Assembly: GCA_035316325.1 (NCBI GenBank)
Contig: DATHJB010000075.1
Span: forward strand, 1-64,000
Length of the DNA stretch: 64,000 nucleotides
Reading direction: 5' to 3'
DNA from: Acidimicrobiales bacterium
GTDB taxonomy: Bacteria > Actinomycetota > Acidimicrobiia > Acidimicrobiales > VFJN01
The notes under the pieces are model-generated. The model did not search any database. It was not told the origin of the DNA and saw only the letters and a program-made list of their open reading frames with translations. The translations under genes and the position numbers were made by a program. Below, one piece after another: positions 1 through 64,000 of this stretch (its first letter is position 1; every line of letters begins with the position of its first letter).

Positions 1-104
1 ACGCCGGGTCGTTCGTGCGCCTCCGCCCCTACGCGGTCTCGGGTTCCCTCGGAGGGCGCAACCCGCTGGCCGACGGGGTGCTCGCGCCCGCCGACCTCAG
101 CTGA
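1..104 (+). CDS. C-terminal fragment of an unidentified protein
   Basis: The third reading frame is open from the left edge and stops at TGA 102-104, giving 33 residues that end in VLAPADLS. Codon use looks like the neighbours, and the frame ends 69 bp before the convergent HxlR gene, as a real gene end would. The fragment carries no motif I recognise, so no function is assigned. The alternative is a chance open frame in GC-rich DNA. Confidence 0.45.
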   Translation, partial: AGSFVRLRPYAVSGSLGGRNPLADGVLAPADLS

Positions 105-173
105 CCGGCGCCAGCGCCCGCAGCGTCGTGCTGTCGGCGGCGGGCGCGAGCAGGTCGCTCCCGGCGCCGAGAC

Positions 174-650
174 TCACTCGCGAACCGGGACGAAGTCGGG
201 GTCGGTGGCGCCGGGGCCGGGGAGGGGCTCGACGTCGGGGCCCAGGACCCGCTCGCCGCAGGATGCGCAGTGGGGCACCAGCTCCGTGCGGTGGCCGCAG
301 GTCGTGTGGAGCAGGTCGACCGGGGCGCCGTTCGGCGCGGCCCAGCGGTCGCCCCACTGGCGCATGGCGTTGGTGACGTTCCACAGGTCGCGGCCCTTGG
401 CGGTGGGTTGGTAGTCGTAGCGGGGCGGGTGCTCGCTGTAGGCGACCCGCTCGAGCACGCCCTGGTCGACGAGGTGGCCGAGGCGCTGGTTGAGGATGTT
501 GCGGGAGATGTCGAGGCGTCGCTGGAAGTCGTCGAAGCGGGACACGCCCAGCAGCGCGTCGCGCACGATCAGCATGCTCCACCAGTCGCCGACGGCCTCC
601 AGGCACTGGGCGATCGAGCAGTTGACGTCGTGGAAGCTCTTCCTGCGCAC
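174..650 (-). CDS. HxlR-family transcriptional regulator
   Basis: This is a 158-residue winged-helix regulator. Residues 10-100 match the HxlR/MarR-like fold: an early Cys (NCSIAQCLE), the WSMLIVRDALLG helix, the recognition region around SRNILNQRL, and the wing before YxPTAKG. The C-terminus has CGH and CASCG, which could hold a metal or act as a thiol sensor; HxlR proteins such as HypR and YodB sense electrophiles through cysteines. The start is GTG 650, with a TANNNT hexamer six bases upstream and no Shine-Dalgarno, so the mRNA looks leaderless. It is divergent from the Fe-S protein gene at 677 with only 26 bp between start codons, so it probably controls that gene and itself. Family assignment is confident; the ligand is unknown. 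Confidence 0.9.
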   Translation of the reverse strand: MRRKSFHDVNCSIAQCLEAVGDWWSMLIVRDALLGVSRFDDFQRRLDISRNILNQRLGHLVDQGVLERVAYSEHPPRYDYQPTAKGRDLWNVTNAMRQWGDRWAAPNGAPVDLLHTTCGHRTELVPHCASCGERVLGPDVEPLPGPGATDPDFVPVRE

Positions 651-656
651 GGCGAC

Positions 657-662
657 ACTGTA
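657..662 (-). promoter_or_regulatory. -10 element of the HxlR gene, leaderless type
   Basis: On the minus strand TACAGT is followed by six bases and then the GTG start at 650. A transcript starting at the GTG would have no 5' leader. The hexamer sits back to back with the -10 element of the divergent gene at 664-669, so the two promoters overlap. Confidence 0.5.
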
Positions 663-663
663 G

Positions 664-669
664 TACCCT
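664..669 (+). promoter_or_regulatory. -10 element of the Fe-S protein gene, leaderless type
   Basis: TACCCT is followed by seven bases and then ATG 677. No Shine-Dalgarno precedes the ATG, so transcription probably begins at the start codon itself. Confidence 0.5.
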
Positions 670-670
670 A

Positions 671-687
671 CGTTCTATGATGGAACG
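671..687. promoter_or_regulatory. Inverted repeat over the start codon, candidate HxlR operator
   Basis: CGTTC, a 7-bp spacer, then GAACG form a perfect 5-bp inverted repeat that spans the ATG at 677. A protein bound here would cover the transcription start of the rightward gene and adjoin both -10 elements. The HxlR protein encoded next door is the natural candidate. The repeat is short, so this is inference. Confidence 0.4.
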
Positions 688-1744
688 GACTGGCCGGTAC
701 GACGACCACCCGACCGTGCGCAAGGTCCGCGAGCGGGGCGCGGCGGGCGGGGAGGCCGGTCCAGTCGACGCCGGCTGGCTGCGGCAGGTGTGCCTCGACG
801 CGGGCGCCGACGACGTCGGCTTCGTGTCGATCGATCACCCCGACCTCGCCGAGGAGCGCCGTTACATCGACGAGCTGATGCCCGGCATCCGCACGCTCGT
901 CGGCTTCGTGGTGCGCTCCAACGTCGACAACCTGCGCAGCCCCGCCCGCGCCACCGCCAACCTGGAGTTCCACACGTCGTACGACGCCGTCGACCACGTC
1001 GGCCGGCGCATCGCCCGGGCGCTGCAGAAGCGCGGCATCCGGGCGGCCAACCCCGCGGCCGGCTTCCCGCAGGAGATGCACCGCTTCCCCGACCACGCCT
1101 GGTCGATACCGCACAAGCGGGTGGCCGTCGCCGCCGGGCTGGGCCAGATGGGCATCCACCGCAACGTGATCCACCCGCGCTTCGGCAACTTCGTCGTGCT
1201 CGGCACCGTCGCCACCCGGGCCGAGGTGTCGCACTACGACGCCCCCATCGACTTCAACCCCTGCCTGGAGTGCAAGCTGTGCGTGGCGGTGTGCCCGGTC
1301 GGCGCCATCGCCGACGACGGGTCGTTCGACTTCTTCGCCTGCTACAACCACAACTGCCGCGAGTTCATGAGCGGCTTCGTCGACTGGGTGCAGACGGTGG
1401 CCGACAGCGACGACGCCGCCGACTACCGCAGCCGGGTCACCGACGCCGAGACGGTGTCGATGTGGCAGAGCCTCTCCTTCAAGGCCGACTACAAGGCGGC
1501 CTACTGCATGGCGGTGTGCCCCGCGGGCGAGGACGTGATCGGCCCCTGGCTCCGCGACCGTCGCGCTCACATGGCCGACGTGGTCCGGCCGCTGCAGCAC
1601 AAGGAGGAGACGATCTACGTCACCGCCGACAGCCCCGCCGGTGCCCACGTCGCCCGCCACTTCCCCCGCAAGCAGGTGAAGGTGGTCGACCCGGGGCTCG
1701 TGCCGCCGCCGTCCCGGACGGGTGACGCGCCCCCGGCTGAGTGA
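677..1744 (+). CDS. 4Fe-4S protein of the QueG/reductive-dehalogenase-like family
   Basis: This 355-residue protein carries a ferredoxin-type motif CLECKLCVAVCP (about residues 196-207) and a later Cys set (CYNHNC, then YCMAVCP) that could complete a second 4Fe-4S cluster. This arrangement is seen in epoxyqueuosine-reductase-like and reductive-dehalogenase-like proteins. The N-terminal half has the matching cobalamin-reductase-like layout (GIRTLVGFVV; GLGQMGIHRN), although the cobalamin ligand cannot be confirmed by eye. There is no Tat signal or membrane segment, so it should be cytoplasmic. Control is probably by the divergent HxlR protein. An electron-transfer or reductive role is likely; the substrate is unknown. 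A second in-frame ATG at 680 is an equally possible start. Confidence 0.8.
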   Translation: MMERTGRYDDHPTVRKVRERGAAGGEAGPVDAGWLRQVCLDAGADDVGFVSIDHPDLAEERRYIDELMPGIRTLVGFVVRSNVDNLRSPARATANLEFHTSYDAVDHVGRRIARALQKRGIRAANPAAGFPQEMHRFPDHAWSIPHKRVAVAAGLGQMGIHRNVIHPRFGNFVVLGTVATRAEVSHYDAPIDFNPCLECKLCVAVCPVGAIADDGSFDFFACYNHNCREFMSGFVDWVQTVADSDDAADYRSRVTDAETVSMWQSLSFKADYKAAYCMAVCPAGEDVIGPWLRDRRAHMADVVRPLQHKEETIYVTADSPAGAHVARHFPRKQVKVVDPGLVPPPSRTGDAPPAE

Positions 1745-1841
1745 CCAAGGTCACGTAACCAGGCGGGCACTGCCCTTTCAACGCTGCTCGTGGTCGTGGA
1801 TAATGGCTGTTATCAGCAGCAACGGACCTTCCGGGGGAACC

Positions 1842-2960
1842 ATGTCGGTCGACGAGCACGCCACCAACAAGGACCTGATTGGTCGCGACGAGATCAACGA
1901 CCTCGAAGCGATCCTCTCGGTCTCGAACACCGACGTGAACGAAGCCATCCACGCGGTGCAGGACAACGCCGACGCGATCTTCACGTGGGACTACGAGAAG
2001 GGCCAGCGTCCGGCCCTCAACAAGCTCTACGAGAAGGCCAAGCACTCCCAGTGGAACGGCGAGACCGACCTCCCCTGGGACACCGAGGTCGACCTGCTCA
2101 AGAACGCCGAGCTGCAGCGGCTCCAGTTCGCCGACATGCGCGGCGACCTCACCGGCTCGCCGTTCGAGAACTTCACCGACGAGCAGTTCAACGACTTCTC
2201 GATCGAGTCCGACAACTGGACCCTGAGCCAGTTCATGCACGGCGAGCAGGGTGCGCTGCTGTGCACGGCGAAGATCGTGGAGACGGTGCCGTGGATCGAC
2301 GCGAAGTACTACGCGGCCACGCAGGTGATGGACGAGGCCCGGCACGTCGAGGTGTTCGCCAAGTACCTCGACGAGAAGCACGAGGGCCACTACCCGATCA
2401 ACGCCCACCTGAAGATGCTGCTCGACGACATCATCAACGACAGCCGCTGGGACATGACCTACCTGGGCATGCAGATCATGGTCGAGGGCCTGGCCCTGGC
2501 GGCGTTCGGCTTCATGCAGCAGATGACGCCCGACCCGCTGCTCAAGCAGCTGCTGCGCTACGTGATGGCCGACGAGGCCCGTCACGTCGCCTTCGGGGTG
2601 CTGTCGCTCAAGGAGTTCTACAACGAGCTGTCCACGCCCGAGATCCGGGAGCGCCAGGAGTTCGCCTTCGAGGCGGCGATCCGGATGCGCGACCGGTTCC
2701 TCCAGCAGGAGGTGTGGGAGCGGATGGAGATCAACCCCCGCGACGTCCTCCCGCTGGTCCAGGCCGACCCGGGCCGCCAGCTCTTCCAGCAGATGCTGTT
2801 CTCGAAGATCGTGCCCAACTGCCGCAAGCTCGGCCTGATCGACGCCGGCGACGCCTGGCTGCGACGGCGGTTCGAGGAGATGGGCGTGATCCAGTTCGAG
2901 ACCTGGGAGGACACCGGCGAGGAGTACGAGAAGCTCCAGGTCGAGCTCCCGGCCAGCTAG
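1842..2960 (+). CDS. Ferritin-like diiron protein (R2-like oxygenase)
   Basis: This 372-residue, mainly helical protein has a full set of carboxylate-bridged diiron ligands in the expected order: Glu in HGEQG (about residue 134), ExxH in DEARH (about 164-168), Glu in MVEGLA (about 215) and a second DEARH (about 244-248). This pattern is typical of ribonucleotide-reductase-R2-like oxidases and N-oxygenases. The start is ATG 1842 with GGGGGA 4 bases upstream; the longer frame from 1722 overlaps the preceding gene and lacks a ribosome site. The gene stands alone between an Fe-S protein and a HAD hydrolase. It probably performs an O2-dependent oxidation in the cytoplasm, and the upstream Fe-S protein could supply electrons, though that link is speculative. 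Confidence 0.8.
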   Translation: MSVDEHATNKDLIGRDEINDLEAILSVSNTDVNEAIHAVQDNADAIFTWDYEKGQRPALNKLYEKAKHSQWNGETDLPWDTEVDLLKNAELQRLQFADMRGDLTGSPFENFTDEQFNDFSIESDNWTLSQFMHGEQGALLCTAKIVETVPWIDAKYYAATQVMDEARHVEVFAKYLDEKHEGHYPINAHLKMLLDDIINDSRWDMTYLGMQIMVEGLALAAFGFMQQMTPDPLLKQLLRYVMADEARHVAFGVLSLKEFYNELSTPEIRERQEFAFEAAIRMRDRFLQQEVWERMEINPRDVLPLVQADPGRQLFQQMLFSKIVPNCRKLGLIDAGDAWLRRRFEEMGVIQFETWEDTGEEYEKLQVELPAS

Positions 2961-2967
2961 CCCGGGC

Positions 2968-3594
2968 TCAGCCGAGGTCGAAGCCGACCACCGCTTCCAG
3001 CTCCCGCAGCGCCTCGTGGGGGTCGACCACCTTGATGGTGGTCATCCCCAGGGCCCGCGCCGGCTTCAGGTTGATGCCGAGGTCGTCGAGGAACACGGCC
3101 TCGGTCGGGTCGACGCCCAGCTTGTCGCACACCAGCCCGTAGATGGCCGGGTCGGGCTTGCGCAGGCCCACCTGGCTCGACTCGACGATCACGTCGAAGT
3201 GGGCGAGCACGTCGGCGAACGGTCCGGGCGCGTCACCGCGGTCGCCCAGGACGAAGTTGTTGGTGAGCAGGGCGGTGGCGAGGTGCTCGTGGCAGCGGCG
3301 CAGCGCCTCCACCATCTCGGGGCGCAGCCGGCCCGACAGGGCGCCCAGCACGGCGTGGCCGTCGACCGGGTGGCCGGCGGCCTCCGCCTCGGCCTCGAAC
3401 AGCTCCACGAAGCCCTCGAGGTCGACCTCGCTGCGCTCCAGCCGCGCCCAGGCGTTGGTGTCCGGGTTGGTAGCGTTCAAGCGGCGGATGTGCCCCGTGG
3501 GCAGGGAGTTCTCGGCCTCGTAGCGGGCGAACGCCTCGAACGGGCTGGTGACGATCACGCCACCGAAGTCGAAGACCACCGCACGAATCGACAT
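2968..3594 (-). CDS. HAD-superfamily hydrolase, subfamily IA
   Basis: The 208-residue protein shows all HAD landmarks: the DFGGV loop with the nucleophile Asp near residue 9, the Thr/Asn of LLTNN (about 111), the Lys of RKPDP (about 145) and the FLDD metal-binding acid pair (about 168). The helical cap between residues 17 and 90 fits phosphatases of the GS-like, epoxide-hydrolase N-terminal-like and phosphoglycolate groups. The start is ATG 3594, and a TANNNT hexamer at 3603-3608 lies eight bases upstream. It diverges from the membrane protein gene at 3635. It acts on small phosphorylated or halogenated substrates; which one cannot be told. Confidence 0.88.
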   Translation of the reverse strand: MSIRAVVFDFGGVIVTSPFEAFARYEAENSLPTGHIRRLNATNPDTNAWARLERSEVDLEGFVELFEAEAEAAGHPVDGHAVLGALSGRLRPEMVEALRRCHEHLATALLTNNFVLGDRGDAPGPFADVLAHFDVIVESSQVGLRKPDPAIYGLVCDKLGVDPTEAVFLDDLGINLKPARALGMTTIKVVDPHEALRELEAVVGFDLG

Positions 3595-3602
3595 AGGATC
3601 CG

Positions 3603-3608
3603 AGCCTA
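3603..3608 (-). promoter_or_regulatory. -10-like element of the HAD hydrolase gene
   Basis: TAGGCT on the minus strand precedes ATG 3594 by eight bases, one more than in the best leaderless examples in this window. On the plus strand TAGGAT (3594-3599) may serve the divergent gene at 3635, whose ATG is preceded by AGGAG. Confidence 0.3.
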
Positions 3609-3634
3609 CGGGCGGACAGGAGTGGGACCCCGAG

Positions 3635-4519
3635 ATGACAGATTCAGGTTGGCAGTACCCCGGCGGTGAGCCGCCGTCGGGCAGCGGTCCGTACGGCGCT
3701 CCGCCGCCGCAACCACCGCAACCGCCGCCGCAACCACCGCCAGCCTCCCCGTCGGGAGCGAGCTGGGGCCAGCCGGGCTACGGAGGCCCGGAGCCGCCGC
3801 CCCCGCCGCCCCAGCGGAGCTGGCCGATCGTCGCCCTCGTCGGCGCCGTGGTCCTACTGGTGGCCGCCATCGTCGGCGTGGTCGTCACGTCCGACAGCGG
3901 CGACGACACGGCCACCGACGACACGACCGAGACCACGGAATCCTCCGACACGACGGAGGAGGACCCCGACGAACCCGACGAGCCCAGCGACCCGGGCGCC
4001 TTCGTCGACGACGAGGGCGGCTACTCCGTCACCATGCCCGACTCCTGGGCGTACAGCTCGCTGCACGGCGACCTGAGCCAGGTCGGCAGCCAGATGTTCC
4101 CCGACGACCCGGCCAAGGCCGACCTTGCGCAGCAGTCCGCCTCGGCGCTGCCGCGGGCGATCATCTTCTACGGCGTGGTCGCCGACGAGGTCGGCGACGC
4201 CTTCGTCACCAACGTCAACGTCAACGTGACGAGCACGCCCGGCGCCGGCGACCTCAGCTACGACGAGTTCTCGTCCCAGGTGAAGCAGGGGATCGGCACC
4301 ATCGGGGCCACGGTCACCGCCGACGAGCCGTTCACGCTCGCCGGCACCGACGGCGTGCGGGTGGAGTTCGACTACGACCCGTCGCTGGGCGCCTCGGGCG
4401 TCCAGTACTCGGCGGTCATCGACGACCAGCTGTGGGTGGTCAACTTCGCCAGCGCGGACTCCGACAGCCACACCGCCGAGTTCGACGAGATCGCCTCGTC
4501 GTTCGAGGTCACCGGCTGA
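3635..4519 (+). CDS. Proline-rich single-pass membrane protein with extracellular domain
   Basis: The 294-residue protein has a cytoplasmic Pro/Gly/Gln-rich N-terminus (1-65), one transmembrane helix rich in Val/Ile/Ala (about 70-92), an acidic Thr/Asp/Glu linker (93-135) and a C-terminal extracellular domain (about 136-294). The last part has the length and pattern of PsbP/LpqN-like domains of actinobacterial surface proteins, but I cannot prove that. The start chosen is ATG 3635 with AGGAG upstream; the longer frame from 3548 would overlap the divergent HAD gene. It could bind a surface ligand or interact with the cell wall. Confidence 0.75.
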   Translation: MTDSGWQYPGGEPPSGSGPYGAPPPQPPQPPPQPPPASPSGASWGQPGYGGPEPPPPPPQRSWPIVALVGAVVLLVAAIVGVVVTSDSGDDTATDDTTETTESSDTTEEDPDEPDEPSDPGAFVDDEGGYSVTMPDSWAYSSLHGDLSQVGSQMFPDDPAKADLAQQSASALPRAIIFYGVVADEVGDAFVTNVNVNVTSTPGAGDLSYDEFSSQVKQGIGTIGATVTADEPFTLAGTDGVRVEFDYDPSLGASGVQYSAVIDDQLWVVNFASADSDSHTAEFDEIASSFEVTG

Positions 4520-4552
4520 GACGTCGCCGACCGGTCGTGGCGGGCTCAGCCG
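4513..4552. terminator. Shared hairpin between convergent genes
   Basis: CGGCTGAG at 4513-4520 and CTCAGCCG at 4545-4552 are perfectly complementary and enclose an inner palindrome, CGACCGGTCG. The stop codons of both convergent genes lie in the arms. No T-tract follows, so it would act as a GC-rich, U-tract-less bidirectional terminator. Confidence 0.45.
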
Positions 4553-5895
4553 CCCACGAAGTCGCGGGCCACGGCCTCCCACAGCTCGGTGGAGAGGCGC
4601 AGCGACTCCACGTCGACGCGCTCGTCGTCGCCGTGGAACATCTTGCCGAACTCCTCGAAGGTCACCTTCTCGCTGAACAGCCCGAAGCCGTAGGCGGTGG
4701 CACCCAGCCGGCGGAAGAAGCGGGCGTCGGTCGCCCCGACGCTCAGCATCGGCACCAGGTGGCTGCCCGAGTAGAAGACCTTGCTGACCCGGTCGAGCGT
4801 GTCCCACAGCGGCGTGTCGGCCGACGAGCTGGTGGACGGGTCGTCGTGCGACTCCACCATCTCCACCCGGTCCGCCAGGTCGCCCAGCGCCTCGTCGAGC
4901 ATCGCCTGCACGTCGGGGAGCGTCTGCCCGGGCAGCGTGCGGATGTCGACCTGCAGGTCGACCTGGTCGGGGATCACGTTGGTCTTGGTGCCGCCGTGGG
5001 CCACGGTCGGGGCGAACGTGGCGTGGGTGCAGGCGTGGAACTGGCGGGCCATGCCCACCGGCAGGCCCTCGAGGCTGTCGACGAAGCGGTCGGGGTCGAG
5101 CAGGGGAGCGGTCATCTCGTCGGGCAGGTCCATGCCGTCGAGGAAGCGCCGCCAGGTCTCGTGGATGCGGGTGGCGGGGCGGTACGCGGCGATGCGGCGC
5201 ACCACCTCGGCCGCCGTGACCAGGGCGTTGTCGGTTGCCCAGGGGAGCGACGCGTGGCCCGGCGTGCCCTTCACCCGCAACGTGCACCAGCACGAGCCCT
5301 TCTCACCCACCAGCACCGGCAGCCGGGTCTCGCCGCCGCCGCCCCGGATGGGGATGCCGCCCGACTCGGTGATCACGAAGTCGGAGCCCACCGCGTCGAG
5401 CTCGTGGCGGGCCAGGTGCTCGGCGCCGTAGGTGCCCAGGGCCTCCTCGTCGGCGACCGCCAGGTACGTCAGCGTGCCCTCGGGCTTCCAGCCCGACGCG
5501 GCGAGGCGGCGGGTGGCGACGGCCATGGAGGCGGTGAGGTTCAGCATGTCGACCGCGCCCCGGCCCCAGACCTCGCCGTCGATCAGGTCACCGCCGAACG
5601 GGTCGTGGCGCCAGCGGTCGGCGTTGGCGGGGACCACGTCGGTGTGGCCCATCAGCAGCAGGCCCGGCGCGTCGGGGCGGCTGCCCTCGATGCGGGCGAC
5701 CAGGCTGCCCCGGCCGGGCTCCGGTTCGTAGCGCTCGAGGTCGATCCCACTGCCGGCGAAGTAGTCGGCCAGGAGGTCGGCGCTGCGCACCTCGTGCCCG
5801 CTGGCGACCGTCCCGTCGTTCACACAGGCGTTGCGGATCAGATGCTGCAGCAGGTCGGTGACCTCGCCGCTCACGTCGGTCGTCACGTCAGCCAT
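4546..5895 (-). CDS. M20-family metallopeptidase
   Basis: This 449-residue cytoplasmic enzyme is of the ArgE/DapE/CPG2 type. It shows the first zinc ligand motif GHTDVVPAN (about residues 82-90), the bridging Asp in WGRGAVDMLN (about 113-119), and the catalytic Glu pair DEEALG followed by a His ligand (about 147-160). The dimerisation domain between residues 190 and 330 includes GTPGHAS. The family hydrolyses amide bonds of N-acyl amino acids or di/tripeptides with two zinc ions. The start is ATG 5895, preceded by a leaderless-type TACCGT. It stands alone, so the substrate is not indicated. Confidence 0.9.
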   Translation of the reverse strand: MADVTTDVSGEVTDLLQHLIRNACVNDGTVASGHEVRSADLLADYFAGSGIDLERYEPEPGRGSLVARIEGSRPDAPGLLLMGHTDVVPANADRWRHDPFGGDLIDGEVWGRGAVDMLNLTASMAVATRRLAASGWKPEGTLTYLAVADEEALGTYGAEHLARHELDAVGSDFVITESGGIPIRGGGGETRLPVLVGEKGSCWCTLRVKGTPGHASLPWATDNALVTAAEVVRRIAAYRPATRIHETWRRFLDGMDLPDEMTAPLLDPDRFVDSLEGLPVGMARQFHACTHATFAPTVAHGGTKTNVIPDQVDLQVDIRTLPGQTLPDVQAMLDEALGDLADRVEMVESHDDPSTSSSADTPLWDTLDRVSKVFYSGSHLVPMLSVGATDARFFRRLGATAYGFGLFSEKVTFEEFGKMFHGDDERVDVESLRLSTELWEAVARDFVGG

Positions 5896-5902
5896 TCGGC
5901 GG

Positions 5903-5908
5903 ACGGTA
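5903..5908 (-). promoter_or_regulatory. -10 element of the M20 peptidase gene, leaderless type
   Basis: TACCGT on the minus strand is followed by seven bases and ATG 5895. No Shine-Dalgarno is visible. Confidence 0.5.
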
Positions 5909-5966
5909 CTGCGCAGGTGGGCGAGTCCGCCGTTCGTGCCGGCCCGTCTGGTTCAATGCTTGCGAG

Positions 5967-7157
5967 ATGGCGCCCCGACCTGCACGTGAACAGCCGCACG
6001 ATGCGTCCCCCCGAGTGCGACGCCACGTAGTCGTCGACGGGTCGAACATCGCCACCGAGGGTCGCGATGCCCCGAGCCTGTCGCAGCTCGACGAGGCCGT
6101 GCAGGCGTACATGCGCGAGTACGGGCCCGAGATCGTCACGGTGGTGGTCGACGCCACCTTCCCCAACCGCATCGCCCGCAACGAGCGCGACGTGTACGAG
6201 GCCGCGGCGGTCGCCGGCGAGATCATCACGCCCCCGGCCGGCGCGATCGGGCGGGGCGACGCGTTCATCCTCCAGATCGCCGACCGGGCCGACGCCACCA
6301 TCCTGTCCAACGACTCCTTCCAGGAGTTCCACGGCCAGTTCGACTGGCTGTTCGACCCGGGGCGCCTGGTGGGCGGCAAGCCCGTGCCCCACGTCGGCTG
6401 GGTGTTCATGGACCGCTCGCCGGTGCGGGGACCGCTGAGCCGCCGCTCGGTCAGCGCCGCCAAGCGGTCCGGTGACACCCCTGACGTCGCCAAGGCCACG
6501 AAGCGGGCGACGAAGGCGACCAAGGACACCAAGGCCGACAAGCCGCCGAAGGACGACAAGCCCAAGGCCGCCAAGGCGACGAAGGCCTCCAAGGCGGCGA
6601 GGGCCGAGTCCCCGGCGCCGACGCCGGCGCCCAAGCGGGCGCGCGGCGCGGAGAACGGGCCGGTCAAGGCGCCCGCCGTGGGCACGCCGGCGCCGGCCAA
6701 CGACGCCCTGCCGTTCATCGAGTTCGTCGGCGCCCACCCCGTCGGCAGCCTGGTCCAGGCCGTGGTCGAGCAGTTCAGCTCCCACGGCGCCTACGCCCGG
6801 GTCGGCCCGGTGCAGGCGTACCTGCCGTTGAAGTACCTCGCCAACCCGGCGCCCCGCAGCGCCAAGCAGGTGCTGCGGCTGGGGGAGACCCGCGACTTCG
6901 TGGTGGTCTCGGTCGACGCCACCCGCCGCGGCGTCGACCTCGCCGTCCTCGGCGTCGAGCTGCCGACCCAGGCCGACGGCGCCGGTGGTCCGATCGAGGC
7001 ACCCGCGCCGGTCGACCCGCCACCGAAGAAGAAGGCCGCGGCGCGGAAGAAGGCGGCGCCCGCCAAGGCGCCGGCTGCGAAGAAAGCTGCCAAGAAGCAG
7101 GCGGTCCCCAAGAAAGCCGCCAAGAAGGCCACGGCCGCGAAACGCTCGGTAGGTTGA
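5967..7157 (+). CDS. NYN-domain RNase fused to S1-like domain and Lys/Ala-rich tail
   Basis: This 396-residue protein has four parts. Residues 18-150 form a NYN/PIN nuclease domain resembling the Zc3h12a (regnase) type: VVDGSNIA, VVVDATF, GRGDAFI and ILSNDSFQEF supply the expected acidic metal ligands. Residues 155-230 are a Lys/Ala/Thr/Pro linker. Residues 245-320 look like an S1 RNA-binding fold (GSLVQAVVEQF, GAYARVG, LPLKYL). Residues 345-396 repeat AAKK and KKAA like the histone H1-like tails of actinobacterial HupB proteins. Established knowledge says NYN and S1 domains act on RNA; that the tail also binds nucleic acid is inference. Exonuclease III follows six bases downstream. The natural target is unknown. 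Confidence 0.75.
   Translation: MAPRPAREQPHDASPRVRRHVVVDGSNIATEGRDAPSLSQLDEAVQAYMREYGPEIVTVVVDATFPNRIARNERDVYEAAAVAGEIITPPAGAIGRGDAFILQIADRADATILSNDSFQEFHGQFDWLFDPGRLVGGKPVPHVGWVFMDRSPVRGPLSRRSVSAAKRSGDTPDVAKATKRATKATKDTKADKPPKDDKPKAAKATKASKAARAESPAPTPAPKRARGAENGPVKAPAVGTPAPANDALPFIEFVGAHPVGSLVQAVVEQFSSHGAYARVGPVQAYLPLKYLANPAPRSAKQVLRLGETRDFVVVSVDATRRGVDLAVLGVELPTQADGAGGPIEAPAPVDPPPKKKAAARKKAAPAKAPAAKKAAKKQAVPKKAAKKATAAKRSVG
7150..7155 (+). promoter_or_regulatory. -10-like element before exonuclease III
   Basis: TAGGTT overlaps the stop region of the NYN gene and precedes GTG 7164 by eight bases. It may give a separate leaderless transcript in addition to read-through from upstream. Confidence 0.3.
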
Positions 7158-7163
7158 ACCGCT

Positions 7164-7979
7164 GTGCGCATCGCCACCTGGAACCTCGCCGCGCTCACGG
7201 CCGAACGCCAAGACCGCCTGCACGACTTCCTCACCTACGCCCAGCCCGACGTGCTGTGCCTCCAGGAGACCAAGCTCAGCGACGACGCCTTCCCGGCGCT
7301 CGACCTGCTCGCCCGGGGCTACGAGAGCGCCCACTTCGGTGAGGGCCGCTGGAACGGCGTCGCCATCCTCAGCCGGGTCGGGCTGGAGGATCCGCTCAAC
7401 GGCTTCGCCGACGGTGAGCCGCCCGACGCCGAGGCCCGCCTGATCAGCGCCACCTGCGGGGGCGTGCGGGTGAGCTCGGTGTACGTCCCCAACGGGCGGG
7501 CGCTCGGCCACGAGCACTACCACTACAAGCTGAGCTGGCTGGGCCGGATGGTGGCCCACCTGAAGGCCACGGCGTCGCCCGACGACGACCTGGTGGTGTG
7601 CGGCGACGTGAACGTGGCGCCCACCGACATCGACCTGTGGGACCCGGTGGCGTTCGAGGGCGAGACCCACGTGTCGCCGGAGGAGCGGGCCGCCATCGCC
7701 GCCCTGGAGGACTGGGGCCTGCACGACGTGCTGCGGGACGAGTACCCGGACGTCGAGGGCCTCTACAGCTGGTGGGACTACCGGGCCGGCCGCTTCCACA
7801 AGCGCCAGGGCATGCGGATCGATCTGATCCTGGCCACCCGGTCGCTGGCCGACAAGGTCACGTGGGCGGTGGTCGACCGCAACGCCCGCAAGGGCGTGAA
7901 ACCCAGCGACCACGCGCCCGTGCTGGCCGACTTCACCGTCGGCGCGCCCGATGCGACGGCGAGCGCGGGCACGCAGTAG
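7164..7979 (+). CDS. xth: Exodeoxyribonuclease III
   Basis: The 271-residue protein is a complete exonuclease III of the EEP fold. Visible active-site blocks are TWNLAAL (Asn), LQETKL (metal-binding Glu, about residue 32), YVPNGR (Tyr/Asn), CGDVNVAP (Asp/Asn, about 145-152), and the C-terminal RIDLIL and SDHAPV with the catalytic Asp-His pair. The enzyme is a 3'-5' exonuclease and AP endonuclease in base-excision repair. The start GTG 7164 lies six bases after the NYN gene stop, so the two may be cotranscribed. Length and motifs are standard. Confidence 0.93.
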   Translation: MRIATWNLAALTAERQDRLHDFLTYAQPDVLCLQETKLSDDAFPALDLLARGYESAHFGEGRWNGVAILSRVGLEDPLNGFADGEPPDAEARLISATCGGVRVSSVYVPNGRALGHEHYHYKLSWLGRMVAHLKATASPDDDLVVCGDVNVAPTDIDLWDPVAFEGETHVSPEERAAIAALEDWGLHDVLRDEYPDVEGLYSWWDYRAGRFHKRQGMRIDLILATRSLADKVTWAVVDRNARKGVKPSDHAPVLADFTVGAPDATASAGTQ

Positions 7980-7989
7980 GAATCGCGAC

Positions 7990-8700
7990 GTGGACGACGA
8001 GCAAGGGCCCGATCCCGGCAACGCCCAGTGGACCAGCATGCTGAACGCCTACGCCACCACGGCGCCGTCGGAGCGACGGGCGGAGCTGCACCGCACGGGT
8101 GACGCGCTGCGGCGGATCGTCCACCGGCTCCACGGCAGCCGGGCCGGGGCGGAGGAGCTCGCCGCAGTCGCCGACCAGCTGGAAGCCCTGGCCGACCAGG
8201 TCGACAACCTGACCGCCGGCACGATGTACGAGGGCTTCGGCGAGTCGCCGCTGGGTGGCGGCGATCCGCACGCCTTCTTCGACCACAGCCCGATGCTGGG
8301 CCGCGCCAACCCCATGGCGCCGCCGATCGAGCTGTGGGCGGAGGACACGGTGATGCACGGCCGGGCCACGTTCGGGGACGCCTACGAGGGCCCGCCGGGC
8401 TGCGTCCACGGCGGGTTCGTCGCCGCGGCGTTCGACGAGGTGCTGGGCTCCGCCCAGTCGCTCGGCGGCCGACCCGGGATGACCGGCCGCCTCACGGTCA
8501 GCTACCGCAGCCCCACGCCGTTGCGCCAGGAGCTGCGGTTCGCCGGCCGGGTCGTCGAGGTGTCGGGCCGCAAGACCTTCACCCACGGAACCGTCCACGC
8601 CGACGACCGCCTCTGCGCCGAGGCCGAGGGCCTCTTCATCGCCATCGACTTCGAGAAGATGATGGAGCTCCGCAAGGAGCGCGAGCGCCGCTTCGAGTGA
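7990..8700 (+). CDS. PaaI/THEM4-type hotdog thioesterase
   Basis: The 236-residue protein has a helical N-terminal region (1-80) followed by a hotdog domain. The block GPPGCVHGGFVAAAFDEVLG (about 133-152) is the catalytic helix of PaaI/THEM4-type thioesterases, with the HGG and the Asp/Glu at the usual places. VSYRSPTPL and the ETFTHG-like RKTFTHG strands complete the fold. These enzymes hydrolyse acyl-CoA. The start chosen is GTG 7990, eleven bases after xth, with TAGGAA upstream; an internal ATG at 8038 is possible. The N-terminal extension is longer than in minimal PaaI proteins. Confidence 0.82.
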   Translation: MDDEQGPDPGNAQWTSMLNAYATTAPSERRAELHRTGDALRRIVHRLHGSRAGAEELAAVADQLEALADQVDNLTAGTMYEGFGESPLGGGDPHAFFDHSPMLGRANPMAPPIELWAEDTVMHGRATFGDAYEGPPGCVHGGFVAAAFDEVLGSAQSLGGRPGMTGRLTVSYRSPTPLRQELRFAGRVVEVSGRKTFTHGTVHADDRLCAEAEGLFIAIDFEKMMELRKERERRFE

Positions 8701-8756
8701 TCCCGTCCGTGCTGCAGGTCCCCGAGGGCGGCGGTCGTGAACGGGTGGGAGAGGGT

Positions 8757-11700
8757 ATGCCTATGCTCGGTCCGGTGTGGTCTGACCGTCGGTTGGCACC
8801 ACCCGTGGCGGACCGTGCGACGTTCGTGCGGGGAAGGCTCCTCCACCAGCTGCGACAGCGCTGGTTCGTCCCCGTGACCGTCGTGACGGCCCCGGCGGGC
8901 TACGGGAAGACCACCCTGCTGGCGCAGGCGGTGGCGGAGAACGCCGAGGCGCCGATGGGGATCGACTGCTGGCTGACGTGCGAGCCGGGCCTCGCCACCG
9001 TGTCGGCGCTGGGTGAGGCCCTCTGCCGGTCGGTGGACGCCACCACGCACACCACCGACGTGGCCACCGCGGTCGTCGAGGCCCTGTGGCGCCGGTCGCC
9101 CCAACAGGTCGCCCTGGTGCTCGACGACGTGCACGAGCTGCTCCCCGGCTCGGACGCGGCCTCGCTGCTGGCCAGCGTCGTGAGCCTCCTGCCCGAGAAC
9201 GCCCACGTGGTGCTGGCGGGCCGCACGCCGCCGCCGCTGCCGCTCGCGCGCATGGAGGTCGAGGGCCGCGTGACCCGCGTCGGCGAGGACGAGCTGACGT
9301 TCACCGAGGCCGAGCTGACCGAGTTCGCCACCCTGCGCCACGTCAGCCCCGCGAAGGTGGCCGGCAGCGGAGGCTGGCCGGCGCTCGCCGAGCTGTCGGT
9401 CGACGCCCGCTCGAACACCGCCGGCGACTACATCGGCCAGGAGGTGCTGGCCGAGCTGTCGCCCCAGCGCCGCCACGACCTGGCCCTGCTCTCGCACCTC
9501 GGGCCGTTCGACGACGAGCTGGCCCGGGCCGTCCTCGGCCCCGACGCCGACGCCGCGGCGCTCGTGGAGGGTCTGCCGCTGGTCAGCCGCCTGGCCGACG
9601 GCGAGCACTCACTCCACGGCCTCCTGCGGTCGCTGCTGGCCAACGAGGCGACGCCCGGCGAGGTCGCCGACGCCCGGCGTCGGGCGGGCCTCGGCTTCCT
9701 GGAGAGCGGGCGGATCGACGGCGCCGTCCGGCTCCTGGTCGACGCCGAGGCGTGGGACGACGTCGGTCACGCCATCGTCGAGGCGCTCGGGGCGGCGCAC
9801 CCGCCGGTGGCCCGTGACGTTCTGGAGGAGTGGTTCAAGCTGCTGCCGCCCGACGTCCGGGCGCGGCCCAGCGGGCGCCTGCTGGCCGCGGTCGCCGCCG
9901 TCGAGGGCGACCTGGGCGGCGCCTGGGAGGACTTCGCCGACTGTGCCGCCGCCTTCCGCGAGCAGGGTGAGACCACCGGCGAGCTGGCCTGCCTCGTGCA
10001 GCTCGGCCAGGTGGCCTGGTGGTCGGACGACCCGGCGCGGCTCGCCACGGTGGCGTCGCGGGCCTTCGAGCTCGAGGCCGAGGGCGTCGACGCAGCCGTG
10101 CCGTTCGCGTCGCTCGGCCGGGCGCTCATCTACGACATCGCCGACGACAGCCGCAACACGCTCACCGAGCTCGACCGCATCCCCGCCGGGTCGCTGAACG
10201 AGCCCTGGCAGGGCCTGGTCAACTGGACCCGGGCCATCGCCCACCTGCAGCTCGGCCACGCCGCCGAGGCGGAGGCGGCGTCGGAGAAGGCGCTGACCTA
10301 CACCGGGTCGCTGCACGCGCCGCTCGCCGAGGGCACCCGCCTGCAGGCCCTCTGGTACCAGGGGCGCCTCGACGAGGTGGTCGAGGCCCTGCCCGGCCTG
10401 CTGGAGGTCGTGAGCGAGTCGGGCTACCGCAACAGCACGGCGCTCATCGGGGCGCAGTGCAGCATGGTCCACGCCCTCAACGGCGACGTCGACCGGGCGG
10501 AGCGCTTCCTCGACCAGGTCCGGACGACGGCCACCCTGCTGCGCGGTGCCCCGCTGGTCGACACCAACCTGTCGGTCGCCGAGGCCACCGTCGCCGTGGC
10601 CCGCGACGACGAGGCGGCGGCGTCGGCCACCCTCACCGAGCTCGTCGACCGGTACCCGATCGGCGTGGGCCTCCCGGTCGCGGCGCAGCGGCGCCACGTC
10701 GCCCTGCTCTACGTGCTGGTGCCCGCCACCCGGCCGACGTGGGACGACGCCGAGCTCGGGCCGGCCTGGCAGCTCGGCCGCAGCCTGGCGCAGGCGGTGG
10801 TCGCGGTGCGCGAGGGTCGTCGCCTCCCGCCCGGCACGCCGTCGCTGGAGGACGCAGCGGTCGTCCGGGCCCACCTGCCGCCGGCGTGGGCTGCCGAGCT
10901 GGGTGTCGCCGCCCTCGCGGAGGGCCGCGCCGACGGCTGGGGGCTGCTCGACGCCACCTGGCCCGACGCTCGTGGCACCGTCGCCGCGCTGGCGCAGCGT
11001 CGGGGCAAGGGGCAGCTGCGCAAGACCGCCCGGGAGGTGCTCGGCCACCTCCCCCTGCCGCCGACCGTCGTGCGCCGGCTGCGCCTGCTCGGCGCCGTCG
11101 AGCTCCACGAGGACGACGCCCCGGTCCGCTCCCCGGCGTGGCGGCGTGAGCGGGTGCGCTCGCTGCTGGCCTACCTCGCCGTGCAGGGGACGGTCAGCCG
11201 GGGCCAGCTCGCCGACGACCTGTGGCCCGCACTCGACCCCGATGCGCAGTCCCGCAACCTGCGGGTGACCCTCACGTACCTGTTGCGGGTGTTGGAGCCC
11301 GAGCGCGGGCCGCGCGACGCCTCGTTCTTCGTCCGCCAGCACGGTGGCAACGTCAGCCTCCACGCCGGCGACTGGCTGACCGTCGACCTGTGGGAGTTCG
11401 ACGACCTGTGCCGGGCGTCGGCCCAGGCCGACCAGCGGGGTTCGCCGGCGGTGGCCCTCGACCGCGCCCTGCACGCGGTCGAGCTGTGGCGGGGCGAGCC
11501 CACGGAGCTGCTCTCCGACCAGTGGGCCGTCGCCGCCTTCGAGCAGCGACGGCGGCGCTTCACCACCGTGGCGACGCGGGCGGGCGAGCTGCTGATGGCC
11601 CGGGGCCGCTTCGACGAGGCGCAGGTGCTGGCCGAGCAGGCGCTGGCCATCGACCCGTGGCTGGAGGCCGCGCACCGCCTGGTCGTCGCCGCCCACCGGG

Positions 11701-11840
11701 CCGCGGGCTTCGGTCTGTCCGCCCAGCGGGCGCTGCGCCGCTACCGGGAGGCGATCGGCGAGCTGGGCCTGACCCCCGACCAGGCCACCCTCATGGTCGA
11801 GCGCCTCCTCGAGTCCCTCCCCGCCAGCGACACCGCCTGA
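8757..11840 (+). CDS. MalT-like NTPase regulator with C-terminal SARP/BTAD module
   Basis: This 1027-residue regulator begins with a STAND-type ATPase whose P-loop is APAGYGKTT (45-53), followed by a Walker B block LVLDDVHEL (about 120-128) and a winged-helix/TPR-like region to about residue 770. From about 774 to the end it carries a winged-helix DNA-binding domain (RLRLLGAVEL, LLAYLAVQG, LADDLWP) and a bacterial transcriptional activation domain with TPR-like helices, as in SARP regulators. In AfsR-type proteins this module is N-terminal; here it is C-terminal, and the LuxR helix-turn-helix of MalT is absent. The start is ATG 8757 (a second ATG is at 8763); the frame extending to 8334 overlaps the thioesterase. 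The effector and target genes are unknown. Confidence 0.82.
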   Translation: MPMLGPVWSDRRLAPPVADRATFVRGRLLHQLRQRWFVPVTVVTAPAGYGKTTLLAQAVAENAEAPMGIDCWLTCEPGLATVSALGEALCRSVDATTHTTDVATAVVEALWRRSPQQVALVLDDVHELLPGSDAASLLASVVSLLPENAHVVLAGRTPPPLPLARMEVEGRVTRVGEDELTFTEAELTEFATLRHVSPAKVAGSGGWPALAELSVDARSNTAGDYIGQEVLAELSPQRRHDLALLSHLGPFDDELARAVLGPDADAAALVEGLPLVSRLADGEHSLHGLLRSLLANEATPGEVADARRRAGLGFLESGRIDGAVRLLVDAEAWDDVGHAIVEALGAAHPPVARDVLEEWFKLLPPDVRARPSGRLLAAVAAVEGDLGGAWEDFADCAAAFREQGETTGELACLVQLGQVAWWSDDPARLATVASRAFELEAEGVDAAVPFASLGRALIYDIADDSRNTLTELDRIPAGSLNEPWQGLVNWTRAIAHLQLGHAAEAEAASEKALTYTGSLHAPLAEGTRLQALWYQGRLDEVVEALPGLLEVVSESGYRNSTALIGAQCSMVHALNGDVDRAERFLDQVRTTATLLRGAPLVDTNLSVAEATVAVARDDEAAASATLTELVDRYPIGVGLPVAAQRRHVALLYVLVPATRPTWDDAELGPAWQLGRSLAQAVVAVREGRRLPPGTPSLEDAAVVRAHLPPAWAAELGVAALAEGRADGWGLLDATWPDARGTVAALAQRRGKGQLRKTAREVLGHLPLPPTVVRRLRLLGAVELHEDDAPVRSPAWRRERVRSLLAYLAVQGTVSRGQLADDLWPALDPDAQSRNLRVTLTYLLRVLEPERGPRDASFFVRQHGGNVSLHAGDWLTVDLWEFDDLCRASAQADQRGSPAVALDRALHAVELWRGEPTELLSDQWAVAAFEQRRRRFTTVATRAGELLMARGRFDEAQVLAEQALAIDPWLEAAHRLVVAAHRAAGFGLSAQRALRRYREAIGELGLTPDQATLMVERLLESLPASDTA

Positions 11841-11865
11841 GCCGGCCGGCGTCCGTCTCCAGGTC

Positions 11866-12960
11866 CTAGTCCGACAGCACCACGACGCTGCGGAGGACCT
11901 CGCCGCGCTCCATCTTGGCGAACGCCGCCTCGACGTCGCCGAGCCCGAGCGTCTCGCTCACGAAGGCGTCGAGCGGCAGGCGGCCCTGCAGGTGCAGGTC
12001 GACGAGGAGCGGGAAGTCGCGGCTGGGCAGGCAGTCGCCGTACCAGCTCGGCTTCAGGGCGCCGCCCCGGCCGAAGAAGTCGATCATCGGGATGTCGGGG
12101 AAGCGCATGTCGGGCGTGGGGACGCCCACCTGGACGACGGTGCCGGCCAGGTCGCGGGCGTAGAAGGCCTGCTCCAGCACCGACGGGTGGCCCACGGCCT
12201 CGATGCACACGTCGGCGCCGAAGCCGCCGGTCGCCTCCTGCACGGCGGCGACCGCGTCCTCGCTGGAGGCGTCGACCAGGTGGGTGGCGCCGAAGGCCTT
12301 CGCCCACTCGAGCTTCCGGGGGTCGCGGTCGACGGCGACGATCGTGGTGGCGCCGGCCAGCTTGGCCCCGGCGATGGCGGCATCGCCCACCCCGCCGCAG
12401 CCGAACACGGCCACCGAGTCGCCCCGCTGCACGTTGCCCGTGTGCAGGGCGGCGCCGAGGCCGGCCATCACGCCGCAGCCCAGCAGGCCCGCCACACTCG
12501 GGGACACCGTCGGGTCGACCTTCGTGCACTGGCCGGCGGCGACCAGCGTCTTGTCGGCGAACGCCCCGATGCCCAGCGCCGGCGACAGCGGCGTGCCGTC
12601 GGCCAGCGTCATCTTCTGCGTGGCGTTGTGGGTGGCGAAGCACAGGTGCGGCCTGCTCCTCAGGCAGGCCCGGCACTGGCCGCAGACGGCCCGCCAGTTG
12701 AGGACGACGAAGTCGCCGGGTGCCACGTCGGTCACGCCGTCGCCCACCGCGGCCACCACGCCGGACGCCTCGTGGCCCAGCAGGAAGGGGAAGTCGTCGT
12801 TGATGCCGCCCTCGCGGTAGTGCAGGTCGGTGTGGCACACGCCGCAGGCGGCGACGTCGACGAGGGCCTCGCCCGGCCCGGGGTCCGGCACCAGGATCAT
12901 CTCGACCGCCACCGGCTCACCCTTGGCCCGGGCGACCACTCCACGCACCTCGTACGGCAT
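11866..12960 (-). CDS. mscR: S-(hydroxymethyl)mycothiol dehydrogenase (mycothiol-dependent formaldehyde dehydrogenase)
   Basis: This 364-residue zinc-dependent medium-chain dehydrogenase closely follows the mycobacterial MscR pattern: [16 protein letters not shown], the structural zinc cysteines [25 protein letters not shown], and [10 protein letters not shown]. The Rossmann glycines [10 protein letters not shown] are followed by AVDRD, which favours NAD. It oxidises the formaldehyde-mycothiol adduct and may also reduce S-nitrosomycothiol. Mycothiol use supports an actinobacterial host. The start is ATG 12960 with GAGAGGGG upstream; the frame extends nine codons further but without a ribosome site. 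It is a single gene, convergent with the large regulator. Confidence 0.92.
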
Positions 12961-13023
12961 CGCACGCCCCCTCTCGCTCGCGTTCACCCGCCTGGCGGGA
13001 AGGTTACGTGGTCGCCCCGAAGG

Positions 13024-13338
13024 TCAGCCGAGCTCGGTGCGGAGCTTGGTGATGCCGCCGAGGAGGATCTCGCGGATCTCGCGGCGCGGCCTGCCGAGCT
13101 GGTCGTGGATCTCGGTGAGCGAGCACGGCGGTTGGCCGTCGAACCCGAACCGGCGGACGATCACGGCCCGCTCGTCGTCGGTGAGGTCGAGGACGACGTG
13201 GCGGGGGAGCGCGTGCAGCGCCACCAGGTCGTCGTCGGCTTCGTAACGCAGATCGACGGGTTCGACCTGCTCGGCGACATCGTCGTCGTCCGGGTAAGGC
13301 CAGCCGTCTTCGCTCATGAAGGACAGTGGGTCACCCAT
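13024..13338 (-). CDS. Small sigma-70 region 4-like protein
   Basis: The 104-residue protein has an acidic N-terminal half (DGWPYPDDDD) and a C-terminal half (about 50-104) that mirrors sigma region 4: LTDDERAVIVRRFGFDG, then LTEIHDQLGRPRREIREI and the final KLRTELG. There are no regions 2 or 3, so it is not a complete sigma factor. It lies 31 bp downstream of uvrD2 on the same strand and is probably cotranscribed. It could bind the RNA polymerase flap or -35 DNA as an accessory regulator; this is inference. The start is uncertain: ATG 13338 (used) or ATG 13317; the frame to 13392 would overlap the helicase. Confidence 0.65.
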   Translation of the reverse strand: MGDPLSFMSEDGWPYPDDDDVAEQVEPVDLRYEADDDLVALHALPRHVVLDLTDDERAVIVRRFGFDGQPPCSLTEIHDQLGRPRREIREILLGGITKLRTELG

Positions 13339-13369
13339 GGACCATGTGTCGCGCTTCACACCGCCAGGG

Positions 13370-15403
13370 TCAAGCGGAACGAGAGTTCGCATGGTGCAGG
13401 GCGGCGAGCGCGGTCAGCAGGCCCTCGCCCACCCGGCTGGTGGCGAACATCCCGCCGACGCCCAGGACGGCCGCCAGCTCCTCCTGGTCGCCGGGCCGGG
13501 CGGCGGCGACGGCGGCGAGCACGTGGTCGTCCAGCACGGCGGTGGGGCTCACCCGGGCGGCACGGGCCGCCTCCTCGCGCCAGTCCTGGAGCGCGGTCAA
13601 CACCGGGTCGGCCACGCGGCGGCGGTCCTGCAGCAGCGCCTTCTGCTCCGCCAGGTGCGTCCGCCAGTCGGGCTTCTGCGCCGTCTCGGGAGCCGCCGCA
13701 CCGCTCGCCAGGTCGCCCACCCACGGGGACACCCGGCGATCGAGCACCTTGGCGTTGAACGTCCGCTGGCCCGCCCAGCTGCAGTGCAGCACGTCGACGG
13801 CCCGGGTCATGGCGACGTACAGCAGCCGTGCCTCCTCGGCCCGCTGAGCGGTGGTGCGGGCGTGGGTGATGGGCACGAACCCGTCCTCCAGACCGGCCAG
13901 GTGCACCACCGGCCACTCCAGGCCCTTGGCGGCGTGGAAGGTGGCGACGGTGACGGCGTCGCGGCGGGACTCACCCCCCTCGGACTGCAGGGTGGCGATC
14001 AGCCAGGTGAAGAACCCCGAGGCCGAGGCCATGGGGTCGAGGCGGAGGTGGTCTCGGGCGAGCTGGACGATGTCCACCTGCGTCGGGTCGACGTCGCCGC
14101 CGTCGTTGCCCGAGCCGGAGCCGGAGTCGGGGCCGACGCGGTGGTCGTCCACCATCGCCTCCAGGTCCGGCAGGCAGGCCACCAGGGGTCGAGCGTTCAC
14201 CCGGAGGAAGTCGAGCGCGGTCTGCGTGGCGGGCTTCTTCAGGAGCGCGTCGCCGCCCCTCACCTGGTAGGGGATGCCGACGGCCCGGAGCCCCTCGGTG
14301 ATCAGCGCGACCTGGGCGTGGGTGCGGACCAGCACCGCCTGGTCGGACCAGGCCGTGTGCGGCGCCCGGCTGTCGCGCAGCGCCCGGGCGACCCCCTTGG
14401 CCTCGTCGACGTCGTTGGGGTAGCGGACCAGCCGGGGCGCCGCTCCCTCGCCCTGGGTGGCGTGCACCGGGCGGCCGTCGAGCTTGGCCGCCCGCAGCAC
14501 CGACGCCGCCGCGGCCAGGATCTGCGGCGTCGACCGGTAGTTGTGGCCCAGGGCGATCACCTCGGCCGACGCGTAGCGGCCCTGGAAGTCCTCCAGGAAG
14601 CCGGCGTCGGCGCCGTTCCAGCCGTAGATCGCCTGCTGCGGGTCGCCGACGACGGTGAGGTCGAGGTGGCTGCCCCTCCAGGCGTCGAGCAGCCGCAGCT
14701 GCAGCGGGTTGACGTCCTGGAACTCGTCGACGAACAGGTGCCGGAACCGCCAGCGCTGCGCCGCCGCGAACGTGGCGTCGCCGAGGAGGGCGTCGCCGCA
14801 CAGCTTCAGCAGGTCGTCGAAGTCGACCAGGTTCTGCTCGTGCTTCAGCTCCTCGTAGCGGGCGTAGTGGCCCGCCACCTTCTCGGGCGTGGCGGGCGTG
14901 CGACGGCGGGCGGCCACGACGCCCTCGGCGTACTCTCCAGGGCCCAGCAGCCGGGCCTTGGCCCACTCGATCTCGCCCGCCAGCGCCACGGGGCTCAGCT
15001 CGCCGGTGCGACCCCGCAGCACCGGGCCCAGGAGCCGGGCCTTGCGGGTGAGCAGGTCGGGGGCGCGGCGGTTGTGGTCGCTCCAGTGGGAGCGCAGCTG
15101 GGCGTAGGCGATGGCGTGGAAGGTGCCGGCCGCCACGCCGTCGCGAAGGCCGAGCCGCCGCAGCCGGTCGCGCAGCTCGCCGGCCGCCTTGCGGGTGAAG
15201 GTGAGGGCGAGGACATGGCTGGCCTCGGCGTCCTCGGTGGCGATGCGCCAGGCGATCCGCCGGGTGAGCACCCGGGTCTTGCCCGACCCCGCCGGCGCCA
15301 GGATCGCCAGCGGGCGCGCCGGCGACACGACGGCCCGGCGCTGCGAGGCGTCGAGGTCGTACAGGAGGTCGTCGCCTGTGCCGCTCTCCACCATCTGCTC
15401 CAT
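13370..15403 (-). CDS. uvrD2: UvrD/Rep-type SF1A DNA helicase, UvrD2-like
   Basis: The 677-residue helicase has the superfamily 1 motifs in order: Q-motif LDASQRRAV, motif I APAGSGKTR (about 36-44), motif Ia LTFTRKAA, motif II VDEFQD (about 218-223), motif III GDPQQAIYGWNG, motif IV HNYRST, and motifs V/VI FHAAKGLEW and LLYVAMTRA. The last 90 residues (RRVADPVLTALQDWRE to GGMFATSRVG) look like an HRDC domain, the hallmark of mycobacterial UvrD2 rather than UvrD1/PcrA. It unwinds DNA 3'-5' in repair. The start is ATG 15403, divergent by 30 bp from a small metallopeptidase gene. Confidence 0.9.
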   Translation of the reverse strand: MEQMVESGTGDDLLYDLDASQRRAVVSPARPLAILAPAGSGKTRVLTRRIAWRIATEDAEASHVLALTFTRKAAGELRDRLRRLGLRDGVAAGTFHAIAYAQLRSHWSDHNRRAPDLLTRKARLLGPVLRGRTGELSPVALAGEIEWAKARLLGPGEYAEGVVAARRRTPATPEKVAGHYARYEELKHEQNLVDFDDLLKLCGDALLGDATFAAAQRWRFRHLFVDEFQDVNPLQLRLLDAWRGSHLDLTVVGDPQQAIYGWNGADAGFLEDFQGRYASAEVIALGHNYRSTPQILAAAASVLRAAKLDGRPVHATQGEGAAPRLVRYPNDVDEAKGVARALRDSRAPHTAWSDQAVLVRTHAQVALITEGLRAVGIPYQVRGGDALLKKPATQTALDFLRVNARPLVACLPDLEAMVDDHRVGPDSGSGSGNDGGDVDPTQVDIVQLARDHLRLDPMASASGFFTWLIATLQSEGGESRRDAVTVATFHAAKGLEWPVVHLAGLEDGFVPITHARTTAQRAEEARLLYVAMTRAVDVLHCSWAGQRTFNAKVLDRRVSPWVGDLASGAAAPETAQKPDWRTHLAEQKALLQDRRRVADPVLTALQDWREEAARAARVSPTAVLDDHVLAAVAAARPGDQEELAAVLGVGGMFATSRVGEGLLTALAALHHANSRSA

Positions 15404-15419
15404 GACCCTACGTGGTCCC

Positions 15420-15425
15420 TAGAGT
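15420..15425 (+). promoter_or_regulatory. -10-like element before the small metallopeptidase gene
   Basis: TAGAGT precedes GTG 15434 by eight bases, and no Shine-Dalgarno is present. The spacing is one longer than the best leaderless examples here. Confidence 0.3.
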
Positions 15426-15433
15426 GCCGGGTC

Positions 15434-15787
15434 GTGATCGACGTGCCGGTGGACCGGTTCGAGGAGCTGGTGGCCGACGCCCTCGACGGCATCCCCGACG
15501 AGCTGGCCCGGCTCGTCGACAACGTGGTGGTCGTCGTGGAGGACGGGCCGGTCGACGGCACCCTGCTGGGCCGCTACGACGGCATCCCGCTGACCGATCG
15601 CGACGGCTGGTACGGCACCGGCGAGCTCGTGATGCCCGACCGGGTGACGATCTTCCGGCGGCCGATCTGCGCCATGGCCGACGACGAGGACGAGGTCGTC
15701 CGCCAGGTGGGCATCACGGTGGTGCACGAGCTGGCCCACCACTTCGGCATCGACGACGATCGCCTCGACGAGCTCGGCTGGGCCTGA
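15434..15787 (+). CDS. Minimal zincin metallopeptidase (DUF1025 type)
   Basis: This 117-residue protein belongs to a small actinobacterial zincin family. The motif VVHELAHHFGI near residues 98-108 contains HExxH plus a third His, the expected zinc-binding and catalytic set. The N-terminus (FEELVADALDGIPDELA) and the central GRYDGIPLTDRDGWYG are also typical. There is no signal peptide, so it is cytoplasmic. Known relatives are compact metallopeptidases of undefined substrate. The start is GTG 15434; an upstream GTG at 15424 is out of frame. Confidence 0.82.
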   Translation: MIDVPVDRFEELVADALDGIPDELARLVDNVVVVVEDGPVDGTLLGRYDGIPLTDRDGWYGTGELVMPDRVTIFRRPICAMADDEDEVVRQVGITVVHELAHHFGIDDDRLDELGWA

Positions 15788-15816
15788 GCGGGCCACACCA
15801 CCGCTCCCACCAGCGT

Positions 15817-15822
15817 TATCCT
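15817..15822 (+). promoter_or_regulatory. -10 element of the PH-domain protein gene, leaderless type
   Basis: TATCCT is followed by six bases and then GTG 15829, with no ribosome-binding site. Confidence 0.5.
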
Positions 15823-15828
15823 CCGGCC

Positions 15829-16482
15829 GTGCCTTTCCCTCGCAAGCTCCTCAACGAGGGCGAAGACGTCGTGCTGGACCTGCATCCGCACTGGTGGTTC
15901 TTCGCCAAGGAACTGGTCGGTCTGCTCGGCGGCGTGGTGGTGGGCGTGCTCGTCGCTGTCTGGAACCCCGACGGCACGCCCGGCCAGGCGGCCGGGATCG
16001 TCACCGCGCTGGTCATCCTCGCGTTCCTGATCCTGTTCGCCTCCCGCTACGCCCAGTGGGTCACCACCAACTTCGTGGTCACCACCGACCGCCTCATCTA
16101 CCGCCACGGGGTCCTCGCCAAGCACGGCATCGAGATCCCGCTGGAGCGGGTGAACACGGTGTTCTTCGGCCAGTCGATCTTCGAGCGCATCCTGCGCACC
16201 GGCGACCTCGTGATCGAGTCCGCCGGTGAGGGCGGGCGCCAGGCCTTCTCCAACGTGCGGCATCCGTCTGCGGTGCAGAACGAGATCTACAAGCAGATGG
16301 AGGAGAACGAGAACCGGAAGTTCGACCGCATCGGGCGTGAGGTCAAGGAGGGCGACGACACCGGTGGCGGCAGCGCGTCGATCCCCGAGCAGATCCGCCA
16401 GCTCGACGAGCTCCGCAAGCAGGGCGTGGTGTCGGAGGACGAGTTCAAGCAGAAGAAGCAACAGCTCCTCGACCGCATGTAG
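15829..16482 (+). CDS. Bacterial PH-domain membrane protein with SHOCT tail
   Basis: The 217-residue protein has two transmembrane helices (about 25-42 and 49-66), then a YdbS/bPH2-type domain (about 70-150; VTTDRLIYRHGVLAK, IPLERVNTVFF, GDLVIES), and a C-terminal SHOCT motif (about 186-217; IRQLDELRKQGVVSEDEF). bPH2 domains are found in membrane proteins linked to envelope processes, and SHOCT tails are thought to mediate oligomerisation. The start is GTG 15829. It is not obviously in an operon with its neighbours. Confidence 0.85.
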   Translation: MPFPRKLLNEGEDVVLDLHPHWWFFAKELVGLLGGVVVGVLVAVWNPDGTPGQAAGIVTALVILAFLILFASRYAQWVTTNFVVTTDRLIYRHGVLAKHGIEIPLERVNTVFFGQSIFERILRTGDLVIESAGEGGRQAFSNVRHPSAVQNEIYKQMEENENRKFDRIGREVKEGDDTGGGSASIPEQIRQLDELRKQGVVSEDEFKQKKQQLLDRM

Positions 16483-16547
16483 CCGCGGTTGCCGCCGTCG
16501 TACGAGCGGGCGCACCTGGTGTTCCGGGCGTGCCCGACGGGTGAACC

Positions 16548-17789
16548 TCAGCAGGTCGAGGTGGCGGGGGCGCCCGCGAGGCGGGACTCGACGAAGCGGT
16601 TGACGTCGTCGTTGGCCCGGTACACCAGGTTGACGTGGCGGATCAGCCCGGTCGCCCCACCGGTGTCGTACGTCCGCCACGTGTGCTGGACGCCGAGCGA
16701 GCAGTAGGCGTCGCGCAGCGCCTGGGCCTGGCCGAAGGCGACGAGCCCGTCCTGCTGCTCGTGGTACTGGAACACCGGCACGTCGATCGCCTGGCCGCCG
16801 AGCCCGTTCTCCACGATGTGCCCCAACAGCGCCGCGGTGAGCGGGCTGCTGACCGTGTGCCCGGCGATGGTCCCGCCGCCCAGCTCCAGGATCAGCTCCA
16901 GCACGCACACGTCGTCCTCCATCCGGGCGATGGCCGCCCGCCCGGCGTCGTTGAGGTGCGGTTCCAGGGAGACGTCCGCGTAGGCGTTGTCGATGCCCAG
17001 CAGCGTGTAGAGGAAGAACCCGAAGCCGTCCGCACCGTCGAGCGGGATCCCCACCTGGACGAGATCGGCCGGCACGCCGCCGCCCGCCACGCCGACGAGG
17101 TCGAGCTCGGGGGCGTAGGACGGGTGCTGCTGGCCGGCCCACATGGCCGCCCCGCCGCCCTGCGAGTAGCCCCGGAGCACGACCGGTGTGTCGGCCGCCA
17201 GCCCGGCCTCGGGCAAGCGCTGGGCCGCCCGGACGGCGTCGAGGAGCGCGTGCCCCATGGAGCGCCCGGTCATGTACGTGGTGGCGGGGTCCGGGTGGTA
17301 GCCCTCGTAGTCGGTGACGGCGACGGCGTAGCCCCGTTCGAGCATGTCGTCGACCGCCGGCTGCTCGTAGAACCCGCCGTCGGCGAGCATCAGCGAGGGG
17401 GCGCAGCGGAAGGCGGGGCCGTGGGTGCCGGGCCCGAAGCCGACGATCGGCGCCGTGGCGGGGTCGGCGTCCTTGGGCACGAGGATCGTCCCGGTCACGG
17501 CATTGGGCGCGCCGGCGACGTCGGTGGACAGGTACATGACCTGCCAGGCGTCGGCCAGGGCCCGGGTCGACCGGGGGCCGGCCGGCGACGGGCGGGAGCG
17601 CATGACGTCGCCGGGGGAGCCGGCGGGCAGCGGGGCGGGCGGGGTGAAGAAGGCGTCGTCGGGGGCCGCCTGCACCGGCCGGGCCGAGGCCGGGCGGGGG
17701 CCGGGACCGCCGACGGCCAGTCCGGCGGACGCGGCGACCAGCACCACGGCGACGGCGCTCCGCACCCACGGGCGAGTTCGATCGGACAC
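16548..17789 (-). CDS. Secreted lipase/esterase (secretory lipase family)
   Basis: This 413-residue exported alpha/beta hydrolase has a Sec signal peptide (basic MSDRTRPW, hydrophobic 11-28, cleavage near ASA). The nucleophile elbow is RGYSQGG (Ser about residue 211), within the pattern of the LIP family of fungal and actinobacterial secretory lipases. Catalytic Asp and His are expected in the C-terminal third (EQQDGLV and IRHVNLV). It hydrolyses ester lipids outside the cell. The start is GTG 17789 with a strong GGAGGT six bases upstream. It lies 77 bp downstream of the lipoprotein gene on the same strand and is probably in one operon with it. Confidence 0.85.
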   Translation of the reverse strand: MSDRTRPWVRSAVAVVLVAASAGLAVGGPGPRPASARPVQAAPDDAFFTPPAPLPAGSPGDVMRSRPSPAGPRSTRALADAWQVMYLSTDVAGAPNAVTGTILVPKDADPATAPIVGFGPGTHGPAFRCAPSLMLADGGFYEQPAVDDMLERGYAVAVTDYEGYHPDPATTYMTGRSMGHALLDAVRAAQRLPEAGLAADTPVVLRGYSQGGGAAMWAGQQHPSYAPELDLVGVAGGGVPADLVQVGIPLDGADGFGFFLYTLLGIDNAYADVSLEPHLNDAGRAAIARMEDDVCVLELILELGGGTIAGHTVSSPLTAALLGHIVENGLGGQAIDVPVFQYHEQQDGLVAFGQAQALRDAYCSLGVQHTWRTYDTGGATGLIRHVNLVYRANDDVNRFVESRLAGAPATSTC

Positions 17790-17866
17790 GTTGAGACCTC
17801 CGTGGAAGGGAGCGGGCCCCCGCCTCGACGGCAGGGGCCCGGCTCCAGGGTGGGATGTGGCTGTGG

Positions 17867-19117
17867 TCAGTCCGTGGCGGTGAGGGCCAGGTCGATGGTG
17901 TTGTTGGGACCCGCCGTGAACAGGCTGATGAGGTCGCCCAGGAAGCCGCAGCTGCCGGCGGCCAGCCCGGGCAGCGTGTAGGTGCCCTCGAGGTTCCCGC
18001 CCGCCAGCGGGTCGAACAGCTCACCCGCCGGTGTGGCCAGGTCGACGACGGCCGGGGTCGTGGTCTGGCAGGTGGGGCCGCCGCCGATGGGCAGGTACCC
18101 GAAGGCCAGCACGTTCGTGAGCCGCACGAACATCTCCGACCGCGATGTCAGCCGTCCGTCGACCAGCGAGCCCGTGGTGGGCCCGGCCTGCACGAACTCG
18201 ATGCTGGCCGTGACCGGGAGGATCCCGAGGATCGTGAAGCTGCCCGTGGTCGGGGCGAGCGTGAGCTCCGACGTGTGGGTGCCGGTGGCCAGGTCGAACT
18301 GGGCGACGATCCCGCCGGTGAGCGGCGTCGTGCCGTTGGCGGCCTGGATGAACGAGCTGCCGGTCAGGTCGAACGCGAACTCGAGCGGCTGCGGGACCGT
18401 CGTGGTGGTGGTCGAGGGCAGGGTCGTCGACGTGGTCGAGCCCGGCACCGACGTGGTGGTGGTCCCACTGCCTCCGGTGATCGTGAACGTGTGCAGGACC
18501 TGGTCCTGGCCCGGCGCCGCGGTGCAGTCGGCGTCGAACGTGCCGAGCCCGGTCGGGTTGCCGTTCGCGTCCCGGGGCGTCATGGTCAGCACCAGATCGC
18601 CGACGGTGATGGTGCCGGTGCCGGCGTTCTGGGCCGTGAACGTGAGCGACGGCGTCGCGCCGTCGGCGTTCACGGTGAAGGCGCCGGCGGTGGCGGGGAT
18701 GGGTGCCTGCGGGATCGCCATGTCGACGACGAGCGGCAGGTCGAGGCTCGGCGCCGCCAGGTGGGCGTCGGCCTTGACCGTGCCCTCGAGCGTGGTGGCT
18801 CCGACGGTCCGGAGCCCGACCCGGGCCGCGTCGTTGACGGTCGAGATGGCGTCGATCTCGAACGCCCCCGTCGGCACGCCGGGCGTGACCTCGGTCGGGA
18901 TGTCGGAGCTGATCTCGACGGACAGCGGCTGCGCCCCGATGAGCGGGAAGACGCAGCTGTAGTTCAAGGTCAGCGACGCCAGTGCGGCGGCGCCGACGTC
19001 GTCCTCGCTGGTGTCACCGCTGCCGGCGAGCGTCGTGCTGCTGCAGGCGCCGAGTCCGATGACGGTGACGATGGCGGCGGCGAGCGTGATCCGCCCGCGC
19101 CTTCTCATGACTTCCAT
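17867..19117 (-). CDS. Secreted lipoprotein with two similar beta-rich domains
   Basis: The 416-residue protein begins with a basic N-terminus, a hydrophobic stretch and the lipobox LGAC, so Cys would be lipidated and exported. Two domains (about 35-215 and 245-416) are joined by a Thr/Ser/Pro-rich linker (GTTTTSVPGSTTSTT). The first domain opens with NYSCVFPLIGAQPL, reminding me of DUF6801-type actinobacterial surface proteins, but I am not certain. The start is ATG 19117 with GGGGAG seven bases upstream; the frame to 19165 lacks a ribosome site. A good promoter lies at 19161-19189. It is probably cotranscribed with the lipase. Confidence 0.7.
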   Translation of the reverse strand: MEVMRRRGRITLAAAIVTVIGLGACSSTTLAGSGDTSEDDVGAAALASLTLNYSCVFPLIGAQPLSVEISSDIPTEVTPGVPTGAFEIDAISTVNDAARVGLRTVGATTLEGTVKADAHLAAPSLDLPLVVDMAIPQAPIPATAGAFTVNADGATPSLTFTAQNAGTGTITVGDLVLTMTPRDANGNPTGLGTFDADCTAAPGQDQVLHTFTITGGSGTTTTSVPGSTTSTTLPSTTTTTVPQPLEFAFDLTGSSFIQAANGTTPLTGGIVAQFDLATGTHTSELTLAPTTGSFTILGILPVTASIEFVQAGPTTGSLVDGRLTSRSEMFVRLTNVLAFGYLPIGGGPTCQTTTPAVVDLATPAGELFDPLAGGNLEGTYTLPGLAAGSCGFLGDLISLFTAGPNNTIDLALTATD

Positions 19118-19160
19118 GAGGATTCTCCCCCCGAAGATCTGCTTGTTGGGCTGGGTCAGC

Positions 19161-19189
19161 AACATACGCTTTTATTGACTCAAGATCAA
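19161..19189 (-). promoter_or_regulatory. Promoter of the lipoprotein-lipase operon
   Basis: On the minus strand TTGATC (19184-19189) and TATGTT (19161-19166) are separated by exactly 17 bp, close to a housekeeping sigma promoter. The -35 hexamer lies inside the inverted repeat at 19174-19190, so a repressor bound there would block it. Confidence 0.55.
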
Positions 19190-19190
19190 C
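19174..19190 (-). promoter_or_regulatory. Candidate TetR operator, copy B
   Basis: On the minus strand this reads GTTGA, seven bases, TCAAT: a near-perfect inverted repeat that covers the -35 element of the lipoprotein promoter. The same half-sites recur at 21100-21116 and 21172-21189 next to the tetR gene. Confidence 0.45.
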
Positions 19191-19282
19191 AAGACGGGGG
19201 ATCTCCGGCTCTGGTGGGTTGGTGCGGTCAGCAACGTGGGCGCGTCGAAACCAGGGGATCGGAGCGTCCGCTCCCCGCCGCC

Positions 19283-19314
19283 GTCGCTCAGTCGCTCAGT
19301 CGCTCAGTCGCTCG
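19283..19314. repeat. Tandem 8-bp repeat giving stops in three frames
   Basis: The unit GTCGCTCA is repeated three times plus a partial copy. On the minus strand each unit contains TGA, and because the period is 8 the stops at 19304-19306, 19296-19298 and 19288-19290 fall in all three frames. It forms the 3' end of the kinase-like gene. Confidence 0.8.
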
Positions 19315-21076
19315 GATCGGGGACCAGGCGCAGCGTGGGGATGGCCGCCGGCGCCGGTGGCTCGTCGTCGGCCCGGCCGGACCCCAGCCGAGCCGTGATC
19401 ACCGTGCCGCCACCGGGGTGGGACTCGACGATGAGCGCACCCCGCACGACAGCCGCGGACGCCCGCATCGTGGCGATCCCCGAGCCCTCCGGCACCGACA
19501 CCGGATCGAACCCGACGCCGTCGTCGGTCACCTGCAGCCGCACCGCGTCCCCGTCGGCATCCATCACCACGTCGACCGACGTGGCCCGGCTGTGCCGGCG
19601 CACGTTGTGCAGGGCCTCCTGCACGATCTGCAGCACGACGGTCTCGGTCATCCAGTCGGGCGACAGGGTCTCGGCCACGTCGACGGTCAGCCGGGGCGCG
19701 GTGCGGTCGCCGTAGATGTCGGCCAGGTAGGCCCGGATCGGCACCCCCAGCCGCTCGCGCTCCGTGGGCTCGCCCTCCAGCGGCCGGATGGCGAGCACGA
19801 GCTCGTGGACCGACTGGGCCGTCCGGGCGAAGTCGCCCCCGACCCGGGCCGAGATCTCCGCCGCCAGCGAGGGGGACCCCCGCTCCCGCCCGTCGCTGCC
19901 GGCCATCACGCTGAACGACGTGTAGGCCGCCAGCGCCTGCTCGTAGAGCTGGTCGGCGAAGTGGCGGCGCTCGTGCTCCGCCCGCTCGAGCAGCTGGGCG
20001 ACCAGGCGACGCCGCTGGTCGGATGCCTCCTCGACCTGCCGGTACAGCCGGCGGGTCTCGCCGCCCGCGGCGGTCTGGCGCAGGAGCGCCAGCAGGAGCA
20101 GCACCGACACGGCGGCCAGCGAGAAGGGCACGGTCCAGGGGTGCTCGTCGGCGACGGCGACCGTGCTCACCAGCAGCGCCACCAGCCCGATCAGCACGAA
20201 GAACGCTGCCATCCGGCCGCCGCGCACCTGGCTCTGCGGCGGGAGCTCGCCGAGGCCGGGCCGGATGATGAGAGGCACGTTGAGCGGTATGAGCAGGTAC
20301 ATGCTCATGCACACGGCATGGAGGGCGATCAGCGGAGGAGCCGGCAGTCCGAAGCCGGTCACGCCCTGGGCCGTCTGCAGCACGGCGTTGACGCCGCCGC
20401 TCAGGACCAGTGCGCAGATGCACGCCTCGAAGGTGCCGTGCCGCCGGCCGAGGCGCACCAGCAGCAACAGGCCGCAGTAGACGCCCCAGGTGACGAACGG
20501 CACGCTCGCGGCGGCCGACAGGGCGAACCACCGGGCCTCGGCGTCGGCGATCGCCGGCGCCGCCAGCACCACGAAGGGAGCGCCGAGGGCCACCGTCGCG
20601 GCGGCCGCCTCCATGACGTCGATCGACAGCCGGAGCCGGCCCGACCGCCGCCGCATCAGCACCAGGAGGCCGGCGCAGTGGAGCGCACCGCTCAGCGCCA
20701 CGGCCGACATGCCCATCCAGGGGGCACCGCGCCGCCCCACCACCAGGCCCAGCAGGATGGCCACGCCGATGCCGAACACGGACACCAGGCCGGCGTAGAG
20801 CAGCGCGTAGGCCGTCCGGTCGTGGGCCGGCGCCCGGCGCACCTGGAGCCATCCGGCCACCAGGGCGGGCGCGGTGTAGGCGCCGCTGGCCATGTACACC
20901 CACACGAACAGGTAGCTGTCGGGCGTGTCGGCGAGGAAGGCGACCGCCGTGGTGAACGGCACGGAGACGCCGACCCACACGATCCCCAGCCGGCCGGCGA
21001 CCGCTGGGAACATCCCGTCGGCCGGCCCCTCCCGGAGGAGCCGACGCCGTCCCCACTCGAACGCAGCGGACAACAC
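19304..21076 (-). CDS. Membrane histidine-kinase-like protein without the phospho-acceptor His
   Basis: The 590-residue protein has roughly nine to ten hydrophobic segments in residues 25-325, a coiled linker, and a C-terminal HATPase domain with a good N-box (QIVQEALHNVRRHS, about 490-503) and G1 box (DDGVGFDP, about 527-534), as in NarL-type LiaS/DesK kinases. The dimerisation helix reads RRHFADQLYEQ: where HisKA_3 kinases have LHD, this protein has Leu-Tyr-Glu (Tyr about 378). No response regulator is adjacent. It may be an ATP-binding signalling protein rather than an autokinase. The start is GTG 21076 with GGGGAGGGGG about ten bases upstream; control by the divergent TetR is likely. Confidence 0.78.
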   Translation of the reverse strand: MLSAAFEWGRRRLLREGPADGMFPAVAGRLGIVWVGVSVPFTTAVAFLADTPDSYLFVWVYMASGAYTAPALVAGWLQVRRAPAHDRTAYALLYAGLVSVFGIGVAILLGLVVGRRGAPWMGMSAVALSGALHCAGLLVLMRRRSGRLRLSIDVMEAAAATVALGAPFVVLAAPAIADAEARWFALSAAASVPFVTWGVYCGLLLLVRLGRRHGTFEACICALVLSGGVNAVLQTAQGVTGFGLPAPPLIALHAVCMSMYLLIPLNVPLIIRPGLGELPPQSQVRGGRMAAFFVLIGLVALLVSTVAVADEHPWTVPFSLAAVSVLLLLALLRQTAAGGETRRLYRQVEEASDQRRRLVAQLLERAEHERRHFADQLYEQALAAYTSFSVMAGSDGRERGSPSLAAEISARVGGDFARTAQSVHELVLAIRPLEGEPTERERLGVPIRAYLADIYGDRTAPRLTVDVAETLSPDWMTETVVLQIVQEALHNVRRHSRATSVDVVMDADGDAVRLQVTDDGVGFDPVSVPEGSGIATMRASAAVVRGALIVESHPGGGTVITARLGSGRADDEPPAPAAIPTLRLVPDPSD

Positions 21077-21099
21077 CGTCGCGGCCCCCTCCCCAGACT

Positions 21100-21116
21100 G
21101 TTGACCGTGTGTCAGC
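21100..21116. promoter_or_regulatory. Candidate TetR operator, copy C
   Basis: GTTGA, seven bases, TCAGC: an inverted repeat with one mismatch, lying 24 bp upstream of the kinase-like gene start and 86 bp before tetR. It matches the copies at 19174-19190 and 21172-21189. Confidence 0.4.
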
Positions 21117-21171
21117 TTAATGACTCGGAGCCGACTCGTCCGGTCGTCGTGGCGGTGGAAGGCGCCGACTT

Positions 21172-21189
21172 GTTGAAGTCTCTGTCAAC
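21172..21189. promoter_or_regulatory. Candidate TetR operator, copy A (autoregulatory)
   Basis: GTTGA, eight bases, TCAAC: a perfect 5-bp inverted repeat that directly abuts the -10 element TAAGGT of the tetR gene. Binding here would shut off tetR transcription. Confidence 0.5.
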
Positions 21190-21195
21190 TAAGGT
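21190..21195 (+). promoter_or_regulatory. -10 element of tetR, leaderless type
   Basis: TAAGGT is followed by six bases and then GTG 21202, with no Shine-Dalgarno. Confidence 0.5.
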
Positions 21196-21201
21196 GCGGA
21201 T

Positions 21202-21843
21202 GTGACCGCCGCGAGCTCCGCAGACGCCCCGCCGCCTGCCAAGCGGGCGCGCATGCGGCCCGAGGACCGGCGGGCCGAGATCGTCGCCGGGGCCCGCGAG
21301 GTCTTCGCCTCCCGGGGCTACGTCGACACCGGCCTGGCCGAGGTGGCCGTCGCCGCCAACGTGTCGAAGGGCCTGCTCTACCACTACTTCCCGGGTGGGC
21401 GGGCGGAGCTGGTCGTCTGCGTGGCCGAGGAGCTGCTGGAGGAGCTCCTCCGGGAGCTGCGCCACGCGGCCCGGGTGCCCTTCTCGCCCCAGGCCCGGCT
21501 GACCCACCTGCTCAGCGCCATCTTCACCTTCTTCGACGAGAACCCCGACACCTACCGGCTGCTCTTCGGCGACCCCGCCTTCTCGCACGACCCGGCGTTC
21601 GCGTCCACCGCCACCTCGATCCGGGCCCAGATCGCCTCGGAGCTGGCCAAGCTGCTGGCGGGATCGTCGCTGCCGCCCGACGACGTGGTCGCCGCCAGCG
21701 TCGGGATCCTCGGCTTCGCCCTCGCCAACGTGGAGCTGTGCCTCGCCGGCCGCCTCGAACCGGAGCACGCCTGGAAGGTGACGTGCCTGTTCTGCGCGGC
21801 CCCGATCGGATCGCCGGAGTCCACGCGCCCCGACGAGGGCTAG
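21202..21843 (+). CDS. TetR-family transcriptional regulator
   Basis: The 213-residue protein has a classical TetR N-terminus: RRAEIVAGAREVFASRGYVDTGLAEVAVAANVSKGLLYHYFPGG is the helix-turn-helix block at about 24-66. The C-terminal ligand domain (about 80-200) is all helical with no recognisable effector pocket. It is divergent from the kinase-like gene and probably represses itself, that gene and the lipoprotein-lipase operon through the shared inverted repeats. The start is GTG 21202, directly after a -10 element. Confidence 0.93.
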   Translation: MTAASSADAPPPAKRARMRPEDRRAEIVAGAREVFASRGYVDTGLAEVAVAANVSKGLLYHYFPGGRAELVVCVAEELLEELLRELRHAARVPFSPQARLTHLLSAIFTFFDENPDTYRLLFGDPAFSHDPAFASTATSIRAQIASELAKLLAGSSLPPDDVVAASVGILGFALANVELCLAGRLEPEHAWKVTCLFCAAPIGSPESTRPDEG

Positions 21844-21855
21844 GGACCAGGAGCT

Positions 21856-22869
21856 CTACGTGTGCCGTCGCAGGGTGGCGGGGCCGGTGGGGCGGCCGCG
21901 CCAGACGACCGGTACATCGAGGGCTGCCGAGGCGTCGCACAGGGCCACGACACAGCCGCCGAAGCCGGCGCCGGTGAGGCGGGAGCCGTAGACCCCGGGT
22001 GTCCCCCGCAGCTCCTGCACCAGGGCGTCCAGGGCCGGGGTCGACACCTCGTAGTCGTCACGCAGGCTGGCGTGGCTGGCCACCATCAGCGCACCGGCGT
22101 GCCGCAGGTCGCCCGACCCCAGAGCGGCGACCACGGCGTCGACCCGGGCGTTCTCGGTCGTGACGTGCCGGGCCCGGCGCCGCAGCACGGGGTCGGCCAC
22201 CCGTTCGGCGTCCTGCGGCGTGGCGTCCCGCAGCGGCCCCAGCTCCGCCTCCACCCGCGCGCACTCCGCCACCCGCTCGCCGTACGCCGAGCCCACCAGC
22301 GTCCGCTCGGTCCCCGAGTCGGCCACCACCACCTCCACGCCGGCCGGCAGCGCCAGCGGCGTGACCGACAGCGACCGGCAGTCGAGCCGCAGCAGCGAGT
22401 CCTCGACGGCCGCCAACACGGTGAGCTGGTCCATGATCCCCGACGGCACCCCGGTCGCCCGGTGCTCCGCCCGCTGGCACAGCTGCGCCAGCGCCAACGG
22501 GTTGGCCACCGACGCGCCCAGCGCCAACGCCACGGCCACCTCCAGCGCCGCGCTCGACGACAGCCCCCGCCCGAGCGGCAGCGTGGAGTCGATCGTGCCC
22601 GACAGCCCGTCGTCCGGCCCCAGCTCGGCGACGACGCCCGCCACGTACCGGGCCCACGCCGGTTCGACGGCCCCGACGTCGGACACCACCAACGGCAGCT
22701 CGGCGACGCCCTCCATCGCCGAGGACCCCAGCATCACCCAGTCGCTGCCCCGGTCGCCCCGCACCTCGACGCCCAGCCCGATCGCCAACGGCAGGGCGAG
22801 ACCGCCCGTGTAGTCCGTGTGGTCGCCGACCAGGTTGACCCGCCCCGGCGCCCAGGCCGTCACCGTCAC
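21856..22869 (-). CDS. galK: Galactokinase
   Basis: The 337-residue GHMP kinase shows the galactokinase signature GRVNLVGDHTDYTGG (about 9-23), the ATP-binding PLGRGLSSSAALEVA (about 90-104) and the third motif GAGFGGC (about 305-311). It phosphorylates galactose at C1 in the Leloir pathway. The start is GTG 22869, overlapping the TGA of the upstream oxidoreductase as GTGA, which fixes the start and implies translational coupling. No galT or galE is nearby, so it may act as a salvage or related sugar kinase. The protein is somewhat shorter than the 380-390 residues of E. coli GalK. Confidence 0.88.
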   Translation of the reverse strand: MTVTAWAPGRVNLVGDHTDYTGGLALPLAIGLGVEVRGDRGSDWVMLGSSAMEGVAELPLVVSDVGAVEPAWARYVAGVVAELGPDDGLSGTIDSTLPLGRGLSSSAALEVAVALALGASVANPLALAQLCQRAEHRATGVPSGIMDQLTVLAAVEDSLLRLDCRSLSVTPLALPAGVEVVVADSGTERTLVGSAYGERVAECARVEAELGPLRDATPQDAERVADPVLRRRARHVTTENARVDAVVAALGSGDLRHAGALMVASHASLRDDYEVSTPALDALVQELRGTPGVYGSRLTGAGFGGCVVALCDASAALDVPVVWRGRPTGPATLRRHT

Positions 22870-23783
22870 CCGCGATAGGCCTCGACGGCCTCGGTGGCCA
22901 GGTCGAGCAGCCCCGGGTCCCACGGGGCGCGCAGGGCGAAGTTGACCTGGTCGGCCCCGGCGTCGACGTACTCGCCGATCCGGTCGACCAGCTCCTGCCC
23001 CCGCCCCACCAGGACCCCCGGCCGCACGAACTGGGCGAGCGCCCCGAACTGGGCCTGCAGCGACTCCTCGTCGGCGCAGATGCCCACGTTGATCGCACAG
23101 CGGATCGTCGCCGGGTCCCGACCCTCGGCCTCGCAGTGCGCGGCCAGGACCGAGCGCTTGCGGGCGAACTCCTCGGGCGGGATGAACGGCACGTTCCAGC
23201 CGTCGGCGTGGCGGGCCACGATCCGCAGCGTCCGCCGCTCGCCCCCGCCACCGATCCAGATGGGCAGCTCGGCCTGCAGCGGCCGCGGCTGCAGCCAGGC
23301 ATCGGTGAACTGGAAGTGCTTCCCGGAGAAGTTGGTCACCTCGTTGCGCAGCAGGCTGCGGACGCACGCCGCCGACTCCTCCAGCAGGTCGAGCCGCTCG
23401 CCGGCCGACGGGAACGGGAACCCGTAGGCGGCGTACTCGGCCTGCGACCAGCCGCCGCCCAGCCCGATCTCGGCGCGGCCGCCCGACAGGTGGTCGATGG
23501 TGGCGATGGCCTTGGCCAGCACGCCCGGGTGCCGGTAGCCGGCGCTGTAGACGAGGCAGCCGCAGCGCACGTTCGACGTGGAGCAGGCGAGGGCGGCGTG
23601 CATCGCCACGGCCTCGTGGTTCTCGTAGCTCCCGGGCGTGCCGTCGAACGTCGACGCCGCGTAGAAGTGGTCCCAGACCGACACCCAGTCGAACCCCGAC
23701 GTGTCCGCCTGCTGCCAGATCGCCTGCAACTCGGCGACCGACGTGTTCTGCAACCCCGCATGGATGCCGAATCTCGGTGACAT
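22866..23783 (-). CDS. LLM-class F420-dependent oxidoreductase
   Basis: The 305-residue luciferase-like monooxygenase fold protein has the TIM-barrel pattern of F420-dependent actinobacterial oxidoreductases: FDWVSVWDHFY (about 32-42), CLVYSAGYRHP, GLGGGWSQAEYAAYG (about 109-123) and PIWIGGGGERRTLRI. These enzymes transfer hydride between reduced deazaflavin F420 and diverse substrates. The start is ATG 23783, immediately after a leaderless-type TAACGT. Its TGA overlaps the galK start, so the two form a coupled pair, an unusual partnership for a galactokinase. Confidence 0.85.
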   Translation of the reverse strand: MSPRFGIHAGLQNTSVAELQAIWQQADTSGFDWVSVWDHFYAASTFDGTPGSYENHEAVAMHAALACSTSNVRCGCLVYSAGYRHPGVLAKAIATIDHLSGGRAEIGLGGGWSQAEYAAYGFPFPSAGERLDLLEESAACVRSLLRNEVTNFSGKHFQFTDAWLQPRPLQAELPIWIGGGGERRTLRIVARHADGWNVPFIPPEEFARKRSVLAAHCEAEGRDPATIRCAINVGICADEESLQAQFGALAQFVRPGVLVGRGQELVDRIGEYVDAGADQVNFALRAPWDPGLLDLATEAVEAYRG

Positions 23784-23790
23784 GGCGCAC

Positions 23791-23796
23791 ACGTTA
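23791..23796 (-). promoter_or_regulatory. -10 element of the F420 oxidoreductase-galK unit, leaderless type
   Basis: TAACGT on the minus strand is followed by seven bases and ATG 23783. A purine-rich GGAGG lies too far upstream (over 15 bases) to serve as a ribosome site. Confidence 0.5.
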
Positions 23797-23861
23797 AGCC
23801 GGACCTCCTCACTACCCGCCCGGCAACTTGCACTTGCGACAGCAACTGCCACCCGAACACG

Positions 23862-24770
23862 ATGTCGTCCCATATGAGCGCGACGGACACGTACGCCGAC
23901 GTAGGTGACGGCATCACCCTCTGCTACGACACGTTCGGCGATCCGTCGAACCCGACGCTCCTGCTGGTCATGGGGCTGGGCGCCCAGATGGTCTCCTGGG
24001 AGCCCGGGTTCTGCGAGCAGCTCGCCGGCCACGGCTTCCACGTCGTGCGCTTCGACAACCGCGACGCCGGCCTGTCGACCTACATACCCCAGGCGGTCGA
24101 GGTGTTCGACGTCATCCAGCGGATCGGCGCCGGCGAGACGCCGACGGTGCCGTACCTGCTCGCCGACATGGCCCGCGACACCGTCGGCCTGCTCGACCAC
24201 CTCGGCGTCGGCCGGGCGCACGTCGTCGGGGCGTCGCTCGGCGGGATGATCGCCCAGACCGTCGCCATCGAGCACCCCGAGCGGGTGGCGTCGCTCACGT
24301 CGATCATGTCGACCACCGGCGATCCCGACGTCGGCCAGCCCACGCCCGAGGCCCTCGGCGTGCTGCTCACCCCGCCGCCGCAGACCCGCGAGCAGATGCA
24401 GGACCGCCGCGTCGCCTCCGCGCACGCCTTCGGCAGCACCGGCCTCTGGGACGAGCCGACCGTGCGTGCCCGGGCCGCCGAGGCGTGGGACCGCAAGCAC
24501 GACGCCACCGGCGTGGCCCGCCAGCTCGTCGCCATCCTCGCCTCCGGCAGCCGCACCGAGCGGCTCCGCCACCTCGACATCCCGACCCTCGTCATCCACG
24601 GCACCATCGACAACCTGGTCGGGCCGTCGGGCGGCGAGCGCACCGCCGAGGTCGTCCCCGACGCCAAGCTGATGCTGGTGGAGGGCATGGGCCACGACCT
24701 GCCGCGGGTCCTGTGGCCCCGCCTCGTCGACGCCATCACCGCACACGCCGCGCAGCACCCGCCGCGCTGA
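23862..24770 (+). CDS. Alpha/beta hydrolase
   Basis: The 302-residue soluble hydrolase has the oxyanion region LLLVMGLGAQ, FDNRDAGLS, the nucleophile elbow GASLGG (Ser about residue 127), a likely acid in IHGTIDNLV (about 245) and the catalytic His in MGHDLP (about 273). It resembles esterases of the Streptomyces 3-oxoadipate enol-lactonase/aclacinomycin methylesterase type. The start is ATG 23862 or, four codons later, ATG 23874; neither has a clear ribosome site. The CoA-transferase-family gene follows in the same direction after 56 bp. The substrate is unknown. Confidence 0.85.
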   Translation: MSSHMSATDTYADVGDGITLCYDTFGDPSNPTLLLVMGLGAQMVSWEPGFCEQLAGHGFHVVRFDNRDAGLSTYIPQAVEVFDVIQRIGAGETPTVPYLLADMARDTVGLLDHLGVGRAHVVGASLGGMIAQTVAIEHPERVASLTSIMSTTGDPDVGQPTPEALGVLLTPPPQTREQMQDRRVASAHAFGSTGLWDEPTVRARAAEAWDRKHDATGVARQLVAILASGSRTERLRHLDIPTLVIHGTIDNLVGPSGGERTAEVVPDAKLMLVEGMGHDLPRVLWPRLVDAITAHAAQHPPR

Positions 24771-24826
24771 CACCACACCGACCCGAGGCCGTGCGACCAC
24801 GGCCCGACGAAGGGGAACCGACGCAC

Positions 24827-25969
24827 ATGGGACCGCTCACCGGCTTGAAGGTCGTCGAGATCGCGGGCATCGGCCCGGGACCGTTCTGCGGGATGATGCT
24901 GGCCGACCTGGGCGCCGAGGTCGTCCGCGTCGACCGGGCGCAGAACGTGGACGGCGGCGACCCTGCCCTCCCGCCCGGCGACCTGCTCGCCCGCGGCCGT
25001 CGCTCCATCGGCGTCGACCTGAAGAGCCCCGAGGGGGTGGCCGTGGTGCTCGACCTGGTCGAGCAGGCCGACGTGCTCATCGAGGGCTTCCGGCCGGGCG
25101 TCGCCGAGCGGCTCGGCATCGGCCCGGACGACTGCCGGGCCCGCAACCCCCGCCTCGTCTACGGCCGCATGACCGGCTGGGGCCAGGACGGGCCCTACGC
25201 ACCGACCGCCGGCCACGACATCAACTACATCGCCCTCGCCGGCGCCCTCGAGCCGATCGGCCGGGCCGGTGAGCCCCCGCTGCCGCCCATCAACCTCATC
25301 GGCGACTTCGGCGGCGGCGGCATGCTGCTCGCCTTCGGTGTGCTGGCCGGGGTCTTCGAGGCCCAGCGCTCGGGGGAGGGGCAGGTGATCGACGCGGCGA
25401 TGGTCGACGGATCGGCCCTGCTCATGACCATGACCCACAGCTTCCGGGCCATGGGCATCTGGCAGGACGAGCGCGGCACCAACATGCTCGACACCGGCGC
25501 CCACTTCTACGACGTCTACGAGACCGCCGACGGCCTGTACCTGTCGGTCGGGTCGATCGAGCCGCAGTTCTACGACGCCCTGCTCGCCGGCTTCGGCCTC
25601 GACATCGGGGACCTGCCCCACCAGCACGACCGGTCGCAGTGGCCGGCGCTGAAGACCCAGTTCGCGGAGATCGTCAAGACGAAGACCCGCGACGAGTGGA
25701 TGGCGATCTTCGAGGGCACCGACGCCTGCGTCGCCCCCGTGCTGAGCATCCCCGAGGCGCTGGAGCACCCCCACAACGTGCAGCGCCAGACGTTCGTCGA
25801 GGTCGCGGGCATCCCGCAGCCCGCTCCGGCCCCGCGCTTCGATCGCACGCCCGCCGCCATCTCGGCCCCGCCCCCGCACGCCGGCCAGCACACCGACGAG
25901 ATCCTCGACGAGGCCGGCTTCGACGCCGACCGCATCGCCAAGCTCAAGGCCTCCGGCGCGATCGCGTAG
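24827..25969 (+). CDS. mcr: CaiB/BaiF family protein, likely alpha-methylacyl-CoA racemase
   Basis: The 380-residue protein is a family III CoA-transferase fold member. The segments GLKVVEIAGIGPGPFCGMMLADLGAEVVRV and YGRMTGWGQDGPYAPTAGHDINYIALAG are those of Mycobacterium Mcr/AMACR, and the catalytic His (GHDINY, about 127), Asp (NLIGDFGGG, about 157) and a Glu in the 240 region can be placed. AMACR epimerises 2-methylacyl-CoA esters in branched-chain fatty acid or sterol side-chain breakdown. The start is ATG 24827 with AGGGGAA upstream. The symbol is assigned by motif only. Confidence 0.82.
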   Translation: MGPLTGLKVVEIAGIGPGPFCGMMLADLGAEVVRVDRAQNVDGGDPALPPGDLLARGRRSIGVDLKSPEGVAVVLDLVEQADVLIEGFRPGVAERLGIGPDDCRARNPRLVYGRMTGWGQDGPYAPTAGHDINYIALAGALEPIGRAGEPPLPPINLIGDFGGGGMLLAFGVLAGVFEAQRSGEGQVIDAAMVDGSALLMTMTHSFRAMGIWQDERGTNMLDTGAHFYDVYETADGLYLSVGSIEPQFYDALLAGFGLDIGDLPHQHDRSQWPALKTQFAEIVKTKTRDEWMAIFEGTDACVAPVLSIPEALEHPHNVQRQTFVEVAGIPQPAPAPRFDRTPAAISAPPPHAGQHTDEILDEAGFDADRIAKLKASGAIA

Positions 25970-25999
25970 CGTCGGGATCCCTCGAACTCAGGAGCACCC

Positions 26000-26341
26000 G
26001 TGAGTACACCCGTCGTCAAGATCAACGCCATCACCGTGCCCGAGGGCTCGGGCGACGAGCTGGGGCAGCGCTTCGCCGCCCGCGCCGGCGCGGTCGACGG
26101 ACAGGACGGCTTCGAGGGCTTCGAGCTGCTCAAGCCCACCGACGATCGCAGCGTCTGGCTGGTGGTCACCCGCTGGCGTGACGAGGAGTCGTTCCAGGCC
26201 TGGGTGAACAGCCCGGCGTTCGGGCACGGCCACCAGGGCACCGACCGGCCGAACCCGCACACCGGCGGGCCGGTCACGGTCTCCAGCGAGCTGTGGTCCT
26301 ACGAGGTGAGCACCGGCTCGGCCGGCAACGCAGCCGGGTGA
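26000..26341 (+). CDS. MhuD-like heme-degrading monooxygenase
   Basis: This 113-residue dimeric alpha/beta-barrel (ABM) protein starts VVKINAI, almost identical to the beginning of mycobacterial MhuD, placing the catalytic Asn at residue 9. FQAWVNSPAFGHGH supplies the Trp and the heme-ligand His in the expected region. MhuD cleaves heme to mycobilin and releases iron without CO. The start is GTG 26000 with GGAG five bases upstream. It overlaps the next membrane-protein gene as GTGA, so both are translated together. Confidence 0.75.
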   Translation: MSTPVVKINAITVPEGSGDELGQRFAARAGAVDGQDGFEGFELLKPTDDRSVWLVVTRWRDEESFQAWVNSPAFGHGHQGTDRPNPHTGGPVTVSSELWSYEVSTGSAGNAAG

Positions 26342-26709
26342 CCCTGCTCGGGATCCACGAGGGCTTCTCCTGGGTCGTCGTCCTCTCCAACGCCGCCGTC
26401 GGCCTGTGGGCCCTCGCGGCCCACTACCGGGAGGATCTCCGGAAGCCCGCCCTGTGGTGGGCGACCCTGGCGGCGGAGCTCACGGTCTTCGTCCAGGTGT
26501 TCCTGGGCGTGGGCGTGATGCGAGCCGACGACGTCGAGGTCGACGACCTCCACGCTCTCTACGGCTTCTCCGGGATCGTGGCCGTCGGGATCATCTACAG
26601 CTACCGCCAGCAGCTCGCGGAGAAGAAGTACCTGCTCTACGGGCTGGGGGGCCTGTTCATCATGGGCCTCGGCATCCGCAACATGTTCATCGGCGGCGCC
26701 CGCACCTAG
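26338..26709 (+). CDS. Small three- or four-helix membrane protein
   Basis: The 123-residue protein has hydrophobic segments at about 9-25, 36-56, 75-91 and 100-117. I recognise no catalytic motif. The start GTG 26338 overlaps the stop of the MhuD-like gene, so the two are coupled; a role in heme or iron handling is possible but only by association. The longer frame from 26293 lies inside the upstream gene. Its stop codon abuts the stop of the convergent gene with no space between. Confidence 0.65.
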   Translation: MTLLGIHEGFSWVVVLSNAAVGLWALAAHYREDLRKPALWWATLAAELTVFVQVFLGVGVMRADDVEVDDLHALYGFSGIVAVGIIYSYRQQLAEKKYLLYGLGGLFIMGLGIRNMFIGGART

Positions 26710-26946
26710 CTAGAGGTGCACCACCGGGCAGGTGAGCGTGCGGGTGATGCCCTCGATCATCTGCACCCGGCTGACCACCATCTGACCGAGCTCGTCGACG
26801 CTCTCGGCCTCGGCTCGGGCGATCACGTCGTACGGGCCGGTCACGTCCTCCGCCGAGACGATCCCCTCGATGCCGCCCGTGGCCGTGGCGACCTGGGCGG
26901 CCTTGCCGACCTCGGTCTGGATGAGGATGTACGCGGTGACAGACAT
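26710..26946 (-). CDS. Stand-alone Lrp/AsnC ligand-binding (RAM) domain protein
   Basis: The 78-residue protein is one complete RAM domain: VTAYILIQTEVGKA, then DVTGPYDVIARAEAES and GITRTLTCPVV. It lacks the Lrp helix-turn-helix. Such proteins form ring oligomers that bind amino acids and may modulate other regulators. The start is ATG 26946. Its TAG is contiguous with the TAG of the convergent gene (CTAGCTAG across the junction). Confidence 0.88.
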   Translation of the reverse strand: MSVTAYILIQTEVGKAAQVATATGGIEGIVSAEDVTGPYDVIARAEAESVDELGQMVVSRVQMIEGITRTLTCPVVHL

Positions 26947-26955
26947 GGAACAGAT

Positions 26956-29100
26956 TCAACCAGCTGCGGGCACCGCGACGAGGTGTTTTCTTCCCGTGAG
27001 GAAGGCCAGGCCGTAGGCGATCGCCACCAGCACCAGCAGCCCCCGGAACCCGGTGATCAGCGCGGTGTACTCCATCAGGCCGCCCACCATCGCCCCCAGG
27101 AGGTTGACGCCGAACGCCACCGTCGAGCTGGACGTGGCCTTGAAGCGTTGGGTGAACACCAGGTTGGCGGTGAAGATCGGGAAGAACGCCAACATCACGG
27201 CGGCCACGAACCGGGGCACGACGGCCAGCTCGAGCAGTGACGACGGCGGCACCACGAACGCCAGCGCCAACGCCGCCAGCAACACCCCGTACAGGAGCGC
27301 GGGCCGCCGGAACGTGACGCGGCGCGACACCGCCACGGCGACGAGAACGCTGAGCAGAACCCCCAGGAACACCAGGGAGTTCACGAACCACGTGGTGCCG
27401 AACAGGAGGGCGAACTGGGTGACGCTCTTGGTCTCCAGCAGCATGAACGCGACGCCCATGAAGAACAGGTCGGCGTACTGCACCGCCGAGGTCAGCTGAC
27501 GGCCGACCCCCAGGATGGCGATGACGGCGACGACCGAGAGGCCCAGCATCGCCCCGCCGGCGAGCAGGTAGTCCGTCGGGATCGCCCGGTTGCGGAGGTA
27601 GGGGAAGGGCCGGTCGTCGCGCACCGGGTCGTCGCCGCTCGCACTCGCCCACACCTCCTCGTCGGGGCAGTCGAGCGCCGAGGCGTCGTCGGACGCGGTC
27701 AGCACGGCCAGGCTGAACACCGGCCAGCGGCTGACGCACGGCGGCTGGTCGAACACCGAGGCCATGGTGTTGGCGTAGCGGTCCACCAGCCAGTCCTGGC
27801 GGTAGTAGTTGTACATGGCGAAGCTGCCACCCGGCTTGAGGTGCTCCTTGGCGGCCTCCAGGGCCTCGACCGTGAACAGGTAGCTCTCCAGGCGGATCGC
27901 CGACTGGCCCTGCACCAGCGCCAGCGAGTCGGGCAGCGCCAGCAGGATGCGGTCCCACTTCTTGTCGGCGCGCTCGAGGAAGGCCCGGCCGTCGTCGATG
28001 TGCACGTCGACCCGGGGGTCGGCGTAGGGCTCGTCGGGGTGGCCGGTCTTGGCCAGGTCCATCAGCCGCTGGTCGATCTCGACGGCGTCGATGTGCTCGG
28101 CGTCGCGCTCCAGCGCCACCGCCACGTCGTTGCCGGAGCCGGCGCCGATGACCAGCACGTCACCGCCGTCGGGGCGGGTGGTGCGCTGGTAGACGGTCTC
28201 GTAGAGGGGGCTGCCGTCGGAGGGGATCTGCTCCCAGTGGGGGCTCTGGTTGACCTTCGTGCCGATGCCGCCGGCGTCGTTGATGTGGTGGGTGATCCGG
28301 TAGTACGGCGACCAGATCACGTCGTCGTCGCCGGCCTCGACCACCAGCGGGACCACCAGCAGCAGGCCGCCCACCCCGGCGAGCACCAGGGGGACGAACG
28401 CCCGCCGCGCCACGTCGATGCGCAGCGGCAGGGTCAGCCCCAGCACCAGCAGGATGATCAGGCCCCACACCAGCGGCCGCGCACCCAGGAACGAGAGGGC
28501 GCTGAAGGCGGCGATGCCGGCGACGCTGCCGAGCAGGTCGAGCCGGTAGGCCTCCAGTGGCTCGAAGCGGCCGAACGTGCGGGCCACGCCGTCGCCGATG
28601 GCCGCCATCACCAGCGCCACCGCCACGAACAGGACCACCAGCACGATCCAGCGGGGGAACGGGCTCTCCGGCTCGATGGTCTCGAAGAAGATCACCTCGC
28701 GGGTGGTCCACTTCAGTGGCACCTCGAACACGTACACGAACGCCACCAGGGCGCCCAGCAGCACGGGGACGTAGGGGAACAGCGACCGCGGCGACCGGCC
28801 CACCCACAGGAACCCCAACCCGAACCCGAGGAAGCTGCCCAGCAGCACGAAGTTCGAGTAGTAGGACATGTAGACGACGTTCGCCCCGAGCCAGCGGATC
28901 AGCGCCAGCTCCACGAACAGCATCAGGAACGTCAGCGAGAACAGCCGCAGCCGCGGCGACAGGACGCCCCCGAGGGGCGCCGGCTCGTCTCCGCCGTCGG
29001 AGATCGGGCCGTCTTCTGTTGTCCCGGCTGCCGGCTCGGCAACACCCGTATCGATCGACACGCTCGTCCGTTTCCCCCAGCTGAGATGGTCGGCCCACAT
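26956..29100 (-). CDS. Spermidine-synthase-like multi-pass membrane protein
   Basis: The 714-residue protein has about seven N-terminal membrane helices (50-290), a soluble Rossmann domain of the polyamine aminopropyltransferase type (about 330-510; VLVIGAGSGNDVAVAL, DAVEIDQRLMDLA, DDGRAFLE) and about seven further helices (530-705). The SAM-binding glycines and the acidic EID are present; the aminopropyl acceptor Asp is in a region altered to LLALPDSLALVQ. Membrane-embedded SpeE-like proteins are common in actinobacteria and their substrate is unknown. The start is ATG 29100; GTG 29061 with GGGGGA upstream is an alternative. It is nine bases from the RAM-domain gene and may be cotranscribed with it. 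Confidence 0.75.
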   Translation of the reverse strand: MWADHLSWGKRTSVSIDTGVAEPAAGTTEDGPISDGGDEPAPLGGVLSPRLRLFSLTFLMLFVELALIRWLGANVVYMSYYSNFVLLGSFLGFGLGFLWVGRSPRSLFPYVPVLLGALVAFVYVFEVPLKWTTREVIFFETIEPESPFPRWIVLVVLFVAVALVMAAIGDGVARTFGRFEPLEAYRLDLLGSVAGIAAFSALSFLGARPLVWGLIILLVLGLTLPLRIDVARRAFVPLVLAGVGGLLLVVPLVVEAGDDDVIWSPYYRITHHINDAGGIGTKVNQSPHWEQIPSDGSPLYETVYQRTTRPDGGDVLVIGAGSGNDVAVALERDAEHIDAVEIDQRLMDLAKTGHPDEPYADPRVDVHIDDGRAFLERADKKWDRILLALPDSLALVQGQSAIRLESYLFTVEALEAAKEHLKPGGSFAMYNYYRQDWLVDRYANTMASVFDQPPCVSRWPVFSLAVLTASDDASALDCPDEEVWASASGDDPVRDDRPFPYLRNRAIPTDYLLAGGAMLGLSVVAVIAILGVGRQLTSAVQYADLFFMGVAFMLLETKSVTQFALLFGTTWFVNSLVFLGVLLSVLVAVAVSRRVTFRRPALLYGVLLAALALAFVVPPSSLLELAVVPRFVAAVMLAFFPIFTANLVFTQRFKATSSSTVAFGVNLLGAMVGGLMEYTALITGFRGLLVLVAIAYGLAFLTGRKHLVAVPAAG

Positions 29101-29161
29101 TAGTTCCGACGCGATCGGGGACGCCCGGAAGGGGCGTCCCCGGATCGACGTCGGTCGTCGG

Positions 29162-30970
29162 TCAGGTTTCGCTGAGGCGCTTCTCCAGCGTCTCCAGCTG
29201 CTCCTTCAGGGTGGTGGGCACCCGTTCGCCCAGCCCCCGGTAGTGCTCGTCGAGCTGCGGCAGCTCGGCGCGCCACGAGTCGTTGTCGACCCGCAACAGC
29301 TGCTCGAGGACGTCCGGTGCCAGGTCGAGGCCGCCGGTGTCGACGGCAGCGGCGGTGGGGACCCGGCCGATCGGCGTGTCGACCGCCGCGGCCGAGCCGT
29401 CGAGCCGCTCGACCACCCACTTCAGCACCCGGCTGTTGTCGCCGAAGCCCGGCCACAGGAACGAGCCGTCCTCGCCGCGCCGGAACCAGTTGACCCAGAA
29501 CAGCCGGGGCAGCTTGTCGGCCTCGGTGGCGTCGCCGATCTCCAGCCAGTGGGCGAAGTAGTCGCCCATGTTGTAGCCACAGAACGGCAGCATCGCGAAC
29601 GGGTCGAAGCGCAGCTTGCCCACCGCACCCGCCTGGGCGGCGGTGGTCTCGGAGCTCATGATCGACCCCAGGAACACGCCGTGGTCCCAGTCGAACGACT
29701 CGGTCACCAGCGGCACGTTGGTGGCGCGGCGCCCGCCGAAGAGGATCGCCGAGATGGGCACGCCCAACGGGTCCTCCCACTCGGGGGCGATCGACGGGCA
29801 CTGCGCGGCCGGGGCGGTGAACCGGGCGTTCGGGTGGGCTGCCGGGGCGTCGGACGCGGGCGTCCAGTCGTCGCCCCGCCAGTCGACCAGGTGGGCCGGC
29901 GGCTCCGACATCCCCTCCCACCACACGTCGCCCTCGTCGGTCTTGGCGACGTTGGTGAAGATGGAGTTGCCCGAGAGGGTGGCGATGGCGTTCGGGTTGG
30001 TGTCGTCGCCGGTGCCGGGGGCCACGCCGAAGAACCCGGCCTCCGGGTTGATGGCGTAGAGGCGGCCGTCGTCGCCGAACTTCATCCAGGCGATGTCGTC
30101 ACCGATGGTCTCGACCTTCCACCCCGGGATGGTCGGGATCATCATGGCCATGTTGGTCTTGCCGCAGGCCGACGGGAAGGCCGCCGCGATGTAGCGCTTC
30201 TCGCCCCCCGGCGGCGTGATGCCGAGGATGAGCATGTGCTCGGCCATCCAGCCGTCGTCGCGCGCCATGGTCGAGGCGATGCGCAGGGCGAAGCACTTCT
30301 TGCCGAGCAGCGCGTTGCCGCCGTAGCCCGAGCCGTACGACCAGATCTCCCGGGTCTCGGGGAAGTGGACGATGTACTTGTTCTCGGAATCACAAGGCCA
30401 GGGAAGGTCGTCACGCGGTGTTCCTTCGGCATCCGCCAGCGGGTAGCCGATGGAGTGCAGGCACGGGACGAACTCGCCGTCGTCGCCCAGCACGTCGAGC
30501 GGCCCCTGACCCATGCGGGTCATGATCCGCATGTTCACCGCGACGTACGACGAATCGGTGAGCTGCACACCGATGTGGGCGATGCGCGAGCCCATCGGCC
30601 CCATCGAGAACGGCACCACGTACATGGTGCGACCCCGCATGGCGCCGGTGTAGTGCTCCAGCAGCTCCGCCCGCATCTCGGCGGGAGCCTTCCAGTTGTT
30701 GGTCGGGCCGGCGTCGGCCTCGTCCTCGGAGCAGATGAAGGTGCGGTCCTCGACGCGGGCCACGTCACCCGGGTCGGAGAGCGCCAGGAAGCTGTTCGGG
30801 CGGAGCGTCCCGTCGAGACGCTCGAACGTGCCGGCGTCCACGAGGCGCTCGGTGAGTCGGTCCCACTCGTCCTGGGAGCCGTCACACCATTCGACGTGGT
30901 CCGGTTGGAAGATGCCTGCCCAGTGCTCGACCCAGTCCTTCAGCTTCTGATTGGTGGTGGTTGAAGCCAA
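29162..30970 (-). CDS. pckG: Phosphoenolpyruvate carboxykinase (GTP)
   Basis: The 602-residue enzyme is a full-length GTP-type PEPCK. Key blocks are [30 protein letters not shown], the P-loop [12 protein letters not shown] (about 265-276), GDDIAWMKF with metal ligands, and the late [10 protein letters not shown]. It converts oxaloacetate and GTP to phosphoenolpyruvate, the entry to gluconeogenesis. The start is TTG 30970, supported by AGGAGG five bases upstream, the strongest Shine-Dalgarno in this part of the window. The gene is single. Confidence 0.95.
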
Positions 30971-31006
30971 ATGATCCTCCTGGCGGCGATGTCCCCGCAG
31001 TGGTGG

Positions 31007-31372
31007 TTACGCGGTGGTGGCTGGGCCGTCGTCGAGGCCTTCAATCGGGCCGGGCTCAGGATCGAAGCCCGGCGTGCCCATGTCCACCTCCGACCCCAGA
31101 CGCAGGTGCGTGGCTCGACCCTCGCCGTTGAGGTCGAAGATCACGCGCTGCCCAGGGCGCAGGAGCCGAAAGACCGTGCCGACCAACGCATCTGCCGCAA
31201 GATCGACCTCACCGAGGTCGGTATCGCGCACGACGATCCCGTCTCGGGTACCCGGGTCGTACGACTTGATCACACCTTGCAACGGAGGCCGCTCCTCGTT
31301 TCGGACTGCCCGCAATGGGTGCTTCCACCGTACGGATCGCAGGTTCCGCTGGGCAAAGCGAGCACGAAACAT
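31007..31372 (-). CDS. Cold-shock-domain-like small protein
   Basis: The 121-residue protein has an OB-fold-like core (about 37-95): LQGVIKSYDPGTRDGIVVRD, GEVDLAADAL and LRPGQRVIFDLNGEG follow the strand order of cold-shock proteins, but the RNP1 motif KGFGFI is replaced by RDGIVV. It may bind nucleic acid or be a paralog that no longer does. The N-terminal 30 residues are Arg-rich. The start used is ATG 31372; the frame continues upstream to 31546 through the rpmB terminator, so the start is uncertain. It lies between pckG and rpmB on the same strand. Confidence 0.6.
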   Translation of the reverse strand: MFRARFAQRNLRSVRWKHPLRAVRNEERPPLQGVIKSYDPGTRDGIVVRDTDLGEVDLAADALVGTVFRLLRPGQRVIFDLNGEGRATHLRLGSEVDMGTPGFDPEPGPIEGLDDGPATTA

Positions 31373-31397
31373 CACCAGGTGTGGCCGGACGCGACGA

Positions 31398-31425
31398 GGG
31401 ACCGGCGCTCTGGGCGTCCGGTCCC
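31398..31425 (-). terminator. Hairpin terminator after rpmB
   Basis: GGGACCGGCGC (31398-31408) pairs with GCGTCCGGTCCC (31414-31425) with one bulged base and a five-base loop. It lies 30 bp beyond the rpmB stop on the minus strand. No T-tract follows, as is usual in high-GC actinobacteria. Confidence 0.6.
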
Positions 31426-31454
31426 CGTGTGAGATCTCGTGATGCGTGTGGGGG

Positions 31455-31649
31455 CTAGTGGACCAGCTTCTGCACCTTGCCGGCCTTGATGCAGCCGGTG
31501 CAGACGTGGACCCGCTTGGGCGCCCCGTTGACGAGGGCGCGCACACGCTGGATGTTCGGGTTCCAACGGCGCTTCGTGCGGCGATGGGAGTGGCTCACCG
31601 ACATGCCCCAGGAGGGGTGCTTGCCGCAAACCTGGCAGACGGCTGCCAT
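31455..31649 (-). CDS. rpmB: 50S ribosomal protein L28, zinc-ribbon form
   Basis: The 64-residue protein is L28: [19 protein letters not shown] at the N-terminus and [13 protein letters not shown] in the middle. CQVC and CTGC form the zinc-binding ribbon of the C+ paralog. The start is ATG 31649 with GAGGTC seven bases upstream; the frame extends to 31688 without support. rpmB divergent from fakA-recG is the common actinobacterial arrangement. TACAGT upstream may be the -10 element. Confidence 0.95.
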
Positions 31650-31832
31650 GACTGTTGACCTCGTGCTCGGGCGACTACGACCGAACAACTGTACTCAGCG
31701 GGCAGGTACGGGAACAACCAGGGATGGGTAGGTCGCAGGGGTGACGCGTCATCGGGCGTTGGGTCAGCCGTCACCCCACCGACCACCCCGCCGCCGCCCC
31801 CAGCGGCGAACGGCTTCGCCTTCGCTGTCACA

Positions 31833-31838
31833 TACCAT
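31833..31838 (+). promoter_or_regulatory. -10 element of fakA, leaderless type
   Basis: TACCAT is followed by seven bases and GTG 31846. No ribosome-binding site precedes the GTG. Confidence 0.55.
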
Positions 31839-31845
31839 CGCACCC

Positions 31846-33525
31846 GTGAGCACCCTCGACCACCTGGGTGCGGCAGAGCTGCGCGGAGTGATCGAGGCGT
31901 ACCGCGACGCTTTGGCCGCCCATCGCGAGCCGATCAACCGCCTGAACGTCTACCCGGTGCCCGACGGCGACACGGGCACCAACATGTCGCTCACGCTGAG
32001 GTCGGTCGGCGACGAGGTGGAGGGCGTCGGCGATCCCGACGACCTGGGCGCGGTGTGCAAGGCGATCAGCCACGGCTCGCTGATGGGGGCCCGGGGCAAC
32101 TCGGGCGTGATCCTGTCGCAGGTGCTGCGGGGGTTCGTCGGCGTGGTCGCCGAGGTGGGTCGACTCGACGGTCCCGTCCTGGCCCAGGCGCTGCGGGCCG
32201 CGTCCGACGCCGCCTACCAGGCGGTCATGCGGCCGGTGGAGGGGACGATCCTCACGGTGGTGCGCACCTCGGCGGAGGCCGCGGAGGCCGAGCTGGCCGG
32301 CTCCGGCGCCGACGTCGACCTGGCGACCCTGCTGACCGCCATCCGTGAGGCCGCGGCGCTGGCGCTGGAGAAGACACCCGAGCAGCTCCCCGTGCTCGCC
32401 GAGGCGGGCGTGGTCGACGCCGGCGGCACCGGCTACCTCCTGTTCCTCGACTCCCTCCTGCACGTGGTCGACGGGCGCGACATCCCGGCACCGGCCGTGG
32501 GGGAGGGCACCGTCCGCCCCGACGCATCGCTCGTCGAGCACACCGCCGACGACCACGCCGCCCACGACGGCGTCGGCGACCTGCGCTACGAGGTCATGTA
32601 CTTCCTGGAGGCGCCCGACGCCCTGATCCCGGCGTTCAAGGACGTCTGGGCAGGGATCGGCGACTCGATCGTGGTGGTCGGCGGCGACGGCATCTGGAAC
32701 TGCCACATCCACACCGACGACATCGGCGCCGCCATCGAGGCCGCCATCGATGCCGGGCGCCCCCGCCAGATCCGGGTGACCGATCTGATGGAAGAGGTCG
32801 AGGAGGAGCGCTGGGTGCGCGACGCCACCAGCGCGGATGCCGGCGAGCTGGAGATCGTGCGCGACCCGGTCACCACCGCGGTCGTCGCCGTCGCCGCCGG
32901 GCAGGGCGTCAAACGGATCTTCCACAGCCTCGGCGCCCAGGCCATCGTGGCCGGCGGCCAGTCGATGAACCCGTCGACCGCCGAGCTGCTCGACATGGTG
33001 CAGGGCGTCAACGCCGACCAGGTGGTGATCCTGCCCAACAACAAGAACATCATCCCGGTGGCCGAGCAGGTCGACGCCCTCACCGACAAGACCGTGCGCG
33101 TCGTGCCCACCCGGGGCATCGCCGAGGGGTTCGCGGCGCTGATCGGCTACGACCCCGAGGCGCCGGTCGAGGACAACGCCAAGGAGATGACCGACCTCGC
33201 CGCCAGCGTGGTGGCGGGGGAGGTGACGCAGGCGGTGCGCGACTCCACCTGCGACGTCGGACCGATCACCAAGGGCGACTTCCTCGGCATCGCCCGCGAC
33301 GGCATCCGGGCCGTGTCGCCCACCGTCGCCGAGGCGGCCGTCACCCTGCTGGAGGTGCTGGTGGCCGACGGGCACGAGATCGTCACGATCATCGAGGGCG
33401 AGGGGGCGTCGGCCGCCGACACCCGCCGCATCACCGAGTGGCTCGGCGAGCACCGCCCGGGCGTCGAGCAGGAGGTGCACCACGGCGGCCAGCCGCTGTA
33501 CCCGTACCTCTTCGGCGTCGAGTAG
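31846..33525 (+). CDS. fakA: DAK2/DegV-type fatty acid kinase subunit (FakA/YloV-like)
   Basis: The 559-residue protein begins with a DhaL-type ATP-binding domain (RLNVYPVPDGDTGTNMSLT, about 28-46; SLMGARGNSGVILSQ, about 79-93), then a middle domain, then a C-terminal DegV-like part (QSMNPSTAELLDMV, LPNNKNIIPVAEQ). This is the FakA architecture, which phosphorylates fatty acids delivered by FakB in Gram-positive bacteria. Location upstream of recG is conserved in actinobacteria. The start GTG 31846 follows a -10 element directly. The fatty-acid role in this lineage is inferred from family. Confidence 0.88.
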   Translation: MSTLDHLGAAELRGVIEAYRDALAAHREPINRLNVYPVPDGDTGTNMSLTLRSVGDEVEGVGDPDDLGAVCKAISHGSLMGARGNSGVILSQVLRGFVGVVAEVGRLDGPVLAQALRAASDAAYQAVMRPVEGTILTVVRTSAEAAEAELAGSGADVDLATLLTAIREAAALALEKTPEQLPVLAEAGVVDAGGTGYLLFLDSLLHVVDGRDIPAPAVGEGTVRPDASLVEHTADDHAAHDGVGDLRYEVMYFLEAPDALIPAFKDVWAGIGDSIVVVGGDGIWNCHIHTDDIGAAIEAAIDAGRPRQIRVTDLMEEVEEERWVRDATSADAGELEIVRDPVTTAVVAVAAGQGVKRIFHSLGAQAIVAGGQSMNPSTAELLDMVQGVNADQVVILPNNKNIIPVAEQVDALTDKTVRVVPTRGIAEGFAALIGYDPEAPVEDNAKEMTDLAASVVAGEVTQAVRDSTCDVGPITKGDFLGIARDGIRAVSPTVAEAAVTLLEVLVADGHEIVTIIEGEGASAADTRRITEWLGEHRPGVEQEVHHGGQPLYPYLFGVE

Positions 33526-33535
33526 CCGATCCGTC

Positions 33536-35665
33536 GTGGCGCGACAACTTGCCCAGCTGGCCGGCATCAAGCCCACCGAGCTCAAGGGCATCAGCGACGA
33601 CAAGGCGAGCTCCCTGGAGGAGCAGTTCGAGATCCGCAGCGTCCTCGACCTGCTCACGCACTACCCGCGCCGCTGGATCGACCGCACGCACCAGGCGCAC
33701 ATCCGCGACCTGCAGGTCGGCGAGCAGGCGATGGTCCTCGGCGAGGTCAAGCGCGTCGACAGCCGCCGCACCCGCGGTCGCCCACCCAAGATCATGGTCA
33801 CCGCGGATGTCACCGACGGCACCGGCGGCCTGCGGATCACCTTCTTCAACCAGGGGTGGCGGGCGAAGCAGCTGAGCGCCGGCACCGAGGCCATCTTCTT
33901 CGGCAAGGTCGACACCTACCAGGGCAAGAAGCAGATGACGAACCCGGTGGTCGACCTGGTGGGCAACCGCACCGGTCGGATCGTCCCCGTGTACGCCCAG
34001 TCCGACAAGGCCCGCATCTACACCTGGGACCTGGCCCGCTGGATCGAGGAGGCGCTGGTGCGCGCCGGCGACTTCGTCGACCCCGTGCCCGACTGGGTGC
34101 TCGACCGCTTCGACATGATCGACCGCACCGCGGCGTTCCACGGCATCCACGCCCCGGCGTCGATCCAGGAGAAGGACGAGGCCCGGCGACGCCTGGTGCT
34201 CGACGAGCTGCTGCGGGTGCAGCTCGCCCTGGTCGAGCGCAAGCGGCACCTGGAGCGGACCACGCCGGGCATCGCCCACGCCGCGCCAGGCGAGCTGGTA
34301 GCGCAGTTCTGGGAGCGGCTGCCGTTCGAGCGGACCCCCGACCAGGTTGCGGCCGTCGACGAGATCGCCGCCGACCTGTCGAAGCCCTTCCCCATGCACC
34401 GCCTGCTGCAGGGCGACGTGGGCAGCGGCAAGACGATCGTGGGCGTCGCCGCGCTGCTCGTCGCCGTGGAGGGCGGGCACCAGGGGGCGTTCATGGCGCC
34501 CACCGAGGTGCTGGCCGAGCAGCACGCCGCCGGCATCCGGGCGCTGGTCGACGGCATGGAGGTGGGCGACTCGGGCGCCACCCTGTTCGGCGCCCGGCCG
34601 CTGCGGGTGGAGCTGCTCACCAACCGGGTGGCCGCGGCCGACCGTCGCCGCATCCTCGCCGACCTGGCCGCCGGGCAGGTCGACCTCGTCATCGGCACCC
34701 ATGCCCTGATCCAGGACGCCGTCGAGTTCGCGTCGCTGGGCGTCGTGGTGATCGACGAGCAGCACCGCTTCGGCGTGGAGCAGCGGGCCGCCCTGCGCGA
34801 CAAGTCCGGCGGCGAGGCCGTGCCCGACGTGCTGGTCATGACCGCCACGCCCATCCCGCGCACCGCGGCGATGACCGTCTACGGCGACCTCGACGTGACG
34901 GTCATCAAGTCGCGGCCCGCCGGCCGGCAGCCGATCAGCACGTCGTGGGCCCGCACCGAGGGCGACGAGGCGGAGGTGTGGGCCGCGGTGCGGCGCGAGG
35001 TCGACGCCGGGCGCCAGGCCTACGTCGTGTGCCCGGTGATCGAGGAGTCCGAGAAGCTGGAGGCCCGCTCGGCGGAGGACACCTACGCCCGGCTGGCGGC
35101 CGACGAGCTGCAGGGCCTGCGCCTGGGCCTCCTGCACGGCCGCCTCAACCCGGCGGAGAAGGACGCCACCATGCAGCGGTTCCGGGAGGGGCAGCTCGAC
35201 GTGCTGGTGGCGACCACGGTGATCGAGGTGGGCGTCGACGTCCCCAACGCCACGGTGATGGTGATCCTCGACGCCGACCGCTTCGGCATCGCCCAGCTCC
35301 ACCAGCTGCGGGGCCGGGTCGGCCGGGGGAGCGACCGGTCGTGGTGCTACCTGGTGAGCGAGTCCGACACGCCCGAGGCCGAGATCCGGCTGGGGGCCCT
35401 GGTGAAGAGCACCGACGGGTTCGAGCTGGCCGAGGTCGACCTCGAGCTGCGGGGCGAGGGCACGATCATGGGGGAGCGGCAGAAGGGCCGCAACGACCTC
35501 AAGCTGGCGTCGCTGCGGAAGGACGCCGAGTGGGTGGCGCACGCCCGGGAGGTCGCCTTCGAGATCATCGACGGCACCGGTGGTCTGGGCGCCCATCCCG
35601 AGCTGGTCGCCGAGCTGGCCCTCTTCCTCGACGACGACGAGCGCGACTTCCTCCTGAAGGGGTGA
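33536..35665 (+). CDS. recG: ATP-dependent DNA helicase RecG
   Basis: The 709-residue protein has the RecG wedge/OB domain (about 50-150; TRGRPPKIMVTADVTDG), helicase motif I GDVGSGKT (about 296-303), motif II DEQH (about 406-409), motif III TATPIPRT, motif V ATTVIEVGVDVPNA and motif VI HQLRGRVGRG, and the C-terminal TRG region. It remodels stalled replication forks and branches Holliday junctions. The start is GTG 33536, ten bases after fakA. A 20-bp perfect hairpin follows eight bases after the stop. Confidence 0.95.
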   Translation: MARQLAQLAGIKPTELKGISDDKASSLEEQFEIRSVLDLLTHYPRRWIDRTHQAHIRDLQVGEQAMVLGEVKRVDSRRTRGRPPKIMVTADVTDGTGGLRITFFNQGWRAKQLSAGTEAIFFGKVDTYQGKKQMTNPVVDLVGNRTGRIVPVYAQSDKARIYTWDLARWIEEALVRAGDFVDPVPDWVLDRFDMIDRTAAFHGIHAPASIQEKDEARRRLVLDELLRVQLALVERKRHLERTTPGIAHAAPGELVAQFWERLPFERTPDQVAAVDEIAADLSKPFPMHRLLQGDVGSGKTIVGVAALLVAVEGGHQGAFMAPTEVLAEQHAAGIRALVDGMEVGDSGATLFGARPLRVELLTNRVAAADRRRILADLAAGQVDLVIGTHALIQDAVEFASLGVVVIDEQHRFGVEQRAALRDKSGGEAVPDVLVMTATPIPRTAAMTVYGDLDVTVIKSRPAGRQPISTSWARTEGDEAEVWAAVRREVDAGRQAYVVCPVIEESEKLEARSAEDTYARLAADELQGLRLGLLHGRLNPAEKDATMQRFREGQLDVLVATTVIEVGVDVPNATVMVILDADRFGIAQLHQLRGRVGRGSDRSWCYLVSESDTPEAEIRLGALVKSTDGFELAEVDLELRGEGTIMGERQKGRNDLKLASLRKDAEWVAHAREVAFEIIDGTGGLGAHPELVAELALFLDDDERDFLLKG

Positions 35666-35673
35666 AGTCCCTC

Positions 35674-35720
35674 GTCTTTGAAGGGAAACGACCCCATTGA
35701 GGTCGTTTCCCTTCAAAGAC
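35674..35720. terminator. Perfect 20-bp hairpin between recG and the zinc-ribbon gene
   Basis: Bases 35674-35693 and 35701-35720 are perfectly complementary over 20 bp with a 7-base loop CCATTGA. The stem is 50 percent GC, far below the surrounding DNA, and contains TTTGAAGGGAAACGACC-like sequence with A and T runs on both flanks of the stem. It sits between two convergent genes and probably terminates both transcripts. Confidence 0.75.
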
Positions 35721-35728
35721 ACCCCTGG

Positions 35729-35920
35729 CTACCAGTCCTCGTCGTCGGTGGGGTCCTCGCCGTCCTCGCCCGGGAGGACGATGTCCCAGCGGTCGTTGCA
35801 GGCCGAGCAGCGGTAGACCACCACGTCGCCCGGCTGCCACTGCCCGTCCTCCGGGGGGTGCGTCAGCAGGTGGGCTGTCTCGCCGCAGTCGACGCAGGTG
35901 ATGGTGGGGTCGGGCTCCAT
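35729..35920 (-). CDS. Small zinc-ribbon protein
   Basis: The 63-residue acidic protein has paired CVDC (about 9-12) and CSAC (about 38-41) motifs that can bind one zinc, and a Glu/Asp tail (GEDGEDPTDDEDW). The start is ATG 35920, preceded by a leaderless-type TAGCGT. No function is known to me; treble-clef or zinc-ribbon proteins of this size often bind nucleic acid or other proteins. It separates recG from its usual neighbour rsmD. Confidence 0.75.
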   Translation of the reverse strand: MEPDPTITCVDCGETAHLLTHPPEDGQWQPGDVVVYRCSACNDRWDIVLPGEDGEDPTDDEDW

Positions 35921-35927
35921 GCCGCCG

Positions 35928-35933
35928 ACGCTA
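35928..35933 (-). promoter_or_regulatory. -10 element of the zinc-ribbon gene, leaderless type
   Basis: TAGCGT on the minus strand is followed by seven bases and ATG 35920. Confidence 0.5.
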
Positions 35934-36034
35934 TGCCGAGCGAGGCTGAGCACTGACCGCCGGACCCTCTTTACCGGAACCTCACTCCCACTTATGGTGG
36001 CCGCGCGGGCACTCACAGTCGTTCAGGAGCCACC

Positions 36035-36883
36035 ATGCCGCCCACCGTCCTCGTCCTCGGCGCCACCGGGAAGACCGGCCGCCGTCTCGTCCCCCGGCTC
36101 GTCGACCGGGGCGCGACCGTCCGGTCCGCCACCCGCCGGCCCGCTCGCGAGGGCGACGTGCTGTTCGACTGGCACCGGCCCCAGACGCACCGCCCCGCCC
36201 TGGCCGGCGCCGACGCGGTGTTCCTGGTCGGCCCCGAGCTGGTGGAGGACCACTCGCCGCTGGCCGGCCCCTTCCTCGAGCTGGCCGTCGACGCCGGTGC
36301 ATCCCGGGTCGTGGCGCTGTCGGCCCTCGGCGTCGAGCTCGACGTGGGCGGCCCCGAGCCCGGCCACCGCAAGGTGGAGCGCCAGGTGATGGCCACCGGG
36401 TTGGAGTGGACCACCCTGCGGCCCTCCGCCATCGCCCAGAACCTCTCCGAGGGCTTCCAGCTGCCGGGGATCCTCCACCACGACGCCGTGGTCGCCCCGA
36501 CCGGCGAGGGCGCGGTCGGGTTCGTCGACGCCGACGACATCGCCGCGGTGGCCGCCGCGGCGCTCACCGAGGACGGCCACGCCAAGGCCGAGTACCGGCT
36601 CACCGGCCCCGAGGCGCTCACCTACGCCGAGGTCGCGGCGACGATCTCGGCGGCAGCCGGGCGACCGGTCGCGCACCACGACATCGCTCCCGACGCCCTG
36701 GCCGATGCGCTGCGCGCCGACGGCGTGCCCGACGACTACGCCGCGATGCTGCTCGGCCACCTGGCGGCGATCCGCCGCGGTGAGGGCGCCACCGTCACCG
36801 ACCACGTGGAGCAGGTCACCGGCCGCCCGGCCACGTCGTTCGCCGACTTCGCCGCCCGGGCCGCGCCGGCCTGGAGGCGCTAG
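36035..36883 (+). CDS. NmrA/HSCARG-type NAD(P)-binding protein
   Basis: The 282-residue atypical short-chain dehydrogenase has the Rossmann motif VLGATGKTGRRLV (about 5-17), then VRSATRRP, and a C-terminal domain typical of NmrA-like proteins (PSAIAQNLSE, GEGAVGFVDADDIAAVAA, YRLTGPEALTYAEVAA). Such proteins reduce quinones or sense the NADPH pool; the SDR catalytic Tyr-Lys pair is not evident. The start is ATG 36035 with AGGAG five bases upstream, and TATGGT at about 35993 may be its -10. Divergent from the zinc-ribbon gene. Confidence 0.82.
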   Translation: MPPTVLVLGATGKTGRRLVPRLVDRGATVRSATRRPAREGDVLFDWHRPQTHRPALAGADAVFLVGPELVEDHSPLAGPFLELAVDAGASRVVALSALGVELDVGGPEPGHRKVERQVMATGLEWTTLRPSAIAQNLSEGFQLPGILHHDAVVAPTGEGAVGFVDADDIAAVAAAALTEDGHAKAEYRLTGPEALTYAEVAATISAAAGRPVAHHDIAPDALADALRADGVPDDYAAMLLGHLAAIRRGEGATVTDHVEQVTGRPATSFADFAARAAPAWRR

Positions 36884-36908
36884 GGACCAGCCCCTGGGAG
36901 GCGCTAGA
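36873..36908. repeat. 11-bp direct repeat carrying both convergent stop codons
   Basis: GGAGGCGCTAG occurs twice, separated by about 13 bp. The TAG of the plus-strand gene lies in the first copy and the stop of the minus-strand carotenoid oxygenase (CTA on the plus strand) in the second. It may be a small duplication at the junction. Confidence 0.7.
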
Positions 36909-38376
36909 CCGCCTGGGCGCCGTCGGGCACCCACAGGCCGTGGAAGCCGTAGGGCACCCGCACCGGCAGGTGGACGCGGGCGACCGGGCCGTCGCCGATC
37001 GCCGACGCGTCGAAGATCCCCAGCGACGAGCGGTCGGTCGTGCGGTCGTAGAGGAAGCTGAGCACCCAGCCCTCGTCCTCGCCCGCCGAATCGCTGTCGG
37101 GTACGAAGAACCCCTCGCCGGCCCGCTCCATCTCGCCGGGCTCCCAGCGGTCGTGCGTCCCGGTCTGGAGATCGACGTGGTCGAGCCCCGCGAACTCGAA
37201 GCCGTAGGGCCCCTTGCCGTCGACGGTGGTGCACCAGCCGTGGCGCACCGGCCGCCCCAGCCGGCGCCGGTCGATGGTGGGCATGTCCATGTACACGTCG
37301 CTCACCTGCGTCTCCCGGAGGCGCAGGTCGGGGCCGGACGTGTCGATCCGCCACTCCGTCAGGAACGACGGCAGCAGGTCGCCCTCCGGCCCGAACGCCG
37401 AGGTCTGCTTGTGCACCCGCACCACAACCTCGTCGCCCTCCCGGTGGGCGTTGAGGCCGTGGAACACCATGAACGGGTCGACGTCGACCCAACGGATCTC
37501 CGACGCCGGCCCGCCCAGCGGCATGATGCCCACCTGCGACGGCCCCTCGGCGTCCCACTCGAAGGGGAACCCGGTGGCCAGCAGCTCGGGGGTGAGCCGG
37601 AACATCACCGGCGCCTGCCAGAAGATCACGTCGCGGTCGGTGATCGCGAAGTCGTGGATCATCGTGGCGGCCGGGATGTCGACGGGCTCGCTGTGCACCA
37701 GGCGACCGTCGGGCTCCACCACGTGGTACGACAGGAACGGGTCGGCGAACCAGTAGCCGAAGAAGTGCATGCGACCGGTGTCCGGGTCGATCTTCGGGTG
37801 GGCGGTCATCCAGGTCCGGAGCTTCCCGGCGAAGTCGTAGGGCCCGACGGTCGACAGGTCGTCGACGGACAGCTCGTACGGCCAGCCCACCTCGCCCGTG
37901 GTCAGCAGCTTGCCGGCGTGGTAGGCGATGGCGACGTTCGACTGGTTGACGTCGCCGCCGGGGGTCACGTAGTCGCCGAGGATCTTGCCCTCCCGGTGGG
38001 GGGTGGTCTGCACGTAGCGGCTGCGGTACCAGGCCGCCCTGCCCTGCTCGATGCGCAGCCCGTGGATCATCCCGTCGCCCAGGAACCAGAAGGGCGCGGT
38101 CCTGGTCGGCGGGTTCGACCCGTTGCGGAGGTACACCCCGGTGAGGCTCGACGGGATGGTGCCCGTCACCTCGAGCGACGTGTGGTCCGCCTCGTCCACC
38201 GACACGTAGTTGCCCTGCTCCCAGAACCGCCGGTCCGGGTCGTAGGGCTCGACGGAGTCGGCGGCCCGCGGTCGGGCGCGGTCGTCGTCGCTGCCGCCGC
38301 TGCTGCACGCCGCCAACCCGAGGGTGACCCCGGCGGCGCCCATGGCCCGGAGGAAGTCCCGCCTCTCGAGCACCAT
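36904..38376 (-). CDS. Exported carotenoid oxygenase (RPE65 family)
   Basis: The 490-residue protein starts with a twin-arginine signal, ERRDFLRAMG, and a lipobox LAAC, so it should be a Tat-exported lipoprotein. The mature part is a seven-bladed propeller with the four iron-binding His in the expected contexts: AHPKID, IHDFAIT, FHGLNAH and the terminal FHGLW. Family members cleave carotenoid, apocarotenoid or stilbenoid double bonds with Fe(II) and O2. Periplasmic or surface location is unusual. The start is ATG 38376 or GTG one codon later (GGGAG immediately precedes); the frame extends to 38448. Confidence 0.82.
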   Translation of the reverse strand: MVLERRDFLRAMGAAGVTLGLAACSSGGSDDDRARPRAADSVEPYDPDRRFWEQGNYVSVDEADHTSLEVTGTIPSSLTGVYLRNGSNPPTRTAPFWFLGDGMIHGLRIEQGRAAWYRSRYVQTTPHREGKILGDYVTPGGDVNQSNVAIAYHAGKLLTTGEVGWPYELSVDDLSTVGPYDFAGKLRTWMTAHPKIDPDTGRMHFFGYWFADPFLSYHVVEPDGRLVHSEPVDIPAATMIHDFAITDRDVIFWQAPVMFRLTPELLATGFPFEWDAEGPSQVGIMPLGGPASEIRWVDVDPFMVFHGLNAHREGDEVVVRVHKQTSAFGPEGDLLPSFLTEWRIDTSGPDLRLRETQVSDVYMDMPTIDRRRLGRPVRHGWCTTVDGKGPYGFEFAGLDHVDLQTGTHDRWEPGEMERAGEGFFVPDSDSAGEDEGWVLSFLYDRTTDRSSLGIFDASAIGDGPVARVHLPVRVPYGFHGLWVPDGAQAV

Positions 38377-38450
38377 CTCCCGCAGCACCGGATGACGGAT
38401 CGGTCGACGTCCAGCAGCCACAGCTCCCCCTCGCCTCGCTCCGTGCAAGG

Positions 38451-38456
38451 TACCGT
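38451..38456 (+). promoter_or_regulatory. -10 element of rsmD, leaderless type
   Basis: TACCGT is followed by seven bases and ATG 38464, with no ribosome site. Confidence 0.55.
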
Positions 38457-38463
38457 CCCCGCG

Positions 38464-39003
38464 ATGCGTGTGGTCGGCGGAGTCGCCCGTGGTCGGCGGT
38501 TGGTGGCCCCTCCCGGTGACACCACCCGGCCCACCATCGACCGGGTGCGGGAGGCGATCTTCAACGCCCTGTGGAGCCGCGGCCTGGTGGCCGACGCCCG
38601 GGTGCTCGACCTGTTCGCGGGCAGCGGGGCGAACGGCATCGAGGCCCTGTCACGGGGCGCCGCCCACGCCACCTTCGTCGACACCGACGCCAACGCCCGC
38701 AAGGCCATCGCCGAGAACCTCGCCACCACGGGCCTGGCCGACCGGGCCGACCTCGTGGCGGACCGCGCCGAGCGCTTCCTCCAGCGGAACCCGGGCCGGT
38801 ACGACCTGGCGATCTGCGACCCGCCCTACGCGTTCGACGGCTGGGACGCCCTGCTCGCCGCGCTCCCCGCCGACTTCGTGGTGATGGAGACCGACGTCGA
38901 GCCGACCCTCCCCTCGGACTGGAAGGTGATCAGGTGCACCAGGTACGGCCGGACGTGGGTGACGTTCGGCGCGAGTCTCAACCGCGAGGGTGGTGGGGAG
39001 TAA
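38464..39003 (+). CDS. rsmD: 16S rRNA (guanine-N2)-methyltransferase RsmD
   Basis: The 179-residue methyltransferase shows MRVVGGVARGRRL, RPTIDRVREAIFNAL, the SAM loop VLDLFAGSGANGIEALSRGA (about 46-65) and the catalytic DPPY (about 120-123). It methylates G966 (E. coli numbering) of 16S rRNA. It starts at ATG 38464 and is followed by coaD, the standard order. Its stop codon TAA is part of the hexamer TAAGTT that looks like the -10 element for coaD. Confidence 0.93.
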   Translation: MRVVGGVARGRRLVAPPGDTTRPTIDRVREAIFNALWSRGLVADARVLDLFAGSGANGIEALSRGAAHATFVDTDANARKAIAENLATTGLADRADLVADRAERFLQRNPGRYDLAICDPPYAFDGWDALLAALPADFVVMETDVEPTLPSDWKVIRCTRYGRTWVTFGASLNREGGGE

Positions 39004-39006
39004 GTT
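39001..39006 (+). promoter_or_regulatory. -10 element of coaD overlapping the rsmD stop codon
   Basis: TAAGTT begins with the TAA stop of rsmD and is followed by seven bases and ATG 39014. GGGGAG lies 13 bases before the ATG, too far for a normal ribosome site, so a leaderless coaD transcript is plausible. Confidence 0.45.
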
Positions 39007-39013
39007 CGGCGAC

Positions 39014-39490
39014 ATGACGACCACGGTGCTGTATCCCGGATCGTTCGACCCCATCCACAACGGTCATCTGGAGATCATCGAGGTGGCGTCGCGCCTCTTC
39101 GACGAGGTGGTGGTGGCCGCCGTCCGCAACCCGCAGAAGGGCGAGGCCCTCTTCAGCCTGGACGAGCGCCGCGCGATGATCGAGGAGTCGACGGCGCACC
39201 TCGACAACGTCCGCATCACCTCGTTCTCCAGCCTCGTGGTCGACCTGGCCCGCGAGGTGGGGGCCGACTTCATCGTGAAGGGCCTGCGCGTGGTGTCCGA
39301 CTTCGAGTCGGAGCTGATGCAGGCCCAGATGAACCATCAGGTGTCGGGTGTCGACACCCTGTTCATCCCGTCGGGCTCGTCGCACTCGTACGTGGCGTCG
39401 AAGTTCATCCGGGAGATCGCCCGGTTCGGTGGCGATGTCAGCTCGATGGTGCCGGCGGCGGTGTCGAAGCGACTCAGCGAGAAGTACTAG
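39014..39490 (+). CDS. coaD: Phosphopantetheine adenylyltransferase
   Basis: The 158-residue enzyme has the nucleotidyltransferase motif YPGSFDPIHNGH (about 6-17), the substrate loop VKGLRVVSDFE (about 85-95), and the C-terminal ISSSxxR-like SKFIREIARFGGDVS. It transfers AMP to 4'-phosphopantetheine in coenzyme A synthesis. The start ATG 39014 is chosen for the conserved N-terminus; the frame from 38990 would overlap rsmD. Confidence 0.95.
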   Translation: MTTTVLYPGSFDPIHNGHLEIIEVASRLFDEVVVAAVRNPQKGEALFSLDERRAMIEESTAHLDNVRITSFSSLVVDLAREVGADFIVKGLRVVSDFESELMQAQMNHQVSGVDTLFIPSGSSHSYVASKFIREIARFGGDVSSMVPAAVSKRLSEKY

Positions 39491-39507
39491 GACTGACGAA
39501 GGACCTG

Positions 39508-40161
39508 ATGATCGAGGACGTCGACCATGAGGCGGGCTACGAGAGCGAGCTCGATGCCGAGCGCGACCTGGAGGAGCGCGTCGCGCGGCGCAGGCCCGGG
39601 GGCGACGTCGAGATGCTGCTGCGCGAGCTGCACGAGATGGTCGACCAGGCGCGGCCGTCGCCGCTGTCGACCGCGGTCAAAGTCGACCGCGACGTCGTGC
39701 TCGACATCCTCGACCAGGCCATCGAGCGCCTGCCCGAGGACCTCCGCGGCGCCCGCTGGCTGCTGAAGGAGCGCGACGAGTTCCTGGCGCGCACCCACCT
39801 CGAGGCCGACGAGATCCTCGTCGCGGCCCGCGGTCAGGCGGAGCGCATGGTGCAGCGCTCCGAGGTGTTGCGGTCGGCGGAGCAGAAGGCCCGGCGCATC
39901 GTCGAGCAGGCCCGGGCCGACGCGGCGCGCCTGAGCAGCGAGTGCGACGACTACTGCGACCAGCGCCTGGTGCAGCTCGAGGCGGTGCTGGAGCGGACGA
40001 TGGCGGCGGTGTCGGCGGGGCGCGAGAAGCTGCGCCCGCAGCCGGCCGACGTGGGCAGCGACGTGTTCGGCGACGGCACGGCCGACGGTGGTGACGACGA
40101 CGAGGACGACGAGTGCGACGAGGAGGCCGAAGACGGCTTCTTCGACCAGGATCGAGAGTGA
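39508..40161 (+). CDS. sepIVA: SepIVA-like DivIVA-domain coiled-coil protein
   Basis: The 217-residue acidic protein is mostly coiled coil. DVVLDILDQAIERLPED and RTHLEADEILVAARGQAERMV are similar in layout to the mycobacterial septal protein SepIVA, which occupies the same place between coaD-type genes and the DUF177-rpmF pair. The C-terminus is an Asp/Glu-rich tail (GDDDEDDECDEE). SepIVA recruits or regulates septal and polar envelope growth in mycobacteria. ATG 39508 follows GAAGGA. Identity is inferred from coiled-coil character and gene order, not from alignment. Confidence 0.65.
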   Translation: MIEDVDHEAGYESELDAERDLEERVARRRPGGDVEMLLRELHEMVDQARPSPLSTAVKVDRDVVLDILDQAIERLPEDLRGARWLLKERDEFLARTHLEADEILVAARGQAERMVQRSEVLRSAEQKARRIVEQARADAARLSSECDDYCDQRLVQLEAVLERTMAAVSAGREKLRPQPADVGSDVFGDGTADGGDDDEDDECDEEAEDGFFDQDRE

Positions 40162-40661
40162 GCCCGTTCGTCGTCCACCTGGGGGAGGCGCTGCGGACAC
40201 CGGGCGCCCAGCACGACCTGCACCTGCAGGGCCACCTGCCGGGGGTCGCCCTGTCCAGCGCCCGCGTGCCGGACGACGCGGTGGTCACCCTCGACGGCAC
40301 CGTCGAGGCGCTGGGCCAGACGGTGGTGGTGCAGGGCACGGCCCGGGCGCCGTGGGAGGGGGAGTGCCGGCGCTGCCTGGAGGCGACGTCGGGCGAGCTG
40401 GTGGTCGACCTGCGCGAGGTGTTCGAGCCCTCGCCCGTCGACGACGAGACCTACCCCATCGAGAACGAGCAGATCGACCTGGGCGTCGTGCTCCGCGAGC
40501 TGCTGGCGCTGGTCCTGCCGCTGGCGCCCCTGTGCCGTGACGACTGCCCCGGCCCCGACCCGGACGACCACCCGGTGGTCGCCGCGGACGACGCCGACGG
40601 CACCGCGCCGGCATCCGACCCCCGCTGGGGCGCATTGGACCAGCTGCGCTTCGACTCCTGA
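40158..40661 (+). CDS. yceD: YceD/DUF177 family protein
   Basis: The 167-residue protein has the DUF177 signature ECRRCLEATSGEL (about 71-83), CRDDCPG (about 126-132) and the C-terminal DPRWGALDQLRF. Family members sit upstream of rpmF in most bacteria and take part in 23S rRNA or ribosome assembly control. The start GTG 40158 overlaps the TGA of the previous gene as GTGA. rpmF follows after 96 bp. Confidence 0.9.
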   Translation: MSPFVVHLGEALRTPGAQHDLHLQGHLPGVALSSARVPDDAVVTLDGTVEALGQTVVVQGTARAPWEGECRRCLEATSGELVVDLREVFEPSPVDDETYPIENEQIDLGVVLRELLALVLPLAPLCRDDCPGPDPDDHPVVAADDADGTAPASDPRWGALDQLRFDS

Positions 40662-40757
40662 GGCGAACCTCCGCTAGCCTCTCCTCTTCGTGCGCTCGGC
40701 CCTCCGTGGCCGGGCGACCCTCTCTCCGTCTGCTCCAGGAAGACCTAAGACACCGCC

Positions 40758-40937
40758 ATGGCCGTTCCCAAGAAGAAGACCTCCAAGGCGAAGAGCCGCA
40801 GCCGCCGTGCGAGCGCGTGGCGCCTCGACCAGCCGTCGCGCAGCGTCTGCCCGCAGTGCAACGCTGTGAAGCTGCCCCACGTGGTGTGCGGCAACTGCGG
40901 TTGGTACGGCGGTCGCCAGGCCATCGACGTCGACTGA
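40758..40937 (+). CDS. rpmF: 50S ribosomal protein L32, zinc-binding form
   Basis: The 59-residue protein is L32: MAVPKKKTSKAKSRSRRA, then CPQC and CGNC that bind zinc, ending RQAIDVD. The gene lies in the canonical position between DUF177 and plsX. ATG 40758 has AGGAAG about 15 bases upstream, a weak fit. TAGCCT near 40675 may be a -10 element giving a leader of about 75 nt. Confidence 0.95.
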   Translation: MAVPKKKTSKAKSRSRRASAWRLDQPSRSVCPQCNAVKLPHVVCGNCGWYGGRQAIDVD

Positions 40938-40979
40938 CGTTCGCCGGCCTGTACAACAAGAGTCTGAGGGGGACAGGCG

Positions 40980-41966
40980 ATGTCGACGCTGCCGATCGCG
41001 CTCGATGCCATGGGGGGCGACAACGCCCCTGACGCCATCGTGGACGGCGCCCAGCGGGCGGTGCACGAGCTGGGTGTCACGATCACGCTGGTGGGCCAGC
41101 CCGAGGTGGTCGAGCGGCTGCGGGGCGGGTTGGAGCTGTTCCCCGCCTCCCAGGTGATCGCCATGGACGCCGACCCGGCGTCGAGCGTGCGCACCATGAA
41201 GGACTCGTCGCTGGTGCGCTCCGCCGAGCTGGTGCGCGACGGCAAGGCGTCGGCGATGGTCTCGGCCGGCAACACCGGGGCGACGATGGCCTCGGCGCTG
41301 CTGCGCATGGGCCGCATCAAGGGCGTCGCCCGCCCGGCGATCGCCACGCCGATCCCGGTGTTCGGCTCCACGCCGACGATCCTGCTGGACGCGGGCGCCA
41401 ACGCCGAGTGCCAGCCGGCGTGGCTGGTGCAGTTCGCCCAGATGGGAGCGGTGTACGCCCGGGAGCGCTACGGCATCGCCGAGCCGCGGGTGGGCCTGCT
41501 GTCGATCGGCGAGGAGTCGACCAAGGGCACCCCGCTGGTGAAGGAGACCCACGAGCTGCTCGTCGCCGACGGTGCCCTGGCCAACGCCGGGGCGCGGTTC
41601 GTCGGCAACGTCGAGGGCCGCGACCTCATGACCTCCGACGTCGACGTGGTCGTCACCGACGGCTTCACCGGCAACGTCGCCCTCAAGACCCTCGAGGGTG
41701 GGATGAAGGCCCTCGTCACCGCCGTCGTCGGGGCGCTGAGCACCACCGAGGGCGCCGACAAGGCGCTCAACGGCCTGCTGCCGCTCTACCAGCAGGTCGA
41801 TCCCGAGCAGCACGGCGGGGCGATGTTGCTGGGCGTGAACGGCGTGTGCATCATCAGCCACGGCTCGTCGTCGGCGACGGCGATCGTGAACGCAGTACGG
41901 GTGGCCCGTGATCTGGTGGAAGCCGGTCTCGTGGAGCACCTGCGGGCGGTCGTGGCGGCCGGCTGA
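40980..41966 (+). CDS. plsX: Phosphate acyltransferase PlsX
   Basis: The 328-residue enzyme has the family blocks ALDAMGGDNAP (about 7-17), VSAGNTGATMASAL (about 94-107), LLDAGANAECQP (about 136-147) and VTDGFTGNVALKTLEGG. PlsX makes acyl-phosphate from acyl-ACP for phospholipid synthesis. It lies 42 bp after rpmF and before acpP, the standard order. ATG 40980 is preceded by GAGGGGGA. Confidence 0.95.
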   Translation: MSTLPIALDAMGGDNAPDAIVDGAQRAVHELGVTITLVGQPEVVERLRGGLELFPASQVIAMDADPASSVRTMKDSSLVRSAELVRDGKASAMVSAGNTGATMASALLRMGRIKGVARPAIATPIPVFGSTPTILLDAGANAECQPAWLVQFAQMGAVYARERYGIAEPRVGLLSIGEESTKGTPLVKETHELLVADGALANAGARFVGNVEGRDLMTSDVDVVVTDGFTGNVALKTLEGGMKALVTAVVGALSTTEGADKALNGLLPLYQQVDPEQHGGAMLLGVNGVCIISHGSSSATAIVNAVRVARDLVEAGLVEHLRAVVAAG

Positions 41967-42017
41967 GCCGCACCATCCACCACCGCCCGCGTTCACAAGC
42001 GCACAATCGCGCTCCCC

Positions 42018-42023
42018 GGTACA
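42018..42023 (+). promoter_or_regulatory. -10 element of acpP
   Basis: TACACT lies about 36 bp before GTG 42059, giving a short leader that includes the Shine-Dalgarno AGGAG. No convincing -35 at 17 bp was seen. Confidence 0.4.
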
Positions 42024-42058
42024 CTGCGGCCGGTTCTGCCGACAACAGGAGAAAAAGC

Positions 42059-42346
42059 GTGCCCGCCGAGACCCATGTCGAACGTGGTCCGCTCGACCGC
42101 CAGCAGGTGTTCGAGCTGATCCGCGATCGTTTGGCCGACATCCTCGAAGTCGAGCCCACGGCCATCAACGAGGGCGATTCGTTCAGCGACGACCTCGAGG
42201 CCGATTCACTCGCTCTGATCGAGTTGGCCGAGGCCTTGGAGGAGGAGCTCAGCGAGCGGACCGTCGGCTTCCGCATCGAAGACGAGGATCTCGAAGACAT
42301 CAAGACCGTCCGTGACGCGGTCGACTACGTGCTCGCTCGCGTTTGA
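42059..42346 (+). CDS. acpP: Acyl carrier protein
   Basis: The 95-residue acidic protein carries the phosphopantetheine site in LEADSLALIEL (Ser about residue 46) between helices FELIRDRLADILEV and ELAEALEEEL. The N-terminus is about 12 residues longer than E. coli AcpP. The start is GTG 42059 with AGGAG seven bases upstream. Nine bases after its stop the reading frame of rnc opens. Confidence 0.93.
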   Translation: MPAETHVERGPLDRQQVFELIRDRLADILEVEPTAINEGDSFSDDLEADSLALIELAEALEEELSERTVGFRIEDEDLEDIKTVRDAVDYVLARV

Positions 42347-42357
42347 AGGATTAGATC

Positions 42358-43074
42358 ATCCAGCTCCCAGTCCCAGCGCTCGACAAGCTCGCAGCGCGCC
42401 TCGGTGTAGAACTACCTGCGACGGAGACCTTGGCGACCGCGCTCGTCCATCGGTCGTGGTGCGCGGAGAACCCCGGCCACGACTCCAACGAGCGTCTCGA
42501 GTTCCTCGGCGACGCCGTGCTGGGCGTGATCATCACCGACTTCTCGTTCCGGGAGTACCCGGAGCTGAGCGAGGGCGAGCTGACCGACGTGCGCAAGGCC
42601 GTCGTCAACGCGGTGACGTTGGCCGAGGTGGCCGACGAGCTCAGCCTGGGTGACCACCTGCTGCTGGGGAAGGGCGAGGAGCAGTCGGGGGGACGGGAGA
42701 AGCCGTCGATCCTGGCCGACGCCCTCGAAGCCGTGATCGGCGTCGTCTACATCGCCGCCGGCATGCCCGAGGCCAACAGCCTGGTGCTGCGGCTGCTGGG
42801 CAGCCGCGTCGCCGAGGCGCACGCCGGCGGTCCCGGCGGCCAGGACTACAAGAGCCGCCTCCAGGAGCTGGTGGCCCGGCACTTCGACGAACCGCCCCGC
42901 TACCACACCGATGCCGAGGGCCCCGATCACGCCCGGCGGTTCCACACCACTGTGTCCGTCGTGGGGCTGCCCCGCGGCAGCGGCGACGGACGATCCAAGA
43001 AGCAGGCCGAGCAGGTCGCAGCGCGGGACGCCTACGCCACGCTCGTGGCCGAGCTTGAGGAGCAAGATGCCTGA
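42358..43074 (+). CDS. rnc: Ribonuclease III, apparently with AUC start codon
   Basis: The enzyme (238 residues from ATC 42358) has the signature NERLEFLGDAVLGV (about 44-57), the second acidic helix SILADALEAVIGV and a C-terminal dsRBD (QDYKSRLQELVARH to KKQAEQVAARDAYA). It processes rRNA and double-stranded RNA. The frame is open only from ATC 42355 after a TAG at 42352; no ATG, GTG or TTG occurs until TTG 42430. Codons before that TTG encode ALDKLAARLGVELP, matching the first helix of other actinobacterial RNase III proteins. AGGA at 42347-42350 is well placed for an ATC start. If TTG is used, the protein loses about 24 residues. Confidence 0.85.
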   Translation: MQLPVPALDKLAARLGVELPATETLATALVHRSWCAENPGHDSNERLEFLGDAVLGVIITDFSFREYPELSEGELTDVRKAVVNAVTLAEVADELSLGDHLLLGKGEEQSGGREKPSILADALEAVIGVVYIAAGMPEANSLVLRLLGSRVAEAHAGGPGGQDYKSRLQELVARHFDEPPRYHTDAEGPDHARRFHTTVSVVGLPRGSGDGRSKKQAEQVAARDAYATLVAELEEQDA

Positions 43075-43909
43075 GTTGCCCGAGATCGAGACCGTGCGCC
43101 GCGGCCTCGAACGCGAGACCGTCGGTCGACGGGTCAAGACGGCCGACGTGCGCACCACCAAGTTGGTGCGTCGCAACGGGCCCAAGAAGAACTTCCAGGC
43201 GCGCCTCGAGGGCACGAAGTTCAAGAGCGTCGACCGCAAGGGCTCGTTGCTGGTCGCCAACCTCGACAGCTCCGACCTGCTGGTGTTCGACCTGGGCGAG
43301 TCGGGCCAGATACTGCGGGCCGCGCCGAAGGAGCCGGTGGAGCCCGGCACCGAGCTGGTCGTGTCGTTCACGCAGGGCGGGCAGCTGCGGGTGATCGATC
43401 CGGAGGGCCTCAGCGAGGTGTTCGTGGTCGACGCCGGCGGGCTGCTCGACGAGGTGCCCGAGCTGCGCGACCTGGGCCTCGACCCGGTGGCGTCGCCGGT
43501 GTCGTGGACCTCGTTCGCCCAGGCCCTGGTGAACCGCCGCGGCGACAAGCTCAAGGGCCTGCTGATGGACCAGAGCTTCGTGGTCGGGCTGGGCGAGGTC
43601 TACACCGACGAGATCCTCTACGACGCCGGCCTGCGGGCCGACCGCGAGGTGGCGACGCTGTCGACGATGGAGATCCGCCGCCTGTACCGGTCGCTGGTCG
43701 AGATCCTGCACGAGGCGACCAAGCACCACGGCACGTCGATCGACGACCTGCACCCGTTCGTCGACATCCACGGCAAGCCGGGCTCGTTCCAGGACGAGCT
43801 CGAGGTCTGGGGCCGGACCGGCGAAGCCTGCCGGAGATGTCGGGGTACCGTGGGCAAGTCCCGGGTAGGCGGTCGGACGACGTTCGCCTGTCCGAGCTGC
43901 CAGGTCTGA
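43067..43909 (+). CDS. mutM: Fpg/MutM-family DNA glycosylase with altered lesion-loop residues
   Basis: The 280-residue protein begins MPELPEIETVRRGL, with catalytic Pro2 and Glu3, keeps the Lys of DRKGSL (about 58), the helix-two-turn-helix KGLLMDQSFVVGLGEVYTDEILYDAGL, and the zinc finger CRRC to CPSC at the C-terminus. It excises oxidised purines in base-excision repair. The residues that normally fill the gap in DNA are changed: LGMSG is LGESG (about 76-80) and the DPRRFG loop reads DPEGLS (about 111-116). The ATG at 43067 overlaps the end of rnc by eight bases, with GAGGAG upstream. Confidence 0.85.
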   Translation: MPELPEIETVRRGLERETVGRRVKTADVRTTKLVRRNGPKKNFQARLEGTKFKSVDRKGSLLVANLDSSDLLVFDLGESGQILRAAPKEPVEPGTELVVSFTQGGQLRVIDPEGLSEVFVVDAGGLLDEVPELRDLGLDPVASPVSWTSFAQALVNRRGDKLKGLLMDQSFVVGLGEVYTDEILYDAGLRADREVATLSTMEIRRLYRSLVEILHEATKHHGTSIDDLHPFVDIHGKPGSFQDELEVWGRTGEACRRCRGTVGKSRVGGRTTFACPSCQV

Positions 43910-43968
43910 CTTCTTCCGGGTTTCTGGGTTCCTGCCTGGTAGTCCCCGTGCTGGCGGCCGGGCCTACG

Positions 43969-43974
43969 TAACCT
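43969..43974 (+). promoter_or_regulatory. -10 element of smc, leaderless type
   Basis: TAACCT is followed by seven bases and ATG 43982. smc has no Shine-Dalgarno, so it is probably transcribed from here in addition to read-through. Confidence 0.5.
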
Positions 43975-43981
43975 GCATGCG

Positions 43982-46900
43982 ATGTTCCTCAAGGCGCTGA
44001 CGCTCAAGGGCTTCAAGTCCTTCGCCGACAACACGACTCTCGATTTCGAGCCCGGCGTCACCGTCGTCGTGGGGCCCAACGGATCGGGCAAGTCGAACGT
44101 GGTCGACGCCATCGGCTGGGTGCTGGGCGCCCAGGCGCCGTCCGCCGTGCGCAGTCAGAAGATGGACGACGTCATCTTCGCCGGCACCACCAAGCGACCG
44201 GCGCTGGGCCGGGCCGAGGTGTCGATCACCATCGACAACACCGCCGGCCTGCTGCCGATCGACTTCAACGAGGTCACCGTCACCCGCACGCTGTGGCGCT
44301 CGGGCGACAGCGAGTACGCCATCAACAACGTGCCCTGCCGTCTCCTCGACGTGCAGGAGCTGTTCAGCGACACCGGCGTGGGCCGCCAGCAGCACGTGAT
44401 CGTCGGGCAGGGCCAGATCGACGCGGTGCTCAACGCCCGCCCCGAGGACCGGCGCACGGTCATCGAGGAGGCTGCCGGCGTGCTCAAGCACCGGCGCCGC
44501 AAGGAGCGCTCCGAGCGCCGGCTCACCGCCACCGAGGGCAACCTCGTCCGCCTGCAGGACCTGCAGCGCGAGGTGCGCCGCCAGCTCCGCCCGCTGGAGA
44601 AGCAGGCCGACGCGGCCCGCCGCCACGGTTCGGTGGTGACCGAGCTGCGGGCGCTGCAGGTCTACGCCGCCGGTCGCGACCTGGCCACGCTGCGACGGCG
44701 CCTGGCCGAGGCGACCGCGGCGAAGGCCGAGGCCGCGGGGGAGGACCGCATGGTCCGCCAGCGCCTCGGCGAGCTCGACGCCACGGTGCTGGCCGCCGAG
44801 GCCGAGCTGTCGGCGCTGGGCGGCGACGACCTGGGCGACGCTCTGGCGCGGGTGGAGGCGCTGCGGGAGAAGGCCCATGGCCTCACGGCGCTGCTGGGCG
44901 AGCGGCTCAAGGGTCTGGAGCGCGAGCGCGAGGCGTTCGTCGACCAGGGCGTGATCGCCAGCCTGGAGGCCGACGCGGCCCGGCTGGAGGGCGAGCTGGG
45001 CGCCCTCGACGGCACCGAGCAGCAGCTCGCCCCCGAGGCCGACGAGCTGGCGAGCGACGAGACCGCGCTGGACGAGGCCCGCCGCACGTTCGAAGAGACG
45101 TGGGCCGAGGGCGTCCCGACCCCGTCGGGCAAGGCGGCCGAGGTCCGCGGTGAGCTGACCGCCCTCGGGAAGACCCACCAGCGGGGCACGGCCGAGCTCG
45201 ACCGGGCCCGCCAGCGCCTCGACCGCCTGGCCGAGAAGGTCGAGCGCCTCGACGCCGAGGTCGAGCGCCTGACCGGTGAGAACGCCGAGGCCGAGGCCTC
45301 CGAGGGCGACGTCGTCGTGGCTCGGGAGGCCGCCGAGAAGGCCCTCGCCACGGCCGAGGAGGCCGCCGAGAACGCAGTGGCCGGCGCCGAGGAGGCCGTC
45401 GAGATGGCCGTGGCCGGCGCCGGGGAGGCCGCTGAGATGGCGGTGGCCGGCGCCGAACAGGCCTGCGTCGCCGCCGAGGAGGTGGTGGCCGGCGCCGATG
45501 AGGCCGACCGGGCCGCCCAGGCCGAGCGCACCCAGTGGGAGGCCAAGGTCGAGGCCCTGTCGCTGGCACTCGACGACGCCCGTACCCGGGCCGGTGTCGA
45601 GCGCCTGGCCGGCGTCGACGGCGTCGTCGGCACCCTGCTCGACCTGGTCGAGATCGACCCGGGCTGGGAGCCCGCCTTCGAGGCCGCCTGCGGTGAGGCC
45701 CTGGCCGCCGTGGTGGTCGGCTCGGTGGATGCCGGGCGCGCCGCTGTCGAGATCCTGGCCCAGGGCGACCTGCCGGGCGCCGTGCTGGCGCTGGAGGCCG
45801 CCCGCCCCACCCGCGGCGCCGACCTCCCGGCGGGAGGCGAGCGGGTCCGTACGCACGTGCACCCCCGTCGCCCCGAGGTGGCTCCGCTGCTCGACGCCCT
45901 GGTGGGCACGGCGGTCGTGGTCGACGGCGGCTGGGCGGGTGCCATCGAGACCGCCGTGGCCCACCCCGACGCCGTGGTCGTCACCCGCGAGGGCGGCCGC
46001 TTCGCCGCCGAGGGCTGGCGGGCCGTCACCGCCACCACCGGCGCCACGGGCGCCGCGCTCGACGAGGCCACCGCCAAGGCCGAGGCGGCGCGGGCCGTGG
46101 CCGAGGAGACCCGGGCCGTCGCCGCCGAGGCCACCGCCCGCCGGCGCGAGGCCACCGCCGCCCGCGACGCGGCCCGCAAGGACGCCGAAGCCGCCCGCGA
46201 TCAGGTTCGCAAGGACGCCACCGCCGCCCGCGACGCGGCCCGCAGGGAGGCCGACGCCGCCCGGGACGCGGCCCGCAAGGCCGACGACGTCGCCCGCCGC
46301 CGGCTCGAGGACCTCCGCCGCCAGCTGGCCACGAACAACGACACGATCGCCCGCTCCACCAAGGACCGCGACGAGGCCCGTGCCGAGGCCGCGTCGGTGT
46401 CGTCCCAGCTGGAGGAAGCCACCGAGCGGATCGCCCGCGAGGGCGGCCGCGTCGGCGAGCTGGAGCTGCTGCTCCCGGCGCTGGAAGCCGAGGAGGCCGA
46501 TCTCACCCAGCGGGCCCAGGCCATGGCGCAGGCCCGGCGCCAGCTCGAGGAGCGGGTCACGGCGCTCGGCGCCCGTCGCCAGGACATCGAGGTGCGCCGG
46601 GCTGCCATCACCGACCGCCGCGGCTTCCTGGGCCAGCGGCTCACCGAGGTGCGCGAGCGGCTGGCCCGCACGTCGGAGGCGTGGAACGAGGCCAAGGAGC
46701 GCCGGGTCGAGCTGGACCGCACGCAGGCCGTGCTGGAGCGGCTGAGCGCCTTCGTCGCCGAGCGGGCCGCCCTGGTGCAGGAGCACCACGTCGACCTGCA
46801 GGAGCGCCGCCGCAAGCAGACCGACGCCCACCGGGTCCTCACGACGCATCTCGACGGCGCGCGCCGGCAGCGGATCGAGTCGGAGCGCACGCTCGAGAAC

Positions 46901-47695
46901 GCCCGGGAGCGGGGCCGTCGAGCCGAGCTGGAGGAGGCCGAGGTGCGGCTGCGGCTGGAGCAGGCCACCGAGCTGTGCCGCACCCAGCTCGACGTCGAGC
47001 CCCACGCCGCCATCAACGCCGAGCCGCCCGAGCTGCCCGACGGCGTGCCCGCCGCGGCCCGCATCCGCGAGCTGGAGCGCGACCTCAAGCTCATGGGCCC
47101 GATCAACCCGCTGGCCCTGGAGGAGTTCGACGCTCTGCAGGAGCGCTACGGCTTCCTGCAGGAGCAGCTCGACGACGTGAAGTCGTCGCGGCGGGAGCTG
47201 GCGAAGGTCATCCGGGCGGTCGACGAGGAGATCGTGCGGGTCTTCGCCGCCGCCTACGCCGACGTGAGCGAGAACTTCGTGCAGCTGTTCCAGATGCTGT
47301 TCCCGGGGGGCCAGGGCGGGCTGCGGCTCACCAACCCGGACGACCTGCTCAACTGCGGCATCGAGATCGAGGCCAAGCCGTCGGGCAAGAACGTGAAGAA
47401 GCTGTCGCTGCTCTCCGGTGGCGAGCGGTCGCTGACGGCGCTGGCGTTCCTGTTCGCCGTGTTCCGCAGCCGCCCGTCGCCCTTCTACGTGATGGACGAG
47501 GTCGAGGCCGCCCTCGACGACGTCAACCTGCACCGCTTCCTCGACCTCATCGCCGAGTTCCGCCAGGAGGCGCAGCTGGTGGTCGTCAGCCACCAGAAGC
47601 GCACGATGGAAGCCGCCGACTGCCTCTACGGCGTCACGATGCAGCCCGCGGGTTCCTCCAAGGTCATCAGCGAAAAGGTCACCGCCGGCGCCTGA
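43982..47695 (+). CDS. smc: Chromosome partition protein SMC
   Basis: The 1237-residue protein has the N-terminal ATPase half (VVGPNGSGKSNVVDAI, about 31-46; GVGRQQHVIVGQGQID), long coiled coils, a hinge (about 539-690) and the C-terminal half with signature LLSGGERSLTAL (about 1142-1153) and Walker B YVMDEVEAALDD. It compacts and segregates the chromosome as a dimer with ScpAB. Both coiled-coil arms next to the hinge carry low-complexity expansions: Glu/Ala/Val repeats at about 448-517 and Ala/Arg/Asp repeats at about 694-780. The protein is slightly longer than average. In many actinobacteria ftsY follows; here a GH25 gene does. Confidence 0.95.
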   Translation: MFLKALTLKGFKSFADNTTLDFEPGVTVVVGPNGSGKSNVVDAIGWVLGAQAPSAVRSQKMDDVIFAGTTKRPALGRAEVSITIDNTAGLLPIDFNEVTVTRTLWRSGDSEYAINNVPCRLLDVQELFSDTGVGRQQHVIVGQGQIDAVLNARPEDRRTVIEEAAGVLKHRRRKERSERRLTATEGNLVRLQDLQREVRRQLRPLEKQADAARRHGSVVTELRALQVYAAGRDLATLRRRLAEATAAKAEAAGEDRMVRQRLGELDATVLAAEAELSALGGDDLGDALARVEALREKAHGLTALLGERLKGLEREREAFVDQGVIASLEADAARLEGELGALDGTEQQLAPEADELASDETALDEARRTFEETWAEGVPTPSGKAAEVRGELTALGKTHQRGTAELDRARQRLDRLAEKVERLDAEVERLTGENAEAEASEGDVVVAREAAEKALATAEEAAENAVAGAEEAVEMAVAGAGEAAEMAVAGAEQACVAAEEVVAGADEADRAAQAERTQWEAKVEALSLALDDARTRAGVERLAGVDGVVGTLLDLVEIDPGWEPAFEAACGEALAAVVVGSVDAGRAAVEILAQGDLPGAVLALEAARPTRGADLPAGGERVRTHVHPRRPEVAPLLDALVGTAVVVDGGWAGAIETAVAHPDAVVVTREGGRFAAEGWRAVTATTGATGAALDEATAKAEAARAVAEETRAVAAEATARRREATAARDAARKDAEAARDQVRKDATAARDAARREADAARDAARKADDVARRRLEDLRRQLATNNDTIARSTKDRDEARAEAASVSSQLEEATERIAREGGRVGELELLLPALEAEEADLTQRAQAMAQARRQLEERVTALGARRQDIEVRRAAITDRRGFLGQRLTEVRERLARTSEAWNEAKERRVELDRTQAVLERLSAFVAERAALVQEHHVDLQERRRKQTDAHRVLTTHLDGARRQRIESERTLENARERGRRAELEEAEVRLRLEQATELCRTQLDVEPHAAINAEPPELPDGVPAAARIRELERDLKLMGPINPLALEEFDALQERYGFLQEQLDDVKSSRRELAKVIRAVDEEIVRVFAAAYADVSENFVQLFQMLFPGGQGGLRLTNPDDLLNCGIEIEAKPSGKNVKKLSLLSGGERSLTALAFLFAVFRSRPSPFYVMDEVEAALDDVNLHRFLDLIAEFRQEAQLVVVSHQKRTMEAADCLYGVTMQPAGSSKVISEKVTAGA

Positions 47696-47696
47696 C

Positions 47697-48395
47697 GTGG
47701 CGTGGCCTCGTCGTCGTCGCTGGCTGTTCGTCGCGGCCGGTGTGCTGGCCGTGCTGCTGGTCGTCGGTCTCGTGGGCCGGTACCGGTGGCTACCCGAGTA
47801 CCGCCCGGCGCTGCGCGACGGCGAGCGCTACGGCGTCGACGTCTCGCACCACCAGGGCGAGATCGACTGGGCCCGGGTGGCCGACGACGACATCGGGTTC
47901 GCCTACATCAAGGCGACCGAGGGCGGTGACTTCGTCGACGCCTCGTTCGAGCGGAACTGGCACGGCGCCGACGCGGCGGGGCTCGACCGGGGGGCGTACC
48001 ACTTCTTCACCTTGTGCCGGCCGGGCGACGAGCAGGCCGAGAACTTCCTGGCCACGGTGCCTTCGGACCCCGAGGCGCTGCCGCCGGTGGTCGACCTGGA
48101 GCTGGCCGGCAACTGCTCGGAGCGGCAGGCCTCGACCGAGGTCGAGCGGGAGCTGAGGACCTTCCTGCGCGCCGTCGAGTCGGAGACCGGCGAGGAGGTC
48201 GTCCTCTACGTCGGCGCCGACTTCGAGGGCCGCTACCACCTCCGCGACGAGCTGGCGCGCCCGGTGTGGCATCGCCGGATCCTCCTCCGCCCCGACGTCG
48301 CCGACTGGTGGATCTGGCAGTTCCACGACCGGGCGTCGATCGACGGCATCGGCGGCGACGCCGACCTCAACGTCATGCGCGGCGAGCGTCCCTGA
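47697..48395 (+). CDS. Membrane-anchored GH25 lysozyme
   Basis: The 232-residue protein has an N-terminal anchor (about 9-28) preceded by a basic patch, then a GH25 domain. GVDVSHHQGEIDW (about 45-57), FAYIKATEGGDFVD and VVDLELAGNCS (about 138-148) carry the Asp and Glu of the muramidase active site. It cleaves the glycan strand of peptidoglycan outside the cell. The start GTG 47697 lies one base after the smc stop, so expression is coupled to smc. It could release or remodel wall during division. Confidence 0.85.
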   Translation: MAWPRRRRWLFVAAGVLAVLLVVGLVGRYRWLPEYRPALRDGERYGVDVSHHQGEIDWARVADDDIGFAYIKATEGGDFVDASFERNWHGADAAGLDRGAYHFFTLCRPGDEQAENFLATVPSDPEALPPVVDLELAGNCSERQASTEVERELRTFLRAVESETGEEVVLYVGADFEGRYHLRDELARPVWHRRILLRPDVADWWIWQFHDRASIDGIGGDADLNVMRGERP

Positions 48396-48448
48396 TGCGG
48401 GTGTAGCCGGACGAGAGGGCAGGGCTGAGCGAGGCGACCCGCTGGGCT

Positions 48449-49456
48449 TCAGCAGCATTCGACCACGGCAGCGGAGAAGGTGTAGCCGACGCCGGCAGCG
48501 ATGAGCAGGACGAGGTCCCCGGGTCCGATCTGGCCGGTTCTGAGCAGGTGGTCGAGGCCGGCGGCCTGGTCGCCGGCCCCGAGGTGGCCGGTCACCCGGC
48601 CGAGATCGTCCCAGGTGGTGCGCTCCCGCTCCACCCCGATCATGTCGAACATCTCCTCCTGGCCGCCGCCTCGTTGCATGAAGGGGAGGGACACCTTGGC
48701 GAGGTCGTCGAGCGCAGCGTCGGCGTCGTCGAGGGCTTCGCTCAGGACCGCTCGGACGTGCTCGGACAGCACGTCGAAGTCGGCCTCGGGTCGGAGCTCC
48801 ATGGCGGCCTGGTAGCGGTCGAGTCCGGGGGCCGGTCGCCGCAGCGCTGGTCCGTCGGAGAAGGGTGACGATCCTCGGCCGAGCCACTCGAAGCTGGTGT
48901 CGGAGCGAAAGGCGCTCGACCGGAGGCGGCACTTCGCCGGCTGGTTGGTCACCACGAGCGCCGACGCTCCGTCGCCGAGGACGCACTGGGGCTCGGTGTG
49001 CCATCGATCGATGTGGGGGCCGGCAAACCGGTCCGCGGTCGTCACCAGCACCCAGGCCGGTCGAGATGCGGCGCGCACATGGGCGGCGGCCAGGTGCAGG
49101 GTTCCGAGCCCGCCGTTGGATCGCTGGTCGACATCGAAGGTCACGGCGGAGGGCCCTGCCGTCCGTGAACCGATGTAGGCCGCAGGGGTCCACATGTCGT
49201 GACCCTGGAACCACACGCTCGCGTGGAGGACGACGTCGATGCAGGTCGGGTCGATCCCGGCGTCGTCGATGGCGTCGAGCCCGGCGGCCACCGCCATCTC
49301 GGGTGGGTGCTCGTGCTCGGCGACCGGGAGGTGGGTGACGCCGAGGATCTCCGCGCGGGCCCGCTGCACGACCCCGGCCTCCACCGCCTCCTCCACGGGA
49401 CGCCGCGGAGGGAACCAGGACCCCGCGCCGGCGATGAAGACGTCACCCCAGCGCAC
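48449..49456 (-). CDS. KAS III-like protein with Ser in place of the catalytic Cys
   Basis: The 335-residue protein has a thiolase fold of the FabH type: IAGAGSWFPPRRPVEEA, AGLDAIDDAGIDP, FDVDQRSNGGLGTLHLAAA (about 107-125) and the terminal LIAAGVGYTFSAAVVE. At the position of the catalytic Cys (about 113) it has Ser, and the His/Asn of the usual triad are also replaced (FMQRGGGQ; GHLGAGD). FabH-like acyltransferases such as daunorubicin DpsC also use Ser, so an acyl-transfer role rather than condensation is possible. The start is GTG 49456; the frame reaches 49603 and overlaps the divergent gene. Confidence 0.75.
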   Translation of the reverse strand: MRWGDVFIAGAGSWFPPRRPVEEAVEAGVVQRARAEILGVTHLPVAEHEHPPEMAVAAGLDAIDDAGIDPTCIDVVLHASVWFQGHDMWTPAAYIGSRTAGPSAVTFDVDQRSNGGLGTLHLAAAHVRAASRPAWVLVTTADRFAGPHIDRWHTEPQCVLGDGASALVVTNQPAKCRLRSSAFRSDTSFEWLGRGSSPFSDGPALRRPAPGLDRYQAAMELRPEADFDVLSEHVRAVLSEALDDADAALDDLAKVSLPFMQRGGGQEEMFDMIGVERERTTWDDLGRVTGHLGAGDQAAGLDHLLRTGQIGPGDLVLLIAAGVGYTFSAAVVECC

Positions 49457-49526
49457 TGTGCTCCCGTCCCCTTGACACCAGCGGCCGTCTCCGTCGATGC
49501 TCCATCGACCGGAAGGATAATCACGA

Positions 49527-50804
49527 ATGCAGACGAATAATCGACCAGGGCTGAGGAACGGCGGTTCGTCGGATGCGGCGATCCGCGACATCGCGGCGGG
49601 CAACTCGCGGACGTCGGTGACGTTCCTCCCGGAGCCGGCGCGCCGGGAGCGGTGGCACCTGTTGATCTCGGCCGACGATCACGTCGTCGAGCCGGCGCAC
49701 CTCTTCGAGGGGCGTGTGCCCCGGGCGCTGGCGGACCGGGCGCCGCGGATCGTGGAGACCGATACCGGGGATCAGGAGTGGGTCTACGAGGGGTCGCGGC
49801 AGTCGCAGATGGGCCTCTCGGCGGTCGCCGGTCGCCCGATCTCGGAGTGCACCAACGAGCCGACCCGGTTCGAGCACATGCGCCGAGGTGCGTGGGATCC
49901 GACTGCTCGCGTGGCGGACATGGACACCGACGGGGTCTACGCCTCGGTCAACTTCGCGTCGGCCCTGTGCGGCTTCGCCGGCCAACGCCTCCAGCTGGGG
50001 GTCGATGCCGAATTGGGCCTGGCCGTGCTGCGCGCCTGGAACAGCTGGTTCCTGGAGGAGTGGTCGGGGAGCCACCCCGATCGGTTCATCCCGTGCCAGC
50101 TCCCGTGGCTGGGTGATCCCGACGTGGCCGCGAGTGAGATCCGGGCCAACGCGGCGCGGGGCTACAAGGCCGTCGCTTTCACCGAAGGGCCGCACGAGCT
50201 CGGTCTGCCCAGCCTGCACAGCGGGCACTGGGACCCGTTCTTCGAGGCGTGTGAGGAGACGGGGACCGTCGTGTGCCTCCACGTGGGGTCGTCGTCGACC
50301 ATCCCCACGACCGCCCCGGACGCACCCGGCGACACCATCGCCGCGCTGTTCTTCGGCTACTCGATGTTCTTCACCGTCGACTGGTTGTTCTCGCAGGTGC
50401 CCATCCGGTTCCCGGGGCTGCGGATCGTGATGGCGGAGGGTGGCCTCGGTTGGGTGCCGGGGCTGATGGACCGCCTGGTGCACATGGAGCGCTACCAGCA
50501 GATCTTCGGGTCCTGGGACCGGCGCGGCCCGACACCCCTCGAGGTCCTCCGGCGCAACTTCTACTTCTGCGTCATCGAGGACGCGATGACCCTGCGGATA
50601 GCCGACTCGGTCGGCGTGGACCGGATCCTCGTCGAGTCGGACTACCCGCACCTCGACTCGACGTGGCCCGACACCCAGCCGGTGATGTGGGGCCAGCTGG
50701 GTCGGCTCGCTCCCGATGCCAGGGAGGCGATCGCCTGGCGCAACGCCGCCGCGCTCTTCCGGCACGAGGTGACGCCGGCGCAGGTCGACGCCTTCCTCAC
50801 CTGA
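49527..50804 (+). CDS. Amidohydrolase-2 family metal-dependent hydrolase/decarboxylase
   Basis: The 425-residue TIM-barrel protein has the amidohydrolase_2 features SADDHVVEP (about 47-55; first metal ligand region), a His in VCLHVGSS (about 250-257) and the late Asp in VESDYPHLDSTWP (about 369-381). Relatives include ACMSD- and gamma-resorcylate-type decarboxylases and lactonases. The start ATG 49527 has GGAAGGA upstream, but the regulatory motif at 49532-49546 lies just inside it, so GTG 49617 is a serious alternative. It heads a cotranscribed set with the dehydrogenase and aldolase. Confidence 0.8.
   Translation: MQTNNRPGLRNGGSSDAAIRDIAAGNSRTSVTFLPEPARRERWHLLISADDHVVEPAHLFEGRVPRALADRAPRIVETDTGDQEWVYEGSRQSQMGLSAVAGRPISECTNEPTRFEHMRRGAWDPTARVADMDTDGVYASVNFASALCGFAGQRLQLGVDAELGLAVLRAWNSWFLEEWSGSHPDRFIPCQLPWLGDPDVAASEIRANAARGYKAVAFTEGPHELGLPSLHSGHWDPFFEACEETGTVVCLHVGSSSTIPTTAPDAPGDTIAALFFGYSMFFTVDWLFSQVPIRFPGLRIVMAEGGLGWVPGLMDRLVHMERYQQIFGSWDRRGPTPLEVLRRNFYFCVIEDAMTLRIADSVGVDRILVESDYPHLDSTWPDTQPVMWGQLGRLAPDAREAIAWRNAAALFRHEVTPAQVDAFLT
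49532..49546. promoter_or_regulatory. Cluster motif, copy 1 (GACGAATAATCGACC)
   Basis: This 15-base motif matches copies 2 and 3 at 12 or more positions (consensus GWCNAATARTCGACC). It lies at the start of the amidohydrolase gene, just after the annotated ATG. It may be an IclR operator or hold a -10 element (AATAAT). Confidence 0.55.
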
Positions 50805-50867
50805 CGTGCGTCCCCACACCGGTCCAGTCGGCCCGTTGTGACCGACCCAACGACAAGGAGCCCGGCA

Positions 50868-52334
50868 ATGAGCCGATCTGGAGCACCCCGACACGACTTG
50901 GTGATCGCTGGATCGCGGGTGGCGCCCGACGACGGGCACTACCCCCTGGTGAACCCCGCCACCGAAGAGGTCCTCGCCTACGCGCCGGAGGCCTCCGCCA
51001 CCCAGGTCCGCCAGTCGGTGGGTGCCGCCCGGGAGGCGTTGGGTGCATGGTCGTCGACGTCACCCGGCGAGCGATCCCGGATCCTGAAGCGGACGGCGGA
51101 CCTGCTCGTCGAGCGGACGGACGAGCTGGTCGAGCTCGGCTGTGCCGAGACCGGCGCGACCGAGCCGGTGTTCCGGGGCATGCACGTCGCGGCGACAGCG
51201 GCCCGCTTCCGGCGCTACGCCCGGGCCGCGACCCAACCGCTCGACGGGGTGCTCGATCCGATCTCGATGCCCGACACGATCCTCGGTCCCGGCGGCTACG
51301 TGTCGGCGGTGACGGTGCGCCAGCCGGTCGGCGTCGTCGGGGCGATCACCTCGTACAACAACCCCCTGGCCAACACGGCGGGGAAGCTGGCGCCGGCGCT
51401 GGCGATGGGCAACACCGTCGTGGTCAAGCCGGCTCCCCAGGATCCGCTGTGCGTGCTCATGCTCGCCGACCTCCTTGCCGAGGCCGGACTCCCCGCCGGG
51501 GTCTGCAGCGTCGTCACGGGCTCCGGGCCGGAGGTGGGCGCCGCACTCGTGGACGCCGACGTGGACATGGTCTCCTTCACCGGCAGCTCCGAGGTGGGCG
51601 CCCGCATCGCCGGGAACGCCGGGCCCCAGATGAAGCGGCAGCTCATGGAGCTCGGCGGGAAGGGGGCGGCCATCGTCACCGACGACGCCGACCTGGCCTC
51701 GGCTGTGCGGGGCATCGAGACGGTGTGGACGTTCTACAGCGGGCAGATCTGCACGGCACCGACCCGGGTGGTGGCGGACAGGGCCGTGGCCGGCGAGCTC
51801 GTCGAGCGGCTGGCGAAGCGGGCGGCCGAGCTCGGTGTCGGCGACCCCCGCGACTCGGCGAACGACGTCGGGCCGGTCATCTCGGCTGCTCATCGTGAGC
51901 GGGTGGAGCGCTTCGTCCGGCTCGGCCGCGAGGAAGGGGCGAGCCTCGTCGCCGGCGGTGCCCGTCCCCAGCTCGAGCGGGGCTTCTACGTGGCGCCGAC
52001 GCTGTTCGTGGACGTCACGAACGACATGGCGATCGCTCGGGAAGAGGTCTTCGGGCCCGTCGTCGTCGTCATCGCCGTGGACGGCGACGAGGAGGCGATC
52101 GGCGTCGCCAACGACTCCGACTACGGGTTGATCGACTACGTGTGGAGCGCCGACGTCCGACGGGCGCAGCGGATCGGCCGTCGGCTGCGCGCCGGCGGGG
52201 TGCAGATCAACAGTGCGGTCCGGCACATGGAGGCGCCTTTCGGCGGGTTCAAGCGCTCGGGGATCGGGCGCGACTGCGGCGACTTCGCGATGACGGCCTA
52301 CAGCGAGCTGCAGTCGCTCACGTGGGTGTCGTGA
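50868..52334 (+). CDS. NAD(P)-dependent aldehyde dehydrogenase
   Basis: The 488-residue enzyme has SYNNPLANTAGKLAPALAMGN (about 164-184; the Asn at the oxyanion site), the cofactor loop FTGSSEVGARI (about 237-247), the general-base Glu in MELGGKGA (about 261-268) and the catalytic Cys in SGQICTAP (about 293-300). It oxidises an aldehyde to the acid. The start ATG 50868 has GGAG seven bases upstream. Its stop overlaps the aldolase start, so the two are coupled. The substrate is set by the cluster and unknown. Confidence 0.9.
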   Translation: MSRSGAPRHDLVIAGSRVAPDDGHYPLVNPATEEVLAYAPEASATQVRQSVGAAREALGAWSSTSPGERSRILKRTADLLVERTDELVELGCAETGATEPVFRGMHVAATAARFRRYARAATQPLDGVLDPISMPDTILGPGGYVSAVTVRQPVGVVGAITSYNNPLANTAGKLAPALAMGNTVVVKPAPQDPLCVLMLADLLAEAGLPAGVCSVVTGSGPEVGAALVDADVDMVSFTGSSEVGARIAGNAGPQMKRQLMELGGKGAAIVTDDADLASAVRGIETVWTFYSGQICTAPTRVVADRAVAGELVERLAKRAAELGVGDPRDSANDVGPVISAAHRERVERFVRLGREEGASLVAGGARPQLERGFYVAPTLFVDVTNDMAIAREEVFGPVVVVIAVDGDEEAIGVANDSDYGLIDYVWSADVRRAQRIGRRLRAGGVQINSAVRHMEAPFGGFKRSGIGRDCGDFAMTAYSELQSLTWVS

Positions 52335-53053
52335 CGGTGCAGGCGCCCGCCGACGAGGAGTCGCTCCGGTTCACGGTCGCCGCCGCCCGGAGGATGCTGG
52401 GCCGTTCCGGGTGCGACAGCGGGGTGGCAGGCCACGTGTCGGCCCGCGTCGACGGAGAGGATGCCTTCTGGGTCTCGGCCTTCGAGTACTGCGACGAGAC
52501 GCGCCCCGAGACCCTCGTGAAGTCGTCCTTCGACCTCGAGAGGGTCGCCGGCGATCGGGATCCGTCGCCTGCCGTCGAGTTCCACGCCGCGATCTACCGG
52601 GCCCGTCCCGACGTCCGGTCCGTCATCCACACCCACTCCCATTGGGTGTCGGTGCTGGCGACGACCGGGCGGACGGTCGGCCTCTACAACGTCGGGGCCG
52701 TCCTCTTCGATGACGACCAGGTCTTCGTCGAGGACGACGGCTCGACGCCACCGGTCCACGGGCCGCGACTCGCGAAGCTGCTCGGTGACCGGCGGGTGCT
52801 GATCATCCGCAACCACGGGGCGATTATCGCCTCGCAGTCGGTCGAGCGAGCCGCGATCGAGGCGATCACACTCGAGGAGACCGCGCGCTATGACCTCGAA
52901 GCGAGGTCGGTGGGCGGTGAGGAGCTCACGTCCGCCTACGTGGCGCTCACCCGACCGGAGTACGAGCGCTACTACCTGCCGCACATGTGGGCGGCGAACC
53001 TGCGACGCCTCCGCCGGACCGATCCGGACCTGTTCGGCGACGGCCTCCCTTGA
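52331..53053 (+). CDS. Class II aldolase/adducin family protein
   Basis: The 240-residue protein has the metal-binding motif VIHTHSHWVS (His pair about 100-102) and RNHGAIIAS (third His about 160), as in class II aldolases and the related aromatic-acid decarboxylases. The N-terminal Gly-rich GRSGCDSGVAGHVSARV loop binds the phosphate or carboxylate of the substrate. The start GTG 52331 overlaps the dehydrogenase stop as GTGA. Family members cleave C-C bonds of hydroxy-acids or decarboxylate dihydroxyaryl acids; which applies here is open. Confidence 0.85.
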   Translation: MTVQAPADEESLRFTVAAARRMLGRSGCDSGVAGHVSARVDGEDAFWVSAFEYCDETRPETLVKSSFDLERVAGDRDPSPAVEFHAAIYRARPDVRSVIHTHSHWVSVLATTGRTVGLYNVGAVLFDDDQVFVEDDGSTPPVHGPRLAKLLGDRRVLIIRNHGAIIASQSVERAAIEAITLEETARYDLEARSVGGEELTSAYVALTRPEYERYYLPHMWAANLRRLRRTDPDLFGDGLP

Positions 53054-53078
53054 CACGACCTGCTCCGCCGAGCACTAT

Positions 53079-53090
53079 CGCCCTAGGGCG
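53079..53090. repeat. Perfect 12-bp palindrome
   Basis: CGCCCTAGGGCG is a perfect palindrome between the aldolase gene and the P450 gene. It may be part of a terminator or a binding site; no T-tract follows. Confidence 0.5.
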
Positions 53091-53106
53091 GCTATTCGCC
53101 TGCATG

Positions 53107-53121
53107 GACTAATAGTCGACC
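53107..53121. promoter_or_regulatory. Cluster motif, copy 2 (GACTAATAGTCGACC)
   Basis: Copy 2 lies 15 bases before the P450 ATG. Its core GACTA-A-TAGTC is a perfect 11-bp palindrome, consistent with a dimeric repressor site. Confidence 0.6.
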
Positions 53122-53136
53122 AGAGGCGGTTCGCGA

Positions 53137-54261
53137 ATGTCCACCAAGGGTCCGTCATCCGTTCTCGGTGAGCTCGACGTCGACCACGACGGCTTGACCG
53201 CCGGGTTCGACCTCTACGGCTCCACCTACCTGTCGGATCCGATGCGGGTGCTCGGGCAGGTCCGCTCACTCGGGGGGCGCTACGCCGTCGGCCGGGGCTG
53301 GCTGGCCGTGTTCGACGAGGACCTGATCGCGGCCGGCTTCCGGGACGAGCGCCTCCGGGTTCCGAGCCTCCCCGATCTCGGCTTCGTCGGCCACCAGTTC
53401 GACACGATCACGGCCTTCCACGACTCCCTCATCTCCCCGCGGTCGGGCAGCGTGCACCGTGCAGGCCGCTCCAAGCTCTCGAAGGTCGTGGCCGACATGG
53501 CGGCCGGCGGTGTGGACGCCATCGTGGACGAGCTGGACCAACGGCTCTCGTCCGCCGCCGACTCGTCGCAGCCCATCGGCCTCTACCCCGAGGTCGTGCT
53601 CCCTTCCGTGGCTGCCGCCGCCTGCCGGTTCCTGGTCCTCGACACGGGCCACGCCGACGGGCTCGCGGACGTGATGCCGTGGCTCAACGCCTCCTTCACG
53701 TTTCGGGTGGGCAGGGAGCACGAGGCCATCAGTGCCGGCATCCGGCGCTACCACGAGCTGGTGGCGGCCATGGGCTCCGAGGTCGAGCACACGGTCCTCG
53801 AACAGGTGCTCCTCGGCGGGTTCGAGACGACCGCGGCGGGCATCACCAACGCCTGGGCCGTCCTGCGAACCAGCCCGGACAGCTCCCGGCGGGTGCCGCC
53901 GACGGTCGATGAGATCGCCGCGGCGGTCAGCGCCGAGCCGCCCCTGGCCGGAGCGTTCCGGTACGCGTCGACGTCCGTCCAGCTGGGTGAGATCGACGTC
54001 GAGCAGGGCACCCTCGTGTACCTCGCCGTGCCGGTGCCGGACGGCCGGAACCTGCCGCTGTCGAGCCACACCGTCTTCGGGGGTGGGCACCACCGCTGCG
54101 TCGGTCGGTTCCTGGGTGCCGCCGAAGTGGAGGCGAGCCTGCAGTTCCTGCTCGGCGGCGCCTGGCAGATCGACTTCGTCGGCGATCCGCCCCTGTCGCC
54201 GAACGCGATCGGCACCCGGGCGATGCAACCCATCGTGACGGTCACCCGAGGCCGGCGATGA
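53137..54261 (+). CDS. Cytochrome P450 lacking the ExxR motif
   Basis: The 374-residue protein is a P450: I-helix GGFETTAAGITNA (about 226-238, with the Gly-x-Glu-Thr-Thr proton relay) and heme loop FGGGHHRCVGRFLG with Cys about 321. The K-helix ExxR motif, nearly universal in P450s, is absent: the segment before EPPLAGAFRYAS reads EIAAAVSA, with no Arg at the expected place. It is also about 30 residues short. It likely monooxygenates a cluster substrate, if it folds and holds heme. The start ATG 53137 lies 15 bases after a cluster motif copy. The next gene overlaps as ATGA. Confidence 0.8.
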   Translation: MSTKGPSSVLGELDVDHDGLTAGFDLYGSTYLSDPMRVLGQVRSLGGRYAVGRGWLAVFDEDLIAAGFRDERLRVPSLPDLGFVGHQFDTITAFHDSLISPRSGSVHRAGRSKLSKVVADMAAGGVDAIVDELDQRLSSAADSSQPIGLYPEVVLPSVAAAACRFLVLDTGHADGLADVMPWLNASFTFRVGREHEAISAGIRRYHELVAAMGSEVEHTVLEQVLLGGFETTAAGITNAWAVLRTSPDSSRRVPPTVDEIAAAVSAEPPLAGAFRYASTSVQLGEIDVEQGTLVYLAVPVPDGRNLPLSSHTVFGGGHHRCVGRFLGAAEVEASLQFLLGGAWQIDFVGDPPLSPNAIGTRAMQPIVTVTRGRR

Positions 54262-54782
54262 ACGCCACCGACGATCCCGCGCTCGAGATCGCACACCGCC
54301 ACCGGAGAGAGATCGCCCGCATCATCCGGGCCTACGCCCACGATGTCGACCGGCGTGACTACGACCACCTGGGCACCCTGCTCAGCGACGAAGCGGAGCT
54401 CGTCGTGGAGGTGGCCGGGGCACCACTGGTCACCATCGCCGGAGCCGATCGGATCACCGACGCCATCCGAGCAGGCCACCGGAGATGCGTCGCCACCTCA
54501 CACCTGCTCGGGCAGATCTCGATCGACGTCGACGGCGACGGCGACGTGGCGACGGCCGAGTCCTACTGCCACGCCCACCACCTCGACGTCGACGCTCCCG
54601 GCGTCGCCCGGGTGATGGTGCTGCGCTACCTGGACCGCTTCGAGCGCACGGACCGGTGGCGGATCCGCCGTCGACACCTCGTCACCGACTGGACCGAGTA
54701 CCGCCTGACCAGCCCACCCGATCGGCCCGACCCGGACGGGCCCCGACCTTGGAGCGCTCATGCACTTCGTCCCCATCGGTGA
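54258..54782 (+). CDS. NTF2-like (SnoaL-type) protein
   Basis: The 174-residue protein has a cone-shaped NTF2 fold pattern: IARIIRAYAHDVDRRDYDHLGTLLSDEAEL (about 19-48), a central SHLLGQISIDVDGD and the final DRWRIRRRHLVTDW. Such proteins serve as small isomerases, hydratases or as beta-subunit-like partners of oxygenases. The ATG overlaps the P450 stop by four bases, suggesting a partner for it or for the following dioxygenase. Its last 23 bases overlap the dioxygenase gene. Confidence 0.8.
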   Translation: MNATDDPALEIAHRHRREIARIIRAYAHDVDRRDYDHLGTLLSDEAELVVEVAGAPLVTIAGADRITDAIRAGHRRCVATSHLLGQISIDVDGDGDVATAESYCHAHHLDVDAPGVARVMVLRYLDRFERTDRWRIRRRHLVTDWTEYRLTSPPDRPDPDGPRPWSAHALRPHR

Positions 54783-55653
54783 GGCCTTCGGGGCCCAGAT
54801 CGTCGACGCCGACCTCCGAGGCCCGCTCGACGTCCCGACCGCCGAGGCCCTGCGCGATGCGCTCGGCACCCACCACCTGCTGGTGCTGCGTGGCCAGGGC
54901 CTCCAGCCCGCGGACCAGGTCCGGATCATGGAGGCCGCATCGGGCCCGGTGCTCGACGAGCGCGCCGACGGCAGCCTCCACAGCTTCGTGTCCAACGCCG
55001 ACCCCGATGCTCTCGTGCGGGGCGACAACCGCTTCCCGTTCCACTCCGACTTCGGCTTCACCCCGGAGCCCCTCTGGGCCCTCTCCCTGTACGGCATCCA
55101 CGTCGTTCCCGGGGCCGACACGTTCTTCGCCGACACCGTCGCCGCGGCCGCCGCCCTCGACGAGCCGACGCGCGCCAAGGTGGCCGAGCTCACCGTGACC
55201 CAGATGTACAGCTTCGACATCTCCTACGACCGCGACCACCGGCTGCGGCTGGCCGACATCGGGGAGGACGCCGATCCGTCCACCTACCCACGGGGGTCGT
55301 ACCCGGTGCTGGGTCGGCACCCCCGGCTCGAGGTCGCCTACCTCCGGGTCTCCGAGCAGCAGTCGAGCCACATCGACGGGCTCGACGAGTGCGAGAGCGA
55401 AGCCGTCATCGCCGAGCTGTTCGAGCACATGTACAGCGATCGGTTCACCTACGTCCACCGCTGGGAGCCCGACGACCTGGTGATCTGGGACAACCTGGCG
55501 GTCCAGCACGGACGGGCCGCCTTTCCCGTCGCCCGGCACCGCCTCCTCCGGCGAGTCACCTGCTCGCCGCTGACGTTCGCCGAGATCATGGCCGACATCG
55601 TCGTCCCTGACGGGTTCGGCGCCAAGGCCGTGATCGGTGGTGGAACGCCCTGA
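54760..55653 (+). CDS. TauD/TfdA-type Fe(II)/2-oxoglutarate dioxygenase
   Basis: The 297-residue enzyme has the HxD motif in FPFHSDFGF (about 94-98), the distal His in AVQHGRAAF (about 249) and an Arg in RRV (about 266) that would bind 2-oxoglutarate. It would hydroxylate or cleave a small acid using O2 and 2-oxoglutarate. The start ATG 54760 has GGAG five bases upstream. It closes the P450-NTF2-dioxygenase unit and converges on the IclR gene. Confidence 0.85.
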   Translation: MHFVPIGEAFGAQIVDADLRGPLDVPTAEALRDALGTHHLLVLRGQGLQPADQVRIMEAASGPVLDERADGSLHSFVSNADPDALVRGDNRFPFHSDFGFTPEPLWALSLYGIHVVPGADTFFADTVAAAAALDEPTRAKVAELTVTQMYSFDISYDRDHRLRLADIGEDADPSTYPRGSYPVLGRHPRLEVAYLRVSEQQSSHIDGLDECESEAVIAELFEHMYSDRFTYVHRWEPDDLVIWDNLAVQHGRAAFPVARHRLLRRVTCSPLTFAEIMADIVVPDGFGAKAVIGGGTP

Positions 55654-55689
55654 GAGCCACCGGCGGCAGCCGCACGACGCTGCCCCGGT

Positions 55690-56622
55690 TCAGCGGCGGC
55701 GCACCTCGGTGGCGACCGCCGCGGCGGCTGACTGGAGGCACTCCGCGGCCTCCACCACCTCGGCGCCGGTGAGCGTGTCGCCCGTCCAGTTCGCGGAGAG
55801 GGCCAGCGGTTCGCGCAGCGGCGCCGAGAGGACCGGCGCCTGGATCTGCCCGACCTGGTACCGGTGCCGGGGCTTCACCTCCTCGAGGAAGTACGGCACG
55901 TCGTTGAGTCGGGCCGCTGCCAGGCGCTTGTGGTCGGTCGGATCGACCACCCGTGCGGACCCGCGCAGCTTGTTCTGGACGGGTTCCAGCTCGTGGCCGC
56001 TCGGGAGATCGAGCGTCACGATGTACCCGCGTCGGCGTGCACCTTCCACGACGCGCTGCATGGTGCGGAGCGCATCCGGCGTGAGGGGCGGGTTGGCCGA
56101 TCGGAGCCAGGCGTCCCACTGCGAGGCGTCGGTCCAGGCCACGTGCACTGCCCCGTACGGGGGGTTGAAGGGCACCCGCACGCCCACGCGCAGGACGCCG
56201 CCGAACAGGTTGGTCTGTCCGATCACGTCGAGGATGACGATCTGGTCCTCGATCACCGTCGTCACGTTGATGGGGGATCCGATCTGCGCCGCTACGCGAC
56301 GGATGGTGTCGTGGGCAGGTTCGAGATCGGGGAAGCGGGCCTGAGCCGCCCGGCTCGCGGTCACGAAGGCCGGCCCCAATCGGAAGTCCCTCCGGGTCGG
56401 ATGCTGGATGAGGTAGCCGGCCTGGGTCAGCGTGATGAGGATCGCCAGGCAGGTGCTCTTCGTCATCGCGAGCGTCCGAGCCAGCTCCGAGGCGCCGAAG
56501 CTCCGGTCCGGGTACCGGGCGAGGTGCTCGATGATCGTCACCACCCGGACGGTCGGGTTCGACGGTGAGTCGGCCCACCACTGTGTGGCTTCGGTCGTCG
56601 GGGTTTGGCGCTTCACATCCAT
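55690..56622 (-). CDS. IclR-family transcriptional regulator
   Basis: The 310-residue protein has an N-terminal winged helix (VRVVTIIEHLARYPDRSFGASELARTLAMTKSTCLAILITL, about 25-65) and a C-terminal effector domain with GAFxA-like patterns (IGSPINVTTVIEDQIVILDVIG, about 110-131; YGAVHVAW). IclR proteins control catabolic operons in response to pathway metabolites. The start ATG 56622 is used; GTG 56661 extends it. It faces the SDR gene across a region that contains cluster motif copy 3, and is the likely regulator of the cluster. Confidence 0.85.
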   Translation of the reverse strand: MDVKRQTPTTEATQWWADSPSNPTVRVVTIIEHLARYPDRSFGASELARTLAMTKSTCLAILITLTQAGYLIQHPTRRDFRLGPAFVTASRAAQARFPDLEPAHDTIRRVAAQIGSPINVTTVIEDQIVILDVIGQTNLFGGVLRVGVRVPFNPPYGAVHVAWTDASQWDAWLRSANPPLTPDALRTMQRVVEGARRRGYIVTLDLPSGHELEPVQNKLRGSARVVDPTDHKRLAAARLNDVPYFLEEVKPRHRYQVGQIQAPVLSAPLREPLALSANWTGDTLTGAEVVEAAECLQSAAAAVATEVRRR

Positions 56623-56727
56623 GGCGATTTGGCGATCGTACTGCCGCGATCCGCCGATCACCGCAGGCCAGCGGACATCCCCGTACTCGTTGACCGCAGC
56701 TTCGTCGGAGTGTTATACGTACACCCG

Positions 56728-56742
56728 GTCAAATAATCGACC
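56728..56742. promoter_or_regulatory. Cluster motif, copy 3 (GTCAAATAATCGACC)
   Basis: Copy 3 lies between the divergent IclR and SDR genes, 105 bp from the first and 76 bp from the second start. It could control both. Confidence 0.55.
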
Positions 56743-56818
56743 GAGGGGGGAGTGTTGACGTGAGTGAGCGAGGTCCGGCACGTCCGGGCGGGGACCGCGG
56801 CGTCGGGCGGCGTCGGCG

Positions 56819-57580
56819 GTGAGCACCTTGCCGCTGACCGGGACGCTGGCGGTGGTCACCGGCGCCTCCCGGGGGATCGGGGCGGCGACGGCCGTCCGGC
56901 TCCACGGCCTGGGATCTCACGTCGTCCTCGTCGGCCGAGACGCTGACGCGCTCGGTCGCGTCGAGGCGAGCCTCGGATCGTGCTGTTCGTCGCTCGTCGC
57001 CGACCTGTCGGCGCCTGGCGCAGGAGCCGCCGTCATCGACCAGGTCGTGCAGCATCGAGGCGGTGTCGACATCCTCGTCAACAACGCCGGTGTGTCCGTC
57101 CTGGAACCCGTCGAGGACGGGGACCCGGCGGCGTGGCGGACGATGCTGGAGACGAACCTGGGGGCGGCCATGGAGTGCACACACGCCGCGCTCCCACATC
57201 TGCTCCTCGCGGCCACCACCGGCAGCCGCAGGGTGGCCGACGTCGTGGCCATCAGCTCGGTGGCAGCCCGTCGGCCGCGCAAGTACGCAGCCGCCTACAG
57301 CGCGACCAAGGCCGGGGTCAACGCCTTCTTCGAAGCACTCCGGCAGGAGGTGTCGGGCCGCAGCGTGCGCATCTCCACGATCGAAGCCGGTGCCGTGGAC
57401 ACCACGTTGAACCGGCACACGCGGCCCGCGGTCCTGCAGGAGCTGAAGAGGGACGCAGGCCCGTGGGAACCGCTGCGTCCCGCCGACGTGGCCGACGCGG
57501 TCGCAACGGCGGTGACGGCCCCTCGACACGCGTCCTACAGCCAGACCCTGCTCCGACCGACGGGCGATGCACGGCCCTGA
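56819..57580 (+). CDS. Short-chain dehydrogenase/reductase
   Basis: The 253-residue classical SDR has the cofactor glycines TGASRGIG (about 13-20), NNAG (about 88-91), the catalytic Ser in ISSVA (about 142-146) and YSATK (about 158-162). It oxidises a hydroxyl or reduces a keto group with NAD(P). The start GTG 56819 is the first start codon of the open frame. It is followed after 138 bp by the transporter operon. Confidence 0.9.
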   Translation: MSTLPLTGTLAVVTGASRGIGAATAVRLHGLGSHVVLVGRDADALGRVEASLGSCCSSLVADLSAPGAGAAVIDQVVQHRGGVDILVNNAGVSVLEPVEDGDPAAWRTMLETNLGAAMECTHAALPHLLLAATTGSRRVADVVAISSVAARRPRKYAAAYSATKAGVNAFFEALRQEVSGRSVRISTIEAGAVDTTLNRHTRPAVLQELKRDAGPWEPLRPADVADAVATAVTAPRHASYSQTLLRPTGDARP

Positions 57581-57614
57581 CACCAGAACCTGACGGGGTC
57601 ATCACACCTCCGGC

Positions 57615-57630
57615 TTGACGACCTGTCAGA
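57615..57630. promoter_or_regulatory. Upstream copy of a tandem operator-like motif
   Basis: TTGACGACCTGTCAGA matches the motif at 57649-57664 at 13 of 16 bases. The two start 34 bp apart, about three helical turns. Confidence 0.4.
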
Positions 57631-57647
57631 TGGGGGGCATCTTCAGA

Positions 57648-57664
57648 TCTGACGATGTGTCAGA
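57648..57664. promoter_or_regulatory. Perfect inverted repeat TCTGAC-N5-GTCAGA before the transporter operon
   Basis: A perfect 6-bp inverted repeat with a 5-bp spacer, 54 bp before the start of the substrate-binding protein gene. With the copy at 57615 it looks like a two-site operator for an unidentified dimeric regulator. Confidence 0.5.
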
Positions 57665-57718
57665 ACCCGGGGCGGGAGCTCTCGTCGAGCTTCCCGCTGC
57701 GACAGCGAAGGGATCGAC

Positions 57719-58930
57719 ATGACGGCAAACTCACGACGACTGGCCGCGGCGCTACTGGCGCTCGGCCTGGTCACGACGGCCTGCAGCCGGGGCGACGACT
57801 CCGATGCGGACGACGCGCCATCCACCACCGTGCCCGCAGAGGTCGAGGCATCCAAGGACTTCGAGCTCGACGAGCCGGTCAAGCTCGTCGCGATGATCTC
57901 CGATCCGACCAACTCGAGTGACGGCAACGCCATCGCCGACTTCAACGACGGTGCCCGGATGGCCATCGACGAGATCAACGAAGCCGGTGGGCTCGGCGGG
58001 CACGACATCGAGCTGGTCACGATCGACACACCACCGGTGGGCGACGCCGTGGTGAACGCCCTGAACCTCGCGGTGGCCGAGAACCCGACGGCGATCCTCG
58101 GGCCGGTGTCGAGCACAGCCACCCTCGCCATCACCGAGCGGGTCGCCGAGGAGGAGATACCGCTCATCCACAACTCCACCGACCCGGCACTGGCGACGGA
58201 TGGCGAGGCGGGCAACGAGTGGGTGTACGCCTCACGGCCACGCAACGACGAGGCCGCCTCGGTGGCGGCGTCGTTCCTCACCGATGAGCTCGGAGCCGAG
58301 AACGTCGGCCTCCTCTCGGTGAACGCCAGCTTCGGCCAGCAGGGCGTGGCTGCGGCCAAGGAAGCGCTCGGCAGCGCGGCGGGCGCCGAGCGGAGCTTCG
58401 AGTACAACGCCACCAACCTCAGCGAGCCCATCCAGGCCGTCGCCGACAGCGACGCGGTGTTGGACTGGGGAACCCCGAACACTCTTGCCGCATCGGTGGT
58501 CACGGCCGCGCAACAGGGCCTCGACGTGCCGTACATGGGCCCGGGCAGCATCGGCTTCGCCTCGTTCAAGACCGGTGTCGGCGACGACAGCGTGCTGGCG
58601 AACGTCTACGGCACCGTCGACTGCATCCCCACGGACGACGAGCGCGACTACGTCGCCGAGTGGGCCGGCCGCTTCGAGGCGGAGTTCGGGTACACACCTT
58701 CGTACAGCGCGGCGGAGCTGTACGACTCGGTGTTCCTGCTCCGTCACGTGATCGAGGCCGCCGAGAGCGCCGATCCCGCAGCCATCCGCGACGGGCTGGC
58801 GGGTATCGAGGTCGCGACCGGCATGTGCGCCGTCACCTACCGCAACGACAACGGCTTCCTCTCGCAGGAGAGCACCGTGGGTCGCTACGAGGACGGCGAG
58901 TTCGTGGCGGTCAAACGGTACGGCGGATGA
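57719..58930 (+). CDS. Liv-type ABC transporter substrate-binding lipoprotein
   Basis: The 403-residue protein has a signal peptide with lipobox TTAC, a Ser/Asp-rich spacer and a Peripla_BP_6 (type I) fold: VKLVAMISDPTNSSDGNAI, FNDGARMAIDEINEAGGLGG (about 76-95) and ILGPVSSTATLAITERVAEE (about 130-150). It captures an amino acid, amide or other small acid outside the membrane and delivers it to the permeases. The start ATG 57719 has GAAGGGA upstream. It heads a five-gene importer operon. Confidence 0.9.
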   Translation: MTANSRRLAAALLALGLVTTACSRGDDSDADDAPSTTVPAEVEASKDFELDEPVKLVAMISDPTNSSDGNAIADFNDGARMAIDEINEAGGLGGHDIELVTIDTPPVGDAVVNALNLAVAENPTAILGPVSSTATLAITERVAEEEIPLIHNSTDPALATDGEAGNEWVYASRPRNDEAASVAASFLTDELGAENVGLLSVNASFGQQGVAAAKEALGSAAGAERSFEYNATNLSEPIQAVADSDAVLDWGTPNTLAASVVTAAQQGLDVPYMGPGSIGFASFKTGVGDDSVLANVYGTVDCIPTDDERDYVAEWAGRFEAEFGYTPSYSAAELYDSVFLLRHVIEAAESADPAAIRDGLAGIEVATGMCAVTYRNDNGFLSQESTVGRYEDGEFVAVKRYGG

Positions 58931-58973
58931 GCTACCCCGCTCGACGACCAGGAGGCGGGGTGCCCGAGCCGGG

Positions 58974-58993
58974 CCCCCGCCTCGTGGCGGGGG
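58974..58993 (+). promoter_or_regulatory. Intercistronic hairpin between binding protein and permease
   Basis: CCCCCGCC, a TCGT loop and GGCGGGGG form a perfect 8-bp GC stem 11 bases before the permease ATG. Such hairpins can partly terminate or protect the upstream message, so that more binding protein than permease is made. Confidence 0.5.
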
Positions 58994-59003
58994 GCCGTTA
59001 GGG

Positions 59004-59879
59004 ATGTCCCGCTTCGTCCTCCTCACCATCAGCGGCCTGGCCGACGGTGCCATCTACGCCCTGATAGCGCTCGGCTTCGTGCTGATCTACAAGGCGACCG
59101 GTGTCATCAACTTCGCCCAGGGAGACCTCGTCACCCTGGGTGCCTACGTGGCGCTCTGGGCCTACCAGGACCTGCGCCTCACCCTGGCAACATCCGCACT
59201 CGTCGCGGTGCTCGCGCTGGCCTGCACCGGCGCGGTGCTCGAACGGGTCGCGGCCGCGCCATTGCGGGGTCGGTCGGTGCATGTCGTGGTGATCGCCACG
59301 CTCGGGGCCGCCTTGGTGATCCGGTCGCTGGTGATCCGCTGGAAGGGCACCAGCCCGCAACGGCTGCCGGGCTTCTTCGGCTTCCGGACCGTCGAGGTGC
59401 TCGGTGCCCGGATCCCGATGCAGAACCTGCTCATCCTCGGCGCCGCCGCGCTGGCGCTGTCCCTGGTCGCCCTGCTCCTGCAGGGCACGTCGTTCGGTCG
59501 CCAGGTGCGGGCTCTGGCGACGGACCGGACCACCGCACAGCTCATGGGCATCTCCGTCGACCGGTTGTCCATGGCGGCCTTCGCCCTCGCGGCTGCGCTC
59601 GCCGCGGTCGGAGCGGTGCTGGTGGCGCCCACGCAGCAGCTCACGCCCACGTTCGGGTTCGGCCCCATGCTGTTCGCCTTCGCCGCCGCCATCATCGGCG
59701 GGTTCGGTCGGATCGGCGGCGTCGCCCTCGCGGCCGTGCTCCTCGGCGTCCTCCAGCAATGGGCCACCGGCTACATCGACCCCTCGTACCGTGAGATCTA
59801 CCCCTTCGTCCTCATGCTCGGGATCCTCGCCGTGCGCCCGAAGGGCCTGCTGCCCGAGCAGGTGGGCCAGCGTGTCTGA
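59004..59879 (+). CDS. livH: Branched-chain-type ABC permease, LivH-like
   Basis: The 291-residue protein has about eight hydrophobic helices. LADGAIYALIALGFVLIYKATGVINFAQGD (about 11-40) is the hallmark of the LivH subunit, and GFGRIGGVALAAVLLGVL is the conserved loop that contacts the ATPase. It forms the membrane pore with the LivM-like protein. The start ATG 59004 follows a hairpin; TAGGG abuts the ATG. Its end overlaps the next gene by eight bases. Confidence 0.9.
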   Translation: MSRFVLLTISGLADGAIYALIALGFVLIYKATGVINFAQGDLVTLGAYVALWAYQDLRLTLATSALVAVLALACTGAVLERVAAAPLRGRSVHVVVIATLGAALVIRSLVIRWKGTSPQRLPGFFGFRTVEVLGARIPMQNLLILGAAALALSLVALLLQGTSFGRQVRALATDRTTAQLMGISVDRLSMAAFALAAALAAVGAVLVAPTQQLTPTFGFGPMLFAFAAAIIGGFGRIGGVALAAVLLGVLQQWATGYIDPSYREIYPFVLMLGILAVRPKGLLPEQVGQRV

Positions 59880-60939
59880 GCTCTCGGTCGACCCGGCGGG
59901 CGCGGCCGGCGGGCAGCCGACCGCGCCGGCGACGGTTGGGCCGGTCCGCCCGCCGGTGTACGCCGGTCGGCAGGGCCTCGGGCTCGCCGCCTTCGCCGTA
60001 GCGCTCGCAGTGATCGTGGTGCTGGCCGACTCGCCGTACAGCCAGGGCCTGGTGGGCCAGTGGGCCACCCTGGCCATCGCCGGGCTCGGGTTCTACCTCG
60101 CGTTCGGCGTGGGCGGGCAGTTCTCCTTCTGCCAGGCCGCGCTGGTCGGCCTCGGCGCCTACAGCTCGGCATGGCTGACCCAGGACCACGGTCTGCCCTT
60201 CGCCCTGGGGTTGCTGGGCGCGGTGGCCATCACCGCAGTGGTTGCCGCCGGCCTGTTCGCACTGGTCAAACGTTGCGACGCGTTCTACTTCGCCATCGCC
60301 ACCCTCGCGTTCGGGTTCCTCGCCGTCGTGGTCTTCCGCGAGTGGTCGTCCTTCGCGGGGCCGGGCGGCGAACGGCGGTCGCTGCCCGGCATCAGCCTCG
60401 GCGGCGACGAGCTCTCGGGGCGGTCCTCGGCCGCGGCTGTCGTGGTGGTCCTGCTGCTGGCACTCGGCCTCACCCTGCTGGTCGAACGCTCGCCGCTCAA
60501 CCGGGAGGCCGCCGCGGTGCGCCACCTACCGCTGGCGGCGTCCACGTTCGGGATCGGCGTGATGCGCATCCGAGCGACCATGTTCGTCGCCGGGGCCGCC
60601 TACTCCGGCGCCGCGGGAAGCCTCCTCGCCCATCGCAACCGGGTGCTGAGCCCCGAGGCGTTCGACATCGAGCTGGCGATCGACATCTTCCTCGTCCTGC
60701 TATTCGGCGGTCTGGGATCGGCATGGGGTCCGGTGCTCGGCGCAGCGTTCGTGGTGTGGGCACCCGAGCAGCTCCGGTTCATCGGCCGCGACCGCGACCT
60801 GGTGTTCGGCGGGCTCCTCATCGCCATCATGATCTTCGTACCCGACGGACTCGTGGGCCTCGCCGGGCGCGTCCAGGGCCTCGTCGCCGACCGCCGCCGG
60901 GGACGCCCGGCAGAGCCCGCCGTGGCGGGGGAGGCCTGA
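59872..60939 (+). CDS. livM: Branched-chain-type ABC permease, LivM-like
   Basis: The 355-residue protein has a Pro-rich N-terminus and about nine hydrophobic helices. WATLAIAGLGFYLAFGVGGQFSFCQAALVGLGAYSSAW (about 63-100) and LFGGLGSAWGPVLGAAF (about 278-294) are LivM signatures. The start GTG 59872 overlaps livH; the longer frame from 59404 is a shadow. TGATG joins it to the next gene. It partners LivH-like protein in the importer. Confidence 0.9.
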   Translation: MSELSVDPAGAAGGQPTAPATVGPVRPPVYAGRQGLGLAAFAVALAVIVVLADSPYSQGLVGQWATLAIAGLGFYLAFGVGGQFSFCQAALVGLGAYSSAWLTQDHGLPFALGLLGAVAITAVVAAGLFALVKRCDAFYFAIATLAFGFLAVVVFREWSSFAGPGGERRSLPGISLGGDELSGRSSAAAVVVVLLLALGLTLLVERSPLNREAAAVRHLPLAASTFGIGVMRIRATMFVAGAAYSGAAGSLLAHRNRVLSPEAFDIELAIDIFLVLLFGGLGSAWGPVLGAAFVVWAPEQLRFIGRDRDLVFGGLLIAIMIFVPDGLVGLAGRVQGLVADRRRGRPAEPAVAGEA

Positions 60940-61700
60940 TGCTCGTCGCCACCGACGTGCGCGTCACCTTCGGCGGGGTCGTGGCCGTCGACGACCTGAG
61001 CATCGAGGTCGAGCCCGGCGTCGTGCTCGCCGTGGTCGGCCCGAACGGGTCCGGCAAGACCACGCTCCTCAACGCGATCACCGGCTTGGTGCCCTGCCGT
61101 GGCCGGGTGACCGTCGACGGCACCGTCCTGGCCACGGGCCGGCCGGGTCGGGCGCGGCAGGCCCACTGCCTGCGCACCTTCCAGACGCCCCAGGTGATCG
61201 ACGAGCTCAGCTGCATCGACAACGTGCTGCTCGCCACCGAGGACCGGGAAGCCACCGGCCTCCTCGCCAGTTGGGTGACGCGGCGGCAGATGCTCGCCCG
61301 GGAGCACCGACGATGGGCGGCGGCCGAGGCCTGCCTCGAGCAGTTCGGCCTGCGCGAGCAGGCGGTCCTGCCCGCCTCGCGCCTCACCTACGGGCAGCGG
61401 CGGTGGCTCGAGCTGGCCCGCGTCGCCCTCGCTCGGCCCCGCTACCTGCTGACCGACGAGCCGTCGGCCGGCCTCAACGAGGCGGAGACCGTCCGCCTGG
61501 CCGAGCACATCGCTGCGTTCCGCGCCGCCGGGGTGGGGGTGGTGCTGGTCGACCACAAGGTCGACTTCCTCCGCCGCGTCGCCGACCGCGCCGTCGTGCT
61601 GGCGCTCGGCCGCAAGGTGGCCGAGGACCGCATCGAGGCCATCTGGGACCTGCCAGCCGTCCAGGACGCCTACCTCGGGACCCGCCGTGTCATCCGCTGA
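60939..61700 (+). CDS. livG: ABC transporter ATPase, LivG-like
   Basis: The 253-residue ATPase has Walker A GPNGSGKTT (about 34-42), the Q-loop in TFQTPQVI, a signature altered to LTYGQRRWLELAR (about 146-158) and Walker B YLLTDEPSAGLN (about 168-179), with the catalytic Glu and the distal His in VVLVDHKVD. It powers import with its partner. The ATG overlaps the LivM stop as TGATG. The end overlaps the next start by 14 bases. Confidence 0.9.
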   Translation: MLVATDVRVTFGGVVAVDDLSIEVEPGVVLAVVGPNGSGKTTLLNAITGLVPCRGRVTVDGTVLATGRPGRARQAHCLRTFQTPQVIDELSCIDNVLLATEDREATGLLASWVTRRQMLAREHRRWAAAEACLEQFGLREQAVLPASRLTYGQRRWLELARVALARPRYLLTDEPSAGLNEAETVRLAEHIAAFRAAGVGVVLVDHKVDFLRRVADRAVVLALGRKVAEDRIEAIWDLPAVQDAYLGTRRVIR

Positions 61701-62442
61701 GCCCGACGTCGCACCGGCGGCCTCCGTCGATGCGGCGCCGCCGGTCCTCCACATCGCCGGCCTGACCGTCCGCTACGGGTCGATCACCGCCGTGGACGAT
61801 GTCGACCTGACCGTCCCACGGCTCGGCGCCGTGGCCCTGCTCGGCGCCAACGGTGCCGGCAAGACCTCGTTGCTCGACGCCGTGTCGGGGCTCGCCCCGC
61901 ACACGGGCCTCATCGAGATCGAGGGACGCTCCCTCGCCGGCCGCTCGCCCGAGCGCATCGCCCGGCTCGGCATCGCCCACGTCCCGGAAGGCCGGCGGCT
62001 CTTCCCCAACCTCACCGTGCACGAGAACCTCCAGGTGGCACAGAAGGGCCGGAACCGGCGGACCTCGGCCCACGACCCCGACACCATCTACGAGGTGTTC
62101 CCGGCACTGGTCCGGTTGCGCAAGCGACGGGCCTGGTCCCTCTCCGGCGGTGAGCAGCAGATGGTCGCCGTCGGCCGCGCTCTCTGCGCGGCACCTCGCA
62201 TACTGCTGCTCGACGAGCCGACGCTCGGCCTGGCGCCCGTCGTCGTCGACCTGCTCTACGACGCCCTCCAACGGCTGCGCGGTGAAGTCGCCATGCTGCT
62301 CGTGGAGCAGGCGACCGACCTGGCCCTCGCCGTCTGCGACGAGGCCTACGTGCTCACCACCGGCCGGCTCACCCTGCACGCCACCGCCGCCCGCCTCACC
62401 GAGCGCAGCGACCTGCTGGCCACCTACCTCGACGGCGCCTGA
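61687..62442 (+). CDS. livF: ABC transporter ATPase, LivF-like
   Basis: The 251-residue ATPase has an N-terminal extension, Walker A GANGAGKTS (about 57-65), EGRRLFPNLTVHENL (about 100-114), signature LSGGEQQM (about 153-160) and Walker B ILLLDEPTLGLAP (about 174-186). It completes the importer: binding protein, two permeases and two ATPases. The GTG 61687 lies inside the end of livG. It is the last gene of the catabolic cluster. Confidence 0.9.
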   Translation: MSSAEPDVAPAASVDAAPPVLHIAGLTVRYGSITAVDDVDLTVPRLGAVALLGANGAGKTSLLDAVSGLAPHTGLIEIEGRSLAGRSPERIARLGIAHVPEGRRLFPNLTVHENLQVAQKGRNRRTSAHDPDTIYEVFPALVRLRKRRAWSLSGGEQQMVAVGRALCAAPRILLLDEPTLGLAPVVVDLLYDALQRLRGEVAMLLVEQATDLALAVCDEAYVLTTGRLTLHATAARLTERSDLLATYLDGA

Positions 62443-62507
62443 CCGCCCGTCGCGTCGTCCCGATCGCCGGCGGCGCCGGCTGGACCTTCGAGCCGTCCTG
62501 ACCGACG

Positions 62508-62513
62508 TACGCT
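62508..62513 (+). promoter_or_regulatory. -10 element of the BI-1 family gene, leaderless type
   Basis: TACGCT is followed by seven bases and ATG 62521, with no ribosome site. Confidence 0.55.
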
Positions 62514-62520
62514 GGGCGCC

Positions 62521-63225
62521 ATGACCACCGCCCCGCTCGGCTACCCGTCCGTCGCCAGCCTCGACGAACAGTCGCGCGCCGACTTCGTCGTGAAGGTGTA
62601 CCAGCACCTGGGGGCAGCCCTCGTCGCCTTCGTGGCGTTCGAGACGCTCCTCATCAACCTGGGAGCGGCCCGGGCGCTCTACGACTTCGTCTCCGGCAGC
62701 AGCACCTGGCTGCTGATCCTCGGCGGCTTCATGATCGTGAACTGGCTGGCCACCAGCGCCGCCCACGACGTGCTCAACCCGTCGCGCCAGTACCTCGGGC
62801 TGTTCGGCATGGCGGCGGCCGAGGCGGTCATCTTCGCTCCGTTCCTCCACTACATCTTCGAGATCCAGGGCGACGGTGCCACCACCGTCGGCGTGGCGGC
62901 CATCATCACCGCCGTGGGCTTCGCGGCCCTCACCGCCGTGGCCCTCACCACCAGCCGCGACCTGTCGTTCCTGCGCCCGATGCTGATCTGGGCGGGCGTG
63001 AGCGCCCTCCTGCTGATCGTCGCCGCCGTGCTGTTCGGCTTCGAGCTGGGCGTGTGGTTCTCGGTGGGCATGATCGCCCTGGCCGGCGCCTCGATCCTGT
63101 ACCAGACCCAGAACATCGTCCGGCGCTACCCGGCGGAGGCCTACGTCGGCGCCGCGGTCCAGCTGTTCGCCTCGGTGATGATGCTGTTCTGGTACGTCCT
63201 GCGCCTGGTCGCCTCCCGCCGCTGA
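62521..63225 (+). CDS. Bax inhibitor-1 (BI-1/TMBIM) family membrane protein
   Basis: The 234-residue protein has seven hydrophobic helices (about 28-48, 60-80, 95-115, 122-140, 148-166, 174-192, 205-226). VVKVYQHLGAALVAFVAF near the N-terminus, DLSFLRPMLIWAG and the late ILYQTQNIVRRYPAEAYVGAAVQLF are BI-1 family blocks. Bacterial members such as YetJ are pH-sensitive calcium leak channels. It has its own leaderless-type promoter and is not linked to neighbours. Confidence 0.85.
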   Translation: MTTAPLGYPSVASLDEQSRADFVVKVYQHLGAALVAFVAFETLLINLGAARALYDFVSGSSTWLLILGGFMIVNWLATSAAHDVLNPSRQYLGLFGMAAAEAVIFAPFLHYIFEIQGDGATTVGVAAIITAVGFAALTAVALTTSRDLSFLRPMLIWAGVSALLLIVAAVLFGFELGVWFSVGMIALAGASILYQTQNIVRRYPAEAYVGAAVQLFASVMMLFWYVLRLVASRR

Positions 63226-63272
63226 GCGGCGCGAACGCCCGATTTCCCGTTGCGTCGTTCGGCGCGCCCGTC

Positions 63273-63278
63273 TACCAT
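63273..63278 (+). promoter_or_regulatory. -10 element for a leaderless transcript before the SRPBCC gene
   Basis: TACCAT is followed by seven bases and ATG 63286, the first codon of a 10-residue frame. Its final T is also the first base of the LexA-like box. Confidence 0.45.
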
Positions 63279-63293
63279 CGAACACATGTTCGT
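63278..63293. promoter_or_regulatory. LexA box candidate (TCGAACACATGTTCGT)
   Basis: The sequence matches the actinobacterial SOS box TCGAAC-N4-GTTCGA at 11 of 12 defined bases. It overlaps the end of the -10 element and the presumed transcription start, an ideal repressor position. It implies induction of the downstream gene by DNA damage. Confidence 0.55.
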
Positions 63294-63318
63294 ACGACGG
63301 GTTGAGCAGCGGTGCTGA
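63286..63318 (+). CDS. Possible leaderless 10-codon leader peptide
   Basis: ATG 63286 follows a -10 element at leaderless spacing and opens the frame MFVRRVEQRC, ending in TGA 63316-63318. GTG 63312, a possible start for the SRPBCC gene, overlaps its end, so translation could be coupled. It is too short to prove coding. Confidence 0.3.
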   Translation: MFVRRVEQRC

Positions 63319-63329
63319 CGAGGATCGAC

Positions 63330-63776
63330 ATGGTTGACGCCGAGCGCGAGATCGAACTCAATGTCGTGGTGGCGAGCCCTCCGGACGTGGTCTGGCGGGC
63401 GCTCACCGACAACACGGCGATCCGCCAGTGGTGGGCGCCCGGCGTGGTGATCGACTCCGAGGTCGGTGGCGCCTTCGTCGAGCCGTGGGTCGACCCCTCC
63501 GGGCGGCGCCTGGTCACCTCGGGGGTGATCCTCGAGCTGATCCCCGGCGTCCGCCTGGCGCTCACCTGGGCCGACCACGGCTGGCCCTACACCACCTACG
63601 TCGAGGTCGCACTCGCCCCGCACCGCGACGGCACGTTCGTCCAGCTGCGCCACACCGGTTGGGAGCAGTGGGGCGAAGACGAGCGTGCCACCCTCCTCCA
63701 GGCGCACACCGAGGGCTGGGAGCACCACCTCACGGCCCTCGCCGTCTACTGCGAGCAGCAGGACGAGCCGTTCTGA
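63330..63776 (+). CDS. SRPBCC (AHSA1-type) domain protein
   Basis: The 148-residue protein has a START/Bet v1-like fold with the AHSA1 pattern: ASPPDVVWRALTDNTAIRQWWAP (about 14-36), the glycine-rich turn before LVTSGVILELIPGVRLALTW, and the final helix EGWEHHLTALAVYCEQ. These proteins bind hydrophobic ligands. The start ATG 63330 has AGGA five bases upstream; GTG 63312 is six codons earlier. A LexA-like box lies 37 bp upstream, an unusual partner for this family. Confidence 0.82.
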   Translation: MVDAEREIELNVVVASPPDVVWRALTDNTAIRQWWAPGVVIDSEVGGAFVEPWVDPSGRRLVTSGVILELIPGVRLALTWADHGWPYTTYVEVALAPHRDGTFVQLRHTGWEQWGEDERATLLQAHTEGWEHHLTALAVYCEQQDEPF

Positions 63777-63782
63777 GCCGGA

Positions 63783-64000
63783 TCAGGCGGGGATGGCCTT
63801 CACCCGGGCGATGAGCCGTTGCAGCAGCTCGACGTCGGCGGCGAGGTCGGCTTCGCCCTCGAACACCTCCAGCAGGTGCTCGTCGGCCAGGTCGGCCACC
63901 AGCACCCGCACCACGCCCAGCGGCGTCGACAGGTGGGCCGCGATCTCGGCCACCGACTGCGCCGCCTCCTCGCACAGCTCCACGATGCGCCGCTGCTCCG
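63783..64000 (-). CDS. DUF742 family protein, C-terminal part
   Basis: The open frame runs off the right edge, leaving 72 residues of C-terminus. EQRRIVELCEEAAQSVAEIAAHLSTPLGVVRVLVADLADEHLLEV is the characteristic winged-helix block of DUF742 proteins, which in actinobacteria accompany a roadblock/LC7 protein and a small MglA-like GTPase in signalling operons. The internal GTG at 63983 is not the true start. The rest of the operon should lie beyond the window. Confidence 0.8.
   Translation of the reverse strand, partial: EQRRIVELCEEAAQSVAEIAAHLSTPLGVVRVLVADLADEHLLEVFEGEADLAADVELLQRLIARVKAIPA

Follow-up and report, generated by a model that had tools for sequence, protein, structure and literature searches.

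A likely AUC start codon for the RNase III gene behind acpP, and an apparent near-cognate rnc start recurring in the order Acidimicrobiales

The RNase III gene rnc in the 64,000-nucleotide stretch of DNA analysed here (the window), from an uncultured actinobacterium of the order Acidimicrobiales, likely starts at AUC 42358, and a near-cognate rnc start, mostly in the form of CUG, appears from the sequence comparison to run through the order and not to be limited to the window copy. At the level of sequence, the comparison shows that the usual start codons (ATG, GTG and TTG) are absent, that the AUC site is kept in the family, that the 5' codons are translated, and that the habit does not extend to acpP, plsX and mutM. 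We regard it as quite probable that rnc is expressed from this near-cognate codon by inefficient initiation behind acpP, yielding little RNase III, as one local instance of what the order does habitually.

The acpP–rnc junction contains the following features, given in window coordinates.

42059–42346, plus strand: acpP (acyl carrier protein), directly upstream of rnc, with a GTG start and a TGA stop; Pfam PF00550, 44.9 bits.
42344–42346, plus strand: acpP stop codon TGA, read from the sequence.
42343–42345, plus strand: TTG that overlaps the acpP stop (TTGA); it is in the rnc frame, which TAG closes two codons on.
42347–42350, plus strand: AGGA, Shine-Dalgarno-like, between the acpP stop and rnc.
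42352–42354, plus strand: TAG, the in-frame stop that opens the rnc frame, read from the sequence.
42355–42357, plus strand: first ATC of a tandem pair, spaced 4 bases from AGGA, at a place not common to the relatives.
42358–42360, plus strand: ATC, the proposed rnc start codon, with a homologous ATC in four relatives.
42358–43074, plus strand: rnc, encoding RNase III of 238 aa if read from ATC, with its stop TGA at 43072–43074.
42379–42402, plus strand: predicted helix 1 (residues 8–15, AlphaFold model), encoded upstream of TTG 42430.
42430–42432, plus strand: TTG, the first canonical codon after TAG, at residue 25 and inside predicted helix 2 (residues 22–29).

An earlier note on this DNA had described the rnc frame as opening behind a TAG, with no ATG, GTG or TTG ahead of TTG 42430 and with AGGA seven bases before ATC 42358. 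All of this was confirmed for the frame after TAG 42352–42354, which is followed immediately by ATC 42355 and ATC 42358. The note did not mention the TTG at 42343–42345, which also lies in the rnc frame and is closed by the same TAG. Initiation at this TTG, with the TAG either an assembly error or read through, would have an NTGA overlap, a usual geometry for coupled starts, and 51 of 152 order loci have the same frame relation with a TGA stop; however, four relatives that lack any such TTG, and in which the acpP stop itself lies in the rnc frame, nevertheless carry ATC at the same place, and we consider this start quite improbable. Were the TAG erroneous, the window genome would be ordinary, with TTG 42343 as a coupled start; the relatives would still be exceptional. 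The TAG also speaks, as a feature of the sequence, against simple read-through or a −1 frameshift from acpP. Production of RNase III as an acyl carrier protein fusion, by stop read-through or frameshifting, would suit the four relatives and some other loci, whose acpP stop shares the frame of rnc, but in the window TAG 42352–42354 closes the rnc frame after the end of acpP, and the relation between the two frames varies over the order (leads of 0, 1 and 2 in 24, 69 and 59 of 152 loci), so that no single recoding event fits; we find such a fusion hardly credible. As an observation on its own, window positions 42343–42354 read TTG AAG GAT TAG, a three-codon frame in the rnc frame that ends just before the tandem ATC. 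The RNA of positions 42300–42440 folded no better than shuffled sequences (z +1.1); its minimum-energy fold has a weak hairpin in which GGAU 42348–42351 pairs with AUCC 42358–42361.

The homologous place reads ATC in four other sequences of the family: L002/L031, L032/L251 and L003/L033, from one genus, and L008/L037, from another. Each has the acpP stop, nine bases and then ATC, with an AGG ending seven bases before it (eight before ATC 42358 in the window); L008 has TAA instead of TGA as its acpP stop, and the AGG is still present. All five sequences place the ATC at codon −30/−29 before the HRS motif and contain no ATG, GTG or TTG from the upstream stop to codon −18, and in the four relatives the first usual start comes only after helix 1. 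Of the codons that differ from ATG by one base, ATC 42358 alone is common to all five at an aligned place. A Shine-Dalgarno-like 4-mer precedes 5 of 5 family ATCs versus 11.8% of background positions, a comparison that gives no probability, the five being related, and it precedes 2 of 24 other in-frame ATCs in plsX, acpP and rnc of the window. The Shine-Dalgarno match is short. Taken with the ATC that the four relatives share, these counts go beyond chance. Counted over the family, ATC with this spacing stands at the same place in 5 of 8 loci, spanning three genera. The other three loci (L006, L016 and L017) have no ATC at the aligned place, so AUC is not fixed across the whole family; they share CTG AAT/AAC one codon further upstream, where the CTG is their likely start, and L006 and L016 carry TTG, ATG or GTG at codons −22 to −18.

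The window and most of its relatives are metagenome assemblies, and the window's genus is represented by one genome; judged by the aligned sequences, the missing usual start is not an error peculiar to one assembly. Comparison with relatives, which the earlier note had proposed as a check, revealed no clear ATG or GTG at the place and ATC instead. Two neighbouring codons were weighed against ATC 42358. The adjacent ATC 42355 is likewise near-cognate but follows AGGA by just 4 bases and is not matched in relatives, and GTC 42370, of a kind with GTC starts such as that of Streptomyces sigR (PMC5472188), lies 19 bases from AGGA at a place that reads GTT, GTC, GTC and GTA in relatives. A start at either is unlikely. 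Separately, the metagenome-assembled genome G003 holds two different rnc copies on two contigs (L002 and L251, with 82% and 80% identity to the window); the bin probably mixes two populations, and ATC is present in both copies.

Read from ATC 42358, the product is by its sequence an ordinary bacterial RNase III, with an RIII domain carrying the NERLEFLGD motif and a C-terminal dsRNA-binding domain. It scores 223.6 bits against TIGR02191 (cut-off 166.25), matches the Pfam RNase III and dsRNA-binding domains, and has PDB 2a11 as the nearest solved chain (E 5.4e-53). The TIGR02191 alignment begins at model position 2 with the ATC start and at position 17 with a start at TTG 42430, which would forfeit positions 2–16. 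Over the 16 codons after ATC, the ten pairs among the five family sequences show 32, 34 and 91 differences at codon positions 1, 2 and 3, respectively, an excess at third positions from which the codons between ATC and TTG 42430 are seen to evolve as translated sequence. An AlphaFold model built with 28 aligned sequences (mean pLDDT 90.3; mean 87 for residues 1–10 and for residues 11–20) predicts helices at residues 8–15 and 22–29, and the first of these, ahead of the HRS helix, would be kept only if translation starts upstream of TTG 42430. A start at TTG 42430, leaving the RNase III of this organism without its first helix, would use the first usual codon after TAG, and the shortened protein still passes TIGR02191 at 216.2 bits; yet the codon sits inside predicted helix 2, the codons upstream of it vary at third positions among relatives, and these have no homologous TTG and their first usual start at −12, −7 or −1. 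We consider this start very unlikely. The codon-position test and the position of TTG 42430 within predicted helix 2 bear out the earlier proposal that the 25 codons before it look translated and, together with the ATC of the relatives, support its reading of AUC as the rnc start.

For the survey, rnc codons were counted from the HRS motif of helix 2, and each locus was checked for ATG, GTG or TTG from the upstream in-frame stop down to codon −18. The order set comprised 152 loci from 151 Acidimicrobiales genomes (G003 twice), all anchored and 149 bounded by a stop; these are a selection from the 383 of 397 genomes with an rnc match, so closer RNase III sequences are over-represented. No usual start was present in 46 of the 149 bounded frames, nor within 60 codons in 50 of the 152 loci, and 26 of the 52 sampled families include at least one genome lacking it. 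A shortened enzyme is no option for 16 of the 46, which have no usual start ahead of codon +13 and carry their first one in or after the NERLEFLGD motif or have none up to +60; the shortened version would lack some or all of this catalytic motif, a further point against a start such as TTG 42430. About two thirds of the order loci do have a usual start between those limits; in eight of them it occurs only deep within acpP, so some such codons may be there by chance.

The rest of the phylum was represented by 90 loci from 110 genomes (six members of the order were left out and fourteen others not included), 83 of them bounded. Only 2 of the 83 lacked a usual start (3 of the 90 within 60 codons), and three genomes of the same class but of other orders have ATG or GTG at rnc. 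The two bounded exceptions are L254 and L329. L329 has CTG; L254 has an ATG behind a Shine-Dalgarno sequence in another frame and may reflect an indel.

General laxity of starts in the genomes of the order was rejected by the control genes. A usual start was lacking in none of 143 acpP genes (from the same stretches of the 152 loci), in 1 of 56 plsX genes (L102) and in none of 58 mutM genes, the plsX and mutM sets being drawn from 80 loci and the remainder falling below score or being cut off. The approach also recovered a known case, infC. In the window's genome (L138, G000:C219) infC has no ATG, GTG or TTG at its start, the frame reading TGA CCG GCG ATA GCT, and probably starts at AUA; the other 18 of the 19 loci examined have ATA or ATC at the same place, with ATA in five other genomes of the family and ATC in several other families (in L136 a TTG also stands two codons ahead of it, and in L144 an ATG lies downstream). 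An unusual anti-Shine-Dalgarno sequence and an unusual initiator tRNA were both rejected: the 16S 3' end of the window's genome reads CCTCCTTTCT, which is normal, and its two tRNA-Met genes have the normal GGG/CCC anticodon stem, so altered decoding need not be invoked.

Outside the window's family, the likely rnc start is mostly CUG, often at codon −29. Of the 46 loci without a usual start, 35 have a CTG between −5 and +20 bases from where the acpP stop ends, and 22 have one exactly 29 codons before HRS. In 12 of these 22 it overlaps the acpP stop as CTGA, an overlap by 4 that many other order loci also have. Whatever the frame relation, acpP mostly has a C just ahead of its TGA (13 of 15, 44 of 52 and 45 of 51), so an overlapping CTG is expected from acpP codon use alone, and the overlap was rejected as circular when taken as proof of a CUG start. 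The remaining ten CTGs at −29 begin only after the acpP stop is complete, in several frame relations. For the loci that lack a usual start, the comparison with CTC was limited to codons downstream of the acpP stop; positions −36 to −29 gave 17 CTG and 1 CTC, versus 50 CTG and 58 CTC at the fold leucines (−23, −20 and −16) of the same loci (Fisher 8e-5, a value that ignores kinship and serves as a guide only). The preference for CTG over CTC thus points to a start codon rather than a leucine position. Other candidates are less clear from their sequences: ATA in L124, and ACG, the only candidate in three loci. L234 offers none.

Cells need much acyl carrier protein but little RNase III. In the mechanism that we infer, the ordinary initiator tRNA would read AUC 42358 as the rnc start, and initiation would come from ribosomes ending acpP 11 bases upstream or from 30S subunits drawn by AGGA 42347–42350. 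The geometry is that of a coupled pair, with the start within a few bases of the acpP stop (11 in the window, 9 in relatives). Initiation at AUC would be inefficient, so that little RNase III would be made from an operon whose first product, the acyl carrier protein, must be abundant, and placing a near-cognate start close behind the acpP stop would offer an easy means of setting the ratio of the two. Across the order, rnc would recurrently carry a near-cognate start at or over the acpP stop, mostly CUG and, in most of the window's family, AUC. On this reading the near-cognate start, probably translated by coupling to acpP, would keep RNase III low. The acpP neighbourhood was rejected as a sufficient cause: acpP is upstream of rnc in 20 of the 90 other phylum loci, and all 20 keep a usual start, so coupling to acpP alone does not explain the habit.

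The start may also be real and yet without regulatory meaning, a poor codon that drifts in cheaply under tight acpP coupling. CTG over the acpP TGA follows from acpP codon use, and the identity of the start codon varies between and within families and shifts between genera, which fits weak constraint. Against this, the codon seems to be kept, to judge by the 17:1 ratio of CTG to CTC outside the overlap and by the recurrence of CTG at −29 across several frame relations, and the acpP–rnc neighbours elsewhere in the phylum retain usual starts. We take drift without regulation to be a substantial possibility, if not the one that we favour.

Under the favoured reading, of initiation held low, control of rnc by IF3 is plausible by analogy. 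IF3 disfavours starts outside the usual three, and infC and Streptomyces sigR are held down in this way (PMC5472188); excess IF3 lowers re-initiation downstream of a stop (PMC2268962). We suggest tentatively, as less likely than not, that rnc of Acidimicrobiales is under initiation-factor control, the level of IF3 together with termination on acpP setting the amount of RNase III through CUG or AUC, perhaps also AUA or ACG. If so, RNA processing would be linked to the state of translation, as for infC and sigR, and a whole order would routinely use CUG to start a core bacterial gene.

To our knowledge, very few bacterial genes start outside AUG, GUG and UUG, and a 2017 study reportedly covered all 64 codons as start codons. 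Such starts are known for infC, sigR and pcnB; rnc, whose frame has no ATG, GTG or TTG upstream of the conserved protein, appears from its sequence to be a new case, and in the open-licence PMC literature we found neither a non-standard rnc start nor a CUG start recurring for one gene over an order. Since starts of this kind are invisible to gene finders, the RNase III annotations of these genomes are probably too short or marked partial. One conserved gene apparently with such starts in about half of the order's sampled families, CUG being the commonest, would offer many natural replicates for studying the purpose of a near-cognate start and whether genes besides infC are controlled by IF3.

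In E. coli, pcnB has an AUU start, an RNA-processing enzyme limited by a poor start codon, but this is one gene in enterobacteria and an enzyme other than RNase III. RNase III autoregulation, by cleavage of the mRNA of its own operon in E. coli rnc and Streptomyces absB, likewise keeps RNase III low; it acts through RNA structure, however, whereas the folding of 42300–42440 is not distinguished from that of shuffled sequences. Another parallel is sigR of Streptomyces (PMC5472188), an actinobacterial gene that likewise begins with none of the three usual codons and is tied to the ratio of neighbouring products: its GTC start is repressed by IF3 and found in 32 of 34 genomes. It differs in being a sigma factor gene with GTC and a long Shine-Dalgarno sequence, shown by experiment, whereas rnc encodes a housekeeping nuclease with AUC or CUG, known here from its sequence. 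The gene for IF3, infC, starts with ATT in E. coli and ATC in Streptomyces (PMC5472188). The likeness to rnc is a near-cognate start outside AUG, GUG and UUG kept over a wide group; the difference is that infC encodes the very factor that discriminates against such codons, closing a feedback loop. We know of no comparable start-discriminating role for RNase III. The rnc of L124 has its ATA at codon −36, overlapping the acpP TAG (ATAG) and followed by GCC, and so resembles the infC start ATA GCC.

Follow-up and report, generated by a model that had tools for sequence, protein, structure and literature searches.

We analysed a 64,000-nucleotide stretch of an Acidimicrobiales genome (contig DATHJB010000075.1, hereafter the window), in which a gene at 53137-54261 encoding a P450 homologue lies within a cluster of catabolic genes. 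The annotated features of the cluster and its surroundings are as follows:

49527..50804, + strand: Amidohydro_2 family protein, first gene of the cluster (Pfam 9e-30; 48% identity to Rhodococcus plasmid proteins)
50838..52334, + strand: aldehyde dehydrogenase, ALDH (Pfam 5e-152)
52142..53053, + strand: class II aldolase/adducin family protein, longest ORF (Pfam 5.9e-33)
53137..54261, + strand: P450 homologue without ExxR, 374 aa (HHalign to P450 profile E 2.9e-16; Pfam p450 15.7 bits, cut-off 22.8)
54258..54782, + strand: SnoaL_4 (NTF2-like) protein, its ATG overlapping the P450 stop codon as ATGA (Pfam 8.4e-18)
54760..55653, + strand: TauD/TfdA family dioxygenase, overlapping the SnoaL-like gene (Pfam 8.7e-47)
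55690..56661, - strand: IclR family regulator (Pfam 3.5e-7)
56819..57580, + strand: short-chain dehydrogenase, SDR (Pfam 3.8e-45)
57719..62442, + strand: branched-chain-type ABC importer with binding protein, permeases and ATPases (Pfam Peripla_BP_6, BPD_transp_2, ABC_tran)

The genes thus run in the order amidohydrolase, ALDH, class II aldolase, P450, SnoaL-like protein and TauD, followed by the reverse-strand IclR gene, the SDR and the ABC importer. Because the longest ORF of the class II aldolase overlaps the ALDH gene, its true start probably lies downstream of the one listed. The P450 ORF has an ATG start, preceded by an SD-like AGAGG, and a TGA stop, and upstream of the ATG the frame stays open for only 7 further codons. 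The cluster genes as annotated include no ferredoxin or reductase, and from 47.7 to 63.8 kb no annotated neighbour encodes a glycosyltransferase. We also observed a palindrome (GACTAATAGTC, 53107-53117) just upstream of the P450 gene, a possible regulator site, which is present as a single exact copy within the window; the two further intergenic regions that were read showed none.

Related gene arrangements were found on two Rhodococcus plasmids (L035 and L036), in which the 48%-identical amidohydrolase stands ahead of a class II aldolase and a similar importer; the one from R. ruber additionally has a canonical P450 close by, along with an ALDH and a PDR/VanB reductase. Comparison of these plasmid clusters with 49527-62442 of the window suggests a shared catabolic pathway. 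Of the 8 loci read that hold same-order relatives of the SnoaL-like gene, 4 have canonical P450s nearby, one of them with TauD (L144) and another with an amidohydrolase and ABC genes (L140). Collectively, the gene order, the Rhodococcus plasmids and the SnoaL-like relatives near P450s point to a catabolic operon with the P450 as a plausible partner; to name an aromatic or cyclic carboxylate as the substrate would be no more than a guess.

P450 homology of the 374-residue protein

HHalign comparison against a P450 profile aligned residues 23-364 of the ORF (E 2.9e-16), and a profile of 40 P450s that was built without the protein gave it 73 bits, with 0 of 2000 shuffles of its sequence being reported. 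These results identify the protein, on sequence grounds, as a P450 homologue across nearly its whole length, with chance similarity excluded. The protein is very divergent, too much so for the Pfam p450 model to give more than 15.7 bits, under the cut-off of 22.8, or for NCBIfam to return any match; the same Pfam model gives 87-104 bits for five canonical relatives. The top phmmer match among solved structures was CYP260A1 (E 1.2e-6), with similarity confined to the part from the I-helix to the Cys loop, and this best-matching structure differs by its K-helix EEGMR and a longer meander.

The ERR-triad module and the haem site

The ERR triad, in which the Glu and Arg of the K-helix ExxR are joined by the meander Arg as third member, is regarded as the folding clamp of P450s, and almost all P450s need the K-helix and meander for folding. 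All three triad residues are missing from the protein encoded at 53137-54261. The features that bear on this loss, and on what is retained, are:

53347..53358, + strand: ERLR (residues 71-74), the protein's sole ExxR, N-terminal and outside the K-helix (motif search and alignment)
53455..53469, + strand: C-helix HxxxR (H107, R111), retained here as in 40 of 40 other P450s
53788..53793, + strand: site after residue 218 with a gap of about 23 residues in the helix G-H region (alignment)
53815..53832, + strand: I-helix GGFETT (227-232), acid-alcohol pair kept (translation and alignment)
53911..53937, + strand: K-helix region EIAAAVSAE (259-267), ExxR absent, 4 residues fewer than in other P450s (alignments)
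53959..53961, + strand: R275, the invariant beta-strand Arg, kept (alignment)
54028..54075, + strand: shortened K'/meander (298-313, VPVPDGRNLPLSSHTV), ANRDP block and triad Arg missing (alignment)
54076..54105, + strand: Cys loop FGGGHHRCVG (314-323) with ligand Cys321 (translation and alignment)

The K-helix region reads EIAAAVSAEPPLAGAFR, and counting back from R275 puts the ExxR place at A262-A-V-S265 (AAVS), in agreement with the original prediction, which had located it within AAAVSAEPP; a MAFFT alignment instead puts a 4-residue gap there. Both readings leave the K-helix place without Glu and Arg, as had been claimed, and the possibility that an ExxR might be found elsewhere in the sequence came down to the N-terminal ERLR alone. 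The motif is present in 40 of 40 aligned other P450s (from the same order and beyond) and, within the same genome, in each of the 28 other P450s whose K-to-Cys region is complete, a count that leaves out L115; it is also present in L113, which is cut by a contig end, and in the damaged L114. Judging from the alignments, the loss is wider than first reported, the whole ERR-triad module being reduced: beyond the Glu and Arg of the K-helix, the K'/meander (ANRDP...) is 10 residues shorter after residue 298 and lacks 3 more, including the meander Arg, after residue 307. Most of helix H is gone as well. The protein's length, which had been flagged as short, proved unexceptional, with ExxR-bearing P450s of 367-400 aa being common in the comparison set.

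The heme loop and I-helix were correctly predicted to be intact, with FGGGHHRCVG (314-323) following the Cys-loop signature FxxGxxxCxG and GGFETT (227-232) following the (A/G)GxxTT acid-alcohol motif. The His and Arg of the C-helix HxxxR, which are haem-propionate contacts in known P450s, are retained too. Taking as near-invariant the columns (n = 37) that are conserved across 85% or more of the 40 other P450s, we found that the protein keeps 22, including all 11 haem and I-helix columns (H107, R111, G228, E230, T231, R275, F314, G317, H319, C321 and G323). Those lost comprise the E and R of ExxR, the A-N-R-D columns and the meander R, without exception, together with further core columns (F118V, G167V, A327G and R328A). 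Were losses random, the probability of keeping all 11 would be about 8e-4, a value that is indicative only, as the grouping was made post hoc.

Each full 30-codon segment of the gene has a GC3 of 0.87-0.97 and the final 15-codon piece one of 0.73, and the several losses are separated and all in frame. With GC3 steady and the stop codon overlapping the next start (ATGA), a frameshift or sequencing error appears unlikely, and we saw no sign of an error having removed part of the K-helix, a caution attached to the original prediction. An ExxR hidden in another frame or elsewhere was likewise rejected as an explanation, given that no P450 motif was seen in the other two frames and that the sole ExxR is N-terminal.

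Confidence was low for an AlphaFold2 model built from an 11-sequence alignment (pLDDT 57.9, pTM 0.58), and very low over residues 300-318; the model places a short helix at 257-265. The low confidence may be caused by the thin alignment; viral-contig P450 scans for deepening it gave 13 loci from two scans. The Foldseek matches of the model are P450s (P450BioI, StaP and OxyD; TM about 0.6), so that the model agrees with a P450-like fold, and it offers nothing reliable on what replaces the triad.

Relatives and known systems compared

In a maximum-likelihood tree, the branch leading to the protein is about 3.5-3.7 changes per site long, compared with a median of 0.52. The protein is drawn beside a group of compact P450s, although its placement is unsure. 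Searches with the protein across whole genomes of relatives (148), the order (397), the phylum (396) and the class (296), which are overlapping sets, found no orthologue; nor was one found in GTDB contig scans, a plasmid tblastn search or a viral contig scan, the contig scans relying on exact short peptide patterns that would miss moderately diverged orthologues. Matches were limited to generic P450s, alike at the I-helix/Cys-loop part, and a profile search of 298 genomes revealed no ExxR-less relative among the loci read. Given the extremely long branch and the lack of any orthologue found, conservation of the reduced form cannot be shown.

The compact P450 group (L033, L012, L029, L028 and L040-L049; 376-400 aa, with a VVDRYAT motif, in many actinobacterial genomes) is widespread in the phylum. 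Its members resemble the protein in size and in a reduced helix G-H region and form its nearest group in the tree, but they keep ExxR, ANRDP and the meander Arg, are only 25-27% identical to it and share no neighbourhood with it; membership in this group is suggested by the tree but not established. In several compact-group P450s, CxA stands in place of CxG after the Cys ligand.

The original prediction had likened the protein to CYP157 of Streptomyces, and the comparison holds in part, in that both have the Cys loop and lack the K-helix ExxR. CYP157 loses the motif by an altered Arg (EVLW, EQSLW or EQILW; PMC3599690) and is described as functional (PMC3990721). Measured against this published description, CYP157 keeps the Glu, replaces the Arg and alters the K-helix motif only, whereas our protein has AAVS rather than an ExxW-type motif, lacks both residues and has also lost the K'/meander and meander Arg. 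In human CYP4B1, inactivity has been attributed to a substitution within the meander (PMC12233900). No conservon operon, a CYP157 feature, lies upstream of the gene, its neighbours being catabolic genes.

Glycosyltransferase activators of the EryCII/DesVIII type share with the protein a P450 fold with parts of helices G and H missing. EryCII, from which the Cys and helices C/C' are absent while J, K, K' and L are retained (PMC3391682), is otherwise a near mirror image of the protein, in which Cys321 and the C-helix contacts are kept and K/K'/meander are reduced. Neither feature of this type, an absent haem Cys or a partner glycosyltransferase nearby, was found. By the features compared, the protein belongs to the P450 superfamily, through its homology and Cys loop but without the ERR triad, and to neither the CYP157 nor the EryCII type.

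A haem-binding P450 or a decaying one

The reading we favour, to which we give about an even chance, is that of a compact P450-fold haem-thiolate protein, strongly diverged and encoded in a catabolic operon whose genes are tightly coupled; it would most likely still bind haem and oxidise the imported substrate or a derivative. The protein would probably be an extreme variant of the ExxR-less P450s for which CYP157 provides a precedent. The ERR-triad scaffold (the K-helix Glu/Arg and the K'/meander with its partner Arg) would have been lost through in-frame deletion and substitution, with the Cys ligand, His/Arg haem contacts and I-helix Glu-Thr pair kept. As the annotated cluster has no ferredoxin, electrons would come from partners encoded elsewhere. 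Of this reading, the sequence, the homology, the losses and retentions and the gene order are observed, and expression, haem binding, activity and the class of substrate are inferred. It is supported by the full-length P450 homology and the P450 matches of the low-confidence model, by the retention of 11/11 haem and I-helix columns with losses concentrated in the K-helix and meander, by the even GC3, the undisturbed frame and the ATGA overlap followed by the further TauD overlap, and by the occurrence of SnoaL-like relatives near canonical P450s and of the R. ruber P450 in a related cluster. Taken together, the haem residues that are kept, the steadiness of codon use and the coupling within the operon favour a haem protein under selection. 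The favoured reading is weakened by the very long branch, the failure to find an orthologue and the lost core columns, and also by the very low model confidence at 300-318 and the finding that mutation of an ExxR residue in most P450s gives inactive, misfolded protein (PMC3990721). A bolder version, that of a catalytically competent haem-thiolate P450 which folds without any ERR triad and with a shortened meander, such that the whole module would be dispensable and only the Cys ligand and haem contacts essential, seems to us less likely than not.

Decay is a serious and strong rival to a working haem protein, and has a real, if minority, chance of being correct. Under relaxed selection the product would no longer fold or bind haem, with the frame held by coupled translation of the SnoaL-like and TauD genes, or with decay being recent. 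The branch length, the several core deletions (including that of the folding clamp) and the absence of a found orthologue are all consistent with this, as is the presence in the same genome of at least one plainly damaged P450 (L114). Surveys class one-motif P450s as fragments or pseudogenes, counting 34 in 48 Streptomyces species (PMC6408508). Decay is harder to reconcile with the retention of every haem and I-helix column, and with 374 codons of uniform GC3 that hold no stop or frame break despite great divergence. The tight coupling to the SnoaL-like and TauD genes could also fit a protein that is no longer a monooxygenase but, with haem or a ligand bound, serves the SnoaL-like/TauD enzymes as partner or sensor, by analogy with the P450-like EryCII acting on a glycosyltransferase (PMC3391682); we consider this improbable, as the I-helix Glu-Thr pair and Cys would be needless in a pure scaffold and EryCII-type proteins lack the Cys. 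Finally, the draft assembly is fragmented (244 contigs), and an assembly or sequencing artefact might have removed parts of a normal P450, but the separate in-frame losses, the even GC3 and a divergence that runs along the whole protein rather than just at the gaps make this highly improbable.

Genome surveys set ExxR-less P450s aside as fragments or pseudogenes. A natural P450 without the whole module, with haem site and operon intact, would directly test what the fold needs; if the gene is dead, it would be an instructive case of in-frame P450 decay inside a coupled operon.

The same 6.4-Mb genome (G000) holds about 30 P450 genes and is P450-rich for its order. Two of these (L105 and L108, on contigs C132 and C25) are nearly identical and apparently recent duplicates, and in the damaged L114 (G000:C105:15800-16757) the region from the K-helix EELLR to the meander end is deleted, with EELLR joined to a downstream stretch.
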